A stretch of 64,000 nucleotides of DNA from Candidatus Rubrimentiphilum sp. Lineage in GTDB: Bacteria > Vulcanimicrobiota > Vulcanimicrobiia > Vulcanimicrobiales > Vulcanimicrobiaceae. The notes under the pieces were generated by a model. It was not told the origin of the DNA and did not search any database. It saw only the letters and a program-made list of their open reading frames with translations. The stretch lies in contig DASTDE010000001.1 of the NCBI GenBank assembly GCA_035710515.1, positions 124,001-188,000 on the forward strand. The letters run 5' to 3'. The position numbers and the translations under genes are program-made. Positions within the stretch are counted from its first letter, which is position 1, and each line of letters begins with the position of its first letter. Shown piece by piece: positions 1-64,000 of this stretch.

Positions 1-757
1 CGGCGACTAAACGCAGCGAAGGAATAACGTACAAGGCTTGGCCGCCCGAGCCGCTGGCGTACACCGTATCTGCTGGAGCACCGGGCGGAGCAAGCCACCA
101 GCATAAACCGTAGCGCGGATTGGCCGCCGTGCCCTCGAAGCACTCGGCAAACTCATCGAGCCTTTGCAAGATGTACTCGCCGTAGCGCAACCAGTTCGTT
201 GCGGTGAGAAACGCGCCGGTCGGTAACGGCTGCGTCCCATCGGCCAGCTTGCGCCAAGACGCAATCTCGACGCCGGCTTCGTTGAGAATCCGCTCGCGCA
301 GATACTCGTGCGGAGTGAGTTTCTGCGGGGCGAGTTTCTGCGCTAGCACGGCCCCGAAAATTTGCAACGGAATTCCGCCGTAGGTGAACTTCGTGCCTGG
401 CGGATCGCGAAGTAACGTCGCCAGAGCTTTTTCGTACACCGGAACCGCGCTGCCCAACCCGCCGAAGCCGATGCCGGCCGTCAACGACAGCAGCATCCGC
501 AGCGTCACTTTTTTCTTGACCGGATCGTCGCGCCAAGCGGGGAACGTCGCGCCTACGGTTTCATCAAGCTCGAGTAGTTTCTCGCGCTGGGCGAGGATCG
601 CGAGCGGTCCCCAAAAGCTTTTCGTCCCGCTGTAGAGCGCGTGCGGTTTGTCCGCGCTAAAGCCATCGCCATACGCTTCGACCACCAGCTTGCCGTCGCG
701 CGCGACCAGCAGCGCCTGCGGTTTGTGACGCTCGTGATACGTCAGCGCCTCTTGCAT
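1..757 (-). CDS. Serine hydrolase / beta-lactamase-like protein (partial, C-terminus off the window)
   Basis: The frame is open from an ATG at 757 to the left edge. The product has the class C beta-lactamase / penicillin-binding-protein fold signatures: a nucleophile motif SGTK at about residues 43-46 (LYSGTKSFWG), a Tyr region FTYGGIPLQ in the YxN position, and a late ASGSGGQALYVIP segment resembling the HxG-type third motif of esterase-like members. No signal peptide follows from this start. The frame stays open about 27 bases further upstream (LSTPQNRRL before the Met) but has no ATG, GTG or TTG there, so the start is uncertain. It diverges from the DUF4337 gene with only about 32 bp between starts. 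Substrate unknown; could be an esterase or a peptidase. Confidence 0.75.
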   Translation of the reverse strand, partial: MQEALTYHERHKPQALLVARDGKLVVEAYGDGFSADKPHALYSGTKSFWGPLAILAQREKLLELDETVGATFPAWRDDPVKKKVTLRMLLSLTAGIGFGGLGSAVPVYEKALATLLRDPPGTKFTYGGIPLQIFGAVLAQKLAPQKLTPHEYLRERILNEAGVEIASWRKLADGTQPLPTGAFLTATNWLRYGEYILQRLDEFAECFEGTAANPRYGLCWWLAPPGAPADTVYASGSGGQALYVIPSLRLVA

Positions 758-789
758 GAGGCGACGGTTCTGCGGCGTACTAAGAATGC

Positions 790-1362
790 ATGCCCGAATT
801 CAACGCCGGCCACGCTTTGGACGAAGCGATGGAACGCCACGAACAAGTCGCGCAGGGCGGGATACTCGTTCCCGTCGCCGCCGCCGTCATCGCGGTCTTC
901 GCGGCGCTGGCAACGCTCTTTGCGAATCACAACTCGATCGCGGGGCTGGCCGAGAAAAACGCGGCGATCCTCTATCAGATTAAATCGGCGGACCAGTACA
1001 ATTACTACGAAGCGAGCCGCATCAAAACGCATGTTTATCAAGCGATCTTGAGCAGCGGCGTGGTTAACGCCGCCGCCTCCAAGACGCAGATGCAGGGCAC
1101 CATCGGCCGCGAGCAGATAAAGGCCGGCAGAATTCTTAAAGTCGCGCAGGATGACGACGTCGAGGCCAAAGACCACTTCGAAAGCTCTGAAACGTATATG
1201 AAAGCCTACGAGAAATTCGAAGTGGCGACGACGCTTTTCGAAGTTTCGATCGTCCTCGTTTCGATCACCGCACTGATGCGTACACGAGCCATGCTGATGG
1301 TCGCGTTGGGCGCGACGGCGGTTGGGTTAGTCTTTTTCGCCCTCGGCTGGTTTACTCACTAG
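790..1362 (+). CDS. DUF4337 family membrane protein
   Basis: A 190-aa protein whose layout matches DUF4337: a short polar N-terminus with an amphipathic helix (HALDEAMERHEQ), one membrane helix at about residues 24-45, a polar helical middle section rich in Lys, Glu and Gln, and two closely spaced C-terminal membrane helices (about 146-165 and 170-187). Function is unknown in the family. The 3' end overlaps the 3' end of the convergent tyrA by 36 bp, and it diverges from the serine hydrolase. The ribosome-binding site is weak. Confidence 0.75.
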   Translation: MPEFNAGHALDEAMERHEQVAQGGILVPVAAAVIAVFAALATLFANHNSIAGLAEKNAAILYQIKSADQYNYYEASRIKTHVYQAILSSGVVNAAASKTQMQGTIGREQIKAGRILKVAQDDDVEAKDHFESSETYMKAYEKFEVATTLFEVSIVLVSITALMRTRAMLMVALGATAVGLVFFALGWFTH

Positions 1363-2118
1363 CGCCTCCGCGGCGGCGTTCAACTTTGACGCCAGCTCGC
1401 GGGCGTGCTTTGCAACGTTCGCGCTATTATACGCAAAGATCTCGCGCCACATCTCGACGTTCGAGTTCCCGAGGCGCATAAGTTCCCTGGCAACCGGTCC
1501 GCAGAACGCTTCGATCTCTTCGACCTTTTGCTGGCGAACGGTCTTGCTAAAGAGCGTCGCCAGCAGTTGAGGGACGTGCGAGGTGAGCGCTAGGAGGTCG
1601 TCATGCGTGCCGGCGTCGGCCGGTACCGCACGCGCTCCCATCGCGCCGATAAAATCGCGCGCCCGCATCTCGAGTGCCTTGTCCGCGAGCGGCGGCACGT
1701 AGAGCCAGGCCTTGTCGAAAAAAAGCGTGGCGCGCGCGGCGCCCGGTCCGCTGCGTTCGGATCCCGCCAGCGGGTGGGTTGCGACGAAGTTTGCAACGCT
1801 GCGCCCAGCTTGCGCAACCGGCGCCTTTATCGAAGCGACGTCCAGCACGAGTTGTGCGCGGAGCGTAAGCCCGCGAAGCGCTTCGAGTTCGGCGACCGTC
1901 GCGCGCGGCGGAACAGCGATGACGACCGTGTCGGCTTGTTCGTAAATCGCGTCGTGCCCGACGATCTCGTCGATGGCGCCGCGATCTAACGCGGCATTGG
2001 CCTGGGCTGCGTTCGTATCGAACCCCGCGACTCGCCAGCCCAGATCGCGGCCGCGCAGACCGATCGAGGCGCCGATCAGGCCGGTGCCGATGACTCCGAG
2101 CGTAACAAAGGCTTTCAT
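1327..2118 (-). CDS. tyrA: Prephenate dehydrogenase
   Basis: Oxidative decarboxylation of prephenate to 4-hydroxyphenylpyruvate in tyrosine synthesis, cytoplasmic. The N-terminus has a Rossmann nucleotide-binding loop (GVIGTGLIGASIG, residues 8-20). The family block THPLAGSERSG lies around residue 95, followed by the helical dimerisation domain. At 263 aa it is a monofunctional TyrA without a fused chorismate mutase or ACT domain. I chose the ATG at 2118 because it starts just before the Rossmann strand and overlaps the aroH stop by 4 bp (ATGA); an upstream extension would run inside aroH. The pairing with aroH commits chorismate towards tyrosine. Confidence 0.9.
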   Translation of the reverse strand: MKAFVTLGVIGTGLIGASIGLRGRDLGWRVAGFDTNAAQANAALDRGAIDEIVGHDAIYEQADTVVIAVPPRATVAELEALRGLTLRAQLVLDVASIKAPVAQAGRSVANFVATHPLAGSERSGPGAARATLFFDKAWLYVPPLADKALEMRARDFIGAMGARAVPADAGTHDDLLALTSHVPQLLATLFSKTVRQQKVEEIEAFCGPVARELMRLGNSNVEMWREIFAYNSANVAKHARELASKLNAAAEALVSKPAEGEKD

Positions 2119-2489
2119 TGCGGATTCTTGGCGACGATATCGGGGCGCAGTTCGCGCGCGCCGTCGAGGTAGGCGTGTTCGATCTCTTGCTGCGAGCGCT
2201 CGGTTTCGACGTGCATCAGCACGCGAATGCAATGGGGCATCGATCCCGGCACGTTGATTTCGGTGAAGTGCAGCATGGGGACGTAGACCCAGCCCATCTC
2301 GCGCGCGCCGAGCGCCGGAAAGGCGGCGTGCAGATCCGGCGTCATGCTAAAGAGGACCGATGCGATGTCGTCGAGCTCGACCGCATTACGCTTGGTCATC
2401 TCCGTCAGCAGACGTTTGGTCGCGTCGAGTATCGCTTGAGGCTCGTCCGCGTCCACCGTGATCGCGCCGCGGATACCGCGCATCTTCAT
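2115..2489 (-). CDS. aroH: Chorismate mutase, AroH type
   Basis: Converts chorismate to prephenate. The 124-aa length and the N-terminus MRGIRGAITVDADEP, with the active-site Arg of RGAI, match the monofunctional Bacillus subtilis AroH class. Other family blocks are ASVLFSMTPDLHAAFPA, the GWVYVPMLHF segment, and the C-terminal IRVLMHVET with an active-site Arg. First gene of a two-gene operon with tyrA (4-bp overlap). ATG at 2489 is used; a second in-frame ATG lies two codons later. Confidence 0.93.
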   Translation of the reverse strand: MKMRGIRGAITVDADEPQAILDATKRLLTEMTKRNAVELDDIASVLFSMTPDLHAAFPALGAREMGWVYVPMLHFTEINVPGSMPHCIRVLMHVETERSQQEIEHAYLDGARELRPDIVAKNPQ

Positions 2490-2549
2490 GCGGCGGCCTT
2501 TCGCCGCACGTAGGCGGGCTTACCGCTTTCGTCCGAGAATCCACTGATC

Positions 2550-3254
2550 GTGGTTGGTTTAGAACACATTATCTTGCACGTCGGGTTATGCAAAGCCGTG
2601 GCGGGGCTTGCTCCGCAGACGGTGGTGCCCATGCGCGTGGTTCTGACCGACCGCGTCAAGCGGGTTACCTACGATAAAACGGTTCGGTTTGCTCGCGGCA
2701 CGGGAAACGAGACCGCCGTCGAGTTCGATTCATCCTGGGGAACGTACCGGATCGAAATGAGCGCGCCGAAGTACGGGTGCAACGGCGTGGACTACATCGA
2801 CATCTTGCCGGATCACGATCGCAGCATGAACACAGCGCTGGTGGACGGTCCGGCGGATCCGGCTGCGCCGGTGCTGCTGGCCGGCTCGCTGCCGAAATCC
2901 TTTGCGAGCGTGCAGCCGACGTTGGTGGTGTTTCCGGAGACACTGCGGTGTAACGGCCTCGCCCGCGATCCGCAAACTGAAGGCGTCGATAATCAAGTGG
3001 AGCAGGACGCGTATTACGCGTCGATGCGCACGCCGTCGCTCTATCATCAACCGATCGCAGTGACGCTCGCCGTGCGTTTTACCGCCCCCAGCGGCGGATT
3101 TCATTATATCCGCGTGCCGTTTCGATTTTCGTCAGGCTATACGTGGCCGTCCGTCGGAGAGCTCAACATCGATGACTCGATCATCGGCTGGGTGGCGCAG
3201 AAGACTCAGGACGTATTGCTTTGCCCGAAATACTACGGTACGTCGGTCGGATAG
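2550..3254 (+). CDS. Uncharacterised 234-aa protein, tandem paralog 1
   Basis: I do not recognise this family. It aligns end to end without large gaps with the next gene. Shared blocks include EHIxxHVxLCKAV near the N-terminus, VEFDSSWGxYRI, LPDHDRS/LQDHDRS, FAxVQPT, CNG, the GxDNQxEQDAxYAxxRTPxLY segment, GGxHYxRVP, and INIDDS with a late LCPK. Four cysteines are conserved between the copies, yet neither has a recognisable signal peptide. The start is a GTG at 2550, chosen because it places the LEHI block where the paralog has it; the ribosome-binding site is weak. It diverges from aroH. Secondary structure looks mainly beta, as in a sandwich domain, which is inference. Confidence 0.75.
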   Translation: MVGLEHIILHVGLCKAVAGLAPQTVVPMRVVLTDRVKRVTYDKTVRFARGTGNETAVEFDSSWGTYRIEMSAPKYGCNGVDYIDILPDHDRSMNTALVDGPADPAAPVLLAGSLPKSFASVQPTLVVFPETLRCNGLARDPQTEGVDNQVEQDAYYASMRTPSLYHQPIAVTLAVRFTAPSGGFHYIRVPFRFSSGYTWPSVGELNIDDSIIGWVAQKTQDVLLCPKYYGTSVG

Positions 3255-3263
3255 GAGTTATCC

Positions 3264-3968
3264 ATGGCTCTTGAGCACATCGTCATGCACGTCGCCTTAT
3301 GCAAGGCAGTTGCGAAGCTTGCCCCGAGCACGCCCGTTGCGATACACGTCGTGGTGAGTGACAAGACGGGCCGCGCGGAGTTCGATCGTGTCGTCCAAGT
3401 CCAGCGCGGAACCGCCGACAACGTGCCGGTCGAATTCGATTCGTCCTGGGGACTCTACCGCATCGACTTCGCAACTCCAAAATACAAGTGTGGCGGAGCG
3501 GATTTCATGTGGGTGCTGCAGGATCACGATCGCAGCATCGACGTCGCGCTCTCCAATGTCGTTAGTACGCAAGTTCCGATTGCGCTGGTGATGGGTTCGC
3601 TGCCGATATCGTTTGCGTATGTGCAGCCTACGGTCGTTACATTTTCGCCACAGGTACCGTGCAACGGCAAGGTCAGCGATCCGTCGCCGTCCGGCATTGA
3701 CAATCAGATCGAACAGGACGCCTTTTATGCCACGGTGCGCACGCCCGCGTTGTACCGCGACCCGAAGTCCGTGACGGTGGCGCTGCAGCTCAAAGATGCC
3801 AGCGGCGGCTATCACTACCTGCGGGTGCCTTGGCAGATCGAGCCGGGGCGCTACGCCTGGCCGAACGGGTTTCAGATCAACATCGATGATTCGGCGACCG
3901 CCTTTGCGGCGGAATCTCCAGAGGATACAATGCTCTGTCCCAAAGGGTACTTAACGCGCATTAGCTGA
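3264..3968 (+). CDS. Uncharacterised 234-aa protein, tandem paralog 2
   Basis: Second copy of the unknown family, of identical length and with about half the residues identical by eye. It begins MALEHIVMHVALCKAV at an ATG preceded by GGAG (TAGGAGTTATCCATG), so this start is secure. The VEFDSSWG, DHDRS, DNQIEQDAFYATVRTP, GGYHYLRVPW and INIDDS blocks are all kept. Only 9 bp separate it from copy 1, so the two are probably co-transcribed. A strong intrinsic terminator follows at once. Role unknown. Confidence 0.8.
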   Translation: MALEHIVMHVALCKAVAKLAPSTPVAIHVVVSDKTGRAEFDRVVQVQRGTADNVPVEFDSSWGLYRIDFATPKYKCGGADFMWVLQDHDRSIDVALSNVVSTQVPIALVMGSLPISFAYVQPTVVTFSPQVPCNGKVSDPSPSGIDNQIEQDAFYATVRTPALYRDPKSVTVALQLKDASGGYHYLRVPWQIEPGRYAWPNGFQINIDDSATAFAAESPEDTMLCPKGYLTRIS

Positions 3969-3982
3969 CATCGGACGCAAAC

Positions 3983-4011
3983 AAAAAAGCCCGAATCGCT
4001 CCGGGCTTTTT
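3983..4011 (+). terminator. Intrinsic terminator after the tandem paralogs
   Basis: GCCCG (3989-3993) pairs with CGGGC (4002-4006). It is flanked by A6 on the left and T5 on the right, so it can act on both strands and also serve the convergent PuuD-like gene. Confidence 0.8.
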
Positions 4012-4027
4012 CTTGTTCGCGCGATGT

Positions 4028-4534
4028 TTAGTGGTAGATGCTTTGATGCGGCCCGGTGACCATGAAGAAGATCATGGGGATGGAGAGCATCGTATTGAAG
4101 CGTGAGGCTAGGAACGCCAAGCGGCGCGCCTTGTTTTTCTCTTCATCTGTGGCCGGAACGATGCCGAGCAATTTCTTTTGATTCGGCCAGATTATGCCCC
4201 AAACATTGAGCAGCATTATCGTACCCAGCCACGCGCCGATGCCGATTGGCGCATATGCCCCTCGCAAGCCGAACGCTGCCAAGAAGCCATTCATGCCGTC
4301 GTAGTTGTAGCTGCCGAGTAGAGCCGCACCCAGAAGCCACGTCGCGACTGCGCCCCAACGGAAGTACAGCAACGCGCGCGGCATGATGTACTTGCTAATC
4401 GGACCTGCTTCGCCGGCGGCCGTCGCTTCTTTGGTCGCAGCGGCGTTTACGAAGTTAAAGAAGTAGAGCAGGCCGATCCACATGATGCCGGCCAGCACGT
4501 GCAGCCAGCGTAGGATAGTTTCATTCCATTCCAT
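4028..4534 (-). CDS. PuuD-like (urate hydroxylase N-terminal domain) membrane protein
   Basis: A 168-aa integral membrane protein beginning MEWNETILRWLHVLAGIMW, the signature of the membrane domain found at the N-terminus of urate hydroxylase PuuD (DUF989) and in stand-alone small relatives. It has about four membrane helices (residues 10-28, 58-75, 95-115, 145-162) with WGxxxWPNQKK between helices. His12 and other conserved polar residues suggest haem or quinone contact, which is inference. No C-terminal cytochrome c domain is present, so urate oxidation should not be assumed. It starts 1 nt after the stop of a 38-aa membrane peptide, which implies translational coupling. Confidence 0.7.
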   Translation of the reverse strand: MEWNETILRWLHVLAGIMWIGLLYFFNFVNAAATKEATAAGEAGPISKYIMPRALLYFRWGAVATWLLGAALLGSYNYDGMNGFLAAFGLRGAYAPIGIGAWLGTIMLLNVWGIIWPNQKKLLGIVPATDEEKNKARRLAFLASRFNTMLSIPMIFFMVTGPHQSIYH

Positions 4535-4535
4535 C

Positions 4536-4652
4536 TTATGAACCAGCCCCGGCGGCGGAGCGGACGATCGCTTCCGCAGCGTAATAAAGTATGGCGGTCA
4601 GGATCACCCCGCAGATGATCGTGCCCCACAACGAGTCCAAGGGATTCTTCAC
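4536..4652 (-). CDS. Small single-pass membrane protein, 38 aa
   Basis: A GTG at 4652 is preceded by an excellent ribosome-binding site (GGAGG, 7 nt before the GTG). The peptide starts MKNPLDSLWGTIICG, has one hydrophobic helix (about residues 9-25), then the short polar tail EAIVRSAAGAGS. Its TAA ends 1 nt before the ATG of the PuuD-like gene, so the pair is translated as a unit. Small subunits of this type often accompany membrane oxidoreductases or oxidases. Function unknown. Confidence 0.7.
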   Translation of the reverse strand: MKNPLDSLWGTIICGVILTAILYYAAEAIVRSAAGAGS

Positions 4653-4782
4653 TCAAATTCCTCCGCGGCGATTACCCGTAATTTTCGATTTTGTGGCGCT
4701 TGCTTGGAATCCCCCTGCTCGGAGCGGGCAGGCGCACCCTCGTGAAATTTGGGGAAGCGGGTATGAAAGTAGGAAAGGAGCC

Positions 4783-5205
4783 ATGATGAGACAGATCGTC
4801 TTAGCAATGCTTGCGCTGGTCGCGCTCGCTCAAACTTCGGCGCCCGCCGCATGCACCGGTGCGGACCCGGCTATCGTTTCGGCCTCGGCGAAAAGCATGA
4901 CGTCCGACGGCCAGGTAAACCGATACGCCGTGACCGTTCGCGTTACCAATTTAGGCCGGCGCAACCAGCCGTCAAACCTGTTGCAATCCGTCGAGATCTG
5001 GCAAGACGGTGTCAAACTCGATGTCAAGGGCTTGCCGCCGCTCAAAGCCGGGCAGTCCACTTCGTTTACATATATGTATCAGCGCTCGGCCGACGCCGGC
5101 GCGGGCACCACGGACCTTGCGCTCAAACTCACGATGCGTCAGCCGTCACCGCCGGGAAACATGGATTGCAATGCAGGCAATGATAGCGCCACGGTGACGT
5201 TCTGA
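4783..5205 (+). CDS. Secreted CARDB-like protein
   Basis: A 140-aa protein with a cleavable signal peptide (MMRQIVLAMLALVALAQTSAPA) and a single Ig-like beta-sandwich. The pattern TVRVTNLGR...QSVEIWQDG...LKAGQSTSFTYMYQ is that of the CARDB / cell-adhesion-related domain. The start at 4783 follows an AGGAG spaced 2-6 nt from tandem ATGs; the frame extends further upstream but without a plausible signal there. Two Cys residues (AACTG and MDCNAG) could form a disulfide. It probably acts in the periplasm or at the surface; the ligand is unknown. Confidence 0.65.
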   Translation: MMRQIVLAMLALVALAQTSAPAACTGADPAIVSASAKSMTSDGQVNRYAVTVRVTNLGRRNQPSNLLQSVEIWQDGVKLDVKGLPPLKAGQSTSFTYMYQRSADAGAGTTDLALKLTMRQPSPPGNMDCNAGNDSATVTF

Positions 5206-5223
5206 CAGACCTGAACTTCCAGC

Positions 5224-5763
5224 CTATTTGATGCATCCATCAGGATCTACGTCGTGACAAACGAGGATCGTGAAGGCAGCGTCATTGTCGAGTACCAGCA
5301 ACGTCGAAATTGTAATCGAGGAATCTCTCCAAACTGGATTTCCTTGAGCATTGGTACTTCTTACAAAAGATGCCGGCAACGAGGCGGAAATGTCGCGAAC
5401 GAGGTCCCCGGATCGCGACCTTGTATACGAGGGGGTTGCACATCCGAGTGACCAAAATGTCGGCGGACGGCGGCCGTGGTCGATATCGCAGCCTCGAACA
5501 ATATCCGGAAACGAAGCCGTAACTGCATAAGTCTCGACGAAGGGTAGATTGTTCATGTCCCCTTTCATCGACGAGAAGTTTTGAAGCGCTGCCGGAAGGA
5601 CGAGTGCGAAGAAACTCTTCCATTGTGCGAGTTCGGCATTTGCGGGTGATGGGCTGGCCGATTTCAATGCTGGAGGAGATGCTTTAGCGCTGTTTACCGG
5701 CGCGCCAAAAAGTATTACGACACTGACGACGGCAAGAATTGCGGTGGCGGAGGAAAGTTTCAC
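5224..5763 (-). CDS. Hypothetical secreted protein, 179 aa
   Basis: The N-terminus MKLSSATAILAVVSVVILFG is a signal peptide or membrane anchor, followed by a Pro/Ala/Ser linker (residues 25-45). The remaining domain has four cysteines (RGCDID, LGCATP, LVCHD, DGCIK), likely disulfide-bonded after export. No family is recognised. It lies just downstream of the beta-helix protein in the same orientation, with 53 bp between. Both genes look less GC-rich than their neighbours, which could reflect recent acquisition. Confidence 0.6.
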   Translation of the reverse strand: MKLSSATAILAVVSVVILFGAPVNSAKASPPALKSASPSPANAELAQWKSFFALVLPAALQNFSSMKGDMNNLPFVETYAVTASFPDIVRGCDIDHGRRPPTFWSLGCATPSYTRSRSGDLVRDISASLPASFVRSTNAQGNPVWRDSSITISTLLVLDNDAAFTILVCHDVDPDGCIK

Positions 5764-5816
5764 GCCGATCGGTTTCTGTTAATAGGGATCGCTTTCCCGC
5801 GACAACACCGGCAGGC

Positions 5817-7415
5817 CTACGGCGGGAAGCTGTTGCCGCTTTCGAAGTTCGTCAACGTTACCGAAATCGCCGGGTCGCACTCGGAACACGGATTACAAGA
5901 AATTGTCCTCGTCGCTCCGGGCTCGACGAGGAATCCAATCGTGCAGTTGGTGTGGATTGGGCGTATCCAGCTTGAGTTTACGTGGTACCAGGTATCGAAA
6001 CCAACCTGACACTGATCTGCAGTGCAGTCGGTGTACGTCACGTCGACCGCGCCGATATACGCGAACATCGCTCGCGGGTCGGGTGCCCAGCCGAAGCCTT
6101 CAGCATGAGAGCCCGTGCCGAAATCATCTTGCACCGTGACATTGCTGGCCGTACAGCGTTCGAATTGGATACCGAGTCCCCACGCGCTGAATCCCGTGGC
6201 CTGTTTGTCTTGCGGATTGATTGCTCTGATGAAGCTCACCGCTGAATCCGTCACCGTCACGCCCACTCCATAGACTTCAAGGCCTGTGGCTTTTGCGCCG
6301 GAATTGGACGGCGAAACGCCGTCCAATATGTGGTCCGCCTGGAATCCACTGACCGTCACCTGTCCGTCCAGGAACACCGACATGCCGTGACAGTCGTCGC
6401 AGCATCCGGTCAATCCGGAGGCCGAGCAATTGACGTAGTTGAGATTCCACGACAAGATCGGACAGAAACCGAGAACGGTATGGCCGGTCGTCAGCACGTT
6501 CCCATTGAAATGTGATTGAATGGATTCCGCCCTGCAGCCGGTAGTCGTCACATTGATACACTTGATGCAGCTGAAACCTATGACGGCTCCATCATTATTC
6601 ACCAACCCGCTGGTGCGGCAGTCGGTCACTGCGGCATCGAGCGTGCTGAGCAAAAAGATGCCGGCGCTGGAATCAGTTGTGACGTTTTGCTGCGTAACGC
6701 TACAGTTGGAGATCGCCACTTCCAGCGATTCGCTGACCTCGATTCCGGCCGGTGTCAAAAACCGGGTCGCGAGGTTCTGCATGCACACGCCGGTAACGGT
6801 GATGCGCGAAATTGCCAGCCCGCAGACGCTTTTGGCCAGGATCCCATACTCTGGGACATTTGCCACAGTGCCGTTGGTAATCGCTATGTCGGTGAGTACG
6901 GGGTTGGTGGCCGGCCCGGCTACCAGTATGCCGGCAATGTGCTGACTCTTGTCGGAGACCGATGCCGTCAGCGTAAACCCCGCCAAATCGAGCGTCACGT
7001 TGCTGCATGCAATCGTGATCGCTGAACACTGGACGTTGTTTGGACTCCACAGGATGTCATTGCCGAACGTGTACGTCCCCGGCGTTTGGATCACGATGCC
7101 GGCGCTTGGAATTTGCCGGATGACGTTGGCTGTCTGTACCTGCTGGCCTGATTGAGCAAGGTATCCTTGGTGGAGCGCTTTTATCTGGCTAGATCGATCA
7201 AAAGCTTGTGTGACGGCCGCTTTGTCTAAATCCTTGAAAACCGGATCGGAAAAAATCTCGTTCGCACCGATGGGGTTCATCGGCGTCAAAACGCAATGCG
7301 GGGAAACCTGCGCTGAACTCGGGGTCGCGACACGACCACACGCAGCCAGCGCGCCCGTCGCAACCATGCCGCCAATTAGCTGCGCTCGCGAGAGGGAGTC
7401 TAAACGGCGTGACAA
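5817..7415 (-). CDS. Secreted right-handed parallel beta-helix protein (NosD/PbH1-like)
   Basis: A 532-aa protein. The N-terminus MSRRLDSLSRAQLIGG ... GALAACG looks like a lipoprotein signal with a twin-Arg-like start. Residues from about 100 on show successive short beta repeats of the type ITNGTV, ISNCSV, VTDCRT, TTGCRA, VTDSAV, TYTDCTA, typical of pectate-lyase-like solenoids (PbH1 / NosD). The ITIACSNVTLDLAGFTL block is the usual entry rung of these proteins. Many Cys residues occur at rung turns. Probably a surface carbohydrate-binding or degrading protein; no catalytic residues can be assigned. The tRNA-Ala gene lies upstream. Confidence 0.7.
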   Translation of the reverse strand: MSRRLDSLSRAQLIGGMVATGALAACGRVATPSSAQVSPHCVLTPMNPIGANEIFSDPVFKDLDKAAVTQAFDRSSQIKALHQGYLAQSGQQVQTANVIRQIPSAGIVIQTPGTYTFGNDILWSPNNVQCSAITIACSNVTLDLAGFTLTASVSDKSQHIAGILVAGPATNPVLTDIAITNGTVANVPEYGILAKSVCGLAISRITVTGVCMQNLATRFLTPAGIEVSESLEVAISNCSVTQQNVTTDSSAGIFLLSTLDAAVTDCRTSGLVNNDGAVIGFSCIKCINVTTTGCRAESIQSHFNGNVLTTGHTVLGFCPILSWNLNYVNCSASGLTGCCDDCHGMSVFLDGQVTVSGFQADHILDGVSPSNSGAKATGLEVYGVGVTVTDSAVSFIRAINPQDKQATGFSAWGLGIQFERCTASNVTVQDDFGTGSHAEGFGWAPDPRAMFAYIGAVDVTYTDCTADQCQVGFDTWYHVNSSWIRPIHTNCTIGFLVEPGATRTISCNPCSECDPAISVTLTNFESGNSFPP

Positions 7416-7446
7416 CTGCTACCTCCGACGCGACGGCGTTTATTTG

Positions 7447-7519
7447 TGGAGATGGGGGGACTCGAACCCCCGACCCCTTACATGCGAAGCAAGTGCTCTA
7501 CCAGCTGAGCTACATCCCC
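7447..7519 (-). tRNA. tRNA-Ala (anticodon CGC)
   Basis: A 73-nt cloverleaf. The acceptor GGGGATG pairs with CATCTCC (one G-T pair) and the discriminator is A. The D arm is GCTCAGCTGGTAGAGC. The anticodon stem CTTGC/GTAAG holds the loop TTCGCAT, giving anticodon CGC (reads GCG, Ala). The T arm is GGGGG-TTCGAGT-CCCCC. The 3' CCA is not encoded. Confidence 0.95.
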
Positions 7520-7525
7520 ACGATT

Positions 7526-7554
7526 TTGCATGATTGGGCAGCGGGCGTGATTAT
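7526..7554 (+). promoter_or_regulatory. Possible promoter of the Zur-Znu operon
   Basis: TTGCAT (7526-7531) is followed after 17 nt by GATTAT (7549-7554) in the gap between tRNA-Ala and the Fur-family gene, in the right orientation. The -10 match is moderate, so this is tentative. Confidence 0.35.
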
Positions 7555-7603
7555 ACGGCCGTGGCGCGAGGCCTGTCAAAGCAAATTGCCGGAAAGATGA
7601 TTC

Positions 7604-7618
7604 TGCGAATGGTTCGCA
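7604..7618. promoter_or_regulatory. Palindrome upstream of the Fur-family gene, candidate operator
   Basis: TGCGAA-TGG-TTCGCA, a perfect 6-bp inverted repeat with a 3-nt spacer, 12 nt before the fur/zur ATG and downstream of the candidate promoter. Its position would allow autorepression of the regulator and the znu genes. It does not match the classical Fur box, and Zur boxes vary among phyla. Confidence 0.4.
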
Positions 7619-7630
7619 AATTAGGGCTGG

Positions 7631-8014
7631 ATGCGAGCCCGCTACGCCACCAAGCCCCGAGAGCAGGTTTCTTCGATTCTCAAGCGCGAGCAGCGGTATC
7701 TCTCCGCGGCCGAAATCCATGGCCTTCTGCGCAAATCCCGAACCAAGGTCTCCCTCTCGACCGTCTACCGGACGCTGGACCTGCTGGCCAGCAAGGGCGA
7801 GGCCAGCGCGCGGGTCGACGAGCGCGGAGACACCACCTACGTGCTGTGCGATACCACGCATCATCATCACGCCGTCTGTCGCGAATGCGGCAAAGTTCAG
7901 GACGTATCGTGCGAGGCGTTCGAGGGCGTTGCATCGGCGCTACGCGCGCACCATGGTTTCGAGCTCGCCGATCATGAGATCGAATTCTTTGGCAAATGCT
8001 CGGCATGCAGATGA
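7631..8014 (+). CDS. Fur-family regulator, probably Zur
   Basis: A 127-aa Fur-family repressor. The winged-helix part holds LSAAEIHGLLRKSRTKVSLSTVYRTLDLLASKG (S-STVYRTL recognition helix, residues 25-57). The metal/dimerisation part holds the His cluster TTHHHHAVCRECGKVQDV and the C-terminal CSAC pair, so two CxxC structural zinc motifs are present. It is the first gene of an operon with a Znu-type ABC importer (4-bp overlap with znuA), which argues for zinc rather than iron sensing; manganese is possible. A perfect palindrome lies 12 nt before its ATG. Confidence 0.85.
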   Translation: MRARYATKPREQVSSILKREQRYLSAAEIHGLLRKSRTKVSLSTVYRTLDLLASKGEASARVDERGDTTYVLCDTTHHHHAVCRECGKVQDVSCEAFEGVASALRAHHGFELADHEIEFFGKCSACR

Positions 8015-8907
8015 AGGGCACCGTTCTCGTTCTTGCTGTGACGTTGTCGGCGTGCGGAGCCTCGACAGGCTCGGCCGTGGTTCGACAGGCTCACCATGAC
8101 ACTGGTGCTCACCATGACACTATTCGCGTTGTAACGACATTTTCGACGCTAAATTCCTTTGTCGAGGGTGCCGGCGGTAAGTATGTGAGCGTGCACAATC
8201 TCGTGCCGGTCGGAGCCTCGCCCGAGACGTATCAGCCGACGCCGCAAGATATCGCCAAGCTCGCCGATGCACAGCTGCTGGTTGAAAACGGCACCGGCAT
8301 CGAAGTGTGGTTGCAGCACACGATCGCGAACGCCGGCAATGCGAACCTCCGCACTGTCGTACTCTCCGATGGGCTGCGGCATATCGATCGCAACCCGCAC
8401 CTGTGGATGGATCCGGTCCTGGCGCAAGCCTATGTCGGAAAGATACGCGACGCGCTCATTGCGATCGACCCGGCGCACAAGGTTGCCTACGAGCGCAACA
8501 CCGCCGCATATGACGCGAAGCTCGTTGCCTTGCAGGCCGAAATTGCAAAACAGATTGCAACGATTCCCGCGCAACAACGCACGATGATCGTCTTTCACAA
8601 CGCCTGGCAGTACTTCAACGACCGCTTCGGCATCCGTACAGTCGGCGTCATCGAACTCGCCCCCGGGCAAGAACCCAACCCCTCATACATTGGCACCCTC
8701 GTAGACTTGGCGCGCAAGTACCACGTCCGCGCGGTTTTCTCTGAACCCGAGTACAGCCCGAAGATCGCGCAGACGCTGGCCAAGAGCGCCGGCATTCGCA
8801 CCGTCAGCGATCTCTACGACGATTCGATCAGCAGCAATTCGAAGGTGCACGATTACATCAGCATGCTGCGCTACGACACGAACGTCATCGTCCAGGCGCT
8901 CAAATGA
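8011..8907 (+). CDS. znuA: Zinc/manganese ABC importer substrate-binding lipoprotein
   Basis: A metal-binding cluster A-I lipoprotein: signal MKGTVLVLAVTLSACG with lipobox Cys15, then a TroA-fold domain. Metal-site blocks are NPHLWMDP (His), MIVFHNAWQYF (His), VIELAPGQEPN, and YDDSISS near the end. The usual first ligand His of the GxxPHxYEPTP loop is Glu here (GASPETYQPTP), so the site has one fewer His. The start at 8011 gives the ATGA overlap with zur. Residues 17-35 (VVRQAHHDTGAHHDT) are encoded by a dispersed genomic repeat read in frame, making a His-rich linker between the lipid anchor and the domain. Confidence 0.85.
   Translation: MKGTVLVLAVTLSACGASTGSAVVRQAHHDTGAHHDTIRVVTTFSTLNSFVEGAGGKYVSVHNLVPVGASPETYQPTPQDIAKLADAQLLVENGTGIEVWLQHTIANAGNANLRTVVLSDGLRHIDRNPHLWMDPVLAQAYVGKIRDALIAIDPAHKVAYERNTAAYDAKLVALQAEIAKQIATIPAQQRTMIVFHNAWQYFNDRFGIRTVGVIELAPGQEPNPSYIGTLVDLARKYHVRAVFSEPEYSPKIAQTLAKSAGIRTVSDLYDDSISSNSKVHDYISMLRYDTNVIVQALK
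8059..8120 (+). repeat. Dispersed repeat copy read in frame inside znuA
   Basis: Contains CTCGACAGGCTC, TTCGACAGGCTCACCATGAC and a second CTCACCATGAC, matching the intergenic copy at 23236-23304. It falls directly after the lipobox codon and keeps the znuA frame. Confidence 0.75.
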
Positions 8908-9689
8908 ACGAAGCGATCGTCGTCAACGATCTGGTCGTTCGCTATGACAACTTCACGGCGCTCGACCGCGCCACGGTGACGGCGCGCTGCGGTGAAGCCT
9001 TGGGAATCGTCGGGCCGAACGGCTCGGGAAAATCCACGCTGCTCAAGACGATGGCGGGGCTATTGAAGCCAGCCAGCGGCAGCGTCTGCGTTCTCGGAAA
9101 AGAGCCGCGCGAGTTGCTGCCCGGCACGATTGCCTACGTGCCGCAGGTCGAAGCGGTGGACTGGAGTTTTCCGGCGACGGTGTGGGACGTTGTCGCGATG
9201 GGGCGCTTTCCGCGTTTGGGGTTGTTCCGGCGGTTTGGCGCGCATGATCGCAAGGCGGTTCGTCATGCGCTCGGGCTGTTGCGCATGGAAGAACTCTCCC
9301 GCCGCCACATCTCGGCGCTCTCCGGCGGTCAGCAGCAGCGCGTTTTCGTCGCGCGCGCGATCGCGCAAGAGCCCAAAGTGCTGCTGCTCGACGAACCGAC
9401 GACCGGCGTCGATGACGAAACCGAAGAGTCGCTGCGCAAGGTCGTGCGCGAACTGGTTGCGGGCGGTATGCCGGTGCTGATGTCAACGCACGACCTCGAA
9501 CGCGCCGCCGACTGGTTCGACCGGATCATGGTGATCGATCGACGCGTGCTGGCGATCGGAACGCCCGATGAAGTGCTGAAGAGCGGCGCGTATGCCGGTA
9601 TCCGCGAGCACACGCACACGCACGGCCATCTCCGCACCGACCACGAATCACACGCGGGGCATGCGGCGCACCCGGAGACCGCCCGGTGA
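8904..9689 (+). CDS. znuC: Zinc/manganese ABC importer ATP-binding protein with His-rich tail
   Basis: A 261-aa ABC ATPase: Walker A GPNGSGKST (residues 37-45), Q-loop YVPQVE, signature LSGGQQQRVFVARA, Walker B VLLLDEPTTGVD, and H-loop STHDLE. It powers the TroA-type importer with the proteins on either side. After about residue 232 the family fold ends, and a tail HTHTHGHLRTDHESHAGHAAH follows, which probably binds or buffers zinc at the cytoplasmic face. It overlaps znuA by 4 bp and znuB by 4 bp. Confidence 0.93.
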   Translation: MNEAIVVNDLVVRYDNFTALDRATVTARCGEALGIVGPNGSGKSTLLKTMAGLLKPASGSVCVLGKEPRELLPGTIAYVPQVEAVDWSFPATVWDVVAMGRFPRLGLFRRFGAHDRKAVRHALGLLRMEELSRRHISALSGGQQQRVFVARAIAQEPKVLLLDEPTTGVDDETEESLRKVVRELVAGGMPVLMSTHDLERAADWFDRIMVIDRRVLAIGTPDEVLKSGAYAGIREHTHTHGHLRTDHESHAGHAAHPETAR

Positions 9690-10519
9690 TCGATCATTTA
9701 ATCGCGCCGTTCCACTACGCGTTCATGCAACGCGCATTTCTCACGGCGATTTTGGTTGGGGTGCTCTGCTCAACGATGGGCACGTACGTCATTCTGCGGA
9801 AGCTGGCGTTCATCGGTGACGGCATCGCGCACGCCTCGTTCGCCGGTATCGTGATTGCGTATCTAAAAGGTACGAATTTTTACCTCGGCGCCGGCGTCGT
9901 TGCGGTCATAACGGCCTTGGGCATCGGCTTTGTTCATCGTCGAGGGCGCATTTCACTCGACACCACGATCGGCGTGCTCTTCACCGGCGCGTTTGCACTC
10001 GGCATTTTTTTGATGAGCCGCCAGCGGTCGTACTCGGTTGACCTGCAGAGCTTTCTCTTTGGCGACATTCTTTCGGTCGGTTCGCAGGACGTGCTGATGA
10101 TCGTCGCTCTCGCGCTTTTGGTTGTAGTCGTGACCGCGTTGCTGTACCGGGCCTTGCTCTACACCTCGTTCGATCCGGTTGTCGCGCAGGCCAGCGGCAT
10201 GAATGCAGGGGCCATCGAGTATATTTTGCTCGTGCTCATCGCGCTGACGATCATCATCTCGCTGCAGGCCGTTGGCATTATACTGGTCGCGGCGTTGCTG
10301 GTGACGCCGGCGGCGGCGGCCTACCAATTAACGAACCGCTTTGCGCCGATGATGGCGCTTTCGGCGTGCTTCGGCGCGTTCTGCGCCGTCGGCGGACTCT
10401 ATCTTTCGTATTACTTAGCCAGCGCGAGCGGCGCCACGATCGTTCTACTCGCGACGCTGCTGTTTTTCGCGGCGCTCGGCGGCAAACAGTTGCGCTTGGC
10501 TATTGCACGGCGAACGTAA
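9686..10519 (+). CDS. znuB: Zinc/manganese ABC importer permease
   Basis: A 277-aa ABC-3 family permease. About eight or nine membrane helices are visible, with the family block LRKLAFIGDGIAHASFAG (residues 33-50), the middle SLDTTIGVLFTGAFALGI, and the C-terminal ALLVTPAAAAYQLT. It forms the channel of the ZnuABC-type importer. Start ATGA overlap with znuC. Its 3' end overlaps the convergent secreted-protein gene by 20 bp. Confidence 0.93.
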   Translation: MIDHLIAPFHYAFMQRAFLTAILVGVLCSTMGTYVILRKLAFIGDGIAHASFAGIVIAYLKGTNFYLGAGVVAVITALGIGFVHRRGRISLDTTIGVLFTGAFALGIFLMSRQRSYSVDLQSFLFGDILSVGSQDVLMIVALALLVVVVTALLYRALLYTSFDPVVAQASGMNAGAIEYILLVLIALTIIISLQAVGIILVAALLVTPAAAAYQLTNRFAPMMALSACFGAFCAVGGLYLSYYLASASGATIVLLATLLFFAALGGKQLRLAIARRT

Positions 10520-11291
10520 ACGGCGTCGTGTACGTCGTCTGCCCGTCGTTGAACTGTAGCCACATCCGGTAAAGCCCGCGGGTGAGCGCCGACAGGTGCA
10601 GCGCGTATTCGCAGCAGATGCCTTTGTTCGCCGCGCTGTCGACGTCGGCATACGCGAGCGTTGACGTATTCACCAACACAGCTTGCACCCACGGAACATG
10701 AAATGGCGCAATGCCGGGGTTGCGCACTCTCCTGTCGATGGTGGCCGTGAACGTTTGCGCGCGGTTTGCATGAAGCTTCTGCCGATCGAGCGAGACCACA
10801 TAGGGACCGACTGCCGCGCGCGTTCTGGGTGCAACGATCGTGGTCGCCAGATGCACCGGTGGCGCGCTGACTTGCAGAACGTAGCGGAAGACCTGTTCGC
10901 TCAAACCTGCGGGCTGCGATTCCACATAGACGTAGTAGCGGTGGTTTTGCTCTAACGAAACCGGAAGGCGAAAGACGCCGCCGGGCGACATCTGCGGATG
11001 CAGGTGGCCGAAGCCGAAAAAATCATCGCGCACGATGACGACGTGCAGCGGCTGCCCTTGCGTCAAGCCGTATTTCGTAATCGGCGTTTTTGATTTGAGC
11101 GGATACTGTACCAACAATAGCGTGTCTTCAGGGTTGCGGCCGCTGGTCAGCGTCAGACGGGAAACGATCTGTGGCTTACCCTGCGAGGCCGCGTACTGCC
11201 CGGTTTGCTGAACGACGGCAGCGCGTGCTGCGATGGTTGCGGCCGCGATGAGCGCGAGCGCCATTAATCCCCGGATCGTACGACTCTCCAT
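10500..11291 (-). CDS. Secreted YtkA-like / metal-associated beta protein
   Basis: A 263-aa protein with a signal peptide (MESRTIRGLMALALIAAATIAARA). The block PLHVVIVRDDFFGFGHLHPQMSPGGVFRLPVSLEQN resembles the YtkA-like / cupredoxin-type domains found beside metal-transport genes, where the HLHP His residues are typical. A second beta domain follows (FTATIDRRVRNPG, HVPWVQAVLVNT, CCEYALHLSALTRGLYRMWLQF). It probably acts in the periplasm; copper or another metal is possible but unproven. Convergent with znuB, so it need not be part of zinc uptake. Confidence 0.55.
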   Translation of the reverse strand: MESRTIRGLMALALIAAATIAARAAVVQQTGQYAASQGKPQIVSRLTLTSGRNPEDTLLLVQYPLKSKTPITKYGLTQGQPLHVVIVRDDFFGFGHLHPQMSPGGVFRLPVSLEQNHRYYVYVESQPAGLSEQVFRYVLQVSAPPVHLATTIVAPRTRAAVGPYVVSLDRQKLHANRAQTFTATIDRRVRNPGIAPFHVPWVQAVLVNTSTLAYADVDSAANKGICCEYALHLSALTRGLYRMWLQFNDGQTTYTTPFTFAVQ

Positions 11292-11524
11292 GTTTCCTTT
11301 CCGGATGCCTCCACGAAACCGGCGGCAGCCAGCGCGTCCAGCGCCTCGGTCAGCGCCGTCCGCTCGTTCTTATTGGGCATACCCGCCCAACGCATCGCCG
11401 CATCACCGAGGTGGATTTCCCCGCCCTCCCGCAAGAGCTCGGCCAGAAAGCTCGCGGGCAACTTCACGCGTTCCATGCGGCGCGCGACCGGCTCCAGCGC
11501 GCGTTCGAAATCCGTCTCAGCCAT
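11264..11524 (-). CDS. Hypothetical small winged-helix-like protein, 86 aa
   Basis: Starts [18 protein letters not shown] at the ATG of 11524, overlapping the end of the GH5-like gene by 8 bp; an ATG three codons upstream is an alternative. The pattern LPASFLAELLREGGEIHLGDAAM...ERTALTEALDALAAAGFVEASG resembles a small helix-turn-helix domain, but no family is certain. It overlaps the start of the secreted YtkA-like gene, so the three minus-strand genes are probably co-transcribed. Confidence 0.6.
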   Translation of the reverse strand: MAETDFERALEPVARRMERVKLPASFLAELLREGGEIHLGDAAMRWAGMPNKNERTALTEALDALAAAGFVEASGKETWRVVRSGD

Positions 11525-12683
11525 GGGTCGCAAGGTACGCGTCGTAGGCGGTCTTCACCCCGCCCGGCAGGCCGGCAAACCACGATTCGCGATCCACGAT
11601 GGGCGGCGGAGGCGCAATCGCGTGCCGGTTCTCGCTCGCGAACGTTTTGAGCACGCGCGCGACCGGCTTCTCGCTGCCGTCATTGCGAATGATACCGAAG
11701 CTCAGCTCGTGCGGCGCGTAGTCACACGGCGGAAGCATGCGCATCTCCTCGACGTAGTCCGCCCAGCACCACCAAAACGCGCCGAGCGCACCGCGCTGAT
11801 GCAGCCGGTCGAGCACAGCGTACGCGTACGTCGCCATTTCGTCTTCATTCAAACAGGCGTAGCCGGTGGTGTTTTCGGCGCCGCGCTGACACGCGGGATT
11901 GCCGAACTCGTTGAAGAGCACGGCCTTGCCGGAAAGCGATTGCATGAGCTGACACAAAAACGGCACGACGTTCGGATCGGTGCGGCTGCGCGCGAAGTCA
12001 GCATAGACGGAGTAGCCGTGCATCACCGCGCAGACCAGCGGTTCGCAAAACGATGCGAAGCGAAAATTGCGATCCTGCGAGAGATCCTCGGAGTGATTGC
12101 CCGCAGTAACGCCGGCGTCCGACGTTTCAATCAAATCGCTCGTCAAACGCCTGCACCATTCGTCTGCAACTTTCGGCGATGACGGAATGCGCAGATTGCT
12201 GAACTCGTTGCCGAGATCCCACATCAAAAGTGCGGGATGATTGCGGTAGCGGGCGCCGATTGTTCGCGCCAGCAGGCGCGATGCTTCGAAGATCGGACCG
12301 GAATAGATATCGCCCGCGCCCCACGGAAGCTCGCGCCCGTCGCTTACGGTGCGGAAGCGGCCGGCGGGTCGCGAGCGGTCCAGCGCCCACGCGGGCAGCC
12401 AGTTGACGCCGCTCATGTGTCCGGTGAATAAGCTCGGCATCGCCGACAGATTCGCGTCTGCGAGCGCGTTCATTACCGCGTCTAATCGTTTGAGCATCGC
12501 ACCGTCCACGCGATCCGGCGCGGGTTGGAATTCGTCCCATCTGATGAAGAAGCGTACGACTGGCAGCCCCAGGCCGCGAATGCGCGCGAAGTCTTCGCGA
12601 ATCTCACCGAGATCGAAGCGCTGCCACATGTACATCGCGCTCGGCCGCGGCCAATAGTTGATGCCTAACAGAAACTGCGCCAC
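11517..12683 (-). CDS. Glycoside hydrolase, GH5-like (cellulase fold)
   Basis: A 388-aa TIM-barrel glycosidase-like protein. It opens with [17 protein letters not shown], then [19 protein letters not shown] (barrel strand 2). Glu160 in [12 protein letters not shown] is the expected acid/base and Glu259 in [11 protein letters not shown] the expected nucleophile, both characteristic of clan GH-A. No signal peptide is seen, so it may act on internal glycosides. The GTG at 12683 is used since it lies just before the conserved first strand and behind an AGG-rich site; the longer frame reads into the divergent purE leader and lacks family similarity. Substrate unknown. Confidence 0.75.
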
Positions 12684-12743
12684 GCCCTGCCTTTCTCCAA
12701 AAAATGCGAGGGCGCTTCCGGGGGTGACTCGAAGGCCGCGCCA

Positions 12744-13223
12744 ATGGCAGAAACGGCCTTGGTCGGCATCATCATGGGAAGCAGCTCGGACATGGAAACG
12801 ATGGCCGACGCGCGCGATACCCTGCAAGAGCTCGAAATTCCATTCGAGATGAAGGTCGTTTCCGCGCACCGGACGCCCGACGAGATGTATGAATATGCGC
12901 AGACCGCCGCGCAGCGCGGCCTAAAAGTGATCATCGCCGGCGCCGGCGGCGCGGCGCACTTGCCGGGAATGACTGCAGCCAAGACGTTGCTGCCGGTGAT
13001 CGGCGTGCCCGTCAAGTCGAAGGCGCTGGGCGGAATGGATTCGCTCCTGTCGATCGCGCAGATGCCCACCGGCGTGCCGGTTGCGGCGATGGCTATCGGC
13101 AACGCGACCAACGCTGCGCTGCTCGCGGCGCGCATTCTGGCGCTGAGCGATCCGAAGCTCGCGGCGCGCTTAGCTACATTCGTGCAACGCATGCACGATT
13201 CGGTCGCTTCGACCGAATTGTGA
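12744..13223 (+). CDS. purE: N5-carboxyaminoimidazole ribonucleotide mutase
   Basis: Class I PurE, 159 aa, converting N5-CAIR to CAIR in purine synthesis. Signatures: [13 protein letters not shown] (phosphate loop, residues 8-20), [13 protein letters not shown] (residues 40-52) and [15 protein letters not shown]. The C-terminal [20 protein letters not shown] completes the fold. It overlaps purK by 4 bp, so the two consecutive steps of the bacterial (PurK-PurE) route are co-expressed. Confidence 0.96.
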
Positions 13224-14380
13224 TTCGCACGCTTGGCGTGATCGGCGGCGGCCAGCTCGGCCGCATGTTTGCGCTGGACGCGAAGCGCATGGGCTACGAC
13301 GTGATCACGCTCGATCCGCAGCCGCGGTCGCCGTGCGGGCAAGTGGCCGACGAACAGATCGTGGCGTCATACGACGATTTGCAAGCCATCGAGCGGCTGG
13401 GCGAACGCAGCGACGTCGTAACGTATGAGTTTGAAAACATCGCGATCGATTCGGTGCGGCGACTGGAGGCGCTCGGCGTGCCGGTGGCTCCGAGCAGCTC
13501 TGTCTTGCAGATCACGCAGAATCGCATCGCCGAGAAAACATTTGCCCGCGAATGCGGCGCGGCTGTCGCGGAGTTTGCAGCGATTAATTCGGACGATGAC
13601 ATTCGCTCCGCAAGCGATCGCATCGGCTTTCCGGCGGTCATAAAAACCGTCAGCGGCGGATACGACGGCAAAGGTCAGTGGCGCGCCAGCAATGTAGGCG
13701 ATGCGCTAACGGCGCGAAAGGAGGCGGACGGCGCGGAGCTGATCTTCGAGCGCCTCGTTCCATTCGATCGCGAGATCAGCGTGATTTGCACGCGAAGCGC
13801 TAGCGGCGACGCCGTGACGTATCCGCCGGGAGAGAACGAGCATGACGCCGGCATTTTGAGCGTTTCCATCGTACCGGCGCGCATTGACGACTCGTTGGCG
13901 AAGCGGGCACAAGAGTTGGCGAAAAAACTCGCACACGCCATGGAGATCGTCGGGACGTTCTGCGTCGAGTTCTTCGTCGCCGGTAATGAGCTGCTGGTGA
14001 ACGAAATCGCGCCGCGCCCGCACAACAGCGGCCACTACACGATCGACGCGACGCCCTGCTCGCAGTACGAGCAGCACGTGCGTGCAATTTGCGGCCTGCC
14101 GCTCTCGCCGCCGTCGCTTTTGCGCAGCGCGATTATGGTGAACATCCTAGGCACCGGTACCGGTAATCAGCTCGAAGGCACCGCCGAGCTTCTGAAAGAT
14201 CCCTCAATCGTGTTGCACGTCTATGGCAAGAAACACGCAGTGAACCGCCGCAAAATGGGCCACTTTACCATGCTCGTCGACGGACCGATTACGGAGCGCG
14301 AGATCGCGCGCGCGAAGGAAGCCCGCAAATTACTGCGATGGGTTGACTCAGCCGACGAAATAGCCCAGGTTATCGTCTAG
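13220..14380 (+). CDS. purK: N5-carboxyaminoimidazole ribonucleotide synthase
   Basis: ATP- and bicarbonate-dependent carboxylation of AIR. 386 aa, ATP-grasp fold: N-terminal [21 protein letters not shown], the central [18 protein letters not shown] lid, EFFV and [17 protein letters not shown] near residues 240-270, then the C-terminal domain. The start codon is GTG, overlapping purE (GTGA). All ATP-binding residues that I can check are present. Confidence 0.96.
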
Positions 14381-14394
14381 GGAAGAGGATAGGT

Positions 14395-15684
14395 GTGTTT
14401 ATGTTCGTCAACGCGCGAGCTGTTTTGCTGAGCCTTGCCGGTTTATTGGCTGGCTGCAGCGCGAGCCTAGCGGCGTCCTCGCCGTCCGGTTCTTGGCCGA
14501 TGTACCAAAAGGTTCCCAGCCACAACGCCGTTTTGCCGCCCATTCGCGGGCTTTCGGCTTGGAAGTTTGAGGCGGGCGCAAAAATAAACGGCGGGCTCGC
14601 CGTCGCCGGAAATACACTTTTCCTCGACACATTCGGAAACGAGCTCATTGCTTTAGACGTGCGCAGCGGCCGCGTCCTATGGCGTGCGCGCGCAGACAAT
14701 ATTCTGATGTCGACGCCGGTTGTCGCAGACGGCTTGGTATACGTGGGCTCGGGCGACAATACGAGACTGCAGGGGCAAACCGGCGCGTCAACCTTCAATC
14801 CGCCGCCGCGCGGCTTGCATCTGTCGCCCGTTTGGGGCAAGCCCGCAGGCGATTCATTATTGGCGTATGACGTCAGCACCGGTGAAAAGCGCTGGCAGTA
14901 CAAGACGGTGGGCGAAGACATGCCGTCTGCGGCGTACGTGAATGATGTGCTGGTCTTCGCAAACGGCGATCTGCATTCGTACGGTATTAACGCGGCGTCA
15001 GGCGCCGTCAAATGGCTGCACGCTCTGCCGGGGCTTGCAACAATGGCGTCCGCCACAGCAGCCGGCGATCGGGTGTTCTTGTCTGATTGCGTTGAAGAAC
15101 CATACCACTGTGAAACCATCGCGGTCGATGCAGCTACGGGGTCGGTAGCGTGGCGGGCGCCGTTCGGTAATTCCGATTCGTCGCCCACTTACGGTGACGG
15201 GCAAGTCTTTGTCAGTGGCATCGAGGACGCTTCAACCGGAGCATTGAGAGAAGGGCGCGCCGTTGTCGCGGCAATTGACGCAAGAACCGGACGCAAAGCT
15301 TGGGTGTATATGACGAAGCAGGCCGGCCCGTATACCCAAGTTGGATCGGCCGAACGCGCGATTGCCGGGACCTATGCGGGCGGTGTGTATTACCAAGCGA
15401 TCCCGACGCACGACGAGCTCGTGGCGTTCGATGGTAAGACCGGGCGGCTGCTTTGGACGATGACCAGCATCGCGCCGATTAAAATGAGCCCGGTAGTCAG
15501 CGACGGTCGTGTGTACGTCGGCGATACGGCAGGCTTATTCTACGAGATTGATGCACGCAGCGGGCGAATTCGCACAAGTCGGCTCTTCAAACAACCATTC
15601 ACGACGTCGCCTCCGATTGTCATCGGTAACTTCGTGCTCGTTGCGGGAGACTCGACGGTCTATGCGCTCCCCATACGACGATAG
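14395..15684 (+). CDS. PQQ-type beta-propeller lipoprotein (BamB/quinoprotein-like)
   Basis: A 429-aa outer lipoprotein-type protein. Signal with lipobox LLAGC near residue 19, then repeated propeller blades carrying the PQQ-motif pattern: ALDVRSGRVLWRAR, AYDVSTGEKRWQYK, AVDAATGSVAWRAP, AIDARTGRKAWVYM, AFDGKTGRLLWTM, EIDARSGRIRTS. No catalytic Asp/Ca site is evident, so a scaffold role like BamB or a non-enzymatic quinoprotein is more likely than a dehydrogenase. The start may be the GTG at 14395 or the ATG two codons later. Follows purK by 14 bp. Confidence 0.75.
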   Translation: MFMFVNARAVLLSLAGLLAGCSASLAASSPSGSWPMYQKVPSHNAVLPPIRGLSAWKFEAGAKINGGLAVAGNTLFLDTFGNELIALDVRSGRVLWRARADNILMSTPVVADGLVYVGSGDNTRLQGQTGASTFNPPPRGLHLSPVWGKPAGDSLLAYDVSTGEKRWQYKTVGEDMPSAAYVNDVLVFANGDLHSYGINAASGAVKWLHALPGLATMASATAAGDRVFLSDCVEEPYHCETIAVDAATGSVAWRAPFGNSDSSPTYGDGQVFVSGIEDASTGALREGRAVVAAIDARTGRKAWVYMTKQAGPYTQVGSAERAIAGTYAGGVYYQAIPTHDELVAFDGKTGRLLWTMTSIAPIKMSPVVSDGRVYVGDTAGLFYEIDARSGRIRTSRLFKQPFTTSPPIVIGNFVLVAGDSTVYALPIRR

Positions 15685-15688
15685 AAGT

Positions 15689-16828
15689 TCACCCTAGATT
15701 GCTTGCCGGTTTTGGCGGAACATCGGTGAACGCCATCGGCCGGTCCCACCAGTCGTGTTTGCGCCAGCGTAGCTGTTCCGCGGTTGGAGCCGGCGGTAGT
15801 TCCTGTTCGACCGCGGCCTCGTAAGCCTTTAGATATCGATCGATCATGTGCTCGACCGTAAATCGGTCTTCAACCCGCTTCCGGCACGCGTGTCGATCGA
15901 GCGGTTCGAGTTTGGGAACCGCCGCAACGGCGTCGTCGACTCCGTCGCACAGAAAACCGGTCACGCGGTCCACGACAATCTCGGGAATCGAACCGCTGTT
16001 TGCGCCGAGAATTGGCGTGCCGCACGCCATCGCTTCGAGCAAGGTCAACCCGAACCGCTCCGGGCGCGTATTCATATGCACGACAGCGAGAGCGTTTCCT
16101 AGCAGTTCGTCGCGCGCCTCGCGCCGCACTTCGCCCAGGAATTGGATCTGCTCACCATCGATGTGCGGCTCGATCTGCGTGCGGAAATACTCTTCGTCCT
16201 GAGGTATCGCGGCCATCTTAAGCTGCTTGCCGCTTTTCTTGGCGATCTCGATCGCCAAGTGCGCGCCTTTTTCCGGATGAAAGCGCCCAAGAAAAACGAG
16301 ATACTCGCCCGGGCGGTCTTTAAAAGTGAACTCGCTCGGATCGATGCCGTTGTATGTGGTGGCGAGATAACCTAAGCCGGGATCGCGATCGGCGTCACTA
16401 ATGGAACAGAAGAAACTGCGCCAAGCGCACGCGTAGTATGCGCCCAGAATCTGCGGGCTCGAGAAGCCGTGAATCGTCGTCAGCAGCGGTGGGCCTTTGC
16501 TGCTGAGCGCGTAAGTCATCGGCTTCCAGTCGAAATTGTTGTGGATCAGATCGAAGTCGCCGGCGCGTTCGAAGAGATTGGCGGTATGCAGAGCGGAGAA
16601 AACCTCGCCGTTCAGATTCGGATCTTCGCCGAGTCCGATCGGCACTACCGATTCGAGCTTACCTTCGAACTTGGAGTTGCCCGTCGCGAACAGCGTCACG
16701 TCGAGACCGCGGCGGCGCATGCCGTCGGCGATATTGAACGCAACCTGCTCCCACGGCCCGTATCCCGGCGGCGGGGACGGCCACGTAATGGACGCGAGTA
16801 CGGCTACGCGCAGTCCTTTAAGGTTCAT
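15689..16828 (-). CDS. Glycosyltransferase family 4
   Basis: A GT-B glycosyltransferase, 379 aa. The N-terminal domain begins GLRVAVLASITWPSPPPGYGPWEQV, with a donor/acceptor loop. The C-terminal domain has LVFLGRFHPEKGAHLAIEIAKK (strand 1), the nucleotide-sugar EX7E region ERFGLTLLEAMACGTPILG, and SGSIPEIVVDRVTGFL. Typical of enzymes using UDP- or GDP-sugars. Overlaps the amidohydrolase stop/start by 4 bp (ATGA), so it is the last gene of the hydratase-HMG-CoA-lyase operon, an odd partner. Acceptor unknown. Confidence 0.88.
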   Translation of the reverse strand: MNLKGLRVAVLASITWPSPPPGYGPWEQVAFNIADGMRRRGLDVTLFATGNSKFEGKLESVVPIGLGEDPNLNGEVFSALHTANLFERAGDFDLIHNNFDWKPMTYALSSKGPPLLTTIHGFSSPQILGAYYACAWRSFFCSISDADRDPGLGYLATTYNGIDPSEFTFKDRPGEYLVFLGRFHPEKGAHLAIEIAKKSGKQLKMAAIPQDEEYFRTQIEPHIDGEQIQFLGEVRREARDELLGNALAVVHMNTRPERFGLTLLEAMACGTPILGANSGSIPEIVVDRVTGFLCDGVDDAVAAVPKLEPLDRHACRKRVEDRFTVEHMIDRYLKAYEAAVEQELPPAPTAEQLRWRKHDWWDRPMAFTDVPPKPASNLG

Positions 16829-17979
16829 GCGCCGGCGCGAACGCCGGCTTTAAAAACGGCGGTGGGCGCGCGCAGAGCCGTGAGGTCGTTGCCCGCGTCG
16901 CGATCGAGCACAAGCAAATCCGCGGGCTCGCCGGGCTCGAGCAGTCCTCGATGCAGCCCGATGAGTTCCGCCGCCGTCGCAGTCGCTGCGTGCAGTGCTT
17001 GCTGGGCGGTCATGCCGAGCAGCCGCTGCATCAGAATCACTTCTTCGGCGTAATTCTCGTGATAGTTGAACGGCGTGCCGGCATCGGAGCCGCCGGCGAT
17101 CTTTACGCCGGCTTCGAAGGCGCGCCGAATATTGCGCAGCATGTGCTCGCTAACTTCGCGCGCTTTGCGCACAACGTACTCGGGCTGGCCGCCCTCTTCG
17201 GCGTGTTCCAGAATGCAGGTCGGCGCTGTCAGCGTCGGCACGAGATACGCGCCCGTTTTTTTGAAGAGTTTGAGGGCTTCATCGTCGAGCATGTGACCAT
17301 GCTCGATCGAATCAACACCCGCGCGCAGCGCGTTCTTGATGCCCTCAGTCCCGATCGCGTGCGCGGCGACGCGCATGTTGTGGCGGTGCGCTTCATCGCA
17401 GGCCGCGTGCATCTCTTCCTCGTGCAGCTGCGCTAGGCCGGGAACTGCGCCTTTCGTAAGCACACCGCCGGTGGCGATGAGTTTAATGCAGTCGGCGCCG
17501 GCTTTGCGCTGCTCGCGTACAGCTTTGCGCGCGTCCCACGGCCCGTCAACTTCGCGCCCGATGAACCAGCCGTGGCCGCCGGTCATGCATAACACAAAAC
17601 CGGCCGCGGCGATGCGCGGGCCCTGAATTCGGCCTTCGTTGACGGCGTCGCGTATAAGAATCGAGATCGCTTCCGAGCCGCCGGGCTCGCGAATGGTCGT
17701 GACGCCGGCGCGCAGCGATTTCTCAGCATTTTCGATCGCGCGCAGCATGCGCAGCAGCGGCGGCATGGCCTGGATTGCCGTCATCGGATCCGCCTCGCCG
17801 CTCATCTCCAGGTGTGCGTGCGCGTTCACGAGCCCCGGCGTGACGCACGCGCCTAGCAGATCGCAATCGCCGCTCGCATCGCGCAGCTCGCGCACGACGC
17901 CGCCCTCAATTACAAGGTCGACGTTCTTGCGCGGCGCCTCCAGCGACCCGTCGTAAAGAATTCCGGCGCGAATAATCAT
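16825..17979 (-). CDS. Metal-dependent amidohydrolase (imidazolonepropionase-like)
   Basis: 384 aa with the amidohydrolase superfamily metal sites in order: LVNAHAHLEM (HxH), CIKLIATGGVL (Lys, possibly carboxylated), AAHAIG (His), DSIEHGHM (His) and the final Asp of IAGGSDAGTPFN. This subgroup (Xaa-Pro dipeptidase / hydantoinase-like imidazolonepropionase relatives) acts on cyclic amides or Xaa-Pro peptides; the real substrate is unknown. It overlaps both its upstream (HMG-CoA lyase) and downstream (glycosyltransferase) neighbours by 4 bp. Confidence 0.88.
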   Translation of the reverse strand: MIIRAGILYDGSLEAPRKNVDLVIEGGVVRELRDASGDCDLLGACVTPGLVNAHAHLEMSGEADPMTAIQAMPPLLRMLRAIENAEKSLRAGVTTIREPGGSEAISILIRDAVNEGRIQGPRIAAAGFVLCMTGGHGWFIGREVDGPWDARKAVREQRKAGADCIKLIATGGVLTKGAVPGLAQLHEEEMHAACDEAHRHNMRVAAHAIGTEGIKNALRAGVDSIEHGHMLDDEALKLFKKTGAYLVPTLTAPTCILEHAEEGGQPEYVVRKAREVSEHMLRNIRRAFEAGVKIAGGSDAGTPFNYHENYAEEVILMQRLLGMTAQQALHAATATAAELIGLHRGLLEPGEPADLLVLDRDAGNDLTALRAPTAVFKAGVRAGA

Positions 17980-18905
17980 TGAGCAGGCTGCCCCGAGTGA
18001 GTCGAATTGGCTCGTTCCAAAGCTTGAAAGGCCTTGCTTGTGAGATCGTGGCCCACTACGCCCGCGATGAAGCGCGAGGCGGCACGCACCTTGTCGAGAT
18101 TCACGCCGGTTTTTATTCCCATTCCGTGGAGCATGTAGAGCAGGTCCTCCGTTCCCAGGTTGCCGGTCGCGCCCGGCGCGTATGGACAGCCGCCCAGGCC
18201 GCCGCTGCTCGAATCGAAGATCGCGATGCCGTGCTGCAGCGCTGCGTACACGTTGGCGAGCGCCGTGCCGCGCGTGTCGTGAAAATGCAGCGCGATCTTT
18301 TCAGTCGTCGTTTCGCGCAACAGCAGCGGCACGAGCTCGTCCACTTGGCTGGGAACTCCCACGCCGATCGTATCGCCGATCGAAACCTCGTCGCAGCCCA
18401 TCTCGAAAAGTTTGAGCGTGACGTCCACGACCATGCTGGGCACGACCTTGTCGCCGAAAGGCGAGCCGAAAGCAGTCGAGACATACCCGCGCACCCAGAA
18501 GTCGTTCTCTTTGGCGTTGCGCACGACGTCGCGAAAGGTTTCCAGCGATTCGTCGATCGTCATGTTGATGTTGCGCTTCGTAAACGCTTCGGACGCGGCC
18601 GTGAAGACCGCGATCGCATTCGCGCCGGCTTCTTTGGCACGTTCGAGGCCGCGCACATTGGGCGTGAGCACTGGATAGCGCACGCCGGGGCGCTTGTGGA
18701 TGCGCGTAAAAACCTCGGTCGCATCCGCCAGCTGCGGAATCGCTTTTGGGCTAACGAACGAGGTCGCTTCGATCAGCGTCAGGCCCGTCTCGCTAAGCAG
18801 ATCGATGTACCGGACTTTGTCTTCGGTCGAGATGATCTCGTCTTCGTTTTGCAGACCGTCGCGCGGCCCCATCTCGCAGACGCGCACGAATTGCGGGATG
18901 CTCAT
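17976..18905 (-). CDS. Hydroxymethylglutaryl-CoA lyase
   Basis: Cleaves 3-hydroxy-3-methylglutaryl-CoA to acetoacetate and acetyl-CoA, the last step of leucine catabolism. 309 aa, TIM barrel of the DRE-metallolyase group: EMGPRDGLQNED (Arg and Asp of the metal site), ALHFHDTRG (HxH metal ligands) and the catalytic-Cys signature GGLGGCPYAPGATGN. Start ATG at 18905 gives MSIPQFVRVCEMGPRDG; the longer frame reads back into the hydratase gene. It follows an enoyl-CoA hydratase by 1 nt, and an acyl-CoA carboxyltransferase lies 4 kb away, supporting the leucine pathway. Confidence 0.92.
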   Translation of the reverse strand: MSIPQFVRVCEMGPRDGLQNEDEIISTEDKVRYIDLLSETGLTLIEATSFVSPKAIPQLADATEVFTRIHKRPGVRYPVLTPNVRGLERAKEAGANAIAVFTAASEAFTKRNINMTIDESLETFRDVVRNAKENDFWVRGYVSTAFGSPFGDKVVPSMVVDVTLKLFEMGCDEVSIGDTIGVGVPSQVDELVPLLLRETTTEKIALHFHDTRGTALANVYAALQHGIAIFDSSSGGLGGCPYAPGATGNLGTEDLLYMLHGMGIKTGVNLDKVRAASRFIAGVVGHDLTSKAFQALERANSTHSGQPAQ

Positions 18906-18906
18906 G

Positions 18907-19683
18907 CTATTTCCAGTTCGGCGGACGCCGTTCAAGAAAAGCGCGAAGGCCCTCTTGCCCTTCGGGCGAGGTGCGCTGGTCGGCAATCGCTTCCGCGGTG
19001 ATATCGAGCGACTTTCCGTAGGACGTTTCGCGCACGCGCGCAATCAATTTCTTGGCAGCCGAAATTGCAGAAGGGCCGGCGCTCAAGACCTCGCTCGTGA
19101 CGCGCTCGATCGCGACGTCGAGCGTGTCGGCTACGACAACTTCGTGCACCAGGCCGATCGCTTGCGCGCGACGCGCCTCGAACCGTTCGCCGGTCAGAAA
19201 CAATGCGCGCGCATGCGACGCACCGATCTTCGCCAGCACGAACGGCGAGATCACGGCCGGAATAATCCCAAGTTTGGTTTCGGTGAATCCGAAGACAGCG
19301 TCGGAAGCCGCGATCGCGATGTCGCAGACCGCCACTAAACCGGCGCCGCCTCCCAGGGCCGCGCCGTGAACCTTTGCGATGACCGGTTTCGGACAGCGAT
19401 CGATCGCGCGAAACATTTTGGAGAGAGCCCGTGCGCCGGCGACGTTTTGCTTACGCGTCAGCTCGAGCGAGTCGCGCATCATGGTGACGTCGGCTCCGCC
19501 GCAGAAGGCCTTGCCTTCGCCCGAGAGCACGACGGCACGGATTTCCGGATCGGTCGCTATTTGCTCGAAGGTGGAACGAAGCTGCTCGATCAAATCGTTG
19601 TCGAGTGCGTTGCGAACGTCGGGCCGGTCGAGCCGAACCTGCGCGACCGGGCCTTGGGCCGAATAGCGGAGTACCGCAGCCAT
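18907..19683 (-). CDS. Enoyl-CoA hydratase, probably methylglutaconyl-CoA hydratase
   Basis: Crotonase-fold enzyme of 258 aa. The oxyanion-hole segments are GEGKAFCGGADVTMM and KVHGAALGGGAGLVAVCDIAIA. The FGFTETKLGIIPAVISPFV block carries the catalytic Glu of typical hydratases (ETKLGI) and is the form seen in LiuC-type methylglutaconyl-CoA hydratases. Start ATG at 19683; the 23 codons before it lie in the divergent cytochrome b leader. First gene of the operon with HMG-CoA lyase. Exact acyl specificity is inferred from context. Confidence 0.85.
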   Translation of the reverse strand: MAAVLRYSAQGPVAQVRLDRPDVRNALDNDLIEQLRSTFEQIATDPEIRAVVLSGEGKAFCGGADVTMMRDSLELTRKQNVAGARALSKMFRAIDRCPKPVIAKVHGAALGGGAGLVAVCDIAIAASDAVFGFTETKLGIIPAVISPFVLAKIGASHARALFLTGERFEARRAQAIGLVHEVVVADTLDVAIERVTSEVLSAGPSAISAAKKLIARVRETSYGKSLDITAEAIADQRTSPEGQEGLRAFLERRPPNWK

Positions 19684-19738
19684 CCGGGCGGCTTTCTCGC
19701 TCCCATCCGTGGCCGCCTCGCACGCGTTGAGTGTACGG

Positions 19739-20542
19739 ATGCAAACCGGCAAGATCGTCTACCGCCATTCCGCCGTCACGCGCCTGACGCACTGGCTGTT
19801 TTTCATCGCTTTCTTGGCGCTGGTTAGCAGTGGTCTGCAGATATTCAACGCAGCGCCGTATCTGGACGCCTCGGATAAAACCGATCCCGCGCACCGTGTC
19901 TTGCAAATTACGGCTCCGAGCCAAGGCGTCGGCACGACGATCGTCTTTGGCCGCACGTTCACGACGACCGGTTGGCTGGGGTGGACCGACGATGGAATGG
20001 GCAGCACGACCGGCCGGGCATTTCCGGGCTGGATTACGATTCCGTCGTACCAAGATCTCGCGGACGGCCGTCGCTGGCATCTGTTTTTCGCCTGGATAAT
20101 GGTTATTTGCGGCGTTGTCTACATTGTGTGGGGAGCCGGCCGGCATGATCTGCGCGAACTTGTTCTGCGCCCGTCGGACATACCCAAACTCTTGCCGATG
20201 CAACTCTATTACTTCCGCTTGCGAAAAGAGCCGCCGGCGCACGGTAAGTACAATCCATTGCAGAAGATGGCGTATACGCTCGTTCTCTTCGTCTTCGCGC
20301 CGCTGATCGTGATAAGCGGACTCGCGCTGTCACCGAGCTTTGACGCTGCCATGCCCTGGGTAACGACGATGTTTGGTGGCCGCCAGTTCGCGCGGCTGTG
20401 GCATTTCGTTCTGATGATCGCATTGTGCGGTTTTTTTGCAACCCACATCATGCTGGTAGCTACCACAGGTTTGCGCAACCACATTGCGTCGATGATTACC
20501 GGTCGCTACAAACTGGGTGCGCATGACGGAGTGGGCGTATGA
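19739..20542 (+). CDS. Cytochrome b561/b6-type membrane subunit
   Basis: 267 aa, about five membrane helices with the haem-ligand pattern of thiosulfate-reductase/formate-dehydrogenase type cytochrome b: YRHSAVTRLTHWLFF (His at residues 9 and 17), RRWHLFFAWIMV and ARLWHFVLMIALCGFFATHI. It ends GRYKLGAHDGVGV and overlaps the molybdopterin oxidoreductase by 4 bp, so it is its likely quinone-linked electron partner. Start ATG 19739 (MQTGKIVYRHS). It resembles a MsrQ/SoxD-like role but belongs to the b561 fold. Confidence 0.85.
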   Translation: MQTGKIVYRHSAVTRLTHWLFFIAFLALVSSGLQIFNAAPYLDASDKTDPAHRVLQITAPSQGVGTTIVFGRTFTTTGWLGWTDDGMGSTTGRAFPGWITIPSYQDLADGRRWHLFFAWIMVICGVVYIVWGAGRHDLRELVLRPSDIPKLLPMQLYYFRLRKEPPAHGKYNPLQKMAYTLVLFVFAPLIVISGLALSPSFDAAMPWVTTMFGGRQFARLWHFVLMIALCGFFATHIMLVATTGLRNHIASMITGRYKLGAHDGVGV

Positions 20543-21279
20543 AGCGCAAACTCTTTATTGCATCTAGCATTTCGGCGGCCTTGGCCGGCTGCGGGGCGAT
20601 CGGCACGAAGCTTAACGACAACCAAGCAGCGCACTCGGTCTTGACCAGTGCGGAAGACCTGAACCTACGCGTAATCGGTACGCACGGACTGGCGCGGCAA
20701 TATGCGCCGTCCGATATTTCGAAAGATTTTCCAATCAACTCGCTCGACACGCCGACCGATCGCATCTACACGCAGCTCGTGGGTGCCGCATTCCGTCCGT
20801 ACCGGCTCACGCTCACCGGCATGGTCGCGCGGCCGCAGACGCTTTCACTGGCACAACTCAACGCGATGCCGCAGAGCGCGCAGATTACCCGTCACGATTG
20901 CGTCGAGGGCTGGAGCGCAATCGCGCAATGGAGCGGCGTTGCACTGCGCGATCTGCTGGCGCTGGCGTCTCCGCGCCCCGGCGCGAACTTCGTGGTGTTT
21001 TACACCTTCGATCAGGATTCGGGGGGAATGCCGTATTACGAGAGTTTGAACATGGCGCAGGCCATGCACCCGCAAGCGCTGCTGGCGCTGCGCCAGAACG
21101 GCGCGCCGATCCCGCCCGATCGTGGAGCCCCGGTCCGCCTGAAAGTTCCGACGCAATTAGGCTACAAGAGCGCCAAATGGGTGCGCCATATCGAGGTGGT
21201 CGCATCGCTCGCGCACCTCTTCGGCGGCAAAGGCGGCTATTGGGAAGACCAAGGCTACGAATGGTACGCCGGCATCTAA
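20539..21279 (+). CDS. Molybdopterin-dependent oxidoreductase lipoprotein (sulfite-oxidase fold)
   Basis: 246 aa. The N-terminus MKRKLFIASSISAALAGCG is a lipoprotein signal, not a twin-arginine one. The mature part has the sulfite-oxidase/YedY fold: RLTLTGMVARPQTLSLAQL, the Moco-binding Cys in RHDCVEGWSAIAQWSGV, and GAPVRLKVPTQLGYKSAKWVRHIEV. Its position behind a cytochrome b subunit suggests a membrane reductase or dehydrogenase pair like MsrPQ. Export of a Moco enzyme normally needs Tat, so the lack of a clear RR motif is notable (only RK is present). Substrate unknown. Confidence 0.85.
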   Translation: MKRKLFIASSISAALAGCGAIGTKLNDNQAAHSVLTSAEDLNLRVIGTHGLARQYAPSDISKDFPINSLDTPTDRIYTQLVGAAFRPYRLTLTGMVARPQTLSLAQLNAMPQSAQITRHDCVEGWSAIAQWSGVALRDLLALASPRPGANFVVFYTFDQDSGGMPYYESLNMAQAMHPQALLALRQNGAPIPPDRGAPVRLKVPTQLGYKSAKWVRHIEVVASLAHLFGGKGGYWEDQGYEWYAGI

Positions 21280-21352
21280 CCGCGCTTTAAGGGAGCAGCG
21301 GAACGCCTGGTTGAACTCCCCGCGTTCATCCCGTTATAAGGAGTTCTTATTG

Positions 21353-22039
21353 ATGAAGCTTTTACTAACCGGGCTTTCTTTGGTTTTACTCACGGCCGCA
21401 TCGAGCGTAGGCGCGAAGTCGATGTACAGCAACCCGCCTCCGGGGATGGTCGTTCAAGACGTGGTGACCTATCTGTCGGGCGAAGGCATGAGTTCGCGGT
21501 GGCACGTCGTCTCGAGCCGCGTGGCCGTCGGACGGCAAAACGGCAAACAGATCGCCTATCAATGGTATCTTTCGGTCTACGCACCCGCCGCAAACGGCTG
21601 GACCCTGAAGTGGCGTTCGCCGGGCAACAGCACGCTGCTGTCCAAGGTCACCAAGGCGAATGGCCTGCAGCTCTATTTTCCGATGCAATCCGTTAGAATT
21701 GTCGGCGGCGCGGAGCTCGAGCAGCCGGCGGTGCAAGACGCAGTTGTGCAAATTCATGAATCGGCCGCGGATTGCGGAGGTTCGACGGTGGCGGTGCTTG
21801 GGGCGACGGGTCGCGCGATGACCGTCGGTCCGCGCGTCACCGTGACGAACGGATGCGACTTGCAGGCGTCAATCGTAAAATACGGACAGATGCAAGCCGT
21901 GCAACTGACTGGGCCGTACTACGGTCCGAAAGCGGCTATGTGCTGCCCGACCAAACCGAAGGCGAGCGCCAAGCTCACGTACTCCGGCCAGATACGCGGC
22001 TGGAGCGTTACGCCGAACTACTTCACGATTCACCGGTAA
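21353..22039 (+). CDS. Hypothetical secreted protein, 228 aa
   Basis: Signal peptide MKLLLTGLSLVLLTAASSVGA, then a beta-rich domain with motifs YLSVYAPAANGWTLKWRS, ADCGGSTVAVLGATGR and YYGPKAAMCCPTKPKASAKLTYSG. Cys residues at ADCGG, NGCDL and MCC suggest disulfides. The ATG at 21353 has AAGGAG 9 nt upstream; a TTG directly before it is possible. Seventy-odd bp after the molybdenum enzyme, same strand, so it may be co-transcribed. Family unknown. Confidence 0.7.
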   Translation: MKLLLTGLSLVLLTAASSVGAKSMYSNPPPGMVVQDVVTYLSGEGMSSRWHVVSSRVAVGRQNGKQIAYQWYLSVYAPAANGWTLKWRSPGNSTLLSKVTKANGLQLYFPMQSVRIVGGAELEQPAVQDAVVQIHESAADCGGSTVAVLGATGRAMTVGPRVTVTNGCDLQASIVKYGQMQAVQLTGPYYGPKAAMCCPTKPKASAKLTYSGQIRGWSVTPNYFTIHR

Positions 22040-22120
22040 GGCTAATCGCGCAGTAGCGACTCGTCCAAGGGCAATCGCGGGAAGCCGGCTGGGCAGGCCC
22101 GGCCGGCTCCCGTCAGCCAC

Positions 22121-22666
22121 TCAGGCGACGTCCGAGTCGTCCCCCAACGGCATGCGCGGCACGCCCGAAGGATACGACGTCGGGTTTTCTTCCATAAACT
22201 GCTTCGAAATGGCCGCTAAGTACTCGAAGTACTCCCAAACCGCCGGCGTGGTCTTGCGCCGTAGCCGGATCATCGGCAGCAAATTGTTCCATGAACTCAC
22301 GACAACCCCGCACCATAAGGTGCAGGCAATTTTGCGATCGATGATTCCAAAGCGAACGAATCCACCCATCGATTCGAAGAAATTGGCGATATTCGTGGCT
22401 TGCTGGAATTCGAGCGGCGCCGACGGGCTCGTTTGAAGTTTCAGCCGTTTTTCCGGATCTTGCAGAAGCTTCGGCAATTCGGCGACAATGAATCGCCTGG
22501 CGTTTTGAAACTCCTCGGATTCGAGTTTCTCGCGGCATTCCGTTAACGCCACAATTTGGTTGCCGCCGCGCATGTGGCGCAGCTGCAAGAGCGCCGCGAT
22601 TGCCGAGGCAGCGATAACGACGAAGGTTCCGAGCGTTCCGATCGCGGTCAGCCACTCAGGAGACAT
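22121..22666 (-). CDS. DUF4760-like membrane-anchored protein, tandem copy B
   Basis: 181 aa. One N-terminal membrane helix (MSPEWLTAIGTLGTFVVIAASAIAALLQL), then RHMRGGNQIVALTECRE and an all-helical cytoplasmic domain with ANFFESMGGFVRFGIID, IACTLWCGVV and WEYFEYLA, the hallmarks of DUF4760. The first 36 residues are almost identical to those of the upstream copy, so it is a recent tandem duplication with faster divergence downstream. Overlaps that copy by 11 bp. Function unknown. Confidence 0.75.
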   Translation of the reverse strand: MSPEWLTAIGTLGTFVVIAASAIAALLQLRHMRGGNQIVALTECREKLESEEFQNARRFIVAELPKLLQDPEKRLKLQTSPSAPLEFQQATNIANFFESMGGFVRFGIIDRKIACTLWCGVVVSSWNNLLPMIRLRRKTTPAVWEYFEYLAAISKQFMEENPTSYPSGVPRMPLGDDSDVA

Positions 22667-23231
22667 CGGAAACCTTCGCCTTTGTCTCCGGCCACATCTC
22701 CGGAAGCGGCAGACGTTCCATTCCTTTTGGAAACGCGCCGTTCGGGTGCTGCGCCGCGTAGCGTTTAGATAATATCGTCAGATATTCGAAATTTTCCCAT
22801 AATGCGGCCGACCCGATTATCGCGCGCCGGTTAGCGGTGAGCGGGGCCAGCGCTTCCCAGGCCCGTGTGGCAACGCCACCCCACAAATCGCAGGCGATCT
22901 CTTGATCGATGATTCCGTTCTTGACCAAGGCGCCGAAGGTTTCGAAGAAATTTGCCACCGTTCGGGCGGGCTGGTATTCAGGCGGAAAGAACGGCGTCGT
23001 CAATGCCTCGCGCACTGCCGGGTCCTGGAAGCGCGGCGGCAACTCGCGGACGACGAAATTCTCAGCGGCCTGGAACGCGGGCGATTCTATTGTTTCGCGG
23101 ACTTCATTCAGCGCGATGATTTGATTGCTGCCGCGCATGTGCCGCAGCTGCATGAGCGCCGCGATCGCCGAGGCGGCGATAACAACGAACGTTCCGAGCG
23201 TTCCGATCGCGGTCAGCCACTCAGGGCTCAT
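22656..23231 (-). CDS. DUF4760-like membrane-anchored protein, tandem copy A
   Basis: 191 aa with the same design as copy B: membrane helix, RHMRGSNQIIALNEVRET, then ANFFETFGALVKNGIIDQEIACDLWGG and ALWENFEYLTILSKRYA. I start it at the ATG of 23231; a longer frame adds KGTPEPVEG-type residues that come from a dispersed repeat and have no counterpart in copy B. Lies between the repeat and copy B on the minus strand. Confidence 0.75.
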   Translation of the reverse strand: MSPEWLTAIGTLGTFVVIAASAIAALMQLRHMRGSNQIIALNEVRETIESPAFQAAENFVVRELPPRFQDPAVREALTTPFFPPEYQPARTVANFFETFGALVKNGIIDQEIACDLWGGVATRAWEALAPLTANRRAIIGSAALWENFEYLTILSKRYAAQHPNGAFPKGMERLPLPEMWPETKAKVSDVS

Positions 23232-23235
23232 GCGG

Positions 23236-23304
23236 CCCTCGACAGGCTCGGGCGTGCCCTTCGACAAGACTCAGGATGACATCCCGACAGGCTCACCATG
23301 ACAA
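23236..23304. repeat. Dispersed repeat copy between DUF4760 genes and carboxyltransferase
   Basis: Contains CCCTCGACAGGCTCGGGC, TTCGACAAGACTCAGGATGA and GACAGGCTCACCATGACAA. It fills the whole space from the DUF4760 start to the stop of the carboxyltransferase gene and matches the znuA copy. Confidence 0.75.
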
Positions 23305-24888
23305 TTACATTCGAAATATGCCGAAACGTGTTTCGGCGATTGGCGCATTGGCGGCCGCTTCCAAACCCATGGCGATGGCTCGGCGCGACTCGAGCGGATC
23401 GAGGATGCCGTCGTCCCACAGGCGCGCGGTCGAATAATACGGGCTGCCTTCGTGTTCGTACTTGGCGAGGATCGGCTCTTCGATCTTCGCTTTTTCAGCC
23501 GCGCTGATGTCGCCCTTAACGGTGGAGAGCACGCTGGCGGCTTGCTGTCCGCCCATCACCGAGATGCGTGCGTTTGGCCACATCCACAGTTGACGCGGGG
23601 AATACGCCCGTCCGGCCATCCCGTAATTGCCGGCGCCGAAACTCCCGCCGATGATGATCGTGAATTTCGGCACTTCCGCGCACGCGACGGCGGTAACGAG
23701 CTTGGCGCCGTCCTTAGCGATGCCGCGGTTCTCATATTCTTTGCCGACCATGAAGCCGGTGATGTTCTGCAGGAAGAGCAGCGGCGTGCCGCGCTGCACG
23801 CAGAGTTCGATGAAGTGCGCGCCCTTGAGCGAGCTCTCGCTGAAGAGAATGCCATTGTTGGCCAGGATGCCGATCGGGTGGCCTTCGATGCGGGCGAAGC
23901 CGGTGACCAGCGTCTTGCCGTAACGCGCCTTGAATTCGTGAAACTCCGACGCGTCAACCAAACGCGCGATTACTTCGCGCACGTCATACCCGACGCGCGT
24001 ATCCGAGGGAATGACGCCGTACAGCTCCTTCGGATCGTATTTTGGCGGCTGCGGTTCGACCATGTCCCACTGACGAGGCAGTTCGCGATGCAGGTTGGCG
24101 ACGATCGATCGCACGATCGTCAACGCGTGCGCGTCATCTTCGGCGAAATGATCGGCGACTCCGGAGATTCGCGTATGCACGTCCGCTCCGCCCAAGTCTT
24201 CCGCCGTAACGATTTCGCCGGTGGCGGCTTTGACCAGCGGCGGCCCGGCCAAGAAGATCGTGCCGTTGTCTTTGACGATCACCGATTCGTCGGACATGGC
24301 CGGCACGTATGCGCCGCCCGCCGTTGACGAACCCATCACGGCCGCGATCTGCGGGATGCGTTTACCCGACATGCGTGCTTGATTGTAAAAGATCCGTCCG
24401 AAATGTTCGCGGTCCGGAAAGACTTCGTCTTGCCGCGGCAAGAACGCGCCGCCGGAATCGACCAAATAGATGCACGGCAGATGATTCTGCTCGGCGATCT
24501 CTTGCGCGCGCAGATGCTTCTTGACGGTGATCGGATAGTACGTTCCACCCTTCACCGTTGCATCGTTGGCGACGATTACGCAGTGCTGGCCTTCCACGAT
24601 GCCGATCCCCGTGATGATCCCGGCGCCCGGCGCCTCGCCGTCATACATGCCGTTGGCTGCCAGCGGCGAGAACTCCAAGAAGAAAGATTTGGGATCGGTT
24701 AATTTCTCAACGCGCTCGCGGGCCGGCAGCTTGTTTCGCTTGCGATGTTTTTCGATCGCTTCCGGCCCGCCGCCCGAGCGCGCGGCTGCCAGCGCCTCGC
24801 GTAGCTGGTCGACCAAGCGGGTCATGTTTTCGAAGTTACGTTTATAGGTGTCGGTCTGAAGGTTCAGCCGGGTCTGGAGTACAGCCAT
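23305..24888 (-). CDS. Acyl-CoA carboxylase carboxyltransferase subunit, methylcrotonyl-CoA type
   Basis: 527 aa, two crotonase-like carboxyltransferase domains. Segments: [66 protein letters not shown] (acyl-CoA oxyanion hole), [49 protein letters not shown], and [34 protein letters not shown]. The SGGAFLPRQ and [11 protein letters not shown] motifs favour methylcrotonyl-CoA carboxylase beta over propionyl-CoA or geranyl-CoA. The biotin carboxylase/BCCP subunit is not in this window. Together with HMG-CoA lyase and the hydratase it points to leucine degradation. Confidence 0.9.
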
Positions 24889-24957
24889 GCGAGCGCGTTT
24901 TCGTTAAGCGTCCTTTAACCCCGTTTCCGCGCTCATCCGCTACAATGTGGCAAGAGT

Positions 24958-26451
24958 ATGACAACCGCACTTACGCCCCGCACCGACGTCGCCGGCATGT
25001 ACCGGCCCTCCGGGCAGCTCGATATCAGCACTGCGCTCGCAGCCTATAGCGGACCCTGGGACGAGCGCATGGCCGCGCATCTCTTGCGCCGCGCCGGGTT
25101 CGGGTCCACGCCGGACGAGGCCAAGCGCTACGGCAGCATGGGCGTCCACGCGGCGGTGGATGCACTGATAAACTTTCCGTCAACCGCCGGCTTGCCCGCG
25201 CCGGACAATCTGTACGATCCGCGCGCGACGCTGATGCAGTATTTCCAGTCGGGTGTGCGGCCGGGAATGGTCGACGATACGACCAAGCGCAAGATCGGAC
25301 AAGAAGTTCGTCAGAACGAACGGCAATCCGTAATCGCGCTGCAGCGCTGGTGGCTCAACCGGATGCTGGCGACGCCCGCGCCGCTGCAAGAGAAGATGGC
25401 GCTCTATTTCCACGGCCACTTCACGTCCGCGGCGATTCAAAAGGGCGTCACGCCGGTGATGACCTACAACCAGAACCAACTCTTCCGCGACAACGCGCTC
25501 GGAAATTTGCGCGAGTTGACGTGGCAAGTCTCGATCGATCCCGCGATGATGATCTATTTGGACAATGCCCGCAGCGATCCGCAGCATCCAAACGAAAACT
25601 ATGCGCGCGAGCTGATGGAACTCTTCACGCTCGGAGTCGGCAACTACAGCGAACAGGACGTGCGCGAGTCCGCCCGCGCTTGGACCGGCTACGTGCTTCG
25701 CCCGCGTGTCGGCGACGTGCAATTCGTCGCCTCGCGCCACGACGACGGAAGCAAAACGTTCTTAGGGCAGACCGGTAACTTTACCGGACGCGACATCGTC
25801 GACATCATCTACAAGCAGCCGGCGGCCGCGATGTTCTTTGCCAACAGTTTGCTGAACTTTTTCGTCTACAACGGGCCGGAACCGGAGCTGGTCGAGGCTG
25901 TTGCCAAGCTGATCCGCAAGAACGACTACAATCTCAAGCCGGTCATGTCCACGCTGCTTCGCAGCAACGTCTTTTTTTCCAACCGGACCTACCGGGCGCT
26001 CGTGAAGAGCCCCGTGGAGTTCGTCATCGGAACGTACAAGCAGTTCGACGCCAAGCAAGTTGACGATCGCGCCCAGCGCGCGCTCTTTGCGATGGGGCAA
26101 GTCCTGTTCTATCCGCCCAACGTCGCCGGCTGGCCGGGCGGCGCGAACTGGCTCACCAGCCAAACCGTCATCGCGCGCGAGAATTTCCTCGCATCGATGG
26201 TCAACTCGCCGATGATGGACGACGTAGGCTGGATGCAGCAAGTGCCTATGAAGGCCTCGCAAGCCGCGCATGACTTGGTGCAAACCGTTTTACACGGCGA
26301 CGCGTCGCCGCAAGGCATCGCGCAAGTCACGGATTACCTCAACGGCGTAAACACTTCCGCACTCGGCATGCTCTCCGGAGAAAACTATCCCGAACGTGTC
26401 CGCGGAGCCGCTTATCTGACGATGGCGATGCCTGCGTACCAGCTAAACTGA
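24958..26451 (+). CDS. DUF1800 family protein
   Basis: 497 aa. Family blocks: MAAHLLRRAGFGSTPDEAKRY near the start, LQRWWLNRMLATPAPLQEKMALYFHGHFTSA, NENYARELMELFTLGVGNYSEQDVRESARAWTGY, and FYPPNVAGWPGGANWLTSQT. The family always pairs with DUF1501 genes, as here. Such proteins are thought to be exported, but no signal peptide is visible at this start. A -10-like TACAAT (24941-24946) precedes the ATG closely, with no ribosome-binding site, so the message may have a very short leader. Function unknown. Confidence 0.92.
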   Translation: MTTALTPRTDVAGMYRPSGQLDISTALAAYSGPWDERMAAHLLRRAGFGSTPDEAKRYGSMGVHAAVDALINFPSTAGLPAPDNLYDPRATLMQYFQSGVRPGMVDDTTKRKIGQEVRQNERQSVIALQRWWLNRMLATPAPLQEKMALYFHGHFTSAAIQKGVTPVMTYNQNQLFRDNALGNLRELTWQVSIDPAMMIYLDNARSDPQHPNENYARELMELFTLGVGNYSEQDVRESARAWTGYVLRPRVGDVQFVASRHDDGSKTFLGQTGNFTGRDIVDIIYKQPAAAMFFANSLLNFFVYNGPEPELVEAVAKLIRKNDYNLKPVMSTLLRSNVFFSNRTYRALVKSPVEFVIGTYKQFDAKQVDDRAQRALFAMGQVLFYPPNVAGWPGGANWLTSQTVIARENFLASMVNSPMMDDVGWMQQVPMKASQAAHDLVQTVLHGDASPQGIAQVTDYLNGVNTSALGMLSGENYPERVRGAAYLTMAMPAYQLN

Positions 26452-26458
26452 TGAGAAA

Positions 26459-26500
26459 CCCTTCGATGCCTCAGGGTCCTTCGATACCTCAGGATGACAA
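26459..26500. repeat. Dispersed repeat copy between DUF1800 and DUF1501 genes
   Basis: Two tandem units: CCTTCGATGCCTCAGGGT and CCTTCGATACCTCAGGATGA followed by CAA. It occupies almost the whole 52-bp spacer, with the DUF1501 ATG 3 nt beyond it, so it replaces the usual ribosome-binding region. Confidence 0.75.
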
Positions 26501-26503
26501 TGC

Positions 26504-27724
26504 ATGAAACGTGGTAATTTTTTAGTCGGAGCGATCAGCGGGATCGCGGTGGTCGCAAACGCGGACCACGTCTTCGCCCGGGCGCTGGCGCAAACGCCGC
26601 TGCCGGGTCTGCCCGGAACGGCGAACCGGTGCCTCGTCCTGATCAATCTGCAGGGCGGAAACGACGGGCTGAACTGCGTCGTACCGCACGGCGACGCGCA
26701 GTATTATCAGGTGCGCCCGACGATCGGGATTGCGCGCGGCGACGTCCTGACTATCAACGACCGCCTCGGATTCAATCCGAACATGAAGTCGTTTAAGTCC
26801 ATGTACGACAAGGGCAATGTTGCGGTCGTGCAGAGCGTCGGCTACCCGGACCCGGATCACTCGCACTTCCGCTCCACCGAGATCTGGCAGACCGCGGCGC
26901 CGACCAAGTACGAGCACACCGGTTGGCTCGGCCGCTATCTGGACGAAGCTGCTCTGCCCAAGGACAACCTCTTTAACGGCGTGGCGATTGCGCAGGTTCT
27001 ACCTGAAGTTATGGTCGCTAATAAGACAGACGTGCCGGCCATCGCGCAGATCAACGGCTACGGGCTGATCAGCGATCGCAACAGCTCGGCGAGCATGGCG
27101 TACAGCAAACTGCTGACCGACAATCGCTTCCCATTCAGCTCACCATACCTGGCCCACGTTGCCGAAATCGAAGATCACGCGCAAAAGGGCTCGCAAGAAT
27201 TGCCGAAACTAATCGCGGGCTACAAGACGGATGCGTCGTATCCGGCGACGCCGCTGGGACGCAGCCTCGCGCTGGCCGCACAGATTATCGGAAGCAATAC
27301 CGGCACGCGCGTCCTGTACGTGCAGCACGGCTCGTTCGACACGCACATCGGCCAGAAAGCGACGCAGGACCGCCTGCTCGGCGAATTCTCGGATGCGATC
27401 AAAGCCTTCTACGACGACTTGGGCGCGCACGGGAACGATAATCGCGTGCTCACGATGACCTTCTCCGAGTTCGGCCGCCGCGTCGCCGAAAACGCGAGCC
27501 GCGGAACCGATCACGGTGAAGCTTCGCCGCTCTTTCTTATCGGCGGCGGCGTGAAAGGCGGGATTTACGGAGCGTATCCCGATCTCGCCAACACGAACAT
27601 GGGCAACCTGAAGTTCGACACGGATTTCCGCAGCGTGTACGCAACGGTGCTCGAGCGCTGGCTCGGACGTCCGTCGGCCACGATCTTGCGAGGCCAGTTC
27701 CCGACCATCGCCGCGCTCGGCTAA
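26504..27724 (+). CDS. DUF1501 family secreted protein
   Basis: 406 aa. Signal-like N-terminus (MKRGNFLVGAISGIAVVAN ... FARA). Then the alkaline-phosphatase-like DUF1501 fold: LVLINLQGGNDGLNCVVP, AVVQSVGYPDPDHSHFRSTEIWQTA, VLYVQHGSFDTHIGQKATQDRLL, MTFSEFGRRVAENASRGTDHGEASPLFLIGGGVKGG, and a late FDTDFRSVYATVLERWLG. The DHSH, FDTH and TDHG motifs are probable metal ligands. Partner of the DUF1800 protein upstream; this pair is frequent in Planctomycetes and other environmental bacteria, role unknown. Confidence 0.92.
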   Translation: MKRGNFLVGAISGIAVVANADHVFARALAQTPLPGLPGTANRCLVLINLQGGNDGLNCVVPHGDAQYYQVRPTIGIARGDVLTINDRLGFNPNMKSFKSMYDKGNVAVVQSVGYPDPDHSHFRSTEIWQTAAPTKYEHTGWLGRYLDEAALPKDNLFNGVAIAQVLPEVMVANKTDVPAIAQINGYGLISDRNSSASMAYSKLLTDNRFPFSSPYLAHVAEIEDHAQKGSQELPKLIAGYKTDASYPATPLGRSLALAAQIIGSNTGTRVLYVQHGSFDTHIGQKATQDRLLGEFSDAIKAFYDDLGAHGNDNRVLTMTFSEFGRRVAENASRGTDHGEASPLFLIGGGVKGGIYGAYPDLANTNMGNLKFDTDFRSVYATVLERWLGRPSATILRGQFPTIAALG

Positions 27725-28606
27725 TTAGCTCTGCAGCGCGCGCTCCCGGTCGATGAGCGCGCGTTTGCGATCGAGGCCCCATTTATAGCCGCCCAGCTCG
27801 CCCGTTCCGCGAATGACGCGGTGGCATGGAATCGCGATCGCGCAGATATTTGAGGCGCAAGCGCGAGCCACGGCGCGCGCCGCGCCCGGCCGTCCGATCG
27901 CTTCAGCCACCTCGCCGTACGATTGCACTTGTCCGCGCGGAATCGACTGCAGATAGGCCCAGACGCGCATCTGAAACGCCGTCGCGCGCACGTCCAGCGG
28001 CAGGTCCAAGTCCGGTACACCGCCTTCCAAATGCCGTCTAAGCGCATCGGCCCATTGGGCTAGATGCGGATCGTTCGCGTTGTCCATCGGCGCAATATCG
28101 GCTTTCGAATACTCGCGGCGCAGTTGTTCCAGCAGCGCGTGCGCGCTCTCGCCGAATTGCACGAAGCACAGACCGCGATCGGTTGCGGCCACCATCATCA
28201 ATCCGATCGGAGTCTCGACGGTGGCGTACGAGATCGTCACGCCCTCGCCGCTGCGCCGGTATTGTGCGGGCGTCATCCCGAGCCGGGTGTCCGCGCGTTC
28301 GTAGACGCGGCTCGCCGATCCATAGCCGGCGTCGTAGACCGCGGCGGTAACGTCCCGCGAAGTTTTTAGATCTGCTTTTAAGCGTCGCAGACGCAGCTCG
28401 TCCACATAGCGTTTCGGCGTTACGCCGACTGCCGCTTTAAAGCTGCGCAGAAAATGAAACGGGCTCATGCCGGCGACGCGCGCCAATACATCGAGCTTCG
28501 GCGATTCTTCGAGGTGCGCTTCCGCGTACTCGCACGCTGCGCTTATGCCGCTCCTCATGCCGGTCTCACGGCTCCTGGAACCCGGTTCGTTCGCGAATTG
28601 TTTCAT
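27725..28606 (-). CDS. AraC-type regulator fused to O6-alkylguanine-DNA alkyltransferase (Ada-like)
   Basis: 293 aa. Residues ~20-120 form an AraC helix-turn-helix (LARVAGMSPFHFLRSFKAAVGVTPKRYVDELRLRR ... YGSASRVYERADTRLGMTPAQYR). Residues ~125-293 form an MGMT domain with the active-site motif AIPCHRVIRGTGELGGYKWG. Compared with E. coli Ada it lacks the N-terminal zinc/phosphotriester domain, so it cannot be activated in the classical way. It repairs O6-methylguanine and may regulate its own operon. M1 at 28606 is given; Met17 is an alternative start. Convergent with the DUF1501 gene. Confidence 0.9.
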   Translation of the reverse strand: MKQFANEPGSRSRETGMRSGISAACEYAEAHLEESPKLDVLARVAGMSPFHFLRSFKAAVGVTPKRYVDELRLRRLKADLKTSRDVTAAVYDAGYGSASRVYERADTRLGMTPAQYRRSGEGVTISYATVETPIGLMMVAATDRGLCFVQFGESAHALLEQLRREYSKADIAPMDNANDPHLAQWADALRRHLEGGVPDLDLPLDVRATAFQMRVWAYLQSIPRGQVQSYGEVAEAIGRPGAARAVARACASNICAIAIPCHRVIRGTGELGGYKWGLDRKRALIDRERALQS

Positions 28607-28689
28607 GGCTTCAGCATAGCGCTCGATGAACCGGTCCGGCTATCCGAAAATTGCGATGGCATTCGCAGTTTCCGGCGAAACCCGCCGGA

Positions 28690-29484
28690 GTGATCGAGAT
28701 TCTGTTTCTGGGCACCGGCGGCGCGCGCTTCGTCGTCGCGCGGCAGATTCGCGCGTCGGGCGGCATGTGGATGCGCTTTGGCCGGACGCAGATTCATGTG
28801 GACCCTGGCCCCGGCGCGCTCGTGCGCGCGCTTTCACGCGTGCCTCCGTGCAATCCGCGCGAGCTCGAGGCGATCGTGCTTTCCCATAAGCATCTCGACC
28901 ATTCCAGCGACGTGAACGTCATGATCGAAGCCATGACCTCCGGCGGATTCCGGAAGCGCGGCGCAGTGCTGGCGCCCATCGATGCGCTCGAGGGAGAGCA
29001 CGTTGTCTTGCCCTACGCGCAGAAGTTCGTGGAACGCGTCGAAGTCTTGAAGGCGAGTCATGGCCCGTACGCGATCGGCGATGTCGAAGTGTTCACGTCG
29101 ATGCGTCACGTGCATGCGGTCGAGACGTATGGGCTGCACTTCAGGTACGAGGGCCGTACCGTCTCGTATCTGCCATGCGGCAAGTTTTTTGACGGCCTGA
29201 TCGACGACTACCGTGCGCACTCGCCGGATCTGCTGGTCGTAAACGTTCTGCGTTACCGCGACGGTATGGATGTGGATCACCTCACGTTCGATCAGGCCCG
29301 CGAAGTGATACGCGGCGTGCATCCGCGAGTCGCCGTGCTGCAGCATTTCGGTACGCAGATGCTCGAGCAGGATCCGCCGCGGCTCGCCCGCGAGTTGGAG
29401 CGCGAGTTGGGCGTGCGCGTGATTGCCGCGTACGACGGCCTCTTGCTCGACGCCGATACGGAACTGTCCGCCGTTGCCGGTTGA
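28690..29484 (+). CDS. MBL-fold metallo-hydrolase
   Basis: 264 aa beginning MIEILFLGTGGARFVVARQ from a GTG at 28690, the usual first strand of ribonuclease Z-like MBL proteins. The metal motif is LSHKHLDHSSDVNV (HxHxDH). Later blocks are TSMRHVHAVETYGLHFRYEGRTVSYLPCG, NVLRYRDGMDVDHLTFDQ and RVAVLQHFG. The longer frame starting at 28651 reads through the divergent Ada-like promoter region. Neighbour of a GNAT gene overlapping at the end. Substrate unknown. Confidence 0.85.
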   Translation: MIEILFLGTGGARFVVARQIRASGGMWMRFGRTQIHVDPGPGALVRALSRVPPCNPRELEAIVLSHKHLDHSSDVNVMIEAMTSGGFRKRGAVLAPIDALEGEHVVLPYAQKFVERVEVLKASHGPYAIGDVEVFTSMRHVHAVETYGLHFRYEGRTVSYLPCGKFFDGLIDDYRAHSPDLLVVNVLRYRDGMDVDHLTFDQAREVIRGVHPRVAVLQHFGTQMLEQDPPRLARELERELGVRVIAAYDGLLLDADTELSAVAG

Positions 29485-29899
29485 GATTCTGCGAGTCGAA
29501 CCCAGCGCGATCGAAGACTTCGTCCGAAGCAACGAACGTGAAGCGCTCAAGACGCTCTTCAATTTTAGCGTTGTGTGGCACGAGGAGCGGCATGACTTTG
29601 CCGCTATGGACGGCGACGTACTTGCAGGCGTGGCCACGATCCGCATCGCGGCGTCCCTGTCGCACGTCGAGCGCGTGTTCGTCTTACCGGAGCGGCGCCT
29701 GCAGGGCATCGGGCACGCGCTTCTGGAGCGCGCGGCGGAGGCGGCGAACTACTCCAACTGCCATAAGATGAGCGCACTCGTTCCACACCGCAGCGGCGCC
29801 CAACGATTTTTGGAACGCTGCAGCTATAAAGAAGAAGCTGTGCTGCCGCAGCACACGTTTAAGCTGGACATGGCCATGATGCGGCGGTTTTTGCTCTAG
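29474..29899 (+). CDS. GNAT family N-acetyltransferase
   Basis: About 141 aa, starting PVEILRVEPSAIEDFVRSNE from a TTG at 29474 that overlaps the MBL gene by 11 bp; an upstream ATG at 29423 would add residues out of character with the family. Acetyl-CoA site: VERVFVLPERRLQGIGHALLERAAEAAN (the Q/RxxGxG/A loop). Late part SALVPHRSGAQRFLERCSYKEE is the usual strand 5-6 of GNATs. Substrate unknown. Confidence 0.75.
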   Translation: MPVEILRVEPSAIEDFVRSNEREALKTLFNFSVVWHEERHDFAAMDGDVLAGVATIRIAASLSHVERVFVLPERRLQGIGHALLERAAEAANYSNCHKMSALVPHRSGAQRFLERCSYKEEAVLPQHTFKLDMAMMRRFLL

Positions 29900-30925
29900 C
29901 TAGTGAATGCGCCGGCCGCGCGCCGGTTGATTGGGCGCCGGGCGCCGGATGAAGCCCGTCATCGGAGCCCACTCCGCCGGCAGCCGGCGTTGCGCGCGCA
30001 GCGCGCCATTATACAAGTACACGGCACCGTGCGACGAGCTCGCCGTAACGACCGAGCCGTTGCCGCCGAGCTGCGCGTCGGTCTGTCCGGCGCGAACCGC
30101 TCCGCCGCCGAAAGTCGAATAGATCCGGCCGACCGAGCTGTGCGCGCCGATCTGCACGTTACCCGCGCCGACGCCAATCCCGACGTTGCCGTTGGTGCTC
30201 TCAAAACGGGCCAAGCCCGGCTGGAAGCCGCCGTTGTCGTACACGATCGTGCCGTTGTAGCTTGAAACGTCTATCTGCCGCGACATGACGTTCTCGAACA
30301 AAATGTTACCGATGGCCGTGCGCGCACGAAAGCGATCGAAAGACGAACCGTCCGTCATGATCTGCCCGCGCGCGACTTGCACGAAGCCGGTGCCGCCGAC
30401 GTTATGCAGCCGAGCTCCGCCGTTGTGAACCAGCAGCGCGAACGCGCCGTTGCGGTAATCTTGCACGTCGATGAGACCGCGCTGCACGTTACCCAGCAAA
30501 AGCGCAGTACCGGCCGGCAACATCACGAGCACGTTTGCATCCACAGCTTGAATGAAGATGCCGGCATGCGGAGCTGCGGTCAACGCAGGCAGTGCGAACT
30601 CTTCCGGCGGCAACACGATCGTGCCATCCGGCGTAAGAACTGTCGTCGCGAAGATCGGGATAGGGCGGGTCAGCGCCTGCGCGACGGCTTCCGGCCGGAA
30701 ACTGCGCGCACTCACAGGTTGCGGCGAGCTCACCTGGACGTCGCTTCTGTTCCAGATCCGCACCGTCAGCGTTCCGCTGCGCATCATTACGCGCACGACC
30801 GGCGAGTCGCCGGCCGGCAAGACAATAGGCGCAGTCTGAGCACGCACCCACGACGGTTGCGCACTCAGTATGGCACATATGAAAATGAGGAGTCCGGCCG
30901 CCCGTCCCCTCACCCGGTTCGTCAC
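29900..30925 (-). CDS. Secreted beta-solenoid / DUF4097-like protein
   Basis: 341 aa from the GTG at 30925 (an ATG at 30988 inside the kinase gene is a second option). Signal peptide RAAGLLIFICAILSAQPSWVRA, then a repetitive beta domain with short rungs (GLIDVQDYRNGAFALLVHNGG, ARLHNVGG, GQIMTDGSS, NILFENVMSRQIDVSSYNGTIVYDNG, FESTNGNVGIGVGAGNVQIGAHSSVG). The alternating pattern is that of DUF4097 / head-GIN putative adhesins. Last gene of the ECF sigma/two-component operon; likely an envelope protein whose level that system controls. The C-terminus is basic and Pro-rich. Confidence 0.65.
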   Translation of the reverse strand: MTNRVRGRAAGLLIFICAILSAQPSWVRAQTAPIVLPAGDSPVVRVMMRSGTLTVRIWNRSDVQVSSPQPVSARSFRPEAVAQALTRPIPIFATTVLTPDGTIVLPPEEFALPALTAAPHAGIFIQAVDANVLVMLPAGTALLLGNVQRGLIDVQDYRNGAFALLVHNGGARLHNVGGTGFVQVARGQIMTDGSSFDRFRARTAIGNILFENVMSRQIDVSSYNGTIVYDNGGFQPGLARFESTNGNVGIGVGAGNVQIGAHSSVGRIYSTFGGGAVRAGQTDAQLGGNGSVVTASSSHGAVYLYNGALRAQRRLPAEWAPMTGFIRRPAPNQPARGRRIH

Positions 30926-30966
30926 CTTACTATTGTACGTGCCGCCGGCTCCCGTACATGAGAATA

Positions 30967-32373
30967 CTATGAGATGCGCGGGAACCAAGCACGAAAGAGG
31001 GCGCCGCCCGTCTTCGATCGGAGCGCCTCGACGCTTCCGTCGTGCACGCGTGTTATCGATCGGACGATTGCTAGGCCCAACCCCGTGCCGGGAACGGCCC
31101 GGTTGCGCGACTTGTCGGTGCGATAAAACCGATCGAAAACGAAGGCCGCGTCGGCCGGATCGATGCCGGGGCCGGTATCCTCAACTTCGATACTAGCTTT
31201 ACCATCTTGGGCGCGTACGCGAACCGTGACGCTGCCGGCGTCGGTGAATTTGATGGCGTTGTCGATCAAATTACTGAAAAGCTGCCGAATGAGTGAGGGG
31301 TCGCCCAGAATTTGCGGCTGTTCGTTGCCGCCGTCGAAAGTCAAGCGCAGGCCCTTGCCATGCGCGCGCGGCTGCGCGGCGGCAACCGCCTCCGCGCCGA
31401 TCACGCCGAGCGGAACAGTTTCTTTAGGAATCGCTTCACCGGAGTCGGCTTTCGCCAGCGTTAGCATGCCCGCGACCATGCCGGCGAGCGAGGCGCTCTC
31501 CGTGGCGATCGTCTCCAAGCTCTCCCGGCGGACCTGCTCGTCGCGGTCGCCCCAACGCGCCAGCAGCTGTGCGTTGGCGTTAATGGACGTAAGCGGCGTC
31601 TTCAATTCATGCGAAGCGTCGGAGATAAACTGGCGCTCGCGCGCAAACGATTCTTCCAGACGCGCGAGCAAGTCGTCAAAGGTGGCGGCCAGTTTACCGA
31701 CCTCGTCGTTGCGGTTCTTCCAGCGCAGCCGGCGGTTGAGGCGATCCGATCCGATTTCGCGCATCGCCAGCGCGAGTTGATTGATTGGATTGGTCGCTTG
31801 TGAAGCCAGCACCAGCGACAGTCCGCCGACGGCCAGAACCGACGCGATGAGAATTCCGACGATCGCCTGCCGCGTCTCGTTGAAAGCTCGATAGAGTTGG
31901 TCGAGCGGCTCACCGACGCGAACGATCAGCGCGTTCCGTCCGCTGCTCATCAGCTCGTTTTGAACCAAGAATGGTGTGCCGTGCAAGTCGGCGTCTTGAA
32001 CCGCCGATGGTTTGGCGGCGGTGAGCTTCGGCGCCGGCGGAAACTCCGTAGTTCCCATGTTGAAGCTCTTGGCCACGTCGTGTCCATTCGTATCCTCAAT
32101 TTCCAAATACGTTCCCGCGGCCGCCCAGCGTTCGAGATTGTCCGTGCTCTCAAGGGTAAGCAGCGCATCGCCGCTCGTATCCTGGATCGAAAACTGGTTG
32201 GGAGGCGGCAGCGCGACGCGCTTGATGTCCTGCATCGTTAACGCCAGATGCCCTTGCGCCTGGTCGTAGAGAATCTGCTCGAAACGTAAGGTGACGATCA
32301 ACCCCAGCGCGAGGATGGCGGCGATCAGCAGCAGGGCATACCAGGCGGCGATTCGCCACCGTAGGGAAGTCAC
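30967..32373 (-). CDS. Sensor histidine kinase with HAMP domain
   Basis: 468 aa. TM1 residues ~10-30, periplasmic sensor ~31-170, TM2 ~172-192, HAMP (ATNPINQLALAMREIG), HisKA with phospho-acceptor His in SDASHELKTPLTSINA, and HATPase (NLIDNAIKFT; EDTGPGIDP; GTGLGLAIVRSI). The orthodox EnvZ/BaeS-type layout. The GTG at 32373 shares its G with the TAG stop of the response regulator (TAGTG), so the pair is coupled. Signal unknown; the neighbours suggest envelope state. Confidence 0.93.
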   Translation of the reverse strand: MTSLRWRIAAWYALLLIAAILALGLIVTLRFEQILYDQAQGHLALTMQDIKRVALPPPNQFSIQDTSGDALLTLESTDNLERWAAAGTYLEIEDTNGHDVAKSFNMGTTEFPPAPKLTAAKPSAVQDADLHGTPFLVQNELMSSGRNALIVRVGEPLDQLYRAFNETRQAIVGILIASVLAVGGLSLVLASQATNPINQLALAMREIGSDRLNRRLRWKNRNDEVGKLAATFDDLLARLEESFARERQFISDASHELKTPLTSINANAQLLARWGDRDEQVRRESLETIATESASLAGMVAGMLTLAKADSGEAIPKETVPLGVIGAEAVAAAQPRAHGKGLRLTFDGGNEQPQILGDPSLIRQLFSNLIDNAIKFTDAGSVTVRVRAQDGKASIEVEDTGPGIDPADAAFVFDRFYRTDKSRNRAVPGTGLGLAIVRSITRVHDGSVEALRSKTGGALFRAWFPRIS

Positions 32374-33044
32374 TAATCCTTGATGGTGTAACCGACTCCG
32401 CGCACGGTCGTGATCAGTTTGTCGTCGAAGCCGTCGTCGATCTTTCCGCGCAGATAGCGGATGTAGACGTCGATCAGGTTGGAGTCGCCCAGAAAGTCGC
32501 TTCCCCAAACGCCGTTGAAGAGTTCGTCGCGCGAATGGACCTTGTTGCGATGCAGCAGCAGGTATTCCAAGAGCGCGTATTCTTTGGCGGTCAAGTTGAC
32601 CGGCTTGCCGTTCCGCGTGACTTCGTGGCGGTCGCGATCCATCGAGAGGTCGCGATAGACGATGACATTGCTGGCTGGTTCTTTATCGCGCAGGCGGGCA
32701 CGAACGCGCGCCAGCAGTTCCTCGGTTGAAAAAGGCTTGGTCATGTAATCGTCCGCGCCCATGTCCAGGCCGGCGACGCGTTCGGGAACGCGATCCTTCG
32801 CCGTCAGCATGATGATTGGCACGCGGCTTTTGGCGCGCAGCCGGCGGCAAACTTCCAAGCCGTCCATTTTCGGCAGCATGAGATCCAAAACGACGAGGTC
32901 AGGTTCTTTGAGTGCGCGCTCTAAGCCCGAGAGACCATCGCGAGCGCTTTCGACTTCGTAACCTTCGTGTTCGAGTTCGAGCTGAAGGACGCGGCTGATC
33001 GCCGCGTCATCCTCGATGACCAGGATGCGAAAGCGCCGGTTAAC
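32373..33044 (-). CDS. OmpR-family response regulator (start codon not canonical)
   Basis: The receiver domain is complete in frame: RILVIEDDAAISRVLQLE, the phospho-acceptor Asp in VVLDLMLPKMDG, the Lys of MLTAKDRV, and the winged-helix domain ending VRGVGYTIKD. Yet no ATG, GTG or TTG occurs in this frame between the upstream stop at 33084 and a TTG at 32888 that lies directly before the phospho-acceptor. Plausible starts are GTT at 33044 (overlapping the upstream stop, giving NRRFRILVIEDD), ATC at 33026 or CTG at 33023. It is in the +1 frame relative to the upstream gene, so a frameshift or assembly error is also possible. Partner of the downstream kinase. Confidence 0.8.
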   Translation of the reverse strand, partial: VNRRFRILVIEDDAAISRVLQLELEHEGYEVESARDGLSGLERALKEPDLVVLDLMLPKMDGLEVCRRLRAKSRVPIIMLTAKDRVPERVAGLDMGADDYMTKPFSTEELLARVRARLRDKEPASNVIVYRDLSMDRDRHEVTRNGKPVNLTAKEYALLEYLLLHRNKVHSRDELFNGVWGSDFLGDSNLIDVYIRYLRGKIDDGFDDKLITTVRGVGYTIKD

Positions 33045-33408
33045 GGCGCACCGGTCCTCGACGCGCGGGTGCGACAGCCGGACTCAGCTGGGAAATCCAC
33101 ATCGCGGCCGCACCTCCCAGCGCGATCCAAAGCAACGTTGCCGGTTGTGAAACGACCGCCAGAATTGCGCCGCCAACGACGTCGAGCGTGGAAACGACCG
33201 GAGCCGGACCGCCGCGCAAGATCAGCACGAGCAGCCAAGCGATCATGGCGACGCAGCCGCCCATGAGCCAGCCTTCCCACGGCTTGACCGCCAGGGTATG
33301 GCGGTAGATTGTACGATCCAGGATCGACGCCCGCAGGTTGGCGGGAGCCTCCTCGAGCGGGAGGTTGAAAAGTGCGCGGTCCAGATCGGCGTCGCTATAG
33401 TGTTTCAT
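33040..33408 (-). CDS. Small membrane protein, probable anti-sigma factor
   Basis: 122 aa. Cytoplasmic N-terminal helix segment (MKHYSDADLDRALFNLPLEEAPANLRASILDRT) resembling the short sigma-binding part of anti-sigma factors, then two membrane helices (about residues 45-65 and 75-107). No zinc (HxxxCxxC) motif. It overlaps the ECF sigma gene by 4 bp (ATGA), the classic arrangement for a sigma/anti-sigma pair. The last bases overlap the likely beginning of the response regulator. Confidence 0.65.
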   Translation of the reverse strand: MKHYSDADLDRALFNLPLEEAPANLRASILDRTIYRHTLAVKPWEGWLMGGCVAMIAWLLVLILRGGPAPVVSTLDVVGGAILAVVSQPATLLWIALGGAAAMWISQLSPAVAPARRGPVRR

Positions 33409-34004
33409 TCCGGTACTCCCGTTGCGGCTTGATTCAGCATTCGCCGCAACTGTTCTTTTGCGCGGAACAGGTGGGTCTTCACCGTTCCGATCGGTATCTC
33501 CAGCACTTGAGCGATCTCGTCGTACTGGCTGCCCTGCAGGTGGTAGAGCGTTATCACGGTGCGATATTTCTCCGGGAGCTGCGCGATCGCGGCTCGCAGC
33601 CGCCGGGCTTCGTCCCCGGCGATGGCTTGCTGCTCCGGCCCGGCCCCAGGGTCGGCCCGATCCGGAAGCTCCTCGTTCGAGTAACGTTTGCGGCGGTTCA
33701 ATCGGTCGCAGCAGGCGTGGTAGGCGATCGAGAAGATCCAGGTCGAGAATTTGGCGCCCGGCCGGAAGGTGCGCAGGCTGCGGTAGGCCTTGAAAAACGC
33801 CTCCTGCGCGACGTCGCGGGCCTCCTCGGAGTCCCGCAGCGTCCTGTAGGCCAAGTGGTAGACCGCTCGGTCGTATCGCTCGACGAGCGTGCCGAAAGCC
33901 TCGCCCCGGCCCGCCAGCGCTTGCGTTACGAGCGTCTGGTCATCGACGGTGGTCGCGAGGTCGATAGCAGGGGCCTCCAGTACGGCTGCAGCCACGCTCG
34001 TCAT
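33405..34004 (-). CDS. RNA polymerase ECF sigma factor
   Basis: 199 aa. Sigma-2: FGTLVERYDRAVYHLAYRTLRDSEEARDVAQEAFFKAYRSL and FSTWIFSIAYHACCDRLNRRKR. Sigma-4: RRLRAAIAQLPEKYRTVITLYHLQGSQYDEIAQVLEIPIGTVKTHLFRAKEQLRRML. Start ATG at 34004 (MTSVAAAVLEAP); the longer frame crosses into the divergent promoter region. Heads an operon running sigma, membrane protein, response regulator, kinase, solenoid protein. Divergent from a DUF4097-like gene 71 bp away, a likely regulatory target. Confidence 0.93.
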   Translation of the reverse strand: MTSVAAAVLEAPAIDLATTVDDQTLVTQALAGRGEAFGTLVERYDRAVYHLAYRTLRDSEEARDVAQEAFFKAYRSLRTFRPGAKFSTWIFSIAYHACCDRLNRRKRYSNEELPDRADPGAGPEQQAIAGDEARRLRAAIAQLPEKYRTVITLYHLQGSQYDEIAQVLEIPIGTVKTHLFRAKEQLRRMLNQAATGVPE

Positions 34005-34075
34005 ACACGCGCGCGCGAAGCATTGTTTCGGCCGCCCTGAAACACTCCCCCGGCCCGGCCCGTACCTGGGGAAGA

Positions 34076-34930
34076 ATGCGCTACACACGAACCGTCCTCA
34101 TCGCCGTCCTCATCGCCGCCGAGGTTTTTATCGCGAGCGTCATCGTGGTCTCGGCCGGCGGCCTCAAGACGTTTTCGGACGCCGGGAACGCCCGCGATTT
34201 CAACTACACTCCCTATTCGCTGCCGGCGGTTGCGGTTGGTTCGCGTCCGCATGTGGTGATCGACGACCCGGATTCGCGCGTCGTCGTCACGCCGTCCACC
34301 GACGGCCAGGTCCACATCACCGACGCTACCAGCATCGGCGGCTGGGGCTGGGGTTCGCGTCCGCAACATCTGCAAGTGCGCAAGACTGCGGACGGAGTTG
34401 TCATCGCACGGCCCACGATAGCAAATCGCGTCATCATTTTCGGCTTTGAATCGAGCCGCACAGAAGTCGCTGTGCCGGCGGATGCAGTGCTTGAGATCAC
34501 GCATGCCGGCGGCGCCGACGTGAGCGATCTCACGGGCACGATCAACGTCCATTCCGACGACGGACACATTGCGGCTACGAATGTCAAGAGCGTCGACGTC
34601 GCACTGACCACGGACGACGGACACATTACTCTGGACAACGTCGACGCGGACAAGCTCGCGGTCTCCACGCAGGACGGTTCTATCCGGGCTTCGTCGCTGC
34701 GCGTTCGCCAGGGCAGCGCGCATACCGGTGACGGTTCGGTCACGCTGGCATTTGCGGACGCGGGAGATCTTACGCTGCAGGCGCGCACCGGCGACGGCAG
34801 CATCAGAATTAACGGAGCGCGGCAAGGCGACTCGCCGCTGCGCGACTACAAACTTGGAAACGGCGGCGGTTCGCTGGACGTCTCAACGGAAGACGGCAGC
34901 ATCCGCGTTTACACGAACGGAGCGAATTAA
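34076..34930 (+). CDS. DUF4097-like putative adhesin
   Basis: 284 aa. One N-terminal membrane anchor/signal (RTVLIAVLIAAEVFIASVIVVSA), then from residue ~60 a run of short beta rungs built on D-D/G-H motifs: INVHSDDGHIAATNVKS, VDVALTTDDGHITLDNVDA, LAVSTQDGSIRASSL, SAHTGDGSVTLAF, LQARTGDGSIRINGA, LDVSTEDGSIRVYTN. This T-x-D-G-S-I repeat is the DUF4097 / adhesin solenoid pattern. Divergent from the ECF sigma gene; immediately followed by a DUF6249 protein. Confidence 0.82.
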   Translation: MRYTRTVLIAVLIAAEVFIASVIVVSAGGLKTFSDAGNARDFNYTPYSLPAVAVGSRPHVVIDDPDSRVVVTPSTDGQVHITDATSIGGWGWGSRPQHLQVRKTADGVVIARPTIANRVIIFGFESSRTEVAVPADAVLEITHAGGADVSDLTGTINVHSDDGHIAATNVKSVDVALTTDDGHITLDNVDADKLAVSTQDGSIRASSLRVRQGSAHTGDGSVTLAFADAGDLTLQARTGDGSIRINGARQGDSPLRDYKLGNGGGSLDVSTEDGSIRVYTNGAN

Positions 34931-35479
34931 ATGCAGTTCTCTGAATCTTTTGTCGCGGTCATCGCGATTCTCGTCGTCTTCGGAATGCCGCTCGCATTCG
35001 CAATGTCGCACCGTTGGTGGTCGCATCAAGAACGGCTGGAAATGATTAAGCGCGGAATGCCGCCGCCGCTCGATCCGCGCGAGGCGCGGCGAGCCGAACG
35101 TGCCGGCTATAATTACGCGAGTTACGCTTCCAACGACCCGAACTCGTGCTACTATCCCGATCGCATGTTGCGCAAAGGCGTGACGGTGGCAATGGTCGGT
35201 TTGGCGCTGTTGATCGGTCTGTCGTTTATCAATCCAGGACGTCCGGGACCGTGGCTCCTGGGCGGATTGATTCCGCTGTTCGTGGGCCTTGCGCAGATTA
35301 TTTTGGCGTTGATGTCGGGCGCAAACTTCGGCGGGTGGACGCTTCAGGGGCCGCAGCCGGTGCAGCGTGGCACCATGCCGGGACAGACGCCGGCGCCTCC
35401 GCCCGGACCCTACGCTTGGCGGCCAGGACAAACGACGGAGCTCGAACCGCCCGTCCGTCCGCCTGACATAAGGCAGTAG
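34931..35479 (+). CDS. DUF6249-like membrane protein
   Basis: 182 aa. First membrane helix at residues ~8-25, then the cytoplasmic block HRWWSHQERLEMIKRGMPPPLD, which is the typical DUF6249 motif in operons with ECF sigma factors. A pair of C-terminal membrane helices (about 85-102, 108-130) follows, then a Pro/Gly-rich tail. It starts directly after the stop of the DUF4097-like gene (TAAATG), so both are one transcript ending at the terminator at 35488. Confidence 0.75.
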   Translation: MQFSESFVAVIAILVVFGMPLAFAMSHRWWSHQERLEMIKRGMPPPLDPREARRAERAGYNYASYASNDPNSCYYPDRMLRKGVTVAMVGLALLIGLSFINPGRPGPWLLGGLIPLFVGLAQIILALMSGANFGGWTLQGPQPVQRGTMPGQTPAPPPGPYAWRPGQTTELEPPVRPPDIRQ

Positions 35480-35487
35480 ATAAAGGA

Positions 35488-35516
35488 AGAACCGCCGGCA
35501 AGCCGGCGGTTCTTTT
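35488..35516 (+). terminator. Strong intrinsic terminator
   Basis: A 12-bp stem (AGAACCGCCGGC/GCCGGCGGTTCT, with a tetraloop if the last pair opens) followed by TTT. It ends the DUF4097-DUF6249 transcript and, being symmetrical, also the convergent 46-aa peptide gene. Confidence 0.85.
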
Positions 35517-35534
35517 GTAAGTTAGCCTGTGGCT

Positions 35535-35675
35535 TTACTTACAGGATACCAGGGCGATTGCCCATCCAGCCGCAGTTCTCGTCCGGACGAGGTAACCGTC
35601 AGACGTCCGGTCGTAAACCTGGTAGCCCGCTCTTAGCGCGTCGGCTAGCGATTTGAAGACCATAAGACCTGCCAT
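35535..35675 (-). CDS. Small basic protein, 46 aa
   Basis: The ATG at 35675 has an ideal ribosome-binding site (AAAGGAGGG, about 8 nt spacing). The peptide is MAGLMVFKSLADALRAGYQV then YDRT, a TxDGYLVRTRTA beta hairpin-like part and WAIALVSCK. It carries its own promoter (35703-35731) and is bounded by the strong terminator on the other side, so it is a complete, monocistronic small gene. The FKSLADALRAGYQVYDRTSDGYLVR layout looks like a compact helix-beta fold. No family recognised. Confidence 0.72.
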   Translation of the reverse strand: MAGLMVFKSLADALRAGYQVYDRTSDGYLVRTRTAAGWAIALVSCK

Positions 35676-35702
35676 ACCTGGACCCTCCTTTCTTTTTTTC
35701 GT

Positions 35703-35731
35703 TCTATACCCTATAACGGCTTTTGTCGCAA
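35703..35731 (-). promoter_or_regulatory. Promoter of the 46-aa peptide gene
   Basis: On the minus strand TTGCGA (-35, 35731-35726) and TATAGA (-10, 35708-35703) are separated by exactly 17 nt. A transcript would begin about 20 nt before the ribosome-binding site. Confidence 0.65.
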
Positions 35732-35813
35732 GTGGGTTCAGTCAAACGTCGCAATTTTGATTAAATATTCTGTAACGGGAGTATGTCCGGGCGGTTGCGA
35801 GAATGGTGCCGCG

Positions 35814-36626
35814 ATGCCCAACGGGCCATCGGTACGTGATGTCCGCGTGCTCGATCGCACAGAACTTGCGCCCGGCGTAGTCCTCCTTGGTTTTTACGCT
35901 CCGGAGCTCGTTGCCGTGACTCGGCCGGGCCAGTTCGTCATGGCAATACCGCCAAGCGGCGAACGCGCCGCGACGGCGCTCGCCATCTATGAGGCGCAAG
36001 GAGAGCGCGCGAGTTTGCTGTTTTTCATCTGCGGCGCGCGGACGCGTGAATTGGCCGAATTACGAACGGGCGACACGCTTTCAATCACCGGTCCTTTGGG
36101 CAACGGTTTCGACGTGAATGGCGCGCGCAACGTTGCAATTGTAGCCGGCGGCGTGGGCATCGCATCGGTATTGCTTCCTGCGCAAATGCTAATCGAACAA
36201 GGCGCGCGCGTGCGGTTGTTTTACGGCGCGCGCAGCGAAAACTTCTTGGTCGATCGCGAGCGTTTCGAACGCGCCGGTTGCGAGCTCTGCTGCGCGACCG
36301 ACGACGGATCGTTCGGTCACGCCGGATTCATCACCGAACTGCTCGCCGCTGCGGAAGACAAACCGGATCTCATCATCGCCTGCGGTCCGTCGCCCATGCT
36401 GCGCGCCACTGCGTTTGTTGCATCGGAGCTCGGCGTGCGTGCGCAGCTTTCGCTGGAAGAGACATTCGCGTGCGGAGTCGGCGGCTGTTGGGGCTGCGTC
36501 GTTCCATTGGATCGCAAGAGTTCACAAGCGCCGAGATTTCCCGCGCCGGCGAACGGCGGCGACTTCGTTTACGCGCGCGTCTGCAAGGAAGGCCCAGTCT
36601 TCTGGGCCCACGAGCTGAGATGGTAG
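35814..36626 (+). CDS. pyrK: Dihydroorotate dehydrogenase electron-transfer subunit
   Basis: 270 aa, FAD/NAD and [2Fe-2S] subunit of type 1B DHODH. FAD site RPGQFVMAIPP, NAD-binding AIVAGGVGIASVLLPAQML, and the iron-sulfur cysteines in TFACGVGGCWGCVVP plus CKEGPVF. The start at the ATG of 35814 is chosen; a TTG 19 codons upstream is possible. Two to four bp further on lies a structured leader before pyrD. Feeds electrons from DHODH (PyrD) to NAD in pyrimidine synthesis. Confidence 0.93.
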   Translation: MPNGPSVRDVRVLDRTELAPGVVLLGFYAPELVAVTRPGQFVMAIPPSGERAATALAIYEAQGERASLLFFICGARTRELAELRTGDTLSITGPLGNGFDVNGARNVAIVAGGVGIASVLLPAQMLIEQGARVRLFYGARSENFLVDRERFERAGCELCCATDDGSFGHAGFITELLAAAEDKPDLIIACGPSPMLRATAFVASELGVRAQLSLEETFACGVGGCWGCVVPLDRKSSQAPRFPAPANGGDFVYARVCKEGPVFWAHELRW

Positions 36627-36709
36627 CGCTCGCCCTTTACCGACGCTCGCTTTTTGCATGGTTAATCGCTCGGCCGGCAAAGGGCTCGCAAGACATTAAC
36701 GATATCGAG
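36627..36709 (+). promoter_or_regulatory. Leader region between pyrK and pyrD, first imperfect hairpin
   Basis: GCTCGCCCTTTACCGAC (from about 36628) can pair with GCCGGCAAAGGGCTCGC (from about 36673) at 13 of 17 positions. The loop holds GGTTAATCG (36660-36668), an exact complement of CGATTAACC in the loop of the second hairpin, allowing an alternative pairing. Confidence 0.45.
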
Positions 36710-36713
36710 ACGT

Positions 36714-36792
36714 GGCTTCCGTACGCGGCACATGCCGCCCGAACGATTAACCTGCGAACAAGTGAGGGTGGCATGTGCCGCGTCGGGAAGCC
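36714..36792 (+). promoter_or_regulatory. Long hairpin enclosing the pyrD ribosome-binding site
   Basis: The arm at 36714-36740 (GGCTTCC ... GCCGCCC) pairs with 36766-36792 (GGGTGGC ... GGAAGCC): 24 Watson-Crick pairs, one G-U, two mismatches, and a 25-nt loop (36741-36765). The right arm contains GGGAAG (36785-36790), the only candidate Shine-Dalgarno site for the pyrD ATG at 36796, so the folded form would block translation. Confidence 0.7.
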
Positions 36793-36795
36793 GCT

Positions 36796-37758
36796 ATGAG
36801 CCGCGGCTCCGTCGATCTATCGGTAACGATTGGCTCATTGCAGCTGCCGTATCCGACGCTCATGGCGAGCGGGTGCTATGGATCGGGCGAGGAGTTCGAA
36901 CCGTTTGTGGACCTCGCGCAGATCGGCGCGGTCGTTTTGAAGAGCGTTACGCGGGCGCCGCGGCTGGGCAACCCGATGCCGCGGCTGGTGGCGACTCCGG
37001 CCGGCATGCTCAATGCGATCGGACTACAGAATCCGGGCATCGACTGGTATCTCGAGCACGAGGTGGCCAAGTTCGCGAAGCGGCCGTCCGCGGTGATCGG
37101 CAGCGTGGCGGCGTTTTCGGTGGACGATTACGCCTACGTCACCGAACGGCTGGCGGCGCGCGACGAAATCGCGGCGATCGAACTCAACATTTCGTGTCCC
37201 AACGTCGCTTCGGAGGGCGAAACATTCGCCTGCGATCCGGATCTGACGGCCAAGGTCGTACGCGCGGTGCGAGGCGTTACCGGGAAGACGCTGATCGTCA
37301 AACTCTCGCCAAACGTCACCGACCTGGCGGCCATCGCCGCCTCGGCGGAGGCCGCGGGCGCCGACGCGTTGGCGGTCATCAACACCTTGCGTGGAATGTC
37401 CATCGACGTGAACGCTTGGAAGCCGCGTCTCGGAAACGTTACCGGGGGGCTCTCGGGGCCGGCTATCCGGCCCGTCGCCGTGCTGGCAGTCTACGAGGCC
37501 GCGCGCGCGGTTGCGATTCCGATTATCGGGCAGGGCGGAATCGAAACCATCAGCGACGCGCTCGAATTCTTTCTCGCGGGCGCGAGCGCGATCGCAATCG
37601 GTACGGCGAACTTCACCGATCCGCGCATTCCGGTCCGGATCGTGGACGAGCTGCGAGACTATCTGACTGCTCGCGGGCACAGTTCGTTGAGCGAGATCGT
37701 CGGTAAGGCGAACGTCGGGTTTGCGACGCCGTTTCAATATGAAGGCGGCGAAGGATAA
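36796..37758 (+). CDS. pyrD: Dihydroorotate dehydrogenase, type 1B catalytic subunit
   Basis: 320 aa, flavin-dependent oxidation of dihydroorotate to orotate. Signatures: NPMPRLVATPAGMLNAIGLQNPG, the catalytic-base Cys in IELNISCPNVASEG, KTLIVKLSPNVTDLA, the INTLRGMSIDVNAWKPRLGNVTGGLSGPAI block, and IGQGGIETISDALEFFLAGASAIAIGTANF. Type 1B because of the Cys base and the adjoining PyrK. Start ATG 36796 (MSRGSVDLSVTIG); an ATG seven codons upstream falls inside the hairpin arm. The stop overlaps the pyrF start (TAATG). Confidence 0.95.
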   Translation: MSRGSVDLSVTIGSLQLPYPTLMASGCYGSGEEFEPFVDLAQIGAVVLKSVTRAPRLGNPMPRLVATPAGMLNAIGLQNPGIDWYLEHEVAKFAKRPSAVIGSVAAFSVDDYAYVTERLAARDEIAAIELNISCPNVASEGETFACDPDLTAKVVRAVRGVTGKTLIVKLSPNVTDLAAIAASAEAAGADALAVINTLRGMSIDVNAWKPRLGNVTGGLSGPAIRPVAVLAVYEAARAVAIPIIGQGGIETISDALEFFLAGASAIAIGTANFTDPRIPVRIVDELRDYLTARGHSSLSEIVGKANVGFATPFQYEGGEG

Positions 37759-38459
37759 TGGCGCAACTCGTGGTGGCCTTGGACGTCCCGACCGCCGGCC
37801 ACGCCGAGCGCCTTATAGACGAACTGTACGAACTCGACGTGCTTTTCAAAGTCGGACTCGAGGCGCTCTACGGATACGGCGACCGCATCTTCGCGCACAT
37901 GGCGGCGCGCGACGTCCGGCACTTCATCGATGCAAAACTGCACGACATACCGCGCACGGCCGGTGCCGCCGCGCGGCAGCTGGTGCGCCCGGGCACGCAC
38001 ATCATCAACGTGCACGCGATCGGTGGAAACGACATGATGCGCGCGGTCGTCGACGCAGCGGGTGAACGCGCGGACGAACTCGGCATAACTGAGCCGCACG
38101 TTTTTGCCGTCACCATGCTCACGAGCATCGGCGCGGAAGATCTCAACGAATTGGGGTTTCATGGCGGAATAGGCGAGAACACCATGCGCCTCTCCGCACT
38201 CGCACGTGACGCGGGATGCAGCGGCGTGGTCTGCAGCGCGCACGAAGTGCGCGACCTCAAACGCTATTTCGGCGAGGATTTTCTGACGCTCACTCCCGGA
38301 ATTCGTCCCGGCGGCGCCGTGCACGGCGATCAGAAGCGCGTGACCACGCCGGCCGAAGCGGTCGCCGCTGGCGCCGATTATCTGGTGGTTGGCCGGCCGA
38401 TTACCGAAGCGTCCGAGCCGCTCGAGGCCGCCAAAGCCATCCTCGAAGAGATGCGTTGA
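37758..38459 (+). CDS. pyrF: Orotidine 5'-phosphate decarboxylase
   Basis: 233 aa, converts OMP to UMP. The N-terminal strand VVALDVPT, then KVGLEALYGYG, the catalytic DAKLHDIPRTAGAAARQL (the DxKxxDI motif with Lys and two Asp), TPGIRPGG and DQKRVTTPAEAVAAGADYLVVGRPIT (phosphate site Arg in GRPIT). Overlaps pyrD by 1 bp and pyrE by 4 bp, placing the last enzymes of UMP synthesis in one translational unit. Confidence 0.96.
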   Translation: MAQLVVALDVPTAGHAERLIDELYELDVLFKVGLEALYGYGDRIFAHMAARDVRHFIDAKLHDIPRTAGAAARQLVRPGTHIINVHAIGGNDMMRAVVDAAGERADELGITEPHVFAVTMLTSIGAEDLNELGFHGGIGENTMRLSALARDAGCSGVVCSAHEVRDLKRYFGEDFLTLTPGIRPGGAVHGDQKRVTTPAEAVAAGADYLVVGRPITEASEPLEAAKAILEEMR

Positions 38460-39019
38460 CGCTGGACCTGGAGCGCGAGCTTCGCGAACGCGGCGCGCTG
38501 CTCGACGGTCATTTCCGTCTGAGTTCGGGGCGTCACAGCAATCGCTTCATTCAGAAGTTTCGCATTCTGGAAGATCCCCGGCTGGTCGAACCGTTGGCGC
38601 GACGCATTGCCGATGCGTTTGCCGCAACGCGTCCGACCGTCGTGCTGAGCGCCGCGGTCGGCGGAATCATCTTGGGTTACGAAGTTGCGCGCGCACTTGG
38701 CGTGAAGGCGATATTCGCGGAAAAGGAGGCCGGCACGGCCGTCTTGCGCCGCGGATTTGCGCTGACGCCGTCGGATCGCGTGCTTGTGGTTGAGGACGTG
38801 ATCACGACCGGCGGTTCGGTTCAGGAGATCCTAGCGATCGCCCGCGCGAGCGGCGCGGAGATAGTCGGCGTCGGCGCGATTGTGCGGCGAGGCGATGCCG
38901 ATTTCAGCGTGCCGGCGGTCGCGCTGCTCGAGATGCCGATCGTCTCCTACGACCAGGCCGCGTGTCCGCAGTGCCGGGCCGGCGAGCCTATCGCCGATCC
39001 CGGATCGCGCCGCAGCTAG
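38456..39019 (+). CDS. pyrE: Orotate phosphoribosyltransferase
   Basis: 187 aa. Starts at a TTG (38456) that overlaps the pyrF TGA, giving TLDLERELRERGALLDGHFRLSSGRHSN. The PRPP-binding signature is VLVVEDVITTGGSVQE (residues ~98-113); the mobile loop is AEKEAGTAVLRR with a Lys. Adds the ribose phosphate to orotate, feeding OMP to PyrF. Confidence 0.95.
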   Translation: MTLDLERELRERGALLDGHFRLSSGRHSNRFIQKFRILEDPRLVEPLARRIADAFAATRPTVVLSAAVGGIILGYEVARALGVKAIFAEKEAGTAVLRRGFALTPSDRVLVVEDVITTGGSVQEILAIARASGAEIVGVGAIVRRGDADFSVPAVALLEMPIVSYDQAACPQCRAGEPIADPGSRRS

Positions 39020-39053
39020 GAACCTGCACAGGGCAAGCGTAGTAGGTGATCGA

Positions 39054-40181
39054 GTGATTCAGAGTACCGCGAGTCCTACGAACTGGCGTCGCATCGCCAT
39101 TGTTGCCGGCGTTCTCATCCTTTTTGCGCTGGCGCTGTGGTTTGCCGCACGGATTCCCAAGACGATCACGATCTTCGTCATTGCGGCGTTCCTCGCGTCC
39201 GCAGTTCACCCAATCTCCAAGAAACTCGAGCAGCGGCGGGTTCCGCGCCCGCTCGCCATTACGATCGTCTTTACGGTGCTGCTGGTGGTCGTAGTCGTCG
39301 GCATCGTCGTCGTCATGCCGATGTTGTTCGCGCAATCGCAGGTGCTGCTCAACAGCACGCCGGGTTACATTCAACAGGCTGAAAAGTGGACCATCGATCT
39401 GCAAGCGATGGTCAAACAGCGCTTTCCGAGTGTAAATATTCCGACCCAGGTGTTCAACGTGCAGCAATTTAGCGTCGACAAGGTGACGGCTATATTTACC
39501 ACGGGGCTAGCTTCGGTCGGAGCGATGGCCCTCAACGTTGCCACGGCCGCGTTCATCGCTATCTCCGCTTTAATCTTATCGGTCTTCATGCTGCTCAACC
39601 AGAACCAGTTGGCGCAAGGATTTGCAGCGCTCTTTCCGACCCGGCGGCGCCAGACCGCGCTGACTCTAGCGAGCCAGGCGGCGCACGTTTTTGGCAGCTA
39701 CATCTCCGGCGAAGTGATCGTCTGCACCATCACCGGCGTCGTCATCGCTGCGATAACGGCGATCTTCGGTTTCAAGTTCGCGCTGCTCTTCGGGTTGATC
39801 TGCGCCATCTCGTACGCGGTGCCGATCGTCGGCATGATCGCCGCGCATCTCGCGGGTCTTGTTCTGGCCGCACCGCAGGGCGTCGGCATGATCGTCTGGG
39901 TTGAAGTCGTGACGTTCATCGTCGCGCGCATCAGCGACAATGTTCTCGTGCCGAAGATCATGGGCGAGAGCATCGGCGTCTCGCCTATCGGCGTCATGTT
40001 TGCGGTCTTTGCCGGCGGCGAGCTCTTTGGGCTGCCGGGTTTGATACTTGGAATTCCGGCTGCCGCGCTCCTCAAGCTTATCTGGGGATACTTCATCGGT
40101 CCGTGGCTGCACGCGCAGATCGAGTTCGCCGATCTGGCCACGCCGTTGCCCGCAGCTTCCCCGCCGCCGCCTCCGACTTGA
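39054..40181 (+). CDS. AI-2E family transporter / PerM-like permease
   Basis: 375 aa from the GTG at 39054. Membrane helices occur in the usual pattern of the family: two at the start (IAIVAGVLILFALALWFAARIP; TIFVIAAFLASAVHP), the conserved PRPLAITIVFTVLL, then a long extracytoplasmic helix region (residues ~105-150), then a C-terminal cluster with SYISGEVIVCTITGVVIAAI, FGLICAISYAVPIVGMI and VLVPKIMGESIGVSPIGVMFAV. Pro-rich tail. Family members export various solutes; the substrate is unknown. The last bases overlap a TTG start of the next gene. Confidence 0.88.
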   Translation: MIQSTASPTNWRRIAIVAGVLILFALALWFAARIPKTITIFVIAAFLASAVHPISKKLEQRRVPRPLAITIVFTVLLVVVVVGIVVVMPMLFAQSQVLLNSTPGYIQQAEKWTIDLQAMVKQRFPSVNIPTQVFNVQQFSVDKVTAIFTTGLASVGAMALNVATAAFIAISALILSVFMLLNQNQLAQGFAALFPTRRRQTALTLASQAAHVFGSYISGEVIVCTITGVVIAAITAIFGFKFALLFGLICAISYAVPIVGMIAAHLAGLVLAAPQGVGMIVWVEVVTFIVARISDNVLVPKIMGESIGVSPIGVMFAVFAGGELFGLPGLILGIPAAALLKLIWGYFIGPWLHAQIEFADLATPLPAASPPPPPT

Positions 40182-40489
40182 CGAAGCAATTCGTTTCTGA
40201 GCCGCTGCGCGCACTAAGCGAATCGTTTGATGCGGGAGCGATGGTTCAGGGCGAGCCCGGCCTGCCTTCGGCCTTTGAGTGGCGCGCCGAGACGCTGGAA
40301 ATAAAAGCCGTTCTCAAGGTGTGGCGTTCGACCAAAGAAGATCGCGGCGATAATTATCTGGCCCGGCACTGGTATGAAATAGAAACAACCGACGGCCGGC
40401 ACTGCACGATCTATTTCGATCGCCAAGCCAAAGCAGGCAAACACCGCTGGTGGCTCTACACTGTGTCTCCTGACGCTTTGTCATCCTGA
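40178..40489 (+). CDS. DUF6504 family protein
   Basis: 103 aa from a TTG (40178) that overlaps the previous TGA (TTGA). It has FVSEPLRALSESFDAG, PSAFEWRAETLEIKAVLKVWR, and HWYEIETTDGRHCTIYFDRQAKAGKHRWWLYTV, the layout of DUF6504. The final residues and the stop codon (LSS*, from TTGTCATCCTGA) are encoded by the dispersed repeat, so the original end was probably remade by repeat insertion. Confidence 0.8.
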   Translation: MTKQFVSEPLRALSESFDAGAMVQGEPGLPSAFEWRAETLEIKAVLKVWRSTKEDRGDNYLARHWYEIETTDGRHCTIYFDRQAKAGKHRWWLYTVSPDALSS

Positions 40490-40562
40490 GGTATCGGGTT
40501 GTCATCCTGAGGTATCGGGTTGTCATGGTGAGGTATCGAACCACCCCGAGGTAACGAGGGGC
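40478..40562. repeat. Tandem dispersed repeat, three to four units
   Basis: Units of 21 nt: TTGTCATCCTGAGGTATCGG twice, then TTGTCATGGTGAGGTATCGA, and a degenerate CCCCGAGGTAACGAGGGG. Lies between convergent DUF6504 and argS. The first unit supplies the DUF6504 stop codon, and the last ends at the argS stop. Confidence 0.85.
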
Positions 40563-40563
40563 C

Positions 40564-42258
40564 TCACATACTGTCCGGCGCACTCACCCCGATCAAACTC
40601 AGCACCCGCGCCAGCACCGTTTGCGTTGCGATGCATAGGCTCAGACGCGCAATGCGTTCGTCGCGATCCTCGGTGAGGATCTTGCACTCCGTATAAAACT
40701 GGTGAAAGTCTGAAGCAACGTCCCGCGCATACCGCGTTAGCCGGTGGGGCGCGAGCTGCTCGGCGACGTTGCGCGCGAGACGCGGCAGCTCCGCGATGCG
40801 GCGCGCGAGCGCCAGTTCGGCCGAATGCGTGAGCGTCGCGAGCGAACCGCCCGCTCGCGCGGCCGTCACGTCCGCGGCATCCGCGTTTCTGAAGACCGAC
40901 GCGATGCGCGCGTGACCATATTGCACGTAGTACACCGGATTCTCGTTGCTGGCTTCCTTTGCGAGCTTCAGGTCGAAGGTCAGCGGCGACTCCGGCGCGG
41001 GCAACACGAAGAAGAAACGCGCGGCATCCAGTCCGACTTCGTCCAGAATGTCGTCGAGCGTAACGATTTGGCCCGCGCGCTTGCTCATGCTCACCTGCTC
41101 GTCGCCGCGCATCAGCGTGATCTGCTGCGCGATGAGCGCGTCGAGGCGGTCGCGGCTGTACCCAAGCGCCTCGGCTAAACCTTTGAGCCTACCGATGTAT
41201 CCGTGGTGATCCGGCCCCAAGATGTCGATGACGCGATCGGAGCGCTGCAACTTGTCGTAATGGTAAGCCACGTCCGTGCAGAAATAGGTCGGCCGGCCGT
41301 CGCTGCGGACGAGCACGCGATCCTTGTCGTCGCCGAATTGCGTCGCGCGAAAATAAATGGCGCCGTCCTGTTCGTAGGTGACCTTGTCGTCGATGAGGCG
41401 CTGCAAGCCGGCTTGCACGCGGCCCGTGTCGTGCAGTTCTTTCTCACTCTGCCAGCGATCGAAGTGCACGCCGAAACGCGCGATCGTTTCCTGCTGCTCC
41501 GCGACGAGCGTGTCGCGCCCGCTTTGCGAGAAGTAGGGAAGCCACGCGCCTTCGGGCTCGTTAATCCAGCGTTTTCCGTCGGCGTCCGCGATGGCGCGTG
41601 CGACCGGCACAAGGTACTCGCCGGGATAACCCTCGTCCGGAAACGGAAACGCCGGATCGAAGATCTGGCGGTAGCGCGCGTATAGCGATCGGCCGAGCGT
41701 CTCAAGCTGCCCGCCGGCATCGTTGATGATCCATTCGGTGAAGACGTCGTAGCCGCAAAACTTCATCGTGTTGGCGAGCGTCGCGCCGATGCTGCACGTA
41801 CGTCCCTGCACGACGACGAGCGGGCCGGTCGGATTGGCGCTTCCGAACTCGAGCGAGATGCGAACGTTCTGTGGCGTGCTTTGGCCGAAGTCCGACCCTT
41901 CGCGCACGATTTGCGCGACCGCCGCCTGCCAGATCTCCGGCTGGAACCGAACGTTGATGAATCCGGCTGTAGCCGATATTTCGGCGAAGAGTTCGCCGAG
42001 CTTGGGCGCTCGCGTCTGCAAGTCGGCGATGAGCGCAGTTGCGACTTGCTGCGGCGCGCTGCGGGCGACGCGCGCCAACGAAAACGCGGCATTCGTCGAA
42101 AAATCTCCGAACTCGGGACGGCGCGGCGCTTCGAAGCTAATGTCGGTTCCGGGCGCGTCGGTATAACGCGCGGTAATGACCTCGCTCAAGGCGCTGGAGA
42201 AAATCGAAAGCGCGGCGTCCGGAAGGACCGGACCCCCGTCAGTGATGGTACGGCTCAC
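40564..42258 (-). CDS. argS: Arginyl-tRNA synthetase
   Basis: 564 aa. Add-1 tRNA-binding domain at the N-terminus (FEAPRRPEFGDFSTNAAFSLA), class I Rossmann core, MSKRAG motif (GDEQVSMSKRAGQIVTLDDI), and the DALR anticodon domain ending VLSLIGVSAPDSM. The ATP-binding region reads FGSANPTGPLVVVQGRTCSIG: ANPTGPL is standard, but the HIGH tetrapeptide (normally HVGH or HLGH) is VVVQ, so both His residues are missing. Whether the enzyme is active or a second ArgRS exists cannot be told. Start ATG 42258 overlaps the rlmH end by 20 bp. Confidence 0.9.
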   Translation of the reverse strand: MSRTITDGGPVLPDAALSIFSSALSEVITARYTDAPGTDISFEAPRRPEFGDFSTNAAFSLARVARSAPQQVATALIADLQTRAPKLGELFAEISATAGFINVRFQPEIWQAAVAQIVREGSDFGQSTPQNVRISLEFGSANPTGPLVVVQGRTCSIGATLANTMKFCGYDVFTEWIINDAGGQLETLGRSLYARYRQIFDPAFPFPDEGYPGEYLVPVARAIADADGKRWINEPEGAWLPYFSQSGRDTLVAEQQETIARFGVHFDRWQSEKELHDTGRVQAGLQRLIDDKVTYEQDGAIYFRATQFGDDKDRVLVRSDGRPTYFCTDVAYHYDKLQRSDRVIDILGPDHHGYIGRLKGLAEALGYSRDRLDALIAQQITLMRGDEQVSMSKRAGQIVTLDDILDEVGLDAARFFFVLPAPESPLTFDLKLAKEASNENPVYYVQYGHARIASVFRNADAADVTAARAGGSLATLTHSAELALARRIAELPRLARNVAEQLAPHRLTRYARDVASDFHQFYTECKILTEDRDERIARLSLCIATQTVLARVLSLIGVSAPDSM

Positions 42259-42694
42259 TACGCGCGATCTTCGCCGCCCGGTAGAGCTGTTCCAGCACGA
42301 GCATGCGCGCCCACTCGTGCAAAAACGTCAGCTTGGAAAGCGACCAGACGAAACCGGCGCGATCGCGCACGGCTTTAGATGCTCCGAAGGTTCCGGCGAC
42401 GACCAGCGTCAGATGGTTTGAGTCGCGCTCGAGTCCGACGATTCTCTTGCTGAGCGCTTCGCTGGTTAATTCGGTCCCTGTCCGATCGAGCAGCCAGAGC
42501 GAGCCTTTGCCGAGCGCGCGCAGAATGCGCTCGCCTTCCTCGCCGATCGCCTTTTCCGGATCGGAACCGCTCGAAGACCGCACTTCCACGATCTCCAGCC
42601 GGTGATAGGCCGCGAGGCGCTTTTGAAATTCCCGGCAGATCGCCGCGACCGCTGGGTCGCGAAGCTTGCCGACCGCGACGACGCGCAGATGCAT
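42239..42694 (-). CDS. rlmH: 23S rRNA (pseudouridine-N3) methyltransferase
   Basis: 151 aa SPOUT methyltransferase that methylates pseudouridine 1915 of helix 69. Knot motifs: SGSDPEKAIGEEGERIL, LWLLDRTGTELTSEALSKRIV, LTLVVAGTFGASKAVRDRAGFVWSLSKLTFLHEWARMLVLEQLYRA, and the family C-terminus EPYHH, which is standard. Divergent from the AlkB-like gene with 48 bp in between. Confidence 0.95.
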   Translation of the reverse strand: MHLRVVAVGKLRDPAVAAICREFQKRLAAYHRLEIVEVRSSSGSDPEKAIGEEGERILRALGKGSLWLLDRTGTELTSEALSKRIVGLERDSNHLTLVVAGTFGASKAVRDRAGFVWSLSKLTFLHEWARMLVLEQLYRAAKIARSEPYHH

Positions 42695-42742
42695 GGGCGG
42701 GGGTTCGCAACGCGGCTCGACGGCTCCGTGTTAAAAGCTGTC

Positions 42743-43315
42743 ATGCAGCAGCTGGCCTTGTTCGGAGCGGGCGAGCGCGTTTTCGCCGATGACGAGAGCG
42801 GGACGTTTGCGTATTACCCGGCGCTTCTCGACGCGGCCGAGAGCCGGCGTCTCTTCGAGCACCTGTCGCAAAGCTTGACGTGGAGTCAGGACTCGATGTG
42901 GATGTACGACCACACCGTCGCCGTTCCGCGTCTGCACGCGCATTTTGCCGAAGGCGAATCTCTGCCGGAGCACGTGGAAGAGGCCCGCGCGCGTGTCGAG
43001 CGCCGCCTGAACGACCGCTTCAATTCGGTGCACTTGCAATACTATCGCGACGCCAATGACAGCGTCTCGTGGCATAGCGACCACACCGAAGATTTAATCG
43101 ACCAGGGCATGGTCGCGATCGTGAGTCTGGGCGCAGTGCGCGAGATGCGCGTGCGTAGCAAGTCGCGGCCGCGGCGCACGTTTACGTGCCTGCTCGAGCC
43201 GGGCAGTCTTTTCGTCATGGCCGGGCGCGCGCAAGAGTTTTGGGAGCACCACATTCCAAAGCTGCGGCAGCCGGTCACGCCGCGCATCAGTATCACTTTC
43301 CGGCAGAAGCGATAG
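42743..43315 (+). CDS. AlkB-like 2-oxoglutarate/Fe(II) dioxygenase
   Basis: 190 aa. AlkB fold with NSVHLQYYRDANDSVSWHSDHTED (the HxD of the iron triad at about residues 115-117), SLGAVREMRVRSK, GSLFVMAGRAQEFWEHHIPK (third His) and PRISITFR (2OG-binding Arg). Short and ending at the double-stranded beta helix, like AlkB homologs that demethylate nucleic acid. Start ATG at 42743; GTG at 42728 is an alternative. Its 3' end overlaps dprA convergently by 23 bp. Confidence 0.88.
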   Translation: MQQLALFGAGERVFADDESGTFAYYPALLDAAESRRLFEHLSQSLTWSQDSMWMYDHTVAVPRLHAHFAEGESLPEHVEEARARVERRLNDRFNSVHLQYYRDANDSVSWHSDHTEDLIDQGMVAIVSLGAVREMRVRSKSRPRRTFTCLLEPGSLFVMAGRAQEFWEHHIPKLRQPVTPRISITFRQKR

Positions 43316-44168
43316 CGTAGCGCAAGCCGGCGCGTGATTCGATCCGGCCCTCCAGCTCCAAAATTGAAAGCGCCGACAACAGCGGTGCCGCATTTTCACC
43401 CGACTGCAAGCACAATTCATCGAGTGTCGTTTCGCCGGCTTTTAAAATGCGCAGGATCTTGGCTTGCAGCGGGTTATCGGGTTCTGCGCATTGCGGGAGC
43501 GGCGCGAGTGGCAGTTTCACCAAATGCAGATCGTCGAGCACGTCTTGCGCATTGCGTGCGAGCGTGACGCCGTCGCGAATCAGTGCGTGGCAGCCGGCGA
43601 CGTGCCGCCGATCGACGTCGCCCGGCACGGCGAAGACCGGAATTCGGCCCGCCGCCCAACCCGCTGTATTGAGCGCGCCGCTGCGCGCGGGCGCTTCAAT
43701 AACCACGACGGCATCGGCAAGTGCGGCCACCACTCCGTTGCGTTGCAAGAACTGACTCGGAAACGCGGGATGGTCCGGCGGAAACGGCGAGAGCACGCCG
43801 CCGCCTGCTGCCAGCATGCGTTCCGCAAGTTGCTGATTGCGCTTCGGAAAGAAGTGATGATGGCCACCGCCGAGCACGCCGATCGTGATCGCCTTTGCAT
43901 CGAGCGCGCCTTCATGCGCGGCTGCGTCAATGCCCAGAGCGAGTCCGGAGATGATGCAGCACCCTGCGCCGCCGAGTTCGCTCGCAAAATGCTTGGCGGT
44001 CGCGCGTCCGTAGGCCGATGCGGCGCGCGTGCCGACAATTGCAATCGTCGGCCGGCGCAATCCGTCGAGTTCGCCGGTAACCCAGAGCCCTTCGAAGATG
44101 GCTGCCAGCGATCGCTCCGGGCGCAACGCTTCGAAATCCGGACGGGGCCGCCAGAGTGGATTCTCCAT
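43293..44168 (-). CDS. dprA: DNA-processing protein A
   Basis: 291 aa, RecA loader for natural transformation. The Rossmann-like core begins IAIVGTRAASAYGRATAKHFASELGGAGCCIISGLALGIDAAAHEGAL, continues TIGVLGGGHHHFFPKRNQ, SPFPPDHPAFPSQFLQRNGVVAALADAVVVIEAPARSGALNTAGWA, and the C-terminal winged helix (ETTLDELCLQSGENAAPLLSALSILELEGRIE). The SAM domain at the N-terminus of some DprAs is absent or minimal. With comM at 52-53.6 kb it suggests competence. Confidence 0.95.
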   Translation of the reverse strand: MENPLWRPRPDFEALRPERSLAAIFEGLWVTGELDGLRRPTIAIVGTRAASAYGRATAKHFASELGGAGCCIISGLALGIDAAAHEGALDAKAITIGVLGGGHHHFFPKRNQQLAERMLAAGGGVLSPFPPDHPAFPSQFLQRNGVVAALADAVVVIEAPARSGALNTAGWAAGRIPVFAVPGDVDRRHVAGCHALIRDGVTLARNAQDVLDDLHLVKLPLAPLPQCAEPDNPLQAKILRILKAGETTLDELCLQSGENAAPLLSALSILELEGRIESRAGLRYAIASAGK

Positions 44169-44171
44169 ACC

Positions 44172-44310
44172 GCCCCTTCACGCGCGAGGGGGCCGGCGGA
44201 AAGGGTGGTCCTGCCGCCCAGGGGCAATTCCCTCGTCGTCACGAGGGGGAAAGTCGGGTACGCTTGGGAATAGGGGGGCCAACCCGGCAGGCTTCCCATA
44301 GCCGGCGAAG
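44172..44310 (+). ncRNA. Structured intergenic segment, candidate leader RNA or sRNA
   Basis: Between the divergent dprA and DUF5679 starts. Nested complementarity is present: GCCGGC (44192-44197) with GCCGGC (44301-44306), CCTGCCG (44210-44216) with CGGCAGG (44285-44291), and inside them a perfect CCCTCGT-CGTC-ACGAGGG hairpin (44230-44247). No known RNA family matched by eye, and no promoter or T-run was found. Confidence 0.4.
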
Positions 44311-44329
44311 GTTTTGAGAGGAATCGAAC

Positions 44330-44479
44330 GTGGCAGCTGAAGCGTACTGTGTGAAATGCAAGACCAAACGTGAAATGAAAGACGCCGTTCAGATCACCAT
44401 GAAGAACGGCCGCCCGGCGACTGAGGGCAAGTGCCCGGTCTGCGGGACGAAGATGTTCAAGATCGGGGCATCGAGCTAA
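44330..44479 (+). CDS. DUF5679 zinc-ribbon protein, 49 aa
   Basis: GTG start at 44330 with GAGAGGA 7 nt upstream. The peptide AEAYCVKCKTKREMKDA continues VQITMKNGRPATEGKCPVCG and TKMFKIG, with two CxxC pairs for a zinc ribbon. This is the DUF5679 family, related to the zinc ribbons at the C-terminus of topoisomerase I, and its usual neighbour is dprA or topA. Probably binds nucleic acid. Followed by a strong terminator. Confidence 0.9.
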   Translation: MAAEAYCVKCKTKREMKDAVQITMKNGRPATEGKCPVCGTKMFKIGASS

Positions 44480-44500
44480 CCGAGCCTCGAGCACGAACCC

Positions 44501-44528
44501 AACCGGCGAGCATTGCTCGCCGGTTTTT
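44501..44528 (+). terminator. Intrinsic terminator after DUF5679
   Basis: AACCGGCGAGCA/TGCTCGCCGGTT, an inverted repeat with a very tight loop (TT), followed by TTTCTTT. Confidence 0.85.
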
Positions 44529-44562
44529 CTTTGCCACCCACTAGGGACATTAAGGTCGCGCT

Positions 44563-44591
44563 TTGCACCGCAACCGATAGTGGCTTATAAT
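44563..44591 (+). promoter_or_regulatory. nrdR promoter
   Basis: TTGCAC (44563-44568), 17-nt spacer, TATAAT (44586-44591): a near-consensus housekeeping promoter, the best in the window. Start of transcription is expected near 44598. Confidence 0.8.
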
Positions 44592-44599
44592 GGGGTGAC

Positions 44600-44615
44600 C
44601 CACAATATGTTGGGT
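44600..44615 (+). promoter_or_regulatory. NrdR box upstream of nrdR
   Basis: CCACAATATGTTGGGT matches the NrdR consensus ACACWATATATWGTGT at 13 of 16 positions. It sits right at the expected transcription start, so NrdR probably represses itself. Only one box is evident; target operators usually have two. Confidence 0.6.
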
Positions 44616-44629
44616 CGTCCCGTGAGGGC

Positions 44630-45088
44630 TTGCCGCTGATCTGTCCTACTTGCCGGAAAAACGAAACGCGCGTCGTCGACTCCCGCGACGACGAGAGCGT
44701 GGTTCGGCGCCGGCGTGAATGTCTGGACCCGCGCTGCAAACACCGCTTTACCACCTACGAGCGGATGGAAGCGCCGCGCCTTTTCGTGGTCAAGAAAGAC
44801 TCGCGCCGCGAGCAGTTCAGCCGCGAAAAGATTTTGGCCGGCCTGCGGCGCGCGTGTGAAAAGCGCCCCGTCTCCGAGGCGCAGATGGAAGCCGTGGCTG
44901 CGGCCCTCGAGCGCGATCTCTTCGCGCGCGGCGAGAGCGAAGTTCCCGCGACGCTGATCGGCGAGAAGCTCATGGACGCGTTGCGCACGCTCGACAAGGT
45001 GGCGTACATCCGCTTCGCCAGCGTCTATCGCCAGTTTCGCGACGTCGAAAGCTTTCAGGAAGAGTTGGCATCGCTGCTTGCTAAATGA
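44630..45088 (+). CDS. nrdR: Transcriptional repressor NrdR
   Basis: 152 aa. Zinc ribbon LICPTCRKNETRVVDSRDDESVVRRRRECLDPRCKHRFTTYER, with CxxC followed by C-x4-C, then the ATP-cone (RREQFSREKILAGLRRACEKRPVSEAQMEAVAAALERDL ... VAYIRFASVYRQFRDVESFQEEL). Represses ribonucleotide reductase genes in response to ATP/dATP. TTG start at 44630; a CTG six nt later is the only other possibility. Has its own promoter and NrdR box, and shares a transcript with dut, another dNTP-pool gene. Confidence 0.96.
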   Translation: MPLICPTCRKNETRVVDSRDDESVVRRRRECLDPRCKHRFTTYERMEAPRLFVVKKDSRREQFSREKILAGLRRACEKRPVSEAQMEAVAAALERDLFARGESEVPATLIGEKLMDALRTLDKVAYIRFASVYRQFRDVESFQEELASLLAK

Positions 45089-45094
45089 GCGACC

Positions 45095-45541
45095 ATGGCT
45101 TCGGTCACGGTCGCTCTCAAGAGATTACCTGAAGGCGAAGGACTCCCACTTCCACAGTACATGAGCGACCGAGCCGCGGGCGCGGATCTCTGCGCCGCGG
45201 TGCACGAGGAGCTGACGTTGCTTCCAGGTGCTCGCGCTCTTATTCCAACCGGCTTTGCAATCGCGCTTCCCGACGGATATGAAGGTCAGGTCCGTCCGCG
45301 CAGCGGCCTGGCCATGCGTCACGGTGTGACCTGTTTGAATTCGCCCGGCACGATCGATTCCGATTACCGCGGTCCGGTCTGCGTGGTGCTCGCGAATCTT
45401 GGGACTGAACCATTTGTCGTGCGCCGTGGCGATCGAATCGCGCAGCTGGTCGTTGCGCCGGTCGCGCAAGCGCGCTTCGATCTTATCGAAGAGTTGCCGG
45501 AGACCGCACGCGCCGCCGCCGGCTTCGGCAGCACCGGATGA
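45095..45541 (+). CDS. dut: dUTP diphosphatase
   Basis: 148 aa trimeric dUTPase, hydrolysing dUTP to dUMP. Five family motifs: [37 protein letters not shown] (motifs 2-3 with the base-binding hairpin), [10 protein letters not shown] and the C-terminal arm [11 protein letters not shown] (motif 5, GFGSTG). It follows nrdR by 6 bp, so nucleotide-pool control and cleaning are co-regulated. Confidence 0.96.
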
Positions 45542-46515
45542 AAGTCTATATCGTCGGCGCCGGGGCCGTCGGCACATACCTCGGCGATCTGCTGCAGAGC
45601 GTGAACGTTGAGGTGACCTATGCGCCGCGCGATTTGGCGGCGGTGACGCCGGTCGACGCCGACGTTGCGATTGTCGCCGTAAAAGCATATGACACCGACG
45701 GTGCGATCGAGACGTTGCGCAAGGCGATCGCTTATCCGCAGAAGTGCGTCTTCGTCAGCCCGCAAAACGGGATCGGCAATGAGGAGAAGTTGGCTGCGGC
45801 GTTCGGTGAAGACAACGTCGTCGCGGCGGCGCTCACCGTTCCCGTCGATCGCGACCGGGCAAACGGTCATGGCCGGGCGATGAAAGAGGGCGGGCTCGCA
45901 TTCGCGCCGCTGGGAAAGAACGCGTATAATTGGCTCCCCGCGGCCTTCGCCAGCACCGGGCTCAAAGTGCAAGTCGTTGCGGACTGGCGCGCGTTAAAGT
46001 GGTCCAAGCTCGCGCTGAACATCGTCGCCAATGCGAGTTGCGCGATCCTCAACGTGCTGCCGAACCGGCTCGTTCATTACGACGAAATCTTCACGCTGGA
46101 GATCCGCGCGATTCGCGAAGTGCGCGCAGTCATGCACGCCATGAACATCTCGCCGATCGATCTCCCGCGTTACCCGGTGCGCGCGATGCAGGGCATCGCC
46201 ACGCTGCCGAGCCCGGTCTCGCGCAAACTGCTTTCGAGCCGGGTGGCCGGCGCCCGTGGAACCAAACCGCCCTCGCTGCTACTCGATCTGCGCGCGGGGA
46301 AGGCGCAGACGGAGGTTGACTTTTTGAACGGTGCCGTCGCGGTAGCGGGCCGCGAACACGGCGTGCGCACACCGGTGAACGCAGTCTATTCGCGCGTGCT
46401 GGAAGATATCGCGCACATGCCGCAGCTGTGGGCCAAATACCGGGAGCACCCGGACACGCTGGCGGCTGAAGTCGCGGCTGAAGTGAAGCGCGTGCGCGCG
46501 CTCGCCCGAACCTGA
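45538..46515 (+). CDS. Ketopantoate reductase-like dehydrogenase (PanE/ApbA family)
   Basis: 325 aa. N-terminal NADP-binding [46 protein letters not shown], then the catalytic-Lys region ([17 protein letters not shown]) and the C-terminal domain with [33 protein letters not shown]. The NVE or N residue set agrees with PanE relatives, but the substrate 2-dehydropantoate is only a guess; the C-terminal tail (VRALART) is basic. Starts by 4-bp overlap with dut. Confidence 0.8.
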
Positions 46516-47363
46516 TGCGCCATCCGGACGTTCCCGAATCGCTGGAAGGCTGGTGGATTCTCCACCGCATGTTCGCGTTCGACCGGCGCGGCTGGGCGCT
46601 CGTCCCACCGGACGAACAAGAACGCATCGCCGGCGAAGCGACCGATTTTTTCGCCAGCCTCAAGGACGGCAGCGGCGATCTGGGGCTGGCGCAGATCCTC
46701 GGGCACAAAGCCGACCTCATGCTCACGCACTATGCGAAAACCTACGACGGGTTAGCCGAAGTGCAAACTGACGTCGATCAGTTGGAACTGCGCGCCTACA
46801 TCGAACCACGCGACTCGTATGTCTCGGTGCTCGAACTCGGGCTGTACGATGCGACCGCCAAGATTCATGCGACTCTCCAAGAGCGCGATCTGAAGCCGCA
46901 TTCGGCCGAATGGAACGCCGCCTTCGACGAACTGCTCGTGGAGCAAGAGAAGAACCCCCGCAACGCCGAGCGCCTCTGGGCCCCGATCCCGCCGCGGCGC
47001 TACGTCTGCTTCTATCCGATGGACAAGAAGCGCGCGCAGGGCGAAAACTGGTACACCTTGCCGTATGCCGAGCGAGCCAAGATGATGGTCGACCACGGCA
47101 AAATCGGCCGCACGTTCCACGGGTTGGTGACGCAGGTTATCTCGGGATCCGTCGGCTTCGACGACTTCGAATGGGGCGTTGACTTGTACGCCGACGATCC
47201 GCTCGTTTTTAAGAAGCTCATTTACGAAATGCGTTTTGACGAAGTCAGCGCACGTTACGCAGTGTTCGGTTCGTTTTGGAGCGGATTACAGTTCTCGATT
47301 GCGGGCCTGCCGCGTTTTCTGGCCGGCGACGTCCCCGCGCTCAAAGAAAAGGTTGACGATTAA
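46515..47363 (+). CDS. hemQ: Chlorite dismutase-family coproheme decarboxylase (HemQ/ChdC)
   Basis: 282 aa. Length and blocks match coproheme decarboxylases of the Gram-positive-type haem route: LSE-like LKDGSGDLGLAQILGHKADLMLTHYAKTY, YIEPRDSYVSVLEL, RRYVCFYPMDKKRAQGENWYTLPYAERAKMMVDHGKIGRTFHGLVTQVISGSVGFDDFEWGVDLYADDPLVFKKLIYEMRFDEVSARYAVFGSFWSG. His in MMVDHGKIGR is the likely proximal haem ligand and the Tyr/Lys of YPMDKKR the catalytic pair. So haem is probably made through coproporphyrin. Confidence 0.92.
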   Translation: MRHPDVPESLEGWWILHRMFAFDRRGWALVPPDEQERIAGEATDFFASLKDGSGDLGLAQILGHKADLMLTHYAKTYDGLAEVQTDVDQLELRAYIEPRDSYVSVLELGLYDATAKIHATLQERDLKPHSAEWNAAFDELLVEQEKNPRNAERLWAPIPPRRYVCFYPMDKKRAQGENWYTLPYAERAKMMVDHGKIGRTFHGLVTQVISGSVGFDDFEWGVDLYADDPLVFKKLIYEMRFDEVSARYAVFGSFWSGLQFSIAGLPRFLAGDVPALKEKVDD

Positions 47364-48008
47364 ATGGCGGTTGTCGAGCTCACGGCCTACATCGACGTCC
47401 TCTCATCCTGGTGCTACGTCGGCGATCTGGCGTTGCAGAAAATCGAAAAGAAGTACGGCGATCGCCTCCGCGTCGAATGGAAGATCGCTCAGCTCTTCGA
47501 TTTCGGGCCATTGCCGTACACGCGCGATCAGCTGACTTGGTATTATGCGCGCACCGCAAAGATAAGTGGCGTGCAGATGAATGCAGCTTGGGTCGACACG
47601 CCCGAGGCAACGACGCTTCATGCGAACGTGGCGGCGGAAGCTGCGCGCACGCTTGGCGTGACTGATATGAGCTTGGTGCGGGCGCTCAATTATGCGAACG
47701 TCATCGAAGGCAAGCCGCTCGGGCGCCGTGAGCCGGCACTCGATGAAGCCGCGCGCCTGTCAGGTTTGGATCGTGCTGAGCTCGATCGGGTCATGCGCGA
47801 TCCGGCGACGACGGAACGCATCAAACGCACGACGGCTGAGTTTGAAAACCTTCATTTGCCGCAACGACCCTCGTATATCGTGCGAAATCCAACCGGCGAT
47901 CTCGCGATGCTCTCGGGAATTTATACATTTGAATCCTTGGATGCCGTAATAGGCGAGATGCTGCATGCCTCCGAGATCACCGAGCAGGTCGGCCCCGAAC
48001 CGGCGTGA
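47364..48008 (+). CDS. DsbA-family oxidoreductase (2-hydroxychromene-2-carboxylate isomerase-like)
   Basis: 214 aa. Thioredoxin-fold domain starting LTAYIDVLSSWCYVGDLALQKIEKKYGDRLRVEWKIAQLF, the layout of FrnE/HCCA isomerases, with only one Cys (SSWCYV) instead of CxxC. That single Cys favours the glutathione-S-transferase-kappa/isomerase group over a disulfide oxidase. C-terminal LPQRPSYIVRNPTGDLAMLSGIYT is the cis-Pro strand. Follows hemQ directly. Confidence 0.75.
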   Translation: MAVVELTAYIDVLSSWCYVGDLALQKIEKKYGDRLRVEWKIAQLFDFGPLPYTRDQLTWYYARTAKISGVQMNAAWVDTPEATTLHANVAAEAARTLGVTDMSLVRALNYANVIEGKPLGRREPALDEAARLSGLDRAELDRVMRDPATTERIKRTTAEFENLHLPQRPSYIVRNPTGDLAMLSGIYTFESLDAVIGEMLHASEITEQVGPEPA

Positions 48009-48598
48009 CTTTGCTGGCGGGATTCGCTCAAGCGGCAATGGCTGGGATTATCGCTTTCCAGTCAATTCAATTGACAGTTTCACGAAAGCCTTTGCACCCA
48101 ATCGAGAAGCTATTTGACAATTTGACCGCTTGCAACGGGCGATCGCTTTTTAAAGACATCGACAAGTACCCACAAGCAAACCTCCGGAACGCCTGGCGTC
48201 GGCATGTGTGGGACAGCCCGCAATACTGGGAAGCTGGAGCTGCCGATTTCCTTCACGCGAATCCGAACGACGGGCAGTATGAAGTTTTTCGAGGGCAGTA
48301 CGATCCGGTCCGACGCGTGGTCGTTGTGAAGCACGACATGTATGAGGACGCAGAAGTCGTCGTCGCAGCGGCGCGGCTGTACAGTCTTCCCAGCGCTGAC
48401 CTATCAGCGGCGATTCCGATCAAGGGCCTTTGGATTGGTGAGCCGCAGGCGCAGGTCGAGCATGTGCTCGGCCGCGGCTATCGCAACGACCATTGCGGCA
48501 AGCCTCAGTACTACTACAGTTCTGTCACCGATGTTTTGGTGCTGACCTACGAATCCGGGAAGCTCACACGTTTCTTCGGCGGGTTTTACACGGATTAG
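48005..48598 (+). CDS. Hypothetical protein, 197 aa, membrane-anchored
   Basis: N-terminal hydrophobic helix (LLAGFAQAAMAGIIAFQSIQL), then a globular part with DIDKYPQANLRNAWRRHVWDSPQYWEAG, EVFRGQYDPVRRVVVVKHDMYEDAEVVVAAARLYS and GRGYRNDHCGKPQYYYSSVTDVLVLTYESGKLTRFFGGFYTD. The last segment looks like a small beta sheet of SmpA/BamE type. No family assigned. Base composition is lower in GC than its neighbours. Overlaps the previous gene by 4 bp. Confidence 0.65.
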   Translation: MTLLAGFAQAAMAGIIAFQSIQLTVSRKPLHPIEKLFDNLTACNGRSLFKDIDKYPQANLRNAWRRHVWDSPQYWEAGAADFLHANPNDGQYEVFRGQYDPVRRVVVVKHDMYEDAEVVVAAARLYSLPSADLSAAIPIKGLWIGEPQAQVEHVLGRGYRNDHCGKPQYYYSSVTDVLVLTYESGKLTRFFGGFYTD

Positions 48599-48605
48599 CA
48601 GCTCA

Positions 48606-49085
48606 ATGAGTCTTGCGATGCGGGAGGCCGGCGAAGAAGACGTTCGGTTTATCGCGAGCCTCTTTAAGCTGCCGCATGCGCGCGAATTCCTTAACGAGCC
48701 GGGCCGCGATGCGATTTTGGGTTTGATCGAAGATCCGCAAAGCGAAGCGTTCATTGTTGAGGCCGATGGTAAGGATTTCGGCTACTTTACGATGCACGAT
48801 CGCGGCTGGCTGGTAGAACTCGGCGTGCTAGTCGTAACGAACACAGGACTTGGCGCCGGGCCGTTCGCGATGCGCTGGGGTGTGCAAGAGGCGTTCAAGC
48901 GCGGCGCGCACCGTATTTCCATTGAAATCCGTGAAGACAACGATCGTGCTCGCGCGATGTGCGAGCGGCTCGGTTTTAGAGCCGAAGGACTCCACCGCGA
49001 CGGCTTCCGCGATGCCGTGACAGGCGAATACAAGAATTTGATCCCATATGGTTTGCTCCGGACGGACCTGCGACCGGTCACTTGA
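48606..49085 (+). CDS. GNAT family N-acetyltransferase
   Basis: 159 aa. MREAGEEDVRFIASLFKLPHAREFLNEPG start, RimJ/RimL-like layout. The acetyl-CoA site is VLVVTNTGLGAGPFAMRWGVQEAFKRGAHRISIEIREDNDRARAMCERLGFRAEGLHRDGF; the final RDAVTGEYKNLIPYGLL matches ribosomal-protein-type acetyltransferases. Substrate unknown. Confidence 0.85.
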   Translation: MSLAMREAGEEDVRFIASLFKLPHAREFLNEPGRDAILGLIEDPQSEAFIVEADGKDFGYFTMHDRGWLVELGVLVVTNTGLGAGPFAMRWGVQEAFKRGAHRISIEIREDNDRARAMCERLGFRAEGLHRDGFRDAVTGEYKNLIPYGLLRTDLRPVT

Positions 49086-49110
49086 CTCACTGCTGCGATG
49101 GTTGTATTAT
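49082..49110 (+). promoter_or_regulatory. marR promoter
   Basis: TTGACT (49082-49087), a 17-nt spacer, then TATTAT (49105-49110). Transcription would start near 49117, only 3 nt before the GTG at 49120. Confidence 0.7.
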
Positions 49111-49114
49111 ACAA
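49102..49114. promoter_or_regulatory. Palindrome over the marR -10, candidate self-operator
   Basis: TTGTATTATACAA is a perfect 6-bp inverted repeat around a central T, enclosing the -10. ACAACTGTTGT (49111-49121) and GTTGACAAC (49123-49131) follow, also palindromes. MarR repressors typically bind such sites to repress themselves. Confidence 0.6.
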
Positions 49115-49119
49115 CTGTT

Positions 49120-49578
49120 GTGGTTGACAACTTAAACCGTTCCCGGCGGGCGGACCCGGTTGCAGACTTCCAAGACTCGATGATAGGCATCATCCGGGCT
49201 CTGGGTCTGCACAAACCTGACACGACGCCGTGCGGTCAGCCGCTATCAGTCGGCGAAGCCCAGGCGCTCCTCGAGATCGCACGCGAGCCCGGAATCTCGC
49301 AAAACGGTTTGGCACAACGTCTGGATCTCGACAAGAGTACCGTGAGCCGTTTGGTGGGCATGTTGGAGCGGCGTTCGTGGATCGAGCGCGTGCGCGACCG
49401 CAACGATTCGCGTTTTTATCACCTGCGCTTGACCGCCGCAGGCACAAAGGCGAATGCAAATCTTGCATCGTCGCGCCGCGCGAAGTTCGAGCGCATCTTT
49501 CAAGCGATTCCGCGCTCGCAGCGCACGGCCGTGGCGGCTTCGCTTTCCGCCCTTGTGGAGGCTATCGATGAATCTTAA
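49120..49578 (+). CDS. MarR-family transcriptional regulator
   Basis: 152 aa from the GTG at 49120. Winged helix: QPLSVGEAQALLEIAREPGISQNGLAQRLDLDKSTVSRLVGMLERRSWIERVRDRNDSRFYHLRLTAAGTK, with the wing DRNDSR typical for MarR. N- and C-terminal dimerisation helices are present. Start choice: a downstream Met (MIGIIRALG) would cut the first helix. The promoter puts the transcript start 3 nt upstream, so initiation is nearly leaderless. Overlaps the next gene by 11 bp. Confidence 0.85.
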   Translation: MVDNLNRSRRADPVADFQDSMIGIIRALGLHKPDTTPCGQPLSVGEAQALLEIAREPGISQNGLAQRLDLDKSTVSRLVGMLERRSWIERVRDRNDSRFYHLRLTAAGTKANANLASSRRAKFERIFQAIPRSQRTAVAASLSALVEAIDES

Positions 49579-50032
49579 AATCACCGCCGCCGTGCTACTA
49601 GCCGTATTCGCCGCGGCGCCCGCACTCGCGCAGACTCGCCAGCAGACGATCCGCGAACGAAGCACGCACGTCATGCCGTTTTCGATGGATGCAACGATGC
49701 ACCGGTTCGAACCAACGCAAACCGGCGGCGTGATGACCGTAATCGTGCACGACGGCGACGCATCCCAAGTTGCGCTCGTCCGCGCGCACCTTCAAAAAGA
49801 AGCGGCGGCGTTTGCGCGCGGAGACTATGGTGACCCGGCCTACATCCACGGCAAGAGTATGCCGGGACTCGCGACCCTGAGTGCGGGTGCGAAGCGTATC
49901 CGCGTTCGCTACGGGATTCTCGAAGACGGTGCGACGGTTACGTTTCGCACAAGCGATCCAAGGCTGATTGCTGCACTGCACAGGTGGTTCGCGGCCCAGG
50001 TTTCCGATCACGGCCACGACGCCAGCATGTAA
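49568..50032 (+). CDS. Hypothetical secreted protein, 154 aa
   Basis: Signal peptide MNLKITAAVLLAVFAAAPALA. The mature part has TRQQTIRERSTHVMPFSMDATMHRFEPTQTGGVMTVIVHDGDASQVALVRAHLQ and a late GDYGDPAYIHGKSMPGLATLSAGAKRIRVRYGILEDGATVTFRTSDPRLIAALHRWFAAQVSDHG. His and Asp residues at both ends (HVMPF, DATMHRF, HDGDA, DHGHDAS) suggest metal binding. Probably regulated by the overlapping MarR. The family is not certain. Confidence 0.75.
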   Translation: MNLKITAAVLLAVFAAAPALAQTRQQTIRERSTHVMPFSMDATMHRFEPTQTGGVMTVIVHDGDASQVALVRAHLQKEAAAFARGDYGDPAYIHGKSMPGLATLSAGAKRIRVRYGILEDGATVTFRTSDPRLIAALHRWFAAQVSDHGHDASM

Positions 50033-50033
50033 A

Positions 50034-50063
50034 AGAGCCCCACCACGAATGGTGAGGCTCCTT
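50034..50063. terminator. Bidirectional terminator-like hairpin
   Basis: GAGCC-CCACCA-CGAA-TGGTG-AGGCTC with flanking AAAA on the left and CTT on the right, between two convergent genes. Confidence 0.55.
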
Positions 50064-50080
50064 CTCGAGCTGGTTGTTTC

Positions 50081-50869
50081 CTAGAAGTGGAAGTTTACGC
50101 CGAACCGGACGAGCGACGCGCTCAGACCCGCCGAGTGCGTGAAAACGTTCGTCGGAAACGCAATCGGCGGTGTAAACGCCGTCAAGTTCGTGCTCGTGGA
50201 CGACAAAGTGCCGAAGTTGGCGAAGAGGTATTCACCTTTTAACGTCACCTTCGGATTGATCTTGTCTTCCGCGCCGAAGCCGAAGACCGAACCGGACCGC
50301 GTCGCATTATATCCGCCGTTTTCATGCGCGGTCGCGAACGTGTCGGTAAACACGGCCGTGTAATTGACCGTAGCCGACGCGACGCCGCCCGTTATGTAGG
50401 CAAGATAGTGTCCGTTCGCGATTCCAAGCCTTGCCCGTCCCGTAAACAGTCCCGTGGTCGAGACGGTTTGAGTTATGGTGAACGTGTTGTTGGGAGGCGG
50501 GCAGCAAGGATAGAAATTCGTGGCGGTCTTGGTGCCGGAAAGGTTCATCGTATTGTAGTCTGCTTCAAGCCCGAAAACGAAGTGACTGAATTGGAAATTG
50601 TATCCGGCCTGCACGCCGCCGGTAAAGCCGGTGGCCGTTACTGGTTGCTGGCCGATTTGGCCGATGGCCACCGGGCTTGAATTAGCAAAGTAGCCCGTCG
50701 GGCTAAAGGTTGTCGTCGTGGAAGGGTTGGAGTGAATCTGAGCTCCGCCGACGGTTGCGCCCACGTAGAAGCCCTTGAAATCGTCGGTGGCTTGCGCGTA
50801 CGCTCTTCCGCTCAAACCGAGCAGCAAGACGCATACCGCAATAAGAATCCTCGAGAGAGACATAAGCAC
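50081..50869 (-). CDS. Outer-membrane beta-barrel protein
   Basis: 262 aa. Signal peptide MLMSLSRILIAVCVLLLGLSGRAYA, then an OmpW/Omp25-like eight-stranded barrel: GFYVGATVGGAQI, GGVQAGYNFQFSHFVFGLEADYN, GRARLGIANGHYLAYITGGVASATVNY, VFGFGAEDKINPKVTLKGEYLFANFG and the C-terminal strand LVRFGVNFHF ending in Phe, as needed for BAM insertion. Good evidence of an outer membrane. Start at the first ATG, with GAGG 5 nt upstream. Confidence 0.85.
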   Translation of the reverse strand: MLMSLSRILIAVCVLLLGLSGRAYAQATDDFKGFYVGATVGGAQIHSNPSTTTTFSPTGYFANSSPVAIGQIGQQPVTATGFTGGVQAGYNFQFSHFVFGLEADYNTMNLSGTKTATNFYPCCPPPNNTFTITQTVSTTGLFTGRARLGIANGHYLAYITGGVASATVNYTAVFTDTFATAHENGGYNATRSGSVFGFGAEDKINPKVTLKGEYLFANFGTLSSTSTNLTAFTPPIAFPTNVFTHSAGLSASLVRFGVNFHF

Positions 50870-50932
50870 CTCACGTAGGTAGTGTTAAAACCGCCCTTCT
50901 CCGGGTGAGGCTCTTTTCTCTCTTTTGGCAGT

Positions 50933-50963
50933 TGCGGCCGGGAGCCCCGAGCTCCCGGCCGCA
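50933..50963. terminator. Long palindromic hairpin between Vgb and barrel genes
   Basis: TGCGGCCGGGAGC-CCCGA-GCTCCCGGCCGCA, a 13-bp perfect stem. It follows the stop of the Vgb-like gene on the minus strand only after 13 bp and has no T-run, so it may be a processing or attenuation signal. Confidence 0.5.
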
Positions 50964-50975
50964 GACCGATTTATG

Positions 50976-51983
50976 CTACGGGCAGGCTACGACGCGCCCG
51001 ATTTGATTGGTTGCATTTTCAGCAAACCACATGGCGCAGTCGGGTCCTGCAACTATTCCGAATGGCGAAGAACTGGCCGTCGGAGTTGAAATCTCGCTCA
51101 CCGCGCCGCCAAGGGAGATACGCCCTATCTTACTGACGCCGGGCTCGGTGAACCACAATGCTCCGTCGGGTCCCGGCGCGATTATGAAGGGCGAAGCGCC
51201 CGTGGAGATGCCGGCCGAGAATTCGGTGATCGAGCCGCTCGTCGTAATCCGCCCAATCTTTCCGACCGCTTCGGTAAACCAGAGTGCGCCGTCCAGACCT
51301 TGCGTGATGAATCTCGGAGCGCTCGTAAGTCCCGTGGAGAACTCGGTGATAACGCCGGCGGTCGTTATCCGTCCGATCTTCACTCCGTTGGCCTCTGTGA
51401 ACCAGAGTGCGCCATCGGGACCGGCCGTGATTCCTTCCGGAGTCGCGCCGGCTGTTGGGATCGTGAATTCCGTGAAGGCGCCAGCCGTCGTGACGCGCCC
51501 GATCTTCGCAGTGGCATTGATGTTGAACTCAGTAAACCAGAGCGCACCGTCGGCACCAAGCGCGATCGAAAACGGCGCCGCGTTGGCCGTTGGGACGGTG
51601 AACTCCGTCACGGCTCCCGCCGGTGTTAGTCGCGCGATCTTGCTTGCGCTGCCTTCCGTCACCCAGAGATTACCGTCCAAACCGGTTACTATGCCGAAGA
51701 GTCCGGCACTCGGAGTGATCACCGGAAACTCGTTCGTAAGCACCCCAAGCGTCGTCATGCGGCCGACCTTGTTTGAGCCTGACTCGGTGAACCAAAGCGA
51801 GCTGTCGGGTCCGAGTGTGATCGAGATTGGTGCGGAGCCGCCGGCAAATTCGGTCATCGTGCCTTTTGCGACGGCCGTTCCCGGAATGGGGGCGACGGTG
51901 TTACCGTTGCACGCGGCCAGTGTAGCTAGTGTAAGGGTGACCAAGAGTGCCTTCGCTCTAGGGAGCGTCAGGAGTGGCGTCAT
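50976..51983 (-). CDS. Vgb-like (virginiamycin B lyase family) beta-propeller lipoprotein
   Basis: 335 aa from the ATG at 51983. Lipoprotein signal TLATLAACNG. The rest is about seven blades with the phrase GPDGALWFTE...KIGRITTAGxITEF, the repeat of streptogramin B lyases. In Vgb the active-site His and Glu occur in specific blades; here the blades keep WFTE but no obvious catalytic His, so an enzyme role is not proven. Secreted and probably surface-bound. Start chosen at the lipoprotein signal; the frame is open much further upstream without one. Confidence 0.8.
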   Translation of the reverse strand: MTPLLTLPRAKALLVTLTLATLAACNGNTVAPIPGTAVAKGTMTEFAGGSAPISITLGPDSSLWFTESGSNKVGRMTTLGVLTNEFPVITPSAGLFGIVTGLDGNLWVTEGSASKIARLTPAGAVTEFTVPTANAAPFSIALGADGALWFTEFNINATAKIGRVTTAGAFTEFTIPTAGATPEGITAGPDGALWFTEANGVKIGRITTAGVITEFSTGLTSAPRFITQGLDGALWFTEAVGKIGRITTSGSITEFSAGISTGASPFIIAPGPDGALWFTEPGVSKIGRISLGGAVSEISTPTASSSPFGIVAGPDCAMWFAENATNQIGRVVACP

Positions 51984-52025
51984 GGGCGAACCTCCAAGGT
52001 TGGCAGCAAAAAGTAGGAACGCTAA

Positions 52026-52069
52026 GTTGCCTTCATACCCGTAGGCAACCTGCCTTAACGATGCCTTAA
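52026..52069 (-). promoter_or_regulatory. Hairpin and 11-bp direct repeat upstream of the Vgb-like gene
   Basis: On the plus strand GTTGCCT (52026-52032) is complementary to AGGCAAC (52043-52049). TGCCTTAA occurs at 52051-52058 and again at 52062-52069, an 11-bp period (one helical turn) as used by OmpR-type response regulators. Confidence 0.4.
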
Positions 52070-52078
52070 TTGGTCTCG

Positions 52079-53614
52079 CTAGGCCGCGGTAGCGAGGCGC
52101 TCCAGGCTTCGATAGTGCACGGCTTCCGCCACGTGTTCGGCAAGGATCTCGTCGCAGTCCGCCAGGTCGGCGACTGTGCGGGCGGCGCGCGCGATGCGAT
52201 CCAGCGCGCGGGCTGAGAACTGCTTGCGCGCGCTGGCATGGGCCAAAAGTTGCATCGCGCTCGAATCGAGCCGGCAATACGCGCGCGTTCTATTGGCCGG
52301 AATATCCGCGTTGCACGTGAGCGCCGTACCCGCAAAACGGGCAGCCTGCCGTTCGCGTGCGGCAAGCACGCGTCCACGAATTGCCGACGAGCGTTCCGCG
52401 CCTTCGCCGCGCACCATGTCGTCGAACGGTACGCGGCTTACCTCAATCTGCAGGTCGATGCGATCGAGCAGGGGACCGGAAAGTTTTGAAACGTACCTCG
52501 CGACGGCGGCGTCGTCGCAGCGGCACTCCGCGCTGCGCGTTCCCCGGTATCCGCACGGACACGGATTCATGGAGGCGACCAGCATGAAGCGCGCAGGATA
52601 GGTGAACGTTCCGGACGCGCGCGCGATCGTAACGGTTCCCTCTTCGATCGGCTGGCGCATCACTTCAATCGCGCCGCGCGCAAACTCGGGAAGCTCGTCC
52701 AGAAAAAGTACGCCGTGATGCGCCAGACTGATCTCACCGGGCTTTACGACGCTGCCGCCACCGACGAGCGCGGTCTGGCTGATGGTGTGATGCGGGAAAC
52801 GGAACGGCCGGGCGCGCACGATGCCGGGCCGCGATCCGAGTAGACCGGCAACGCTGTACACTTTGGTTACCTCGAGCGCTTCGAGCGGCGTCATCGGTGG
52901 AAGAATCGAGGGCAATCGCCGCGCGAGCATCGTCTTACCGCAGCCCGGCGGTCCGAGTAACAGCAGATTGTGTCCGCCGGCCGCGGCGATCTCCATCGCG
53001 CGCTTGGCGGCGAGTTGCCCTTTTACGTCGCTAAAATCGCCGTACAGCACTTCGTCGAGCGGCGATAGTGCCGGCGTGACCGTGCGAGTGCGCCACTTTG
53101 CGCCGTGACCGGAGATCGCGGCGAACGCGTTTTGCATCGAGTCGACCGCGTACAGTTCGATATCTTCCACGAGCGCCGCTTCCTCGGCATTAGCGCGCGG
53201 GACGATGAGTTTGGTGAATCCGGCGTTGCGCGCGCCGAGCACCATCGGCAGAATTCCATGCACCGGGCGCAGCGATCCGTCGAGTGCGAGCTCGCCGAGC
53301 GCGACGAAGTTTTGCAACGCGAGCCGGTCGATCTGCTCGTCGATCGCGAGCAATGCCAACGCGATGGAAAGATCGAAGGCCGGCCCCTCCTTGCGCACGT
53401 CCGCGGGCGAGAGGTTGATGAGCAGCCGTCCCGCCGGATACGCGAAACCGGAGTTAAAGATCGCGCTGCGCACGCGTTCGCGCGCCTCGTTGAGCGCGCG
53501 GTCCGGCAGGCCGATGATCGCGAGCCCGGGTGAGCCGGGCGAACTATCAGCTTCGACGCGCACGACGTAGCCGTCGATGCCGAGCATCGCGGCGGAAAAC
53601 GCAAGTGAAAGCAC
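52079..53614 (-). CDS. comM: YifB/ComM family Mg-chelatase-like AAA+ ATPase
   Basis: 511 aa. An N-terminal Lon-protease-like domain (residues 1-170: VEADSSPGSPGLAIIGLPDRALNEARERVRSAI, AYPAGRLLINLSPADVRKEG), the AAA+ core with Walker A NLLLLGPPGCGKTML, Walker B GVLFLDELPEF, the CxC zinc-like insert MNPCPCGYRG, and the C-terminal lid. ComM is a helicase that extends heteroduplex branches in natural transformation. With dprA in the window this suggests competence. Confidence 0.95.
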   Translation of the reverse strand: MLSLAFSAAMLGIDGYVVRVEADSSPGSPGLAIIGLPDRALNEARERVRSAIFNSGFAYPAGRLLINLSPADVRKEGPAFDLSIALALLAIDEQIDRLALQNFVALGELALDGSLRPVHGILPMVLGARNAGFTKLIVPRANAEEAALVEDIELYAVDSMQNAFAAISGHGAKWRTRTVTPALSPLDEVLYGDFSDVKGQLAAKRAMEIAAAGGHNLLLLGPPGCGKTMLARRLPSILPPMTPLEALEVTKVYSVAGLLGSRPGIVRARPFRFPHHTISQTALVGGGSVVKPGEISLAHHGVLFLDELPEFARGAIEVMRQPIEEGTVTIARASGTFTYPARFMLVASMNPCPCGYRGTRSAECRCDDAAVARYVSKLSGPLLDRIDLQIEVSRVPFDDMVRGEGAERSSAIRGRVLAARERQAARFAGTALTCNADIPANRTRAYCRLDSSAMQLLAHASARKQFSARALDRIARAARTVADLADCDEILAEHVAEAVHYRSLERLATAA

Positions 53615-53673
53615 CTATGCCTATCACGCGCTAGGCGGAGGTTCGCTAGGGGCGCCTGCGAAGGTCCGGCTAG

Positions 53674-55494
53674 ATGAGGCTCAGCACCGCCGATCTCCTG
53701 ACCATCGCCGCGTTCTTTGCGATCAATCTGGGGATCGGACTGTACTACGCCCGCCGCGGGAGCAAGAGTCTTAGCGACTTCTTCCTATCGGGGCGAAGCG
53801 TTCCGTGGTGGCTCGCCGGCACGTCGATGGTTGCCACGACGTTTGCGGCCGACACTCCGCTGGTCGTTACGAAACTCGTTGCCGACAACGGTATTGCCGG
53901 CAACTGGCTGTGGTGGAGCATGGCGGGGTCCGGAATCCTCACGGTGTTTTTCTTTGCCGCGCTCTGGCGCCGGTCCGGAGTTTTGACGGACGTCGAGTTT
54001 ATCGAGCTGCGCTATTCGGGCAAACCGGCCGCCGCGCTGCGCGGCGTGCGCGCCGTCTATCAAGGCTTGATCGTCAACACGATCATCATGGGTTGGGTGA
54101 ACCTCGCGATTGCGAAGATCATGCTGGTCGTTCTTGGGATTCCGAAATGGGAAGCAATTCTCGTTTGCCTGGTCCTGACCGCATTATACGTTTCGATCGG
54201 CGGACTGTGGAGCGTCCTGGTTACCGACGTCCTTCAATTCATCGTGAAGATGTCGATGATAATCGCGCTCGCCATTGCAGCGGTCGCGGCGGTCGGCGGT
54301 ATCGGCGCGCTGAAAGCCAAGCTCGCGATTTATGACTTGCATCACCACATCGCCGGCGGCGGTTCGCATCTCGATTTCTTTCCGACAAGCAATGCGGCAT
54401 ATATGCCACTGCTCACCTTCCTCGTGTACGTCTCCGTAGCGTGGTGGGCGTCGTCGTATCCCGGCTCCGAGCCGGGCGGCGGAGGCTACATCGCGCAGCG
54501 TATCTTTTCATCGAAAGACGAGAAGAACGCGATCCTCGCGACGCTGTTCTTCAACGTTGCGCATTACGCGCTGCGTCCTTGGCCGTGGATCCTCGTTGCG
54601 CTCGCGTCGCTAATTCTCTATCCGGGCGGTGTGCTGAGTCCGGATACGCATAAGGTTGACTTCGAACTCAACTACGTGCGGACGATGGTGGATTATTTGC
54701 CGGTGTCGCTGCGCGGGTTGATGCTCGCCGGCTTCCTGAGCGCGTACATGTCCACCATCGGGACGCAGCTCAATCTCGGCGCGTCGTATATGACCAACGA
54801 CCTGTATCGCCGCTTCTTCAGGCCGAATGAAAGCCAACAACACTACGTAACCGTTTCGCGCATTGCAACTATTCTGGCAATGCTCATCGCGCTCGGTGCA
54901 ACGTTCTACATGACTTCGATCACCGACGCGTGGAAATATCTCATCACCTTCACCGCGGGCGTCGGCCTGGTCATGATCCTTCGCTGGTACTGGTGGCGGG
55001 TCAATGCGTGGACGGAAATCTCGGCGCTGCTCGCCTCAGGCATCACGGCGACGACGCTGCAATTCGTTCACGTTGTTCCGCCCGACGATCCGAATGCCGT
55101 TGCGATCAATCTGCTCATCACTGTCGCCGTCACAACTGTCGTATGGATTGTCGTGACGATGGCCACCAAGCCCGAACCGATGGACGTGCTGACGCGATTC
55201 TACGAACGGGTCCGGCCGAATCCGCTCGGCTGGGGCGCGGTCGCCGCATCGAGCCTGGCCAAAGACGAGCGGCAGCTGGTGGTGTCGGCACTGGACTGGC
55301 TGGCGGGATGCGCCCTGGTCTACTTTTCGCTGTTTGGCATCGGCCGTCTGGCGCTCGGCCAAATCGGCTGGGGGATAGCGCTGCTTGTCTTGGCGGCCGG
55401 ATGCCTGACGTTCATCCTGTGGGACCTGAGGCGGCGCAACTGGGAGACGCTCGCGTTACCCACCGTTTCTCCACAGCGCTCACAGGGGGGCTAG
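53674..55494 (+). CDS. Sodium:solute symporter (SSS family)
   Basis: 606 aa, about 13-14 membrane helices. Family blocks: LSDFFLSGRSVPWWLAGTSMVATTFAADTPLVVTKLV, the YQGLIVNTIIMGWVNLA middle, SSYPGSEPGGGGYIAQRIFSSKDEKNAI, and GLMLAGFLSAYMSTIGTQLNLGASYMTNDLYRRFF (sodium-site helix). Long for the family, with an extra C-terminal pair of helices. It may import a sugar or organic acid, given the ribose-type ABC system directly behind. A 26-bp gap follows. Confidence 0.88.
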   Translation: MRLSTADLLTIAAFFAINLGIGLYYARRGSKSLSDFFLSGRSVPWWLAGTSMVATTFAADTPLVVTKLVADNGIAGNWLWWSMAGSGILTVFFFAALWRRSGVLTDVEFIELRYSGKPAAALRGVRAVYQGLIVNTIIMGWVNLAIAKIMLVVLGIPKWEAILVCLVLTALYVSIGGLWSVLVTDVLQFIVKMSMIIALAIAAVAAVGGIGALKAKLAIYDLHHHIAGGGSHLDFFPTSNAAYMPLLTFLVYVSVAWWASSYPGSEPGGGGYIAQRIFSSKDEKNAILATLFFNVAHYALRPWPWILVALASLILYPGGVLSPDTHKVDFELNYVRTMVDYLPVSLRGLMLAGFLSAYMSTIGTQLNLGASYMTNDLYRRFFRPNESQQHYVTVSRIATILAMLIALGATFYMTSITDAWKYLITFTAGVGLVMILRWYWWRVNAWTEISALLASGITATTLQFVHVVPPDDPNAVAINLLITVAVTTVVWIVVTMATKPEPMDVLTRFYERVRPNPLGWGAVAASSLAKDERQLVVSALDWLAGCALVYFSLFGIGRLALGQIGWGIALLVLAAGCLTFILWDLRRRNWETLALPTVSPQRSQGG

Positions 55495-55520
55495 CGCCTC
55501 GCGGATATAACCCCCAGGCG

Positions 55521-56450
55521 ATGAAGAAATTCGGCTTGGCGACCCTGGCGGCGATGGCAGTTCTGCTCCCCGCCTGTTCCTCGAACTCCAGCACCACGAC
55601 CACAACGAACGCCGGCGCGAAGACGATCGGCGTCTCGATCCAAGATCTCGAAGCGCAGTTTTACCAACAGATGGAAGCCGGGATGAAATCCGAGGCTGCC
55701 AAGTACGGCTACAAGATTACGTTCGTGGACGCCAGCCGCGACAGCTCGCGGCAACAGTCGCAAGTCGAAGATTTTATCTCGCGCAAGGTCGATGCAATCG
55801 TATTGACGCCTTACGACTCGCAAGCCATCGGTAGCGCGATCGTCGCCGCGAACGACGCGAAGATCCCTGTCTTCACCGCCGACATTGCCAACGCGAGCAC
55901 ACAAGGCGTCGTGATCTCGCACGTCGCCTCCAACAACGTGCAAGGCGGTCAACAGGCAGGCATGTTAATGTGCACGGCGCTGCATGGTTCGGGTACGGTC
56001 GCGATCATCGACGAACCGGAAGTCACAAGCGTGCAGGACCGCGTCAAAGGGTTCCGTCTAGCGCTGCAACAAAAATGCCCGAACGTAAAAGTTGTCGCCG
56101 ACGTTGATTCCGGCGGCACGCGCACGAAAGCCAACGCCGACACCGGCGACATTTTGCAGCGTTACAAGGATCTTAAAGGCATCTTCGGGATCAACGACGA
56201 TTCAGCGCTGGGCGCGGTCGCAGCCATTCAAGCTGCCGGCGTAACAGGTATCGCCGTCGTCGGCTATGATGCTTCGCCCGAAGCGCAGACGGCGATCAAG
56301 AACGGTTCGATGATAGGCGATGCGATTCAGCATCCCGACGTGATCGGCTCCAAGACCATTGACGTCATTCACGATTATTTCTTGGGCAAGAAGGTTCCGG
56401 CGCGCATCGACGTTCCGGTCGGAACCTACACAAAGGCCAACGCGAAATAG
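55521..56450 (+). CDS. Sugar ABC importer substrate-binding lipoprotein (RbsB/CUT2)
   Basis: 309 aa. Lipobox PACSSNSS at about residue 19, then the periplasmic-binding fold I: KTIGVSIQDLEAQFYQQMEAGMKSEAAKYGY, DAIVLTPYDSQAIGSAIVAANDAKIPVFTADIA, TRTKANADTGDILQRYKDLKGIFGINDDSALGAVAAIQ and GYDASPEAQTAIKNGSMIGDAIQHPDVIGSKTIDV. The D-A-S-P-E hinge is that of ribose/galactose/autoinducer-2 binding proteins. First gene of a CUT2 operon; sugar unknown. Confidence 0.9.
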   Translation: MKKFGLATLAAMAVLLPACSSNSSTTTTTNAGAKTIGVSIQDLEAQFYQQMEAGMKSEAAKYGYKITFVDASRDSSRQQSQVEDFISRKVDAIVLTPYDSQAIGSAIVAANDAKIPVFTADIANASTQGVVISHVASNNVQGGQQAGMLMCTALHGSGTVAIIDEPEVTSVQDRVKGFRLALQQKCPNVKVVADVDSGGTRTKANADTGDILQRYKDLKGIFGINDDSALGAVAAIQAAGVTGIAVVGYDASPEAQTAIKNGSMIGDAIQHPDVIGSKTIDVIHDYFLGKKVPARIDVPVGTYTKANAK

Positions 56451-56476
56451 CCCAAGCCGCTAGTCCGCTCCTCCAA

Positions 56477-57955
56477 ATGCGCGGCATCGGGAAATCATTT
56501 CCCGGCGTTCGCGCGCTCGAAGACGTTTCGCTCGATCTGCGGGCCGGCGAGGTGCACGCGCTCGTCGGCGAAAACGGTGCGGGCAAGTCTACGCTGATGA
56601 AGATCCTGGCGGGCGCGTACGCAGCGGACACCGGCGAAATTGCCGTCGACGGAAAGACCGTAACGATTGGCTCGCCGCGCGCGGCCGAGAATCTCGGCAT
56701 CGGTATGATCTATCAGGAGTTCACATTGGTGCCGGCACTTAACGCCGTCGATAATATCGTTCTCGGAAACGAACCCACCAATCGCGGACTATTGGACGAA
56801 AATACGGCGCGCAAGCGCGCCGAAGCGGTGTTCGCGCGGCTCGGCGTCGACATGCCGCTGAATATCGAAGCGTCTCTGCTCCGCGTGGCACAACAGCAGC
56901 TGATCGAGATTGCCAAAGTGCTTTCGCGCAACGCCCGAATCATCGTGATGGACGAGCCGACGGCCGCGCTGACCGACCGCGAAATAACCAAGCTCTTCGA
57001 AGTGATCCGCACGCTAAAAGCGGGCGGTGCGGGAATCATTTACATTTCGCACCGGCTCGAAGAATTGCCCGACATCGCGGATCGCGTGACGGTACTGCGC
57101 GACGGCCGCATCATTGAAACGCGCGCCGCCAAAGACTTTCCGCCCGACGAAATCATCCACGCGATGGTCGGCAGGCGGCTGGAGTCGCATTTTCCCGGGC
57201 TGCCGCCCGTTGCGCCGGACGCGCCTGTGGTGCTGGCGGTTCGCGATCTGACGCGTCCGCCGGCGGTGAACGGCATTTCGTTCGAGGTGCGTCAAGGCGA
57301 GATCGTTGGGCTTGCGGGCCTGGTAGGCGCCGGACGCACGGAGATCGTGCGCGCGATTGCGGGAGCTGATGTTCCGAAGAGCGGGGCTGTTGAAGTGCAA
57401 GGCAGCGTCGTCCATATTCGTTCGCCGCACGACGGAATCGCAGCCGGCTTCGCGTTTATCACGGAGGATCGCAAGTCTCAAGGACTCGTCCTTGGGATGA
57501 CCGTCCGAGAAAACGTGACCCTCGCCCACCTCTCGCAGTTCGTCGAGCGCGATCAATTGATCGATCGCCGAAAAGAAGTAGCGACCACGCAGGAATTTAT
57601 CAAGCAGCTCGACATTCGCACGCCGGGCTCGGAACAAGTGGTGCAAAATCTCTCCGGCGGCAACCAGCAGAAAGTCGTGCTCGCCAAGTGGCTGATTGGG
57701 AATGCAAAGGTGTTTCTCTTCGACGAACCAACCCGCGGGATCGATGTCGGAGCCAAGGCCGAGATCTACAATCTCATGATCAAGCTTGCGAACGGAGGTG
57801 CCGGCATCGTGATGGTCAGCAGCGAGTTGCCGGAGGTGCTCGGCATGTCGCATCGGGTTCTGGTGATTCGCGGCGGGCGCGTCGCTCGCGAATTCGATCG
57901 CGCACAAGCCACACCGGACGCGGTCATCGCGGCGGCGACTGGAACCGCGGCATGA
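56477..57955 (+). CDS. Sugar ABC importer ATP-binding protein (RbsA/CUT2)
   Basis: 492 aa with two ABC domains fused in tandem. First: GENGAGKSTLMKILAG (Walker A), LRVAQQQLIEIAKVLSRNARIIVMDEPTAALTD. Second: GLVGAGRTEIVRAIAG (degenerate A-loop as usual in RbsA), NLSGGNQQKVVLAKWL, LFDEPTRGIDVGAKAEIY. Starts at ATG 56477 (MRGIGKSFPG), 26 bp after the binding-protein stop; no start codon lies closer. Energises the permease by 4-bp overlap. Confidence 0.93.
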   Translation: MRGIGKSFPGVRALEDVSLDLRAGEVHALVGENGAGKSTLMKILAGAYAADTGEIAVDGKTVTIGSPRAAENLGIGMIYQEFTLVPALNAVDNIVLGNEPTNRGLLDENTARKRAEAVFARLGVDMPLNIEASLLRVAQQQLIEIAKVLSRNARIIVMDEPTAALTDREITKLFEVIRTLKAGGAGIIYISHRLEELPDIADRVTVLRDGRIIETRAAKDFPPDEIIHAMVGRRLESHFPGLPPVAPDAPVVLAVRDLTRPPAVNGISFEVRQGEIVGLAGLVGAGRTEIVRAIAGADVPKSGAVEVQGSVVHIRSPHDGIAAGFAFITEDRKSQGLVLGMTVRENVTLAHLSQFVERDQLIDRRKEVATTQEFIKQLDIRTPGSEQVVQNLSGGNQQKVVLAKWLIGNAKVFLFDEPTRGIDVGAKAEIYNLMIKLANGGAGIVMVSSELPEVLGMSHRVLVIRGGRVAREFDRAQATPDAVIAAATGTAA

Positions 57956-58929
57956 AGCCGGAGGTGCGCAACTACTGGCTGCGTGTCGGAGGAGCGATTG
58001 TCGTCCTGGTCGTCGTCGCTCTAATCATTAACTTCGCAGCGCACGGCTCGTTTCTCGATAAGGGCAACATCGTACGCGTCCTGCGTCAGATCACGTACAA
58101 CTTCATCATGGGAGTGGGCGAGACGTTCGTCATCATCACGGCGGGCATCGACCTTTCGATAGGCTCGCTGATATCGCTGACCGGCGTCGTCATGGCGCTA
58201 TTTGCAAACGCAAGCGGTTTGCACGGCTTCCCACTGATTGTCTTAACGCTTCTTGTTGGACTAGCGGTCGGCGGCGCGGCCGGTTTTGTGAACGCGGTGC
58301 CGGTTGTGAAGCTCAACCTGCCGCCGTTTATCACAACGCTTGCGATGATGCAGATCGCGCTTGGGCTCTCGTATATTATATCGGGCGGTTTACCGGTCCA
58401 CGTCAATAGTACGGACTTCCAGCACACCGGCTACGGCGGGTTCCTAGGGACGAAACTCCCAGTGCCCGTGATCTGGATGATCGTGGTACTGATCCTCAGT
58501 TCGCTGCTGCTGATGCGCACGCGTTTCGGGCGCTACGTGTTTGCGATCGGCGGAAACGAAGAAGCCGCGCGGCTGGCCGGCATTAGCGTGGGGCGCGTGA
58601 AGACTGCCGTATATGTCATAAGCGGCATGTGCGCCGGCACGGTAGGCTTCTTGTGGATGGCGCTGTTTCAGTCGGGATCGCCCCAAACCGGAACCGGAAA
58701 CGAAATGCTCAACGCGATCGCGGCAGTCGTAGTTGGCGGTACCAGCCTTATGGGTGGCCGCGGCGCGATTGTAGGGACATTGTTGGGCGCCTTGCTGATC
58801 GGGTTCTTGGATAACGCCATGAATTTGCTGCAAGTGAACTCGTATCTGCAATTTGTCGTGCTCGGCGTCGTCATTCTTTTGGCCGTCGTCCTCGAAGAGC
58901 TGCGCAAGAGGTACTTTCGACGAGCCTAA
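57952..58929 (+). CDS. Sugar ABC importer permease (RbsC/CUT2)
   Basis: 325 aa, about ten membrane helices. BPD-transp-2 family: ETFVIITAGIDLSIGSLISLTGVVMAL, GAAGFVNAVPVVKLNLPPFITTLAMMQIALGLSYI, the EAA-like loop RTRFGRYVFAIGGNEEAARLAGISVGRVKTAVYVISG and GTGNEMLNAIAAVVVGGTSLMGGRGAIVGTLLGALLIGFLDNAMNLLQV. Overlaps the ATPase gene (ATGA). Completes a single-permease CUT2 sugar importer. Confidence 0.93.
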   Translation: MKPEVRNYWLRVGGAIVVLVVVALIINFAAHGSFLDKGNIVRVLRQITYNFIMGVGETFVIITAGIDLSIGSLISLTGVVMALFANASGLHGFPLIVLTLLVGLAVGGAAGFVNAVPVVKLNLPPFITTLAMMQIALGLSYIISGGLPVHVNSTDFQHTGYGGFLGTKLPVPVIWMIVVLILSSLLLMRTRFGRYVFAIGGNEEAARLAGISVGRVKTAVYVISGMCAGTVGFLWMALFQSGSPQTGTGNEMLNAIAAVVVGGTSLMGGRGAIVGTLLGALLIGFLDNAMNLLQVNSYLQFVVLGVVILLAVVLEELRKRYFRRA

Positions 58930-58941
58930 AACGGCGACAGC

Positions 58942-60879
58942 ATGTCTGAACACCAAAAAGGTGAGCAGCCGCCCAAGGGCGTGCCGGTTGAGTCTCCGCA
59001 GGTGCGGCGCGCCAAACGACCCCAGCCGATCGGCTTGCTGGCCTTGGGGGCGCTGGGCATCGTCTTCGGCGATATCGGAACGAGCCCGCTCTACGCGTTC
59101 GCGCAATGTTTTACGGGCGACTATCCCGCAGCTGTAACCGATGCGAACGTACTCGGCATCTGTTCGCTGATCTTTTGGGCGCTTGTGATTGTCGTCACCG
59201 TGAAGTATGTGATCTTCATGCTGCGCGCCGACTACGACGGCGAGGGCGGAACGCTGGCGCTCCTGGCGCAGCTCATGCCGCCGAGACGCGCAGCGATGCC
59301 GGTTGGACTCTCGGCGATCGCCCTGATGCTGCTTTTCGGATCGTCGATGCTGTACGGCGACGGCGCGATCACGCCGGCGATCTCGGTTGTCTCAGCCATC
59401 GAAGGGCTGGATGTTTGGACGAGTGCCGCTCATCCGTTCATCGTTCCGCTGGCCGTCGTCATTCTGATTGGGCTGTTCGCGGCTCAAAAACGCGGGACGG
59501 GGCGCATCGGCGCACTCTTCGGTCCAATCGTGCTTGTATGGTTTGCGGCGATTGCGGCGCTTGGTGTGTGGGGCATCACTCGGAACCCGCATATATTACT
59601 CGCGTTGAATCCGGTTTTTAGCTGGGAGTTCGTCCTGCGCAACGGCTTGCGCAGTCTGCTGATCTTCGGCGCCGTTGTGCTGTGCGTGACGGGTGCGGAA
59701 GCGCTGTATGCCGACCTCGCGCACTTTGGGCGGAAGCCTATTACGCTCGCGTGGCTGGTCGCCGTCTTCCCCGCGCTGCTGCTCAACTATTTTGGGCAGG
59801 GCGCGATCACGCTCGGAAACTCCCATCCGCTCAACAATCCGTTCTTCGCGCTGGTGCCGCGCTGGGGTTTGATCCCGATGGTGGTTCTCGCAACCGCGGC
59901 GACGATTATCGCGTCGCAAGCGCTCATATCCGGCGTTTTTTCGCTGACGCAGCAGGCCATGCAACTCGGCTACGTGCCGCGATTCCGCGTGGTTCACACG
60001 TCGCGACACTACGCGGGCCAAGTCTACATGCCCACCATCAACGCCGTGCTGGGGATCGTCTGCGTAGTTCTGGTGATCACATTCGAATCGTCGGCGCATC
60101 TCGGCGGTGCGTACGGCCTGGCCGTCACGATAACGATGCTGACCACCACCATCGCTTTTGCAATGCTCTTGATCCAAAAATGGAAATGGCCGTTTTGGCA
60201 GTGGGCGCCGCTCATCGCAGTTTTTCTCTCGTGGGACATCCCGTTTCTCATCGGCAATCTGTCGAAATTCTTTGCCGGCGGCTGGGTGCCGGTCGCGATG
60301 GCAGGCGTACTCTTCGTGATTTTCGTCACTTGGAATCGCGGGCGCCGCCGGATGATGCAGAGCTTGGCTCATCACACGATGCCCGTGGAGCAATTCGTGC
60401 GCGAGATCCGAGCGCACACGCAGTTCAGCGGCGTCGCGTTCTTCCTGACGCCGGAGCCTCGAGGCATACCGTTCGTGCTCCAGCATGATTGGATGCGCGA
60501 ACACATCGTCTACGACTCGATCGTCCTGTTGACCATCATGCACTCGTCGCGTCCGTTCGTGCACAACGAGCACCGCCTGGAGATCGAAGACCTCTCGCCG
60601 CGCGTGCTGCGCGTGAAATCGTGGTATGGCTTTATGGAAGAAGCGCACATCGACGGCATCCTCAGAAACCTACGCCGGAAACGTCCCCAGCTGGATCTTT
60701 CGCAGCCGACCTACTATCTGGCAAAACCGTCCATTGGGGACGATCGAACCAAGCACGGACTGCCGGCTTGGCAACTCAATCTGTTCCGCTGGCTCGCGCG
60801 CAACGCGCGCCCGCTCACCGATTCGCTCGGCTTACCGCCGAGCCGCGTGATCGAATTCGGAGTTGAGGTTAAACTCTAA
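58942..60879 (+). CDS. kup: KUP-type potassium transporter
   Basis: 645 aa, twelve membrane helices followed by a cytoplasmic domain. Motifs: LLALGALGIVFGDIGTSPLYAFAQCF, DYDGEGGTLALLAQL, SSMLYGDGAITPAISVVSAIEGL and GQGAITLGNSHPLNNPFFALVP. The C-terminal domain has AFFLTPEPRGIPFVLQHDW, VLLTIMHSSRPF, EDLSPRVLRVKSWYGFMEEAHI and a final EVKL. Uptake of K+ with protons. Behind the ABC operon by 12 bp, so it may share a transcript. Confidence 0.95.
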   Translation: MSEHQKGEQPPKGVPVESPQVRRAKRPQPIGLLALGALGIVFGDIGTSPLYAFAQCFTGDYPAAVTDANVLGICSLIFWALVIVVTVKYVIFMLRADYDGEGGTLALLAQLMPPRRAAMPVGLSAIALMLLFGSSMLYGDGAITPAISVVSAIEGLDVWTSAAHPFIVPLAVVILIGLFAAQKRGTGRIGALFGPIVLVWFAAIAALGVWGITRNPHILLALNPVFSWEFVLRNGLRSLLIFGAVVLCVTGAEALYADLAHFGRKPITLAWLVAVFPALLLNYFGQGAITLGNSHPLNNPFFALVPRWGLIPMVVLATAATIIASQALISGVFSLTQQAMQLGYVPRFRVVHTSRHYAGQVYMPTINAVLGIVCVVLVITFESSAHLGGAYGLAVTITMLTTTIAFAMLLIQKWKWPFWQWAPLIAVFLSWDIPFLIGNLSKFFAGGWVPVAMAGVLFVIFVTWNRGRRRMMQSLAHHTMPVEQFVREIRAHTQFSGVAFFLTPEPRGIPFVLQHDWMREHIVYDSIVLLTIMHSSRPFVHNEHRLEIEDLSPRVLRVKSWYGFMEEAHIDGILRNLRRKRPQLDLSQPTYYLAKPSIGDDRTKHGLPAWQLNLFRWLARNARPLTDSLGLPPSRVIEFGVEVKL

Positions 60880-60881
60880 TA

Positions 60882-60894
60882 GGAGCGCCGCTCC
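60882..60894 (+). terminator. Small hairpin after kup
   Basis: GGAGC-GCC-GCTCC directly after the stop. It has no T-run, so its role as a terminator is doubtful; the MITE-like repeat follows at once. Confidence 0.3.
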
Positions 60895-60900
60895 GGCGCA

Positions 60901-61048
60901 TTGTCATCGTGAGGTATCGAGTCCTGAGCCTGGTCGAAGGGGCGCGAGCGTAGCGAGCGGCCCTGAGGCGTAGCCGAAGGGTCACCCCTCGCGGCGCTCG
61001 GGGCCGCTCGCGCAAGCGCTCGCGGTCCTTCGATACCTCAGGATGGCA
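60901..61048. repeat. MITE-like dispersed repeat with terminal inverted repeats
   Basis: About 148 bp flanked by TTGTCATCGTGAGGTATCGA and, at the other end, TCGATACCTCAGGATGGCAA; the ends are inverted copies with 18 of 20 matches. The interior is GC-rich with inverted GAGCG/CGCTC elements. No ORF. Lies between convergent kup and the lipoprotein-sorting-like gene. Confidence 0.8.
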
Positions 61049-61049
61049 A

Positions 61050-61697
61050 CTAGAAGTCTGAGTCCTTTAGGCCGACGTTCGTGCGCAGATCGGCCCATAT
61101 TTGCTGCGATACAATCTTGCCGGCGCTGTCGTAGCGGATTTGCTCCAGCGGCAAGTGCGTCGTCTTCGAGAAATACATGGTTGCGCGTGCGACGCCGGGA
61201 TCGTCGGTTTCGTCGGCCAGGATCAGCTCGACCATCGTGCTCTCTTGTCCGCCGATTTTCGGACCATTGTGTTCCGAAAGCCGGCCCTTAAGAGTGCTGT
61301 ACTTGCTGACCAGTACTTCAAGCCGTCCGTCCGGGATCGTATAGCCGCGCAGCGAGACCGCCCGCCGGTCATGTATGCCGACTCTGAGGTGAACGAACGA
61401 CAAGAAGCCGCCGAGATGACCGCTCACCGTGTCGCCGCCCTTCCACACTGCGCCGCCGCCCGCGCCGGGACCTGAGATGATCTGCGTTTTTATGAGGTTC
61501 GGCTTCTTATACCAAAACTGATAGACACGGTCTTGGGCTTGGCCGTCTTTGACTTCGTGTGAATGCACGGTGACCGTGTAGTCGTTCACATGGGCAAGCA
61601 CTTCGTCGAAGGCAGTGAGCGCGGGCACGGTTGCAGCGGAAGCCGGCGCCGCGACGATCGCCAGCGCCAAGAGCAGGCCTAAACTTTGCTTTGTAAT
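61050..61697 (-). CDS. Outer-membrane-lipoprotein-sorting-like (LolA-fold) secreted protein
   Basis: About 215 aa from a non-canonical ATT at 61697 (GGAGG lies 4 nt upstream), giving ITKQSLGLLLALAIVAAPASA as a signal peptide. An ATG start 24 codons upstream would place a basic segment before the signal. The mature part, VHSHEVKDGQAQDRVYQFWYKKPNLIKTQIISGPGAGG, MYFSKTTHLPLEQIRYDSAGKIVSQQIWADLRTN, is a LolA/LolB-like half barrel (DUF1571/outer-membrane lipoprotein-sorting). Overlaps the UspA gene by 19 bp. Confidence 0.6.
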   Translation of the reverse strand: MTKQSLGLLLALAIVAAPASAATVPALTAFDEVLAHVNDYTVTVHSHEVKDGQAQDRVYQFWYKKPNLIKTQIISGPGAGGGAVWKGGDTVSGHLGGFLSFVHLRVGIHDRRAVSLRGYTIPDGRLEVLVSKYSTLKGRLSEHNGPKIGGQESTMVELILADETDDPGVARATMYFSKTTHLPLEQIRYDSAGKIVSQQIWADLRTNVGLKDSDF

Positions 61698-62302
61698 GCC
61701 GCCTCCGCTTGCGTCTCGTCGTAAAGCAGGGTGCCGTGTTTCCCCTCGACGCCGATGAGCACGTCGCACTTGGCGTTGGCGGCGATCTCTTCGATTTCGC
61801 GCCCCAGCGGTGCGCCGGTATAGGTCCCCTCGCGATACGAGCCCATGATAATCAGGTCCGCGCGTTCGCGCTTGGCCAAGTCGAGGACGGCCTGCGAGGT
61901 GTGACGATGGTGCACTATCTCAGTACGAACGTCGACGCCAAATCGTTTGCCGATGACCTCGGCCGAGGCCATGACGTCGAGCGCGAAGCGGTCTTCGTCC
62001 TCCATGACTGCGTTGGTGGGCAGAGTAAACGGAACTTCGATCACATACAGGGCGAGCAACTCGGAGTTCAGTCCGCGGGCCAAGCGGGCGGCCAGCACCA
62101 TCATATGTTCCGAGCGAATCTCCGACGAGAATGCGACGAGAACGGTTCCGAAGCTCTCCTTGAGCAGCCGTTCGGCTTTGACCGCTGCGATATCGGCCCT
62201 GCTCTTGGGCGGATGGAGCATCCAGTAGAGCGTCCCACTGATCGAAAGCACGGTTAGAATGGCCGCAGCCGCGCCGGCGGCCGTAACGTGCAGCTCGTTC
62301 AT
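61679..62302 (-). CDS. Membrane-anchored universal stress protein
   Basis: 207 aa. N-terminal membrane helix (HVTAAGAAAAILTVLSISGTLYWML), then a UspA domain: GTVLVAFSSEIRSEHMMVLAARLARGLNSELLALYVIEVPFTLP, DVRTEIVHHRHTSQAVLDLAKRERADLIIMGSYREGTYTGAPLGREIEEIAANAKCDVLIGV. The ATP motif GSxREGxxxGxxLG(S/R)xxxxI is kept. Membrane fusion is uncommon. It follows the 67-aa membrane protein and the APC permease in a tight overlap chain, so it probably senses or regulates that transporter. Confidence 0.88.
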   Translation of the reverse strand: MNELHVTAAGAAAAILTVLSISGTLYWMLHPPKSRADIAAVKAERLLKESFGTVLVAFSSEIRSEHMMVLAARLARGLNSELLALYVIEVPFTLPTNAVMEDEDRFALDVMASAEVIGKRFGVDVRTEIVHHRHTSQAVLDLAKRERADLIIMGSYREGTYTGAPLGREIEEIAANAKCDVLIGVEGKHGTLLYDETQAEAALQSKV

Positions 62303-62502
62303 CCGCGCGCCCGCAGCATTAGGGTTACCCGGTAGAGTCCGAGCCCGAGCATGGCCGCGCCCAGAATAATTCCCGGAATCGTTTCGAGGCGCACTCCCGC
62401 AAAACGAACGACCTGCACGAGAATAGCGGCGCCCAGCGCGATAAAGAGCAAACCGTTGAACGCCTTGAACCCGACGTAGGTTTTCGATTGGCGAAAGCTC
62501 AT
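62299..62502 (-). CDS. Small two-helix membrane protein, 67 aa
   Basis: MSFRQSKTYVGFKAFNGLLFIALGAAILVQVVRF, then GVRLETIPGIILGAAMLGLGLYRVTLMLRA: two membrane helices with a short loop, positive ends. It overlaps both the APC permease and the USP gene by 4 bp, so it is a co-translated small subunit. Unknown family. Confidence 0.75.
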   Translation of the reverse strand: MSFRQSKTYVGFKAFNGLLFIALGAAILVQVVRFAGVRLETIPGIILGAAMLGLGLYRVTLMLRARG

Positions 62503-64000
62503 GGAGTTCTCATCGTGAAGTTCGGATCGCGAGCTTTCAGTTTGCCGACCAGCTCGTCCATTAGCTCGAGCTCGCCGGCGTTTTTCAGGATCTGCACCTG
62601 ATCGCGGTTCCAGTTACGTGGAGCGGAACCGAAGAGCGGCAGCTTTTTGCGAAGCCGGTAGATCGCGTAGATGACGATGCCGAAGAGCAGCCAGGACGGA
62701 CCGGCGATGCGCCCGATGTGATGCGTCAGCAGCACAAAGATCAGAATCGCGAAGATACCTAGAAATCCGATAACGGCGACGATTGGAAACAGCACCTCTT
62801 CGCCTTTGAAACGCATCTTCAGATTGAGCGGAATCAAGAACTTGCGCGGCGTGAGCGGGTCTTTCAAACGCAGCGCGATCAGCGCGACGAAAACTAGCGT
62901 ATAACTCGCCGCCGCACCAAAGGCGTACAAGTCGCCCAGAAACTCATAGCCGAAATTCCCCTGTAGAGCTGCGAAAACCAGTTCGATGGCGGCCAGCGTG
63001 CAGAAGACGGCGATCGAGATAACCGGCGTTTTGAACTTGCGGTGAACCCGCTTGAAGATGCTCGGCAGCAGTTGGAACTGGCTCATCGCGTAGGCGATGC
63101 GTGAGCTTCCGAAGACGCCGGAGTTGCTGGAGATCAGCAGCAGCGTCGCGCCGAAGACCGGCACGTAGAACGCCGCCAGCAGTCCGAAGTACGGGATGTT
63201 GGTTGCCATAACGGCGACGGCTTTGTCTTGATTTTGGACGGCGCCCAAATAGTGCCAGAACTGTTGCGCGTGCCCGGCAGCGTCGTGTGGAACCGGATGC
63301 CAGGGCTGCATGCCGAGCGCGAGGTTCGAATATGCCAGCGCGAAGATCAGAATCGTGAGGATCAGCGAGATCGACGTCCGCGGGATGATAGAAGCCGGAC
63401 GGTTCGTCTCTTCGGCGGCGTGCGAAATGGATTCGAGCCCGACGAACGAGATAATAGCCAGCGAGATGCCGTTCATCAACTGAAATGTGTTCGGCCAGCC
63501 CGACTGCATGCTGTGAATCAGCAACTCGGGATGAAATGTGAACAAGAATCCAAGAACGAGAATCAACGTTTCGCTGAACACGTCGATCGCACTGACGAAT
63601 CCGTTGAACGCGGTGCTTTCGCGCACGCCGATGACGTTGAGTACGGCCAGTCCCGCAATCAGCGCCAGGATTACCCAGAAGTGTGCCAGCGGATGCGCGC
63701 TCGCATCGAGCACGTTCAGCACCGGCAAGTGGCTCAGATAGCCGACGCAGCCCCATGCAAAAAGCGTTATGTCGATAGTGAAATCCAGCAGCACCGCCCA
63801 GCCCGCGATGAATCCGAGAAAATCTCCGAGGCCGCGCATGACGAAATACTGTCCGCCGCCGGCGACCGGATAGGCCGCCGCGAGTTCGGTGTACGCTAGG
63901 CCGACGGCAACGTACACCAACCCCGCGAAAAGAAAAGCGATGTTCGTCGCGCCGCCCGCGACGCCGATGACCAGTCCGAGCGCGACAAAGATGTCCGCGC
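62499..64000 (-). CDS. APC superfamily amino-acid permease (N-terminus off the window)
   Basis: At least 500 aa; the open frame continues to 64000 without a start being required (an internal start at 63920 is only an artefact). Helix 1-2 region: FVALGLVIGVAGGATNIAFLFAGLVYVAVGLAYTELAAAYPVAGGGQYFVMRGLGDFLGFIAGWA, the amino-acid-permease consensus. Later SFVGLESISHAAEETNRPASIIPRTS and the FNGFVSAIDVFSETLILVLGF segment. Transports an amino acid or amine. Operon with the 67-aa protein and membrane UspA. Sequence beyond the right edge is missing. Confidence 0.88.
   Translation of the reverse strand, partial: ADIFVALGLVIGVAGGATNIAFLFAGLVYVAVGLAYTELAAAYPVAGGGQYFVMRGLGDFLGFIAGWAVLLDFTIDITLFAWGCVGYLSHLPVLNVLDASAHPLAHFWVILALIAGLAVLNVIGVRESTAFNGFVSAIDVFSETLILVLGFLFTFHPELLIHSMQSGWPNTFQLMNGISLAIISFVGLESISHAAEETNRPASIIPRTSISLILTILIFALAYSNLALGMQPWHPVPHDAAGHAQQFWHYLGAVQNQDKAVAVMATNIPYFGLLAAFYVPVFGATLLLISSNSGVFGSSRIAYAMSQFQLLPSIFKRVHRKFKTPVISIAVFCTLAAIELVFAALQGNFGYEFLGDLYAFGAAASYTLVFVALIALRLKDPLTPRKFLIPLNLKMRFKGEEVLFPIVAVIGFLGIFAILIFVLLTHHIGRIAGPSWLLFGIVIYAIYRLRKKLPLFGSAPRNWNRDQVQILKNAGELELMDELVGKLKARDPNFTMRTP

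Follow-up and report, generated by a model that had tools for sequence, protein, structure and literature searches.

A putative autoregulated sigma-W-type ECF module with a two-component system and Toastrack proteins in Candidatus Rubrimentiphilum

The genes between positions 29900 and 35479 of the window (the whole 64,000-nt stretch of DNA analysed, from a little-studied soil bacterium) probably form an autoregulated envelope-stress module of the sigma-W type, in which an ECF sigma factor also drives a two-component system. In this reading, which is drawn from sequence, a membrane protein with two transmembrane helices (2-TM protein) would hold the sigma factor at the membrane via two short helices, and envelope damage would release it. 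The freed sigma factor would then transcribe its own operon (sigma, anti-sigma, the regulator/kinase pair and an exported Toastrack solenoid), and also the divergent Toastrack/DUF6249 pair and a Yip1-type exporter. Since its own operon includes the regulator and kinase, the two-component system would be an output of the sigma factor, adding a second, phosphorylation-based sensing layer, and the Toastrack proteins may serve as envelope scaffolds or sensors. The kinase and the sigma factor may act as one integrated surface-sensing system, as the preliminary description suggested. The features of the locus are the following:

29900..30925, minus strand: right-handed beta-solenoid, divergent Toastrack (DUF4097), probably exported (export signal by eye)
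30967..32373, minus strand: sensor histidine kinase (HAMP, HisKA, HATPase)
32373..33044, minus strand: OmpR/PhoB-type response regulator (PF00072 and PF00486)
33040..33408, minus strand: 122-aa 2-TM membrane protein, probable minimal anti-sigma (position and shape)
33405..33995, minus strand: ECF sigma factor (Pfam Sigma70_r2 and Sigma70_r4_2; GTG at 33995 preferred as start, ATG at 34004 possible)
34004..34029, minus strand: predicted promoter of the sigma operon (GAAAC as −35)
34039..34064, plus strand: predicted divergent promoter GAAACACTCCCCCGGCCCGGCCCGTA for DUF4097-DUF6249
34076..34930, plus strand: DUF4097 (Toastrack) protein (PF13349; N-terminal hydrophobic stretch by eye)
34931..35479, plus strand: DUF6249 membrane protein (PF19762)
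35487..35514, plus strand: 12-pair hairpin 3' of DUF6249 with a short run of T after it, candidate terminator (by eye)

Gene content and strands agree with the preliminary description of this DNA, as judged from Pfam matches and ORF positions. Its wording of "one- and two-component control" is loose, since control by an ECF sigma factor and its anti-sigma falls outside the one-component class. The terminator scan reported the DUF6249-side hairpin for the minus strand only, and gave 5 sites in total against 6.1 in shuffles.

Proteins of the locus

Among NCBIfam models, PRK05602 rather than SigW fits the sigma factor best (148.2 bits), and the SigW equivalog cut-offs are missed (138.4 bits against 209 for NF007223, and 123 against 243.1 for TIGR02948). 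When six of the seven ECF matches of its own genome are compared with the SigW model, the module sigma comes top with 138.4 bits against at most 110.8 for the others, which were scored as matched stretches only and hence lower. As for its start, the 71-bp gap placed earlier at 34005-34075 holds if translation begins at ATG 34004, but not from the likelier GTG 33995. The latter is favoured because the start is found 8 nt downstream of the promoter CGTN in 55 of 84 loci, an arrangement in which the sigma mRNA may be leaderless.

The 2-TM protein matches no Pfam family, and the Pfam hits of 32 members include no anti-sigma family. A PDB sequence search with its profile returned only weak hits with unrelated names. 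The AlphaFold2 model (mean pLDDT 80.3, pTM 0.38) contains two short helices before the membrane (residues 6-14 and 23-33), followed by helices 43-66, 68-86 and 89-108. The zinc motif Hx3Cx2C is absent by eye, which leaves room for a zinc-free class I domain. By position and modelled shape, the protein is a probable anti-sigma. The predicted pre-membrane helices resemble those of CnrY, a class II anti-sigma with two short helices before the membrane (PMC7406223), but the 2-TM protein has no sequence match to this type and more than one membrane helix, and its binding is a predicted one.

The divergent protein (34076-34930) matches PF13349 with 57 bits (cut-off 22.9, E 2.4e-15), and the DUF6249 protein matches PF19762 with 46.8 bits (E 3.2e-12). 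The solenoid at 29900-30925 is likewise a Toastrack/DUF4097 protein, by family profile and by fold. The window protein alone gives no PF13349 match; among 27 aligned orthologs, 12 match this family (E<=0.01), and the hhalign comparison of the solenoid with DUF4097 proteins gives 98.5% (E 1.5e-15). Its model (pLDDT 89.5) aligns with 3lyc at Z 14.3 (rmsd 2.9, 189 aligned), with 4opw at Z 13.4 and with 4qrk at Z 11.3. The earlier notion of paired solenoids is therefore right as to family, but the pair is not constant. A DUF4097 profile match is present in 40 of 62 loci and DUF6249 in 61 of 62; as 21 loci that keep DUF6249 have no DUF4097 protein, the steady divergent partner is DUF6249.

Divergent promoters and further target sites

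The preliminary description proposed a search for a shared ECF promoter motif in the divergent gap, and ECF-type motifs facing both ways are found there. Both copies of (C/T)GAAAC-N16/17-CGTA occur in 81 of 89 loci; the number from shuffled sequences is 2.15 loci on one strand and 2.95 on the other. With the looser pattern GAAAC-N13-19-CGT, sites are found on the sigma strand in 86 and on the divergent strand in 82 of the 89 loci. The spacing between GAAAC and CGT is 16-17 in nearly all sites, and the A after CGT and the C/T before GAAAC are invariant (in all 83 and 82 sites), although the pattern does not require them. The six other genus copies listed have CGTA as the −10 of the sigma promoter, whereas the window copy deviates, with TGTA at 17-nt spacing (or CGTG at 15-nt spacing). 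The motif equals the B. subtilis sigma-W consensus, published as TGAAACN16,17CGTA (PMC2375139), and we infer that both copies are promoters read by the module's own sigma factor.

It is very improbable that the GAAAC/CGTA pairs are kept for another reason, e.g. as an inverted repeat bound by a dimeric regulator. In some gaps (L042, L048, L121) the palindrome TGTTTCGAAACA is indeed formed, but the inverted halves lie anywhere from 0 to 48 nt apart, against the near-constant distance from GAAAC to CGT. The interval to the sigma start likewise varies little, and the site described below, 5' of the Yip1 operon, is single and directional.

In all 7 genomes of the window's genus, this third copy of the motif lies ahead of a Yip1-TolC-HlyD-MacB-ABC export operon. 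Counted over 30 of the 76 Yip1 matches, the site is present in 11 loci (0.5 expected from mononucleotide shuffles), and it is rare beyond the genus (4 of 23 loci). The Yip1 protein scores 25.9 bits, slightly below the cut-off of 28.6. Genus-wide, the motif yields 32 sites against 16 in the reversed control, and 20 of the 32 are the sigma, DUF4097 and Yip1 sites. A stricter motif gives 8 sites genome-wide against 4 in the control. The bare GAAAC-N15-17-CGTA shows no genome-wide excess (63 sites against 70 for the reversed control) and was dropped as a regulon definition for being too noisy.

Seven further GAAACA-N15/16-CGTA sites of the own genome were inspected. Those at L156, L157, L159 (N15 after GAAACA) and L158 lie inside long ORFs and were rejected as targets. 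L160 (a metallopeptidase, DUF4953/DUF5117) was rejected because its site has no counterpart at this position outside the own genome; among the ortholog matches listed, any motif occurs in 3 of the 30 loci examined (0.55 expected). L161 (an Rce1-like protease) was set aside; at E<=1e-15, its orthologs are confined to 3 of the 7 genus genomes.

Gene order and translational coupling

The gene order was counted in 62 family loci with enough flanking sequence, 28 of 90 having been dropped beforehand as too short on one side. The sigma factor, 2-TM protein, response regulator, histidine kinase and exported solenoid are in the expected places in 59 of the 62. The gene set stands in order across family loci more often than by chance; the arrangement is thus kept family-wide, and the loss of order among relatives, named in advance as a sign against the earlier proposal, is not what was found.

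The ancestral unit might have been sigma/2-TM/DUF6249, with the regulator, kinase and solenoid genes merely adjacent, under their own promoter and unrelated in function. In line with this, locus L334 of the sister family has the sigma factor, 2-TM protein and DUF6249 without regulator or kinase, in locus L333 the regulator lies ~2.7 kb downstream, behind opposite-strand ORFs, and L092 and L101 have neither regulator nor kinase. A TACAAT is also seen by eye before the solenoid in the window, but the sigma-70 scan, a weak one, gave 1 site in the region against 1.3 expected. The joint retention described above, together with short gaps or overlaps between module genes in many loci, makes such separate units unlikely. 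The overlap between the sigma and 2-TM genes is 4 nt in 76 of 84 loci.

A sigma match at E<=1e-40 is present in 88 of 99 family genomes, that of G027 being merely a 49% paralog. In G072, a 95% complete genome of the genus, the Yip1 site is present, yet neither a sigma factor (E<=1e-40) nor a regulator (E<=1e-60) is matched and the neighbouring small gene is missing; its module locus is either lost or unassembled. A strongly conserved 46-aa protein adjoins the module. The module is largely confined to a single family of Candidatus Eremiobacterota. Among the regulator relatives L273-L332, nearly all from other phyla, there is no anti-sigma or DUF6249 profile match; the sigma factor is matched in L282 alone, the solenoid in L273 and L287, and DUF4097 in L273, L277 and L287, of which L287 may belong to Eremiobacterota. 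A plasmid search returned only ECF matches below 60% identity for the sigma factor, and no match for DUF6249.

The "same translational chain" of the preliminary description conceals an oddity: in 7 of 7 genus loci, the regulator has no ATG, GTG or TTG between the upstream stop and the receiver core. A conserved GTT at 33044-33042 shares bases with the stop codon of the preceding gene (GTTAA). The kinase start, read from the sequence as GTG 32373, overlaps the TAG stop of the regulator by 1 nt, and the solenoid start is read as GTG 30925. We tentatively consider, with more doubt than confidence, that the genus regulator could be produced only by ribosomes fresh from the anti-sigma. Its translation would either initiate at the GUU overlapping the anti-sigma stop, or follow a +1 slip at CGU-UAA, giving a membrane-tethered anti-sigma/response-regulator fusion. 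If true, either route would couple the output of the two-component system directly to the sigma circuit during translation.

Comparison with known systems

The direction of control could be the reverse of that proposed here, with the two-component system sensing stress and turning on the sigma gene, and the 2-TM protein (which, as noted, lacks a Pfam match) acting as a CseA-like modulator instead of an anti-sigma; we regard this as improbable. Two-component control of an ECF sigma factor is reportedly known elsewhere (PorXY-SigP). The order ECF sigma, envelope protein, response regulator, kinase is that of S. coelicolor sigE-cseA-cseB-cseC (PMC6767563). However, that paper places sigE outside the targets of its own sigma factor, in a system that lacks an anti-sigma, whereas here the sigma gene shares the ECF motif of its divergent neighbour. 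In 3 of 79 loci the −35 boxes abut, so that a regulator site could not fit between them, and the regulator scores 189 bits with the CseB model against a cut-off of 350. CseA is a lipoprotein, whereas the 2-TM protein has no lipoprotein features by eye, and Toastrack genes are not mentioned in the available portion of PMC6767563. In sigE-cseABC the kinase drives the sigma factor, while the promoters here suggest that the sigma factor drives itself and the kinase. The module would thus add a case of an ECF sigma factor apparently commanding a two-component system, the reverse of SigE-CseBC.

As in LiaFSR and other Toastrack-two-component operons, the Toastrack (DUF4097) proteins adjoin a regulator/kinase pair, and Toastrack contexts with a linked sigma factor exist (PMC11237479). 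The same paper argues for an intracellular Toastrack, whereas those of the module apparently have an export or anchor segment at the N-terminus (by eye). The module operon also differs in being headed by an ECF sigma factor, and no match to PspA, PspC or LiaI-LiaF-TM is found among its proteins in Pfam. An ECF sigma factor, a two-component system and DUF4097 are said to appear together in one earlier paper. The name Eremiobacterota is unused among the matches listed from an open-licence literature library.

The closest likeness of the proposed sigma-W-type module is to sigma-W/RsiW itself. We take CAB15517.1 to be YvlB, and YknW to be a Yip1 protein. In B. subtilis, the core sigma-W regulon includes sigW-rsiW, yvlABCD and yknWXYZ (PMC3498285); the Toastrack protein CAB15517.1 is encoded beside a PspC gene (PMC11237479), and YknWXYZ is a four-component transporter (title cited in PMC6818787). 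As in B. subtilis, the sigma operon of the module would lie inside its own regulon, and the motif-bearing Yip1-TolC-HlyD-MacB-ABC operon recalls the sigma-W-controlled yknWXYZ. The module differs in that its sigma operon includes a two-component system and a second Toastrack protein, that its probable anti-sigma is short, with two transmembrane helices and no zinc motif, and that the target set seen comprises three operons against 89 genes. If true, this would give a largely uncultured phylum a concrete, testable regulon, comprising a promoter motif with three target operons and also a probable anti-sigma, and would suggest that the sigma-W logic of promoter, Toastrack operon and Yip1-type exporter recurs far from Firmicutes. 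It would also link Toastrack proteins, whose role is unclear, with ECF control in both directions from a single promoter region. In general, the design resembles known systems, with the parts joined in a new way.

Conservation of the locus

All seven genes named in the preliminary description are present:

29900-33995, minus strand: ECF sigma factor, 2-TM membrane protein (probable anti-sigma), response regulator, histidine kinase and solenoid protein
34076-34930, plus strand: DUF4097 (Toastrack, PF13349) protein
34931-35479, plus strand: DUF6249 membrane protein

The module as a whole is real and conserved, with better support than that description could have drawn on. The sigma factor is matched at E<=1e-40 in 88 of the 99 family genomes (own genome counted). 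As the sole match in one of them (G027) is a 49% paralog (locus L093), 87 genomes look like holders of an ortholog. In the sister family, two of four listed genomes also match, at 56-57% identity, and beyond the family and these two no further match at this threshold was found among the 149 phylum genomes. A clear sigma ortholog is missing from 12 family genomes: eight of them have no regulator at E<=1e-60 either, and four have a whole or partial one; these absences may be assembly gaps.

The locus set comprises 90 loci (88 fetched stretches, the window and L027), two genomes contributing two each. One genome, G071, carries two copies (L097 and L098) with sigma factors 88-89% identical to that of the window, and may be a strain mixture, given its stated 7% contamination. 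In 62 loci the sequence extends at least 2.5 kb upstream of sigma and 4.5 kb downstream, and gene order was counted there by profile searches. In 59 of these (L093 is among the misses) the expected places are taken by the 2-TM protein, regulator, kinase and solenoid, so that the order proposed for checking is indeed kept in the family. DUF6249 is found in 61/62 and DUF4097 in 40/62; in 21 loci the promoter is faced by DUF6249 itself. In the sister family, one locus (L334) holds sigma, the membrane protein and DUF6249 only, and in the other (L333) the regulator lies ~2.7 kb away, past opposite-strand ORFs. The gene content of these two loci suggests that sigma, the membrane protein and DUF6249 form an older core, which the two-component unit would have joined in the family ancestor.

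The PyrK-PyrD-PyrF genes (35757-38459, plus strand) adjoin the module in most family loci (PyrK in 50/62), with no apparent functional relation to it. One short gene intervenes:

35535-35675, minus strand: unlisted 46-aa ORF, MAGLMVFKSLADALRAGYQVYDRTSDGYLVRTRTAAGWAIALVSCK, between DUF6249 and PyrK

This protein has a tblastn match in 80 of the 90 loci and is matched in 110 of the 149 genomes of the phylum, and the seven genus copies beside the module are identical; searches of Pfam and NCBIfam gave no match. A GGAGGG stretch is seen by eye upstream of the ORF. The own genome holds a second copy, 62% identical (G000:C2:78154-78288, minus strand).

Candidate divergent promoters

34004-34029, minus strand: sigma-strand promoter
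34039-34064, plus strand: divergent promoter

GAAAC and CGTA boxes are visible by eye on both strands of the gap between the sigma and DUF4097 genes. The motif was counted in 89 loci, L124, which starts inside sigma, being left out. GAAAC-N13-19-CGT occurs on the sigma strand of 86 loci and on the opposite strand of 82, with 81 having it on both, versus 2.15 (sigma strand) and 2.95 (opposite strand) expected from dinucleotide shuffles; an ECF-type promoter motif, as sought in this gap, is thus present both ways. The sigma-strand spacers are 17 (64 sites), 16 (19) and 13-15 nt (5), and those of the opposite strand 16 (66), 17 (16), 13 (1) and 18 nt (1). At all 83 + 82 sites with 16-17 spacing, A follows CGT and C or T precedes GAAAC, neither being demanded by the pattern. 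At the family spacing, the window's sigma promoter has TGTA, which differs by one base from the CGTA of the six other listed genus copies. The two -35 boxes are separated by 0-48 nt across 79 loci (0 nt in three). The sigma start lies 8 nt downstream of CGTN in 55/84 loci, a distance at which the sigma mRNA may be leaderless.

Proteins of the module and their starts

The revised starts are GTG 33995 (sigma, the likelier start), GTG 32373 (kinase) and GTG 30925 (solenoid). Sigma and the small membrane protein share a 4-nt ATGA overlap, and a 4-nt overlap is found in 76 of the 84 loci with both starts called; in the window, the regulator and kinase, both with full Pfam domains, overlap by 1 base. 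The small membrane protein has the consensus LDRALFALPLEEPPADLRASIL near its N-terminus, and its structure model shows two short helices followed by membrane helices, a likeness to CnrY, the class II anti-sigma used for comparison (PMC7406223). The protein may be a class II-like anti-sigma, which the model would fit.

No ATG, GTG or TTG precedes the receiver core in the regulator frame in any of the seven genus loci (6 genomes). In other genera, a standard start lies within 30 codons of the receiver core in 66 of the 67 loci assessable by the receiver-core pattern (the exception is L043; 11 were not assessable). The anti-sigma/regulator junction, GTGCGCCGTTAAY (33039-33083, minus strand), is identical in all seven genus loci; the last three anti-sigma codons are invariant even at third positions, and each of the 13 preceding codons varies. 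Within the genus, the regulators have 91-93% identity to that of the window; the gene is therefore under selection. Two candidate routes for its translation are initiation at a GTT that overlaps the stop codon and a +1 frameshift at the same place.

A Pfam search with the window's solenoid gave no match. Among its orthologs 12 of 27 match DUF4097, and the solenoid profile aligned with the divergent DUF4097 proteins at 98.5% (E 1.5e-15). The best superpositions of the structure model (pLDDT 89.5, pTM 0.85) are with 3lyc (Z 14.3, rmsd 2.9 Å over 189 residues), 3pet, 3jx8, 3ljy and 4opw; 4qrk reaches Z 11.3, and pectate lyases and further beta-helices score lower. In Foldseek, 4qrk is the sole structure under E 0.001; 4qrk and 4opw are named Toastrack structures in PMC11237479. 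TACAAT, seen by eye directly upstream of the solenoid start (30932-30937, minus strand) and also in L124, is possibly a separate leaderless solenoid promoter in the genus. In Clostridium thailandense (L273), one 14.7-kb stretch holds both a DUF4097-profile match (E 8e-27) and a response regulator relative with 55% identity.

Candidate targets and comparison with known systems

In the own genome, the loose motif shows no excess (63 sites vs 70 in the control), and GAAACA-N15/16-CGTA gives 8 sites vs 4. Across seven genus genomes, GAAACA-N16-CGTA gives 32 sites (16 in the reversed control). Three places account for 20 of them: in front of sigma (6), in front of DUF4097 (7) and ~90 nt before a Yip1-like gene (7). 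With 30 of 76 Yip1 matches examined, this last site is found in 7/7 genus genomes and 4/23 other family loci. In the own genome the operon behind this site encodes the proteins set out here for the stretch L344:

L344, 1-7623: Yip1-like, TolC, HlyD-type fusion protein, two MacB/FtsX permeases and ATPase, then an HtrA-like protease; ECF-type site 92 nt upstream

An HtrA-like protease follows the Yip1 operon by 96 nt in the own genome and lies at a comparable distance from Yip1 in the three further genomes checked, the Yip1-protease distance alone being compared.

In the mechanism we propose, envelope stress would release sigma, which, judging by the motifs, would transcribe both divergent units and the exporter; the kinase, regulator and Toastrack proteins would then build up, as the gene order suggests, and a second-layer response would follow.

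In B. subtilis, the sigma-W promoter is given as TGAAACN16,17CGTA (PMC2375139), and yknWXYZ and yvlABCD are described as core regulon (PMC3498285). The module is termed sigma-W-like mainly because it resembles sigma-W in this promoter motif and in two kinds of candidate target. By score the sigma factor is no SigW equivalog, its best NCBIfam model being PRK05602. The S. coelicolor sigE-cseABC operon, apparently absent outside Streptomyces according to its authors, has the same order of sigma, envelope protein, regulator and kinase, but there, unlike in the proposed module, sigma is switched on by the kinase and its gene is not among its own targets (PMC6767563). The parts of the module are ordinary; their combination is new.
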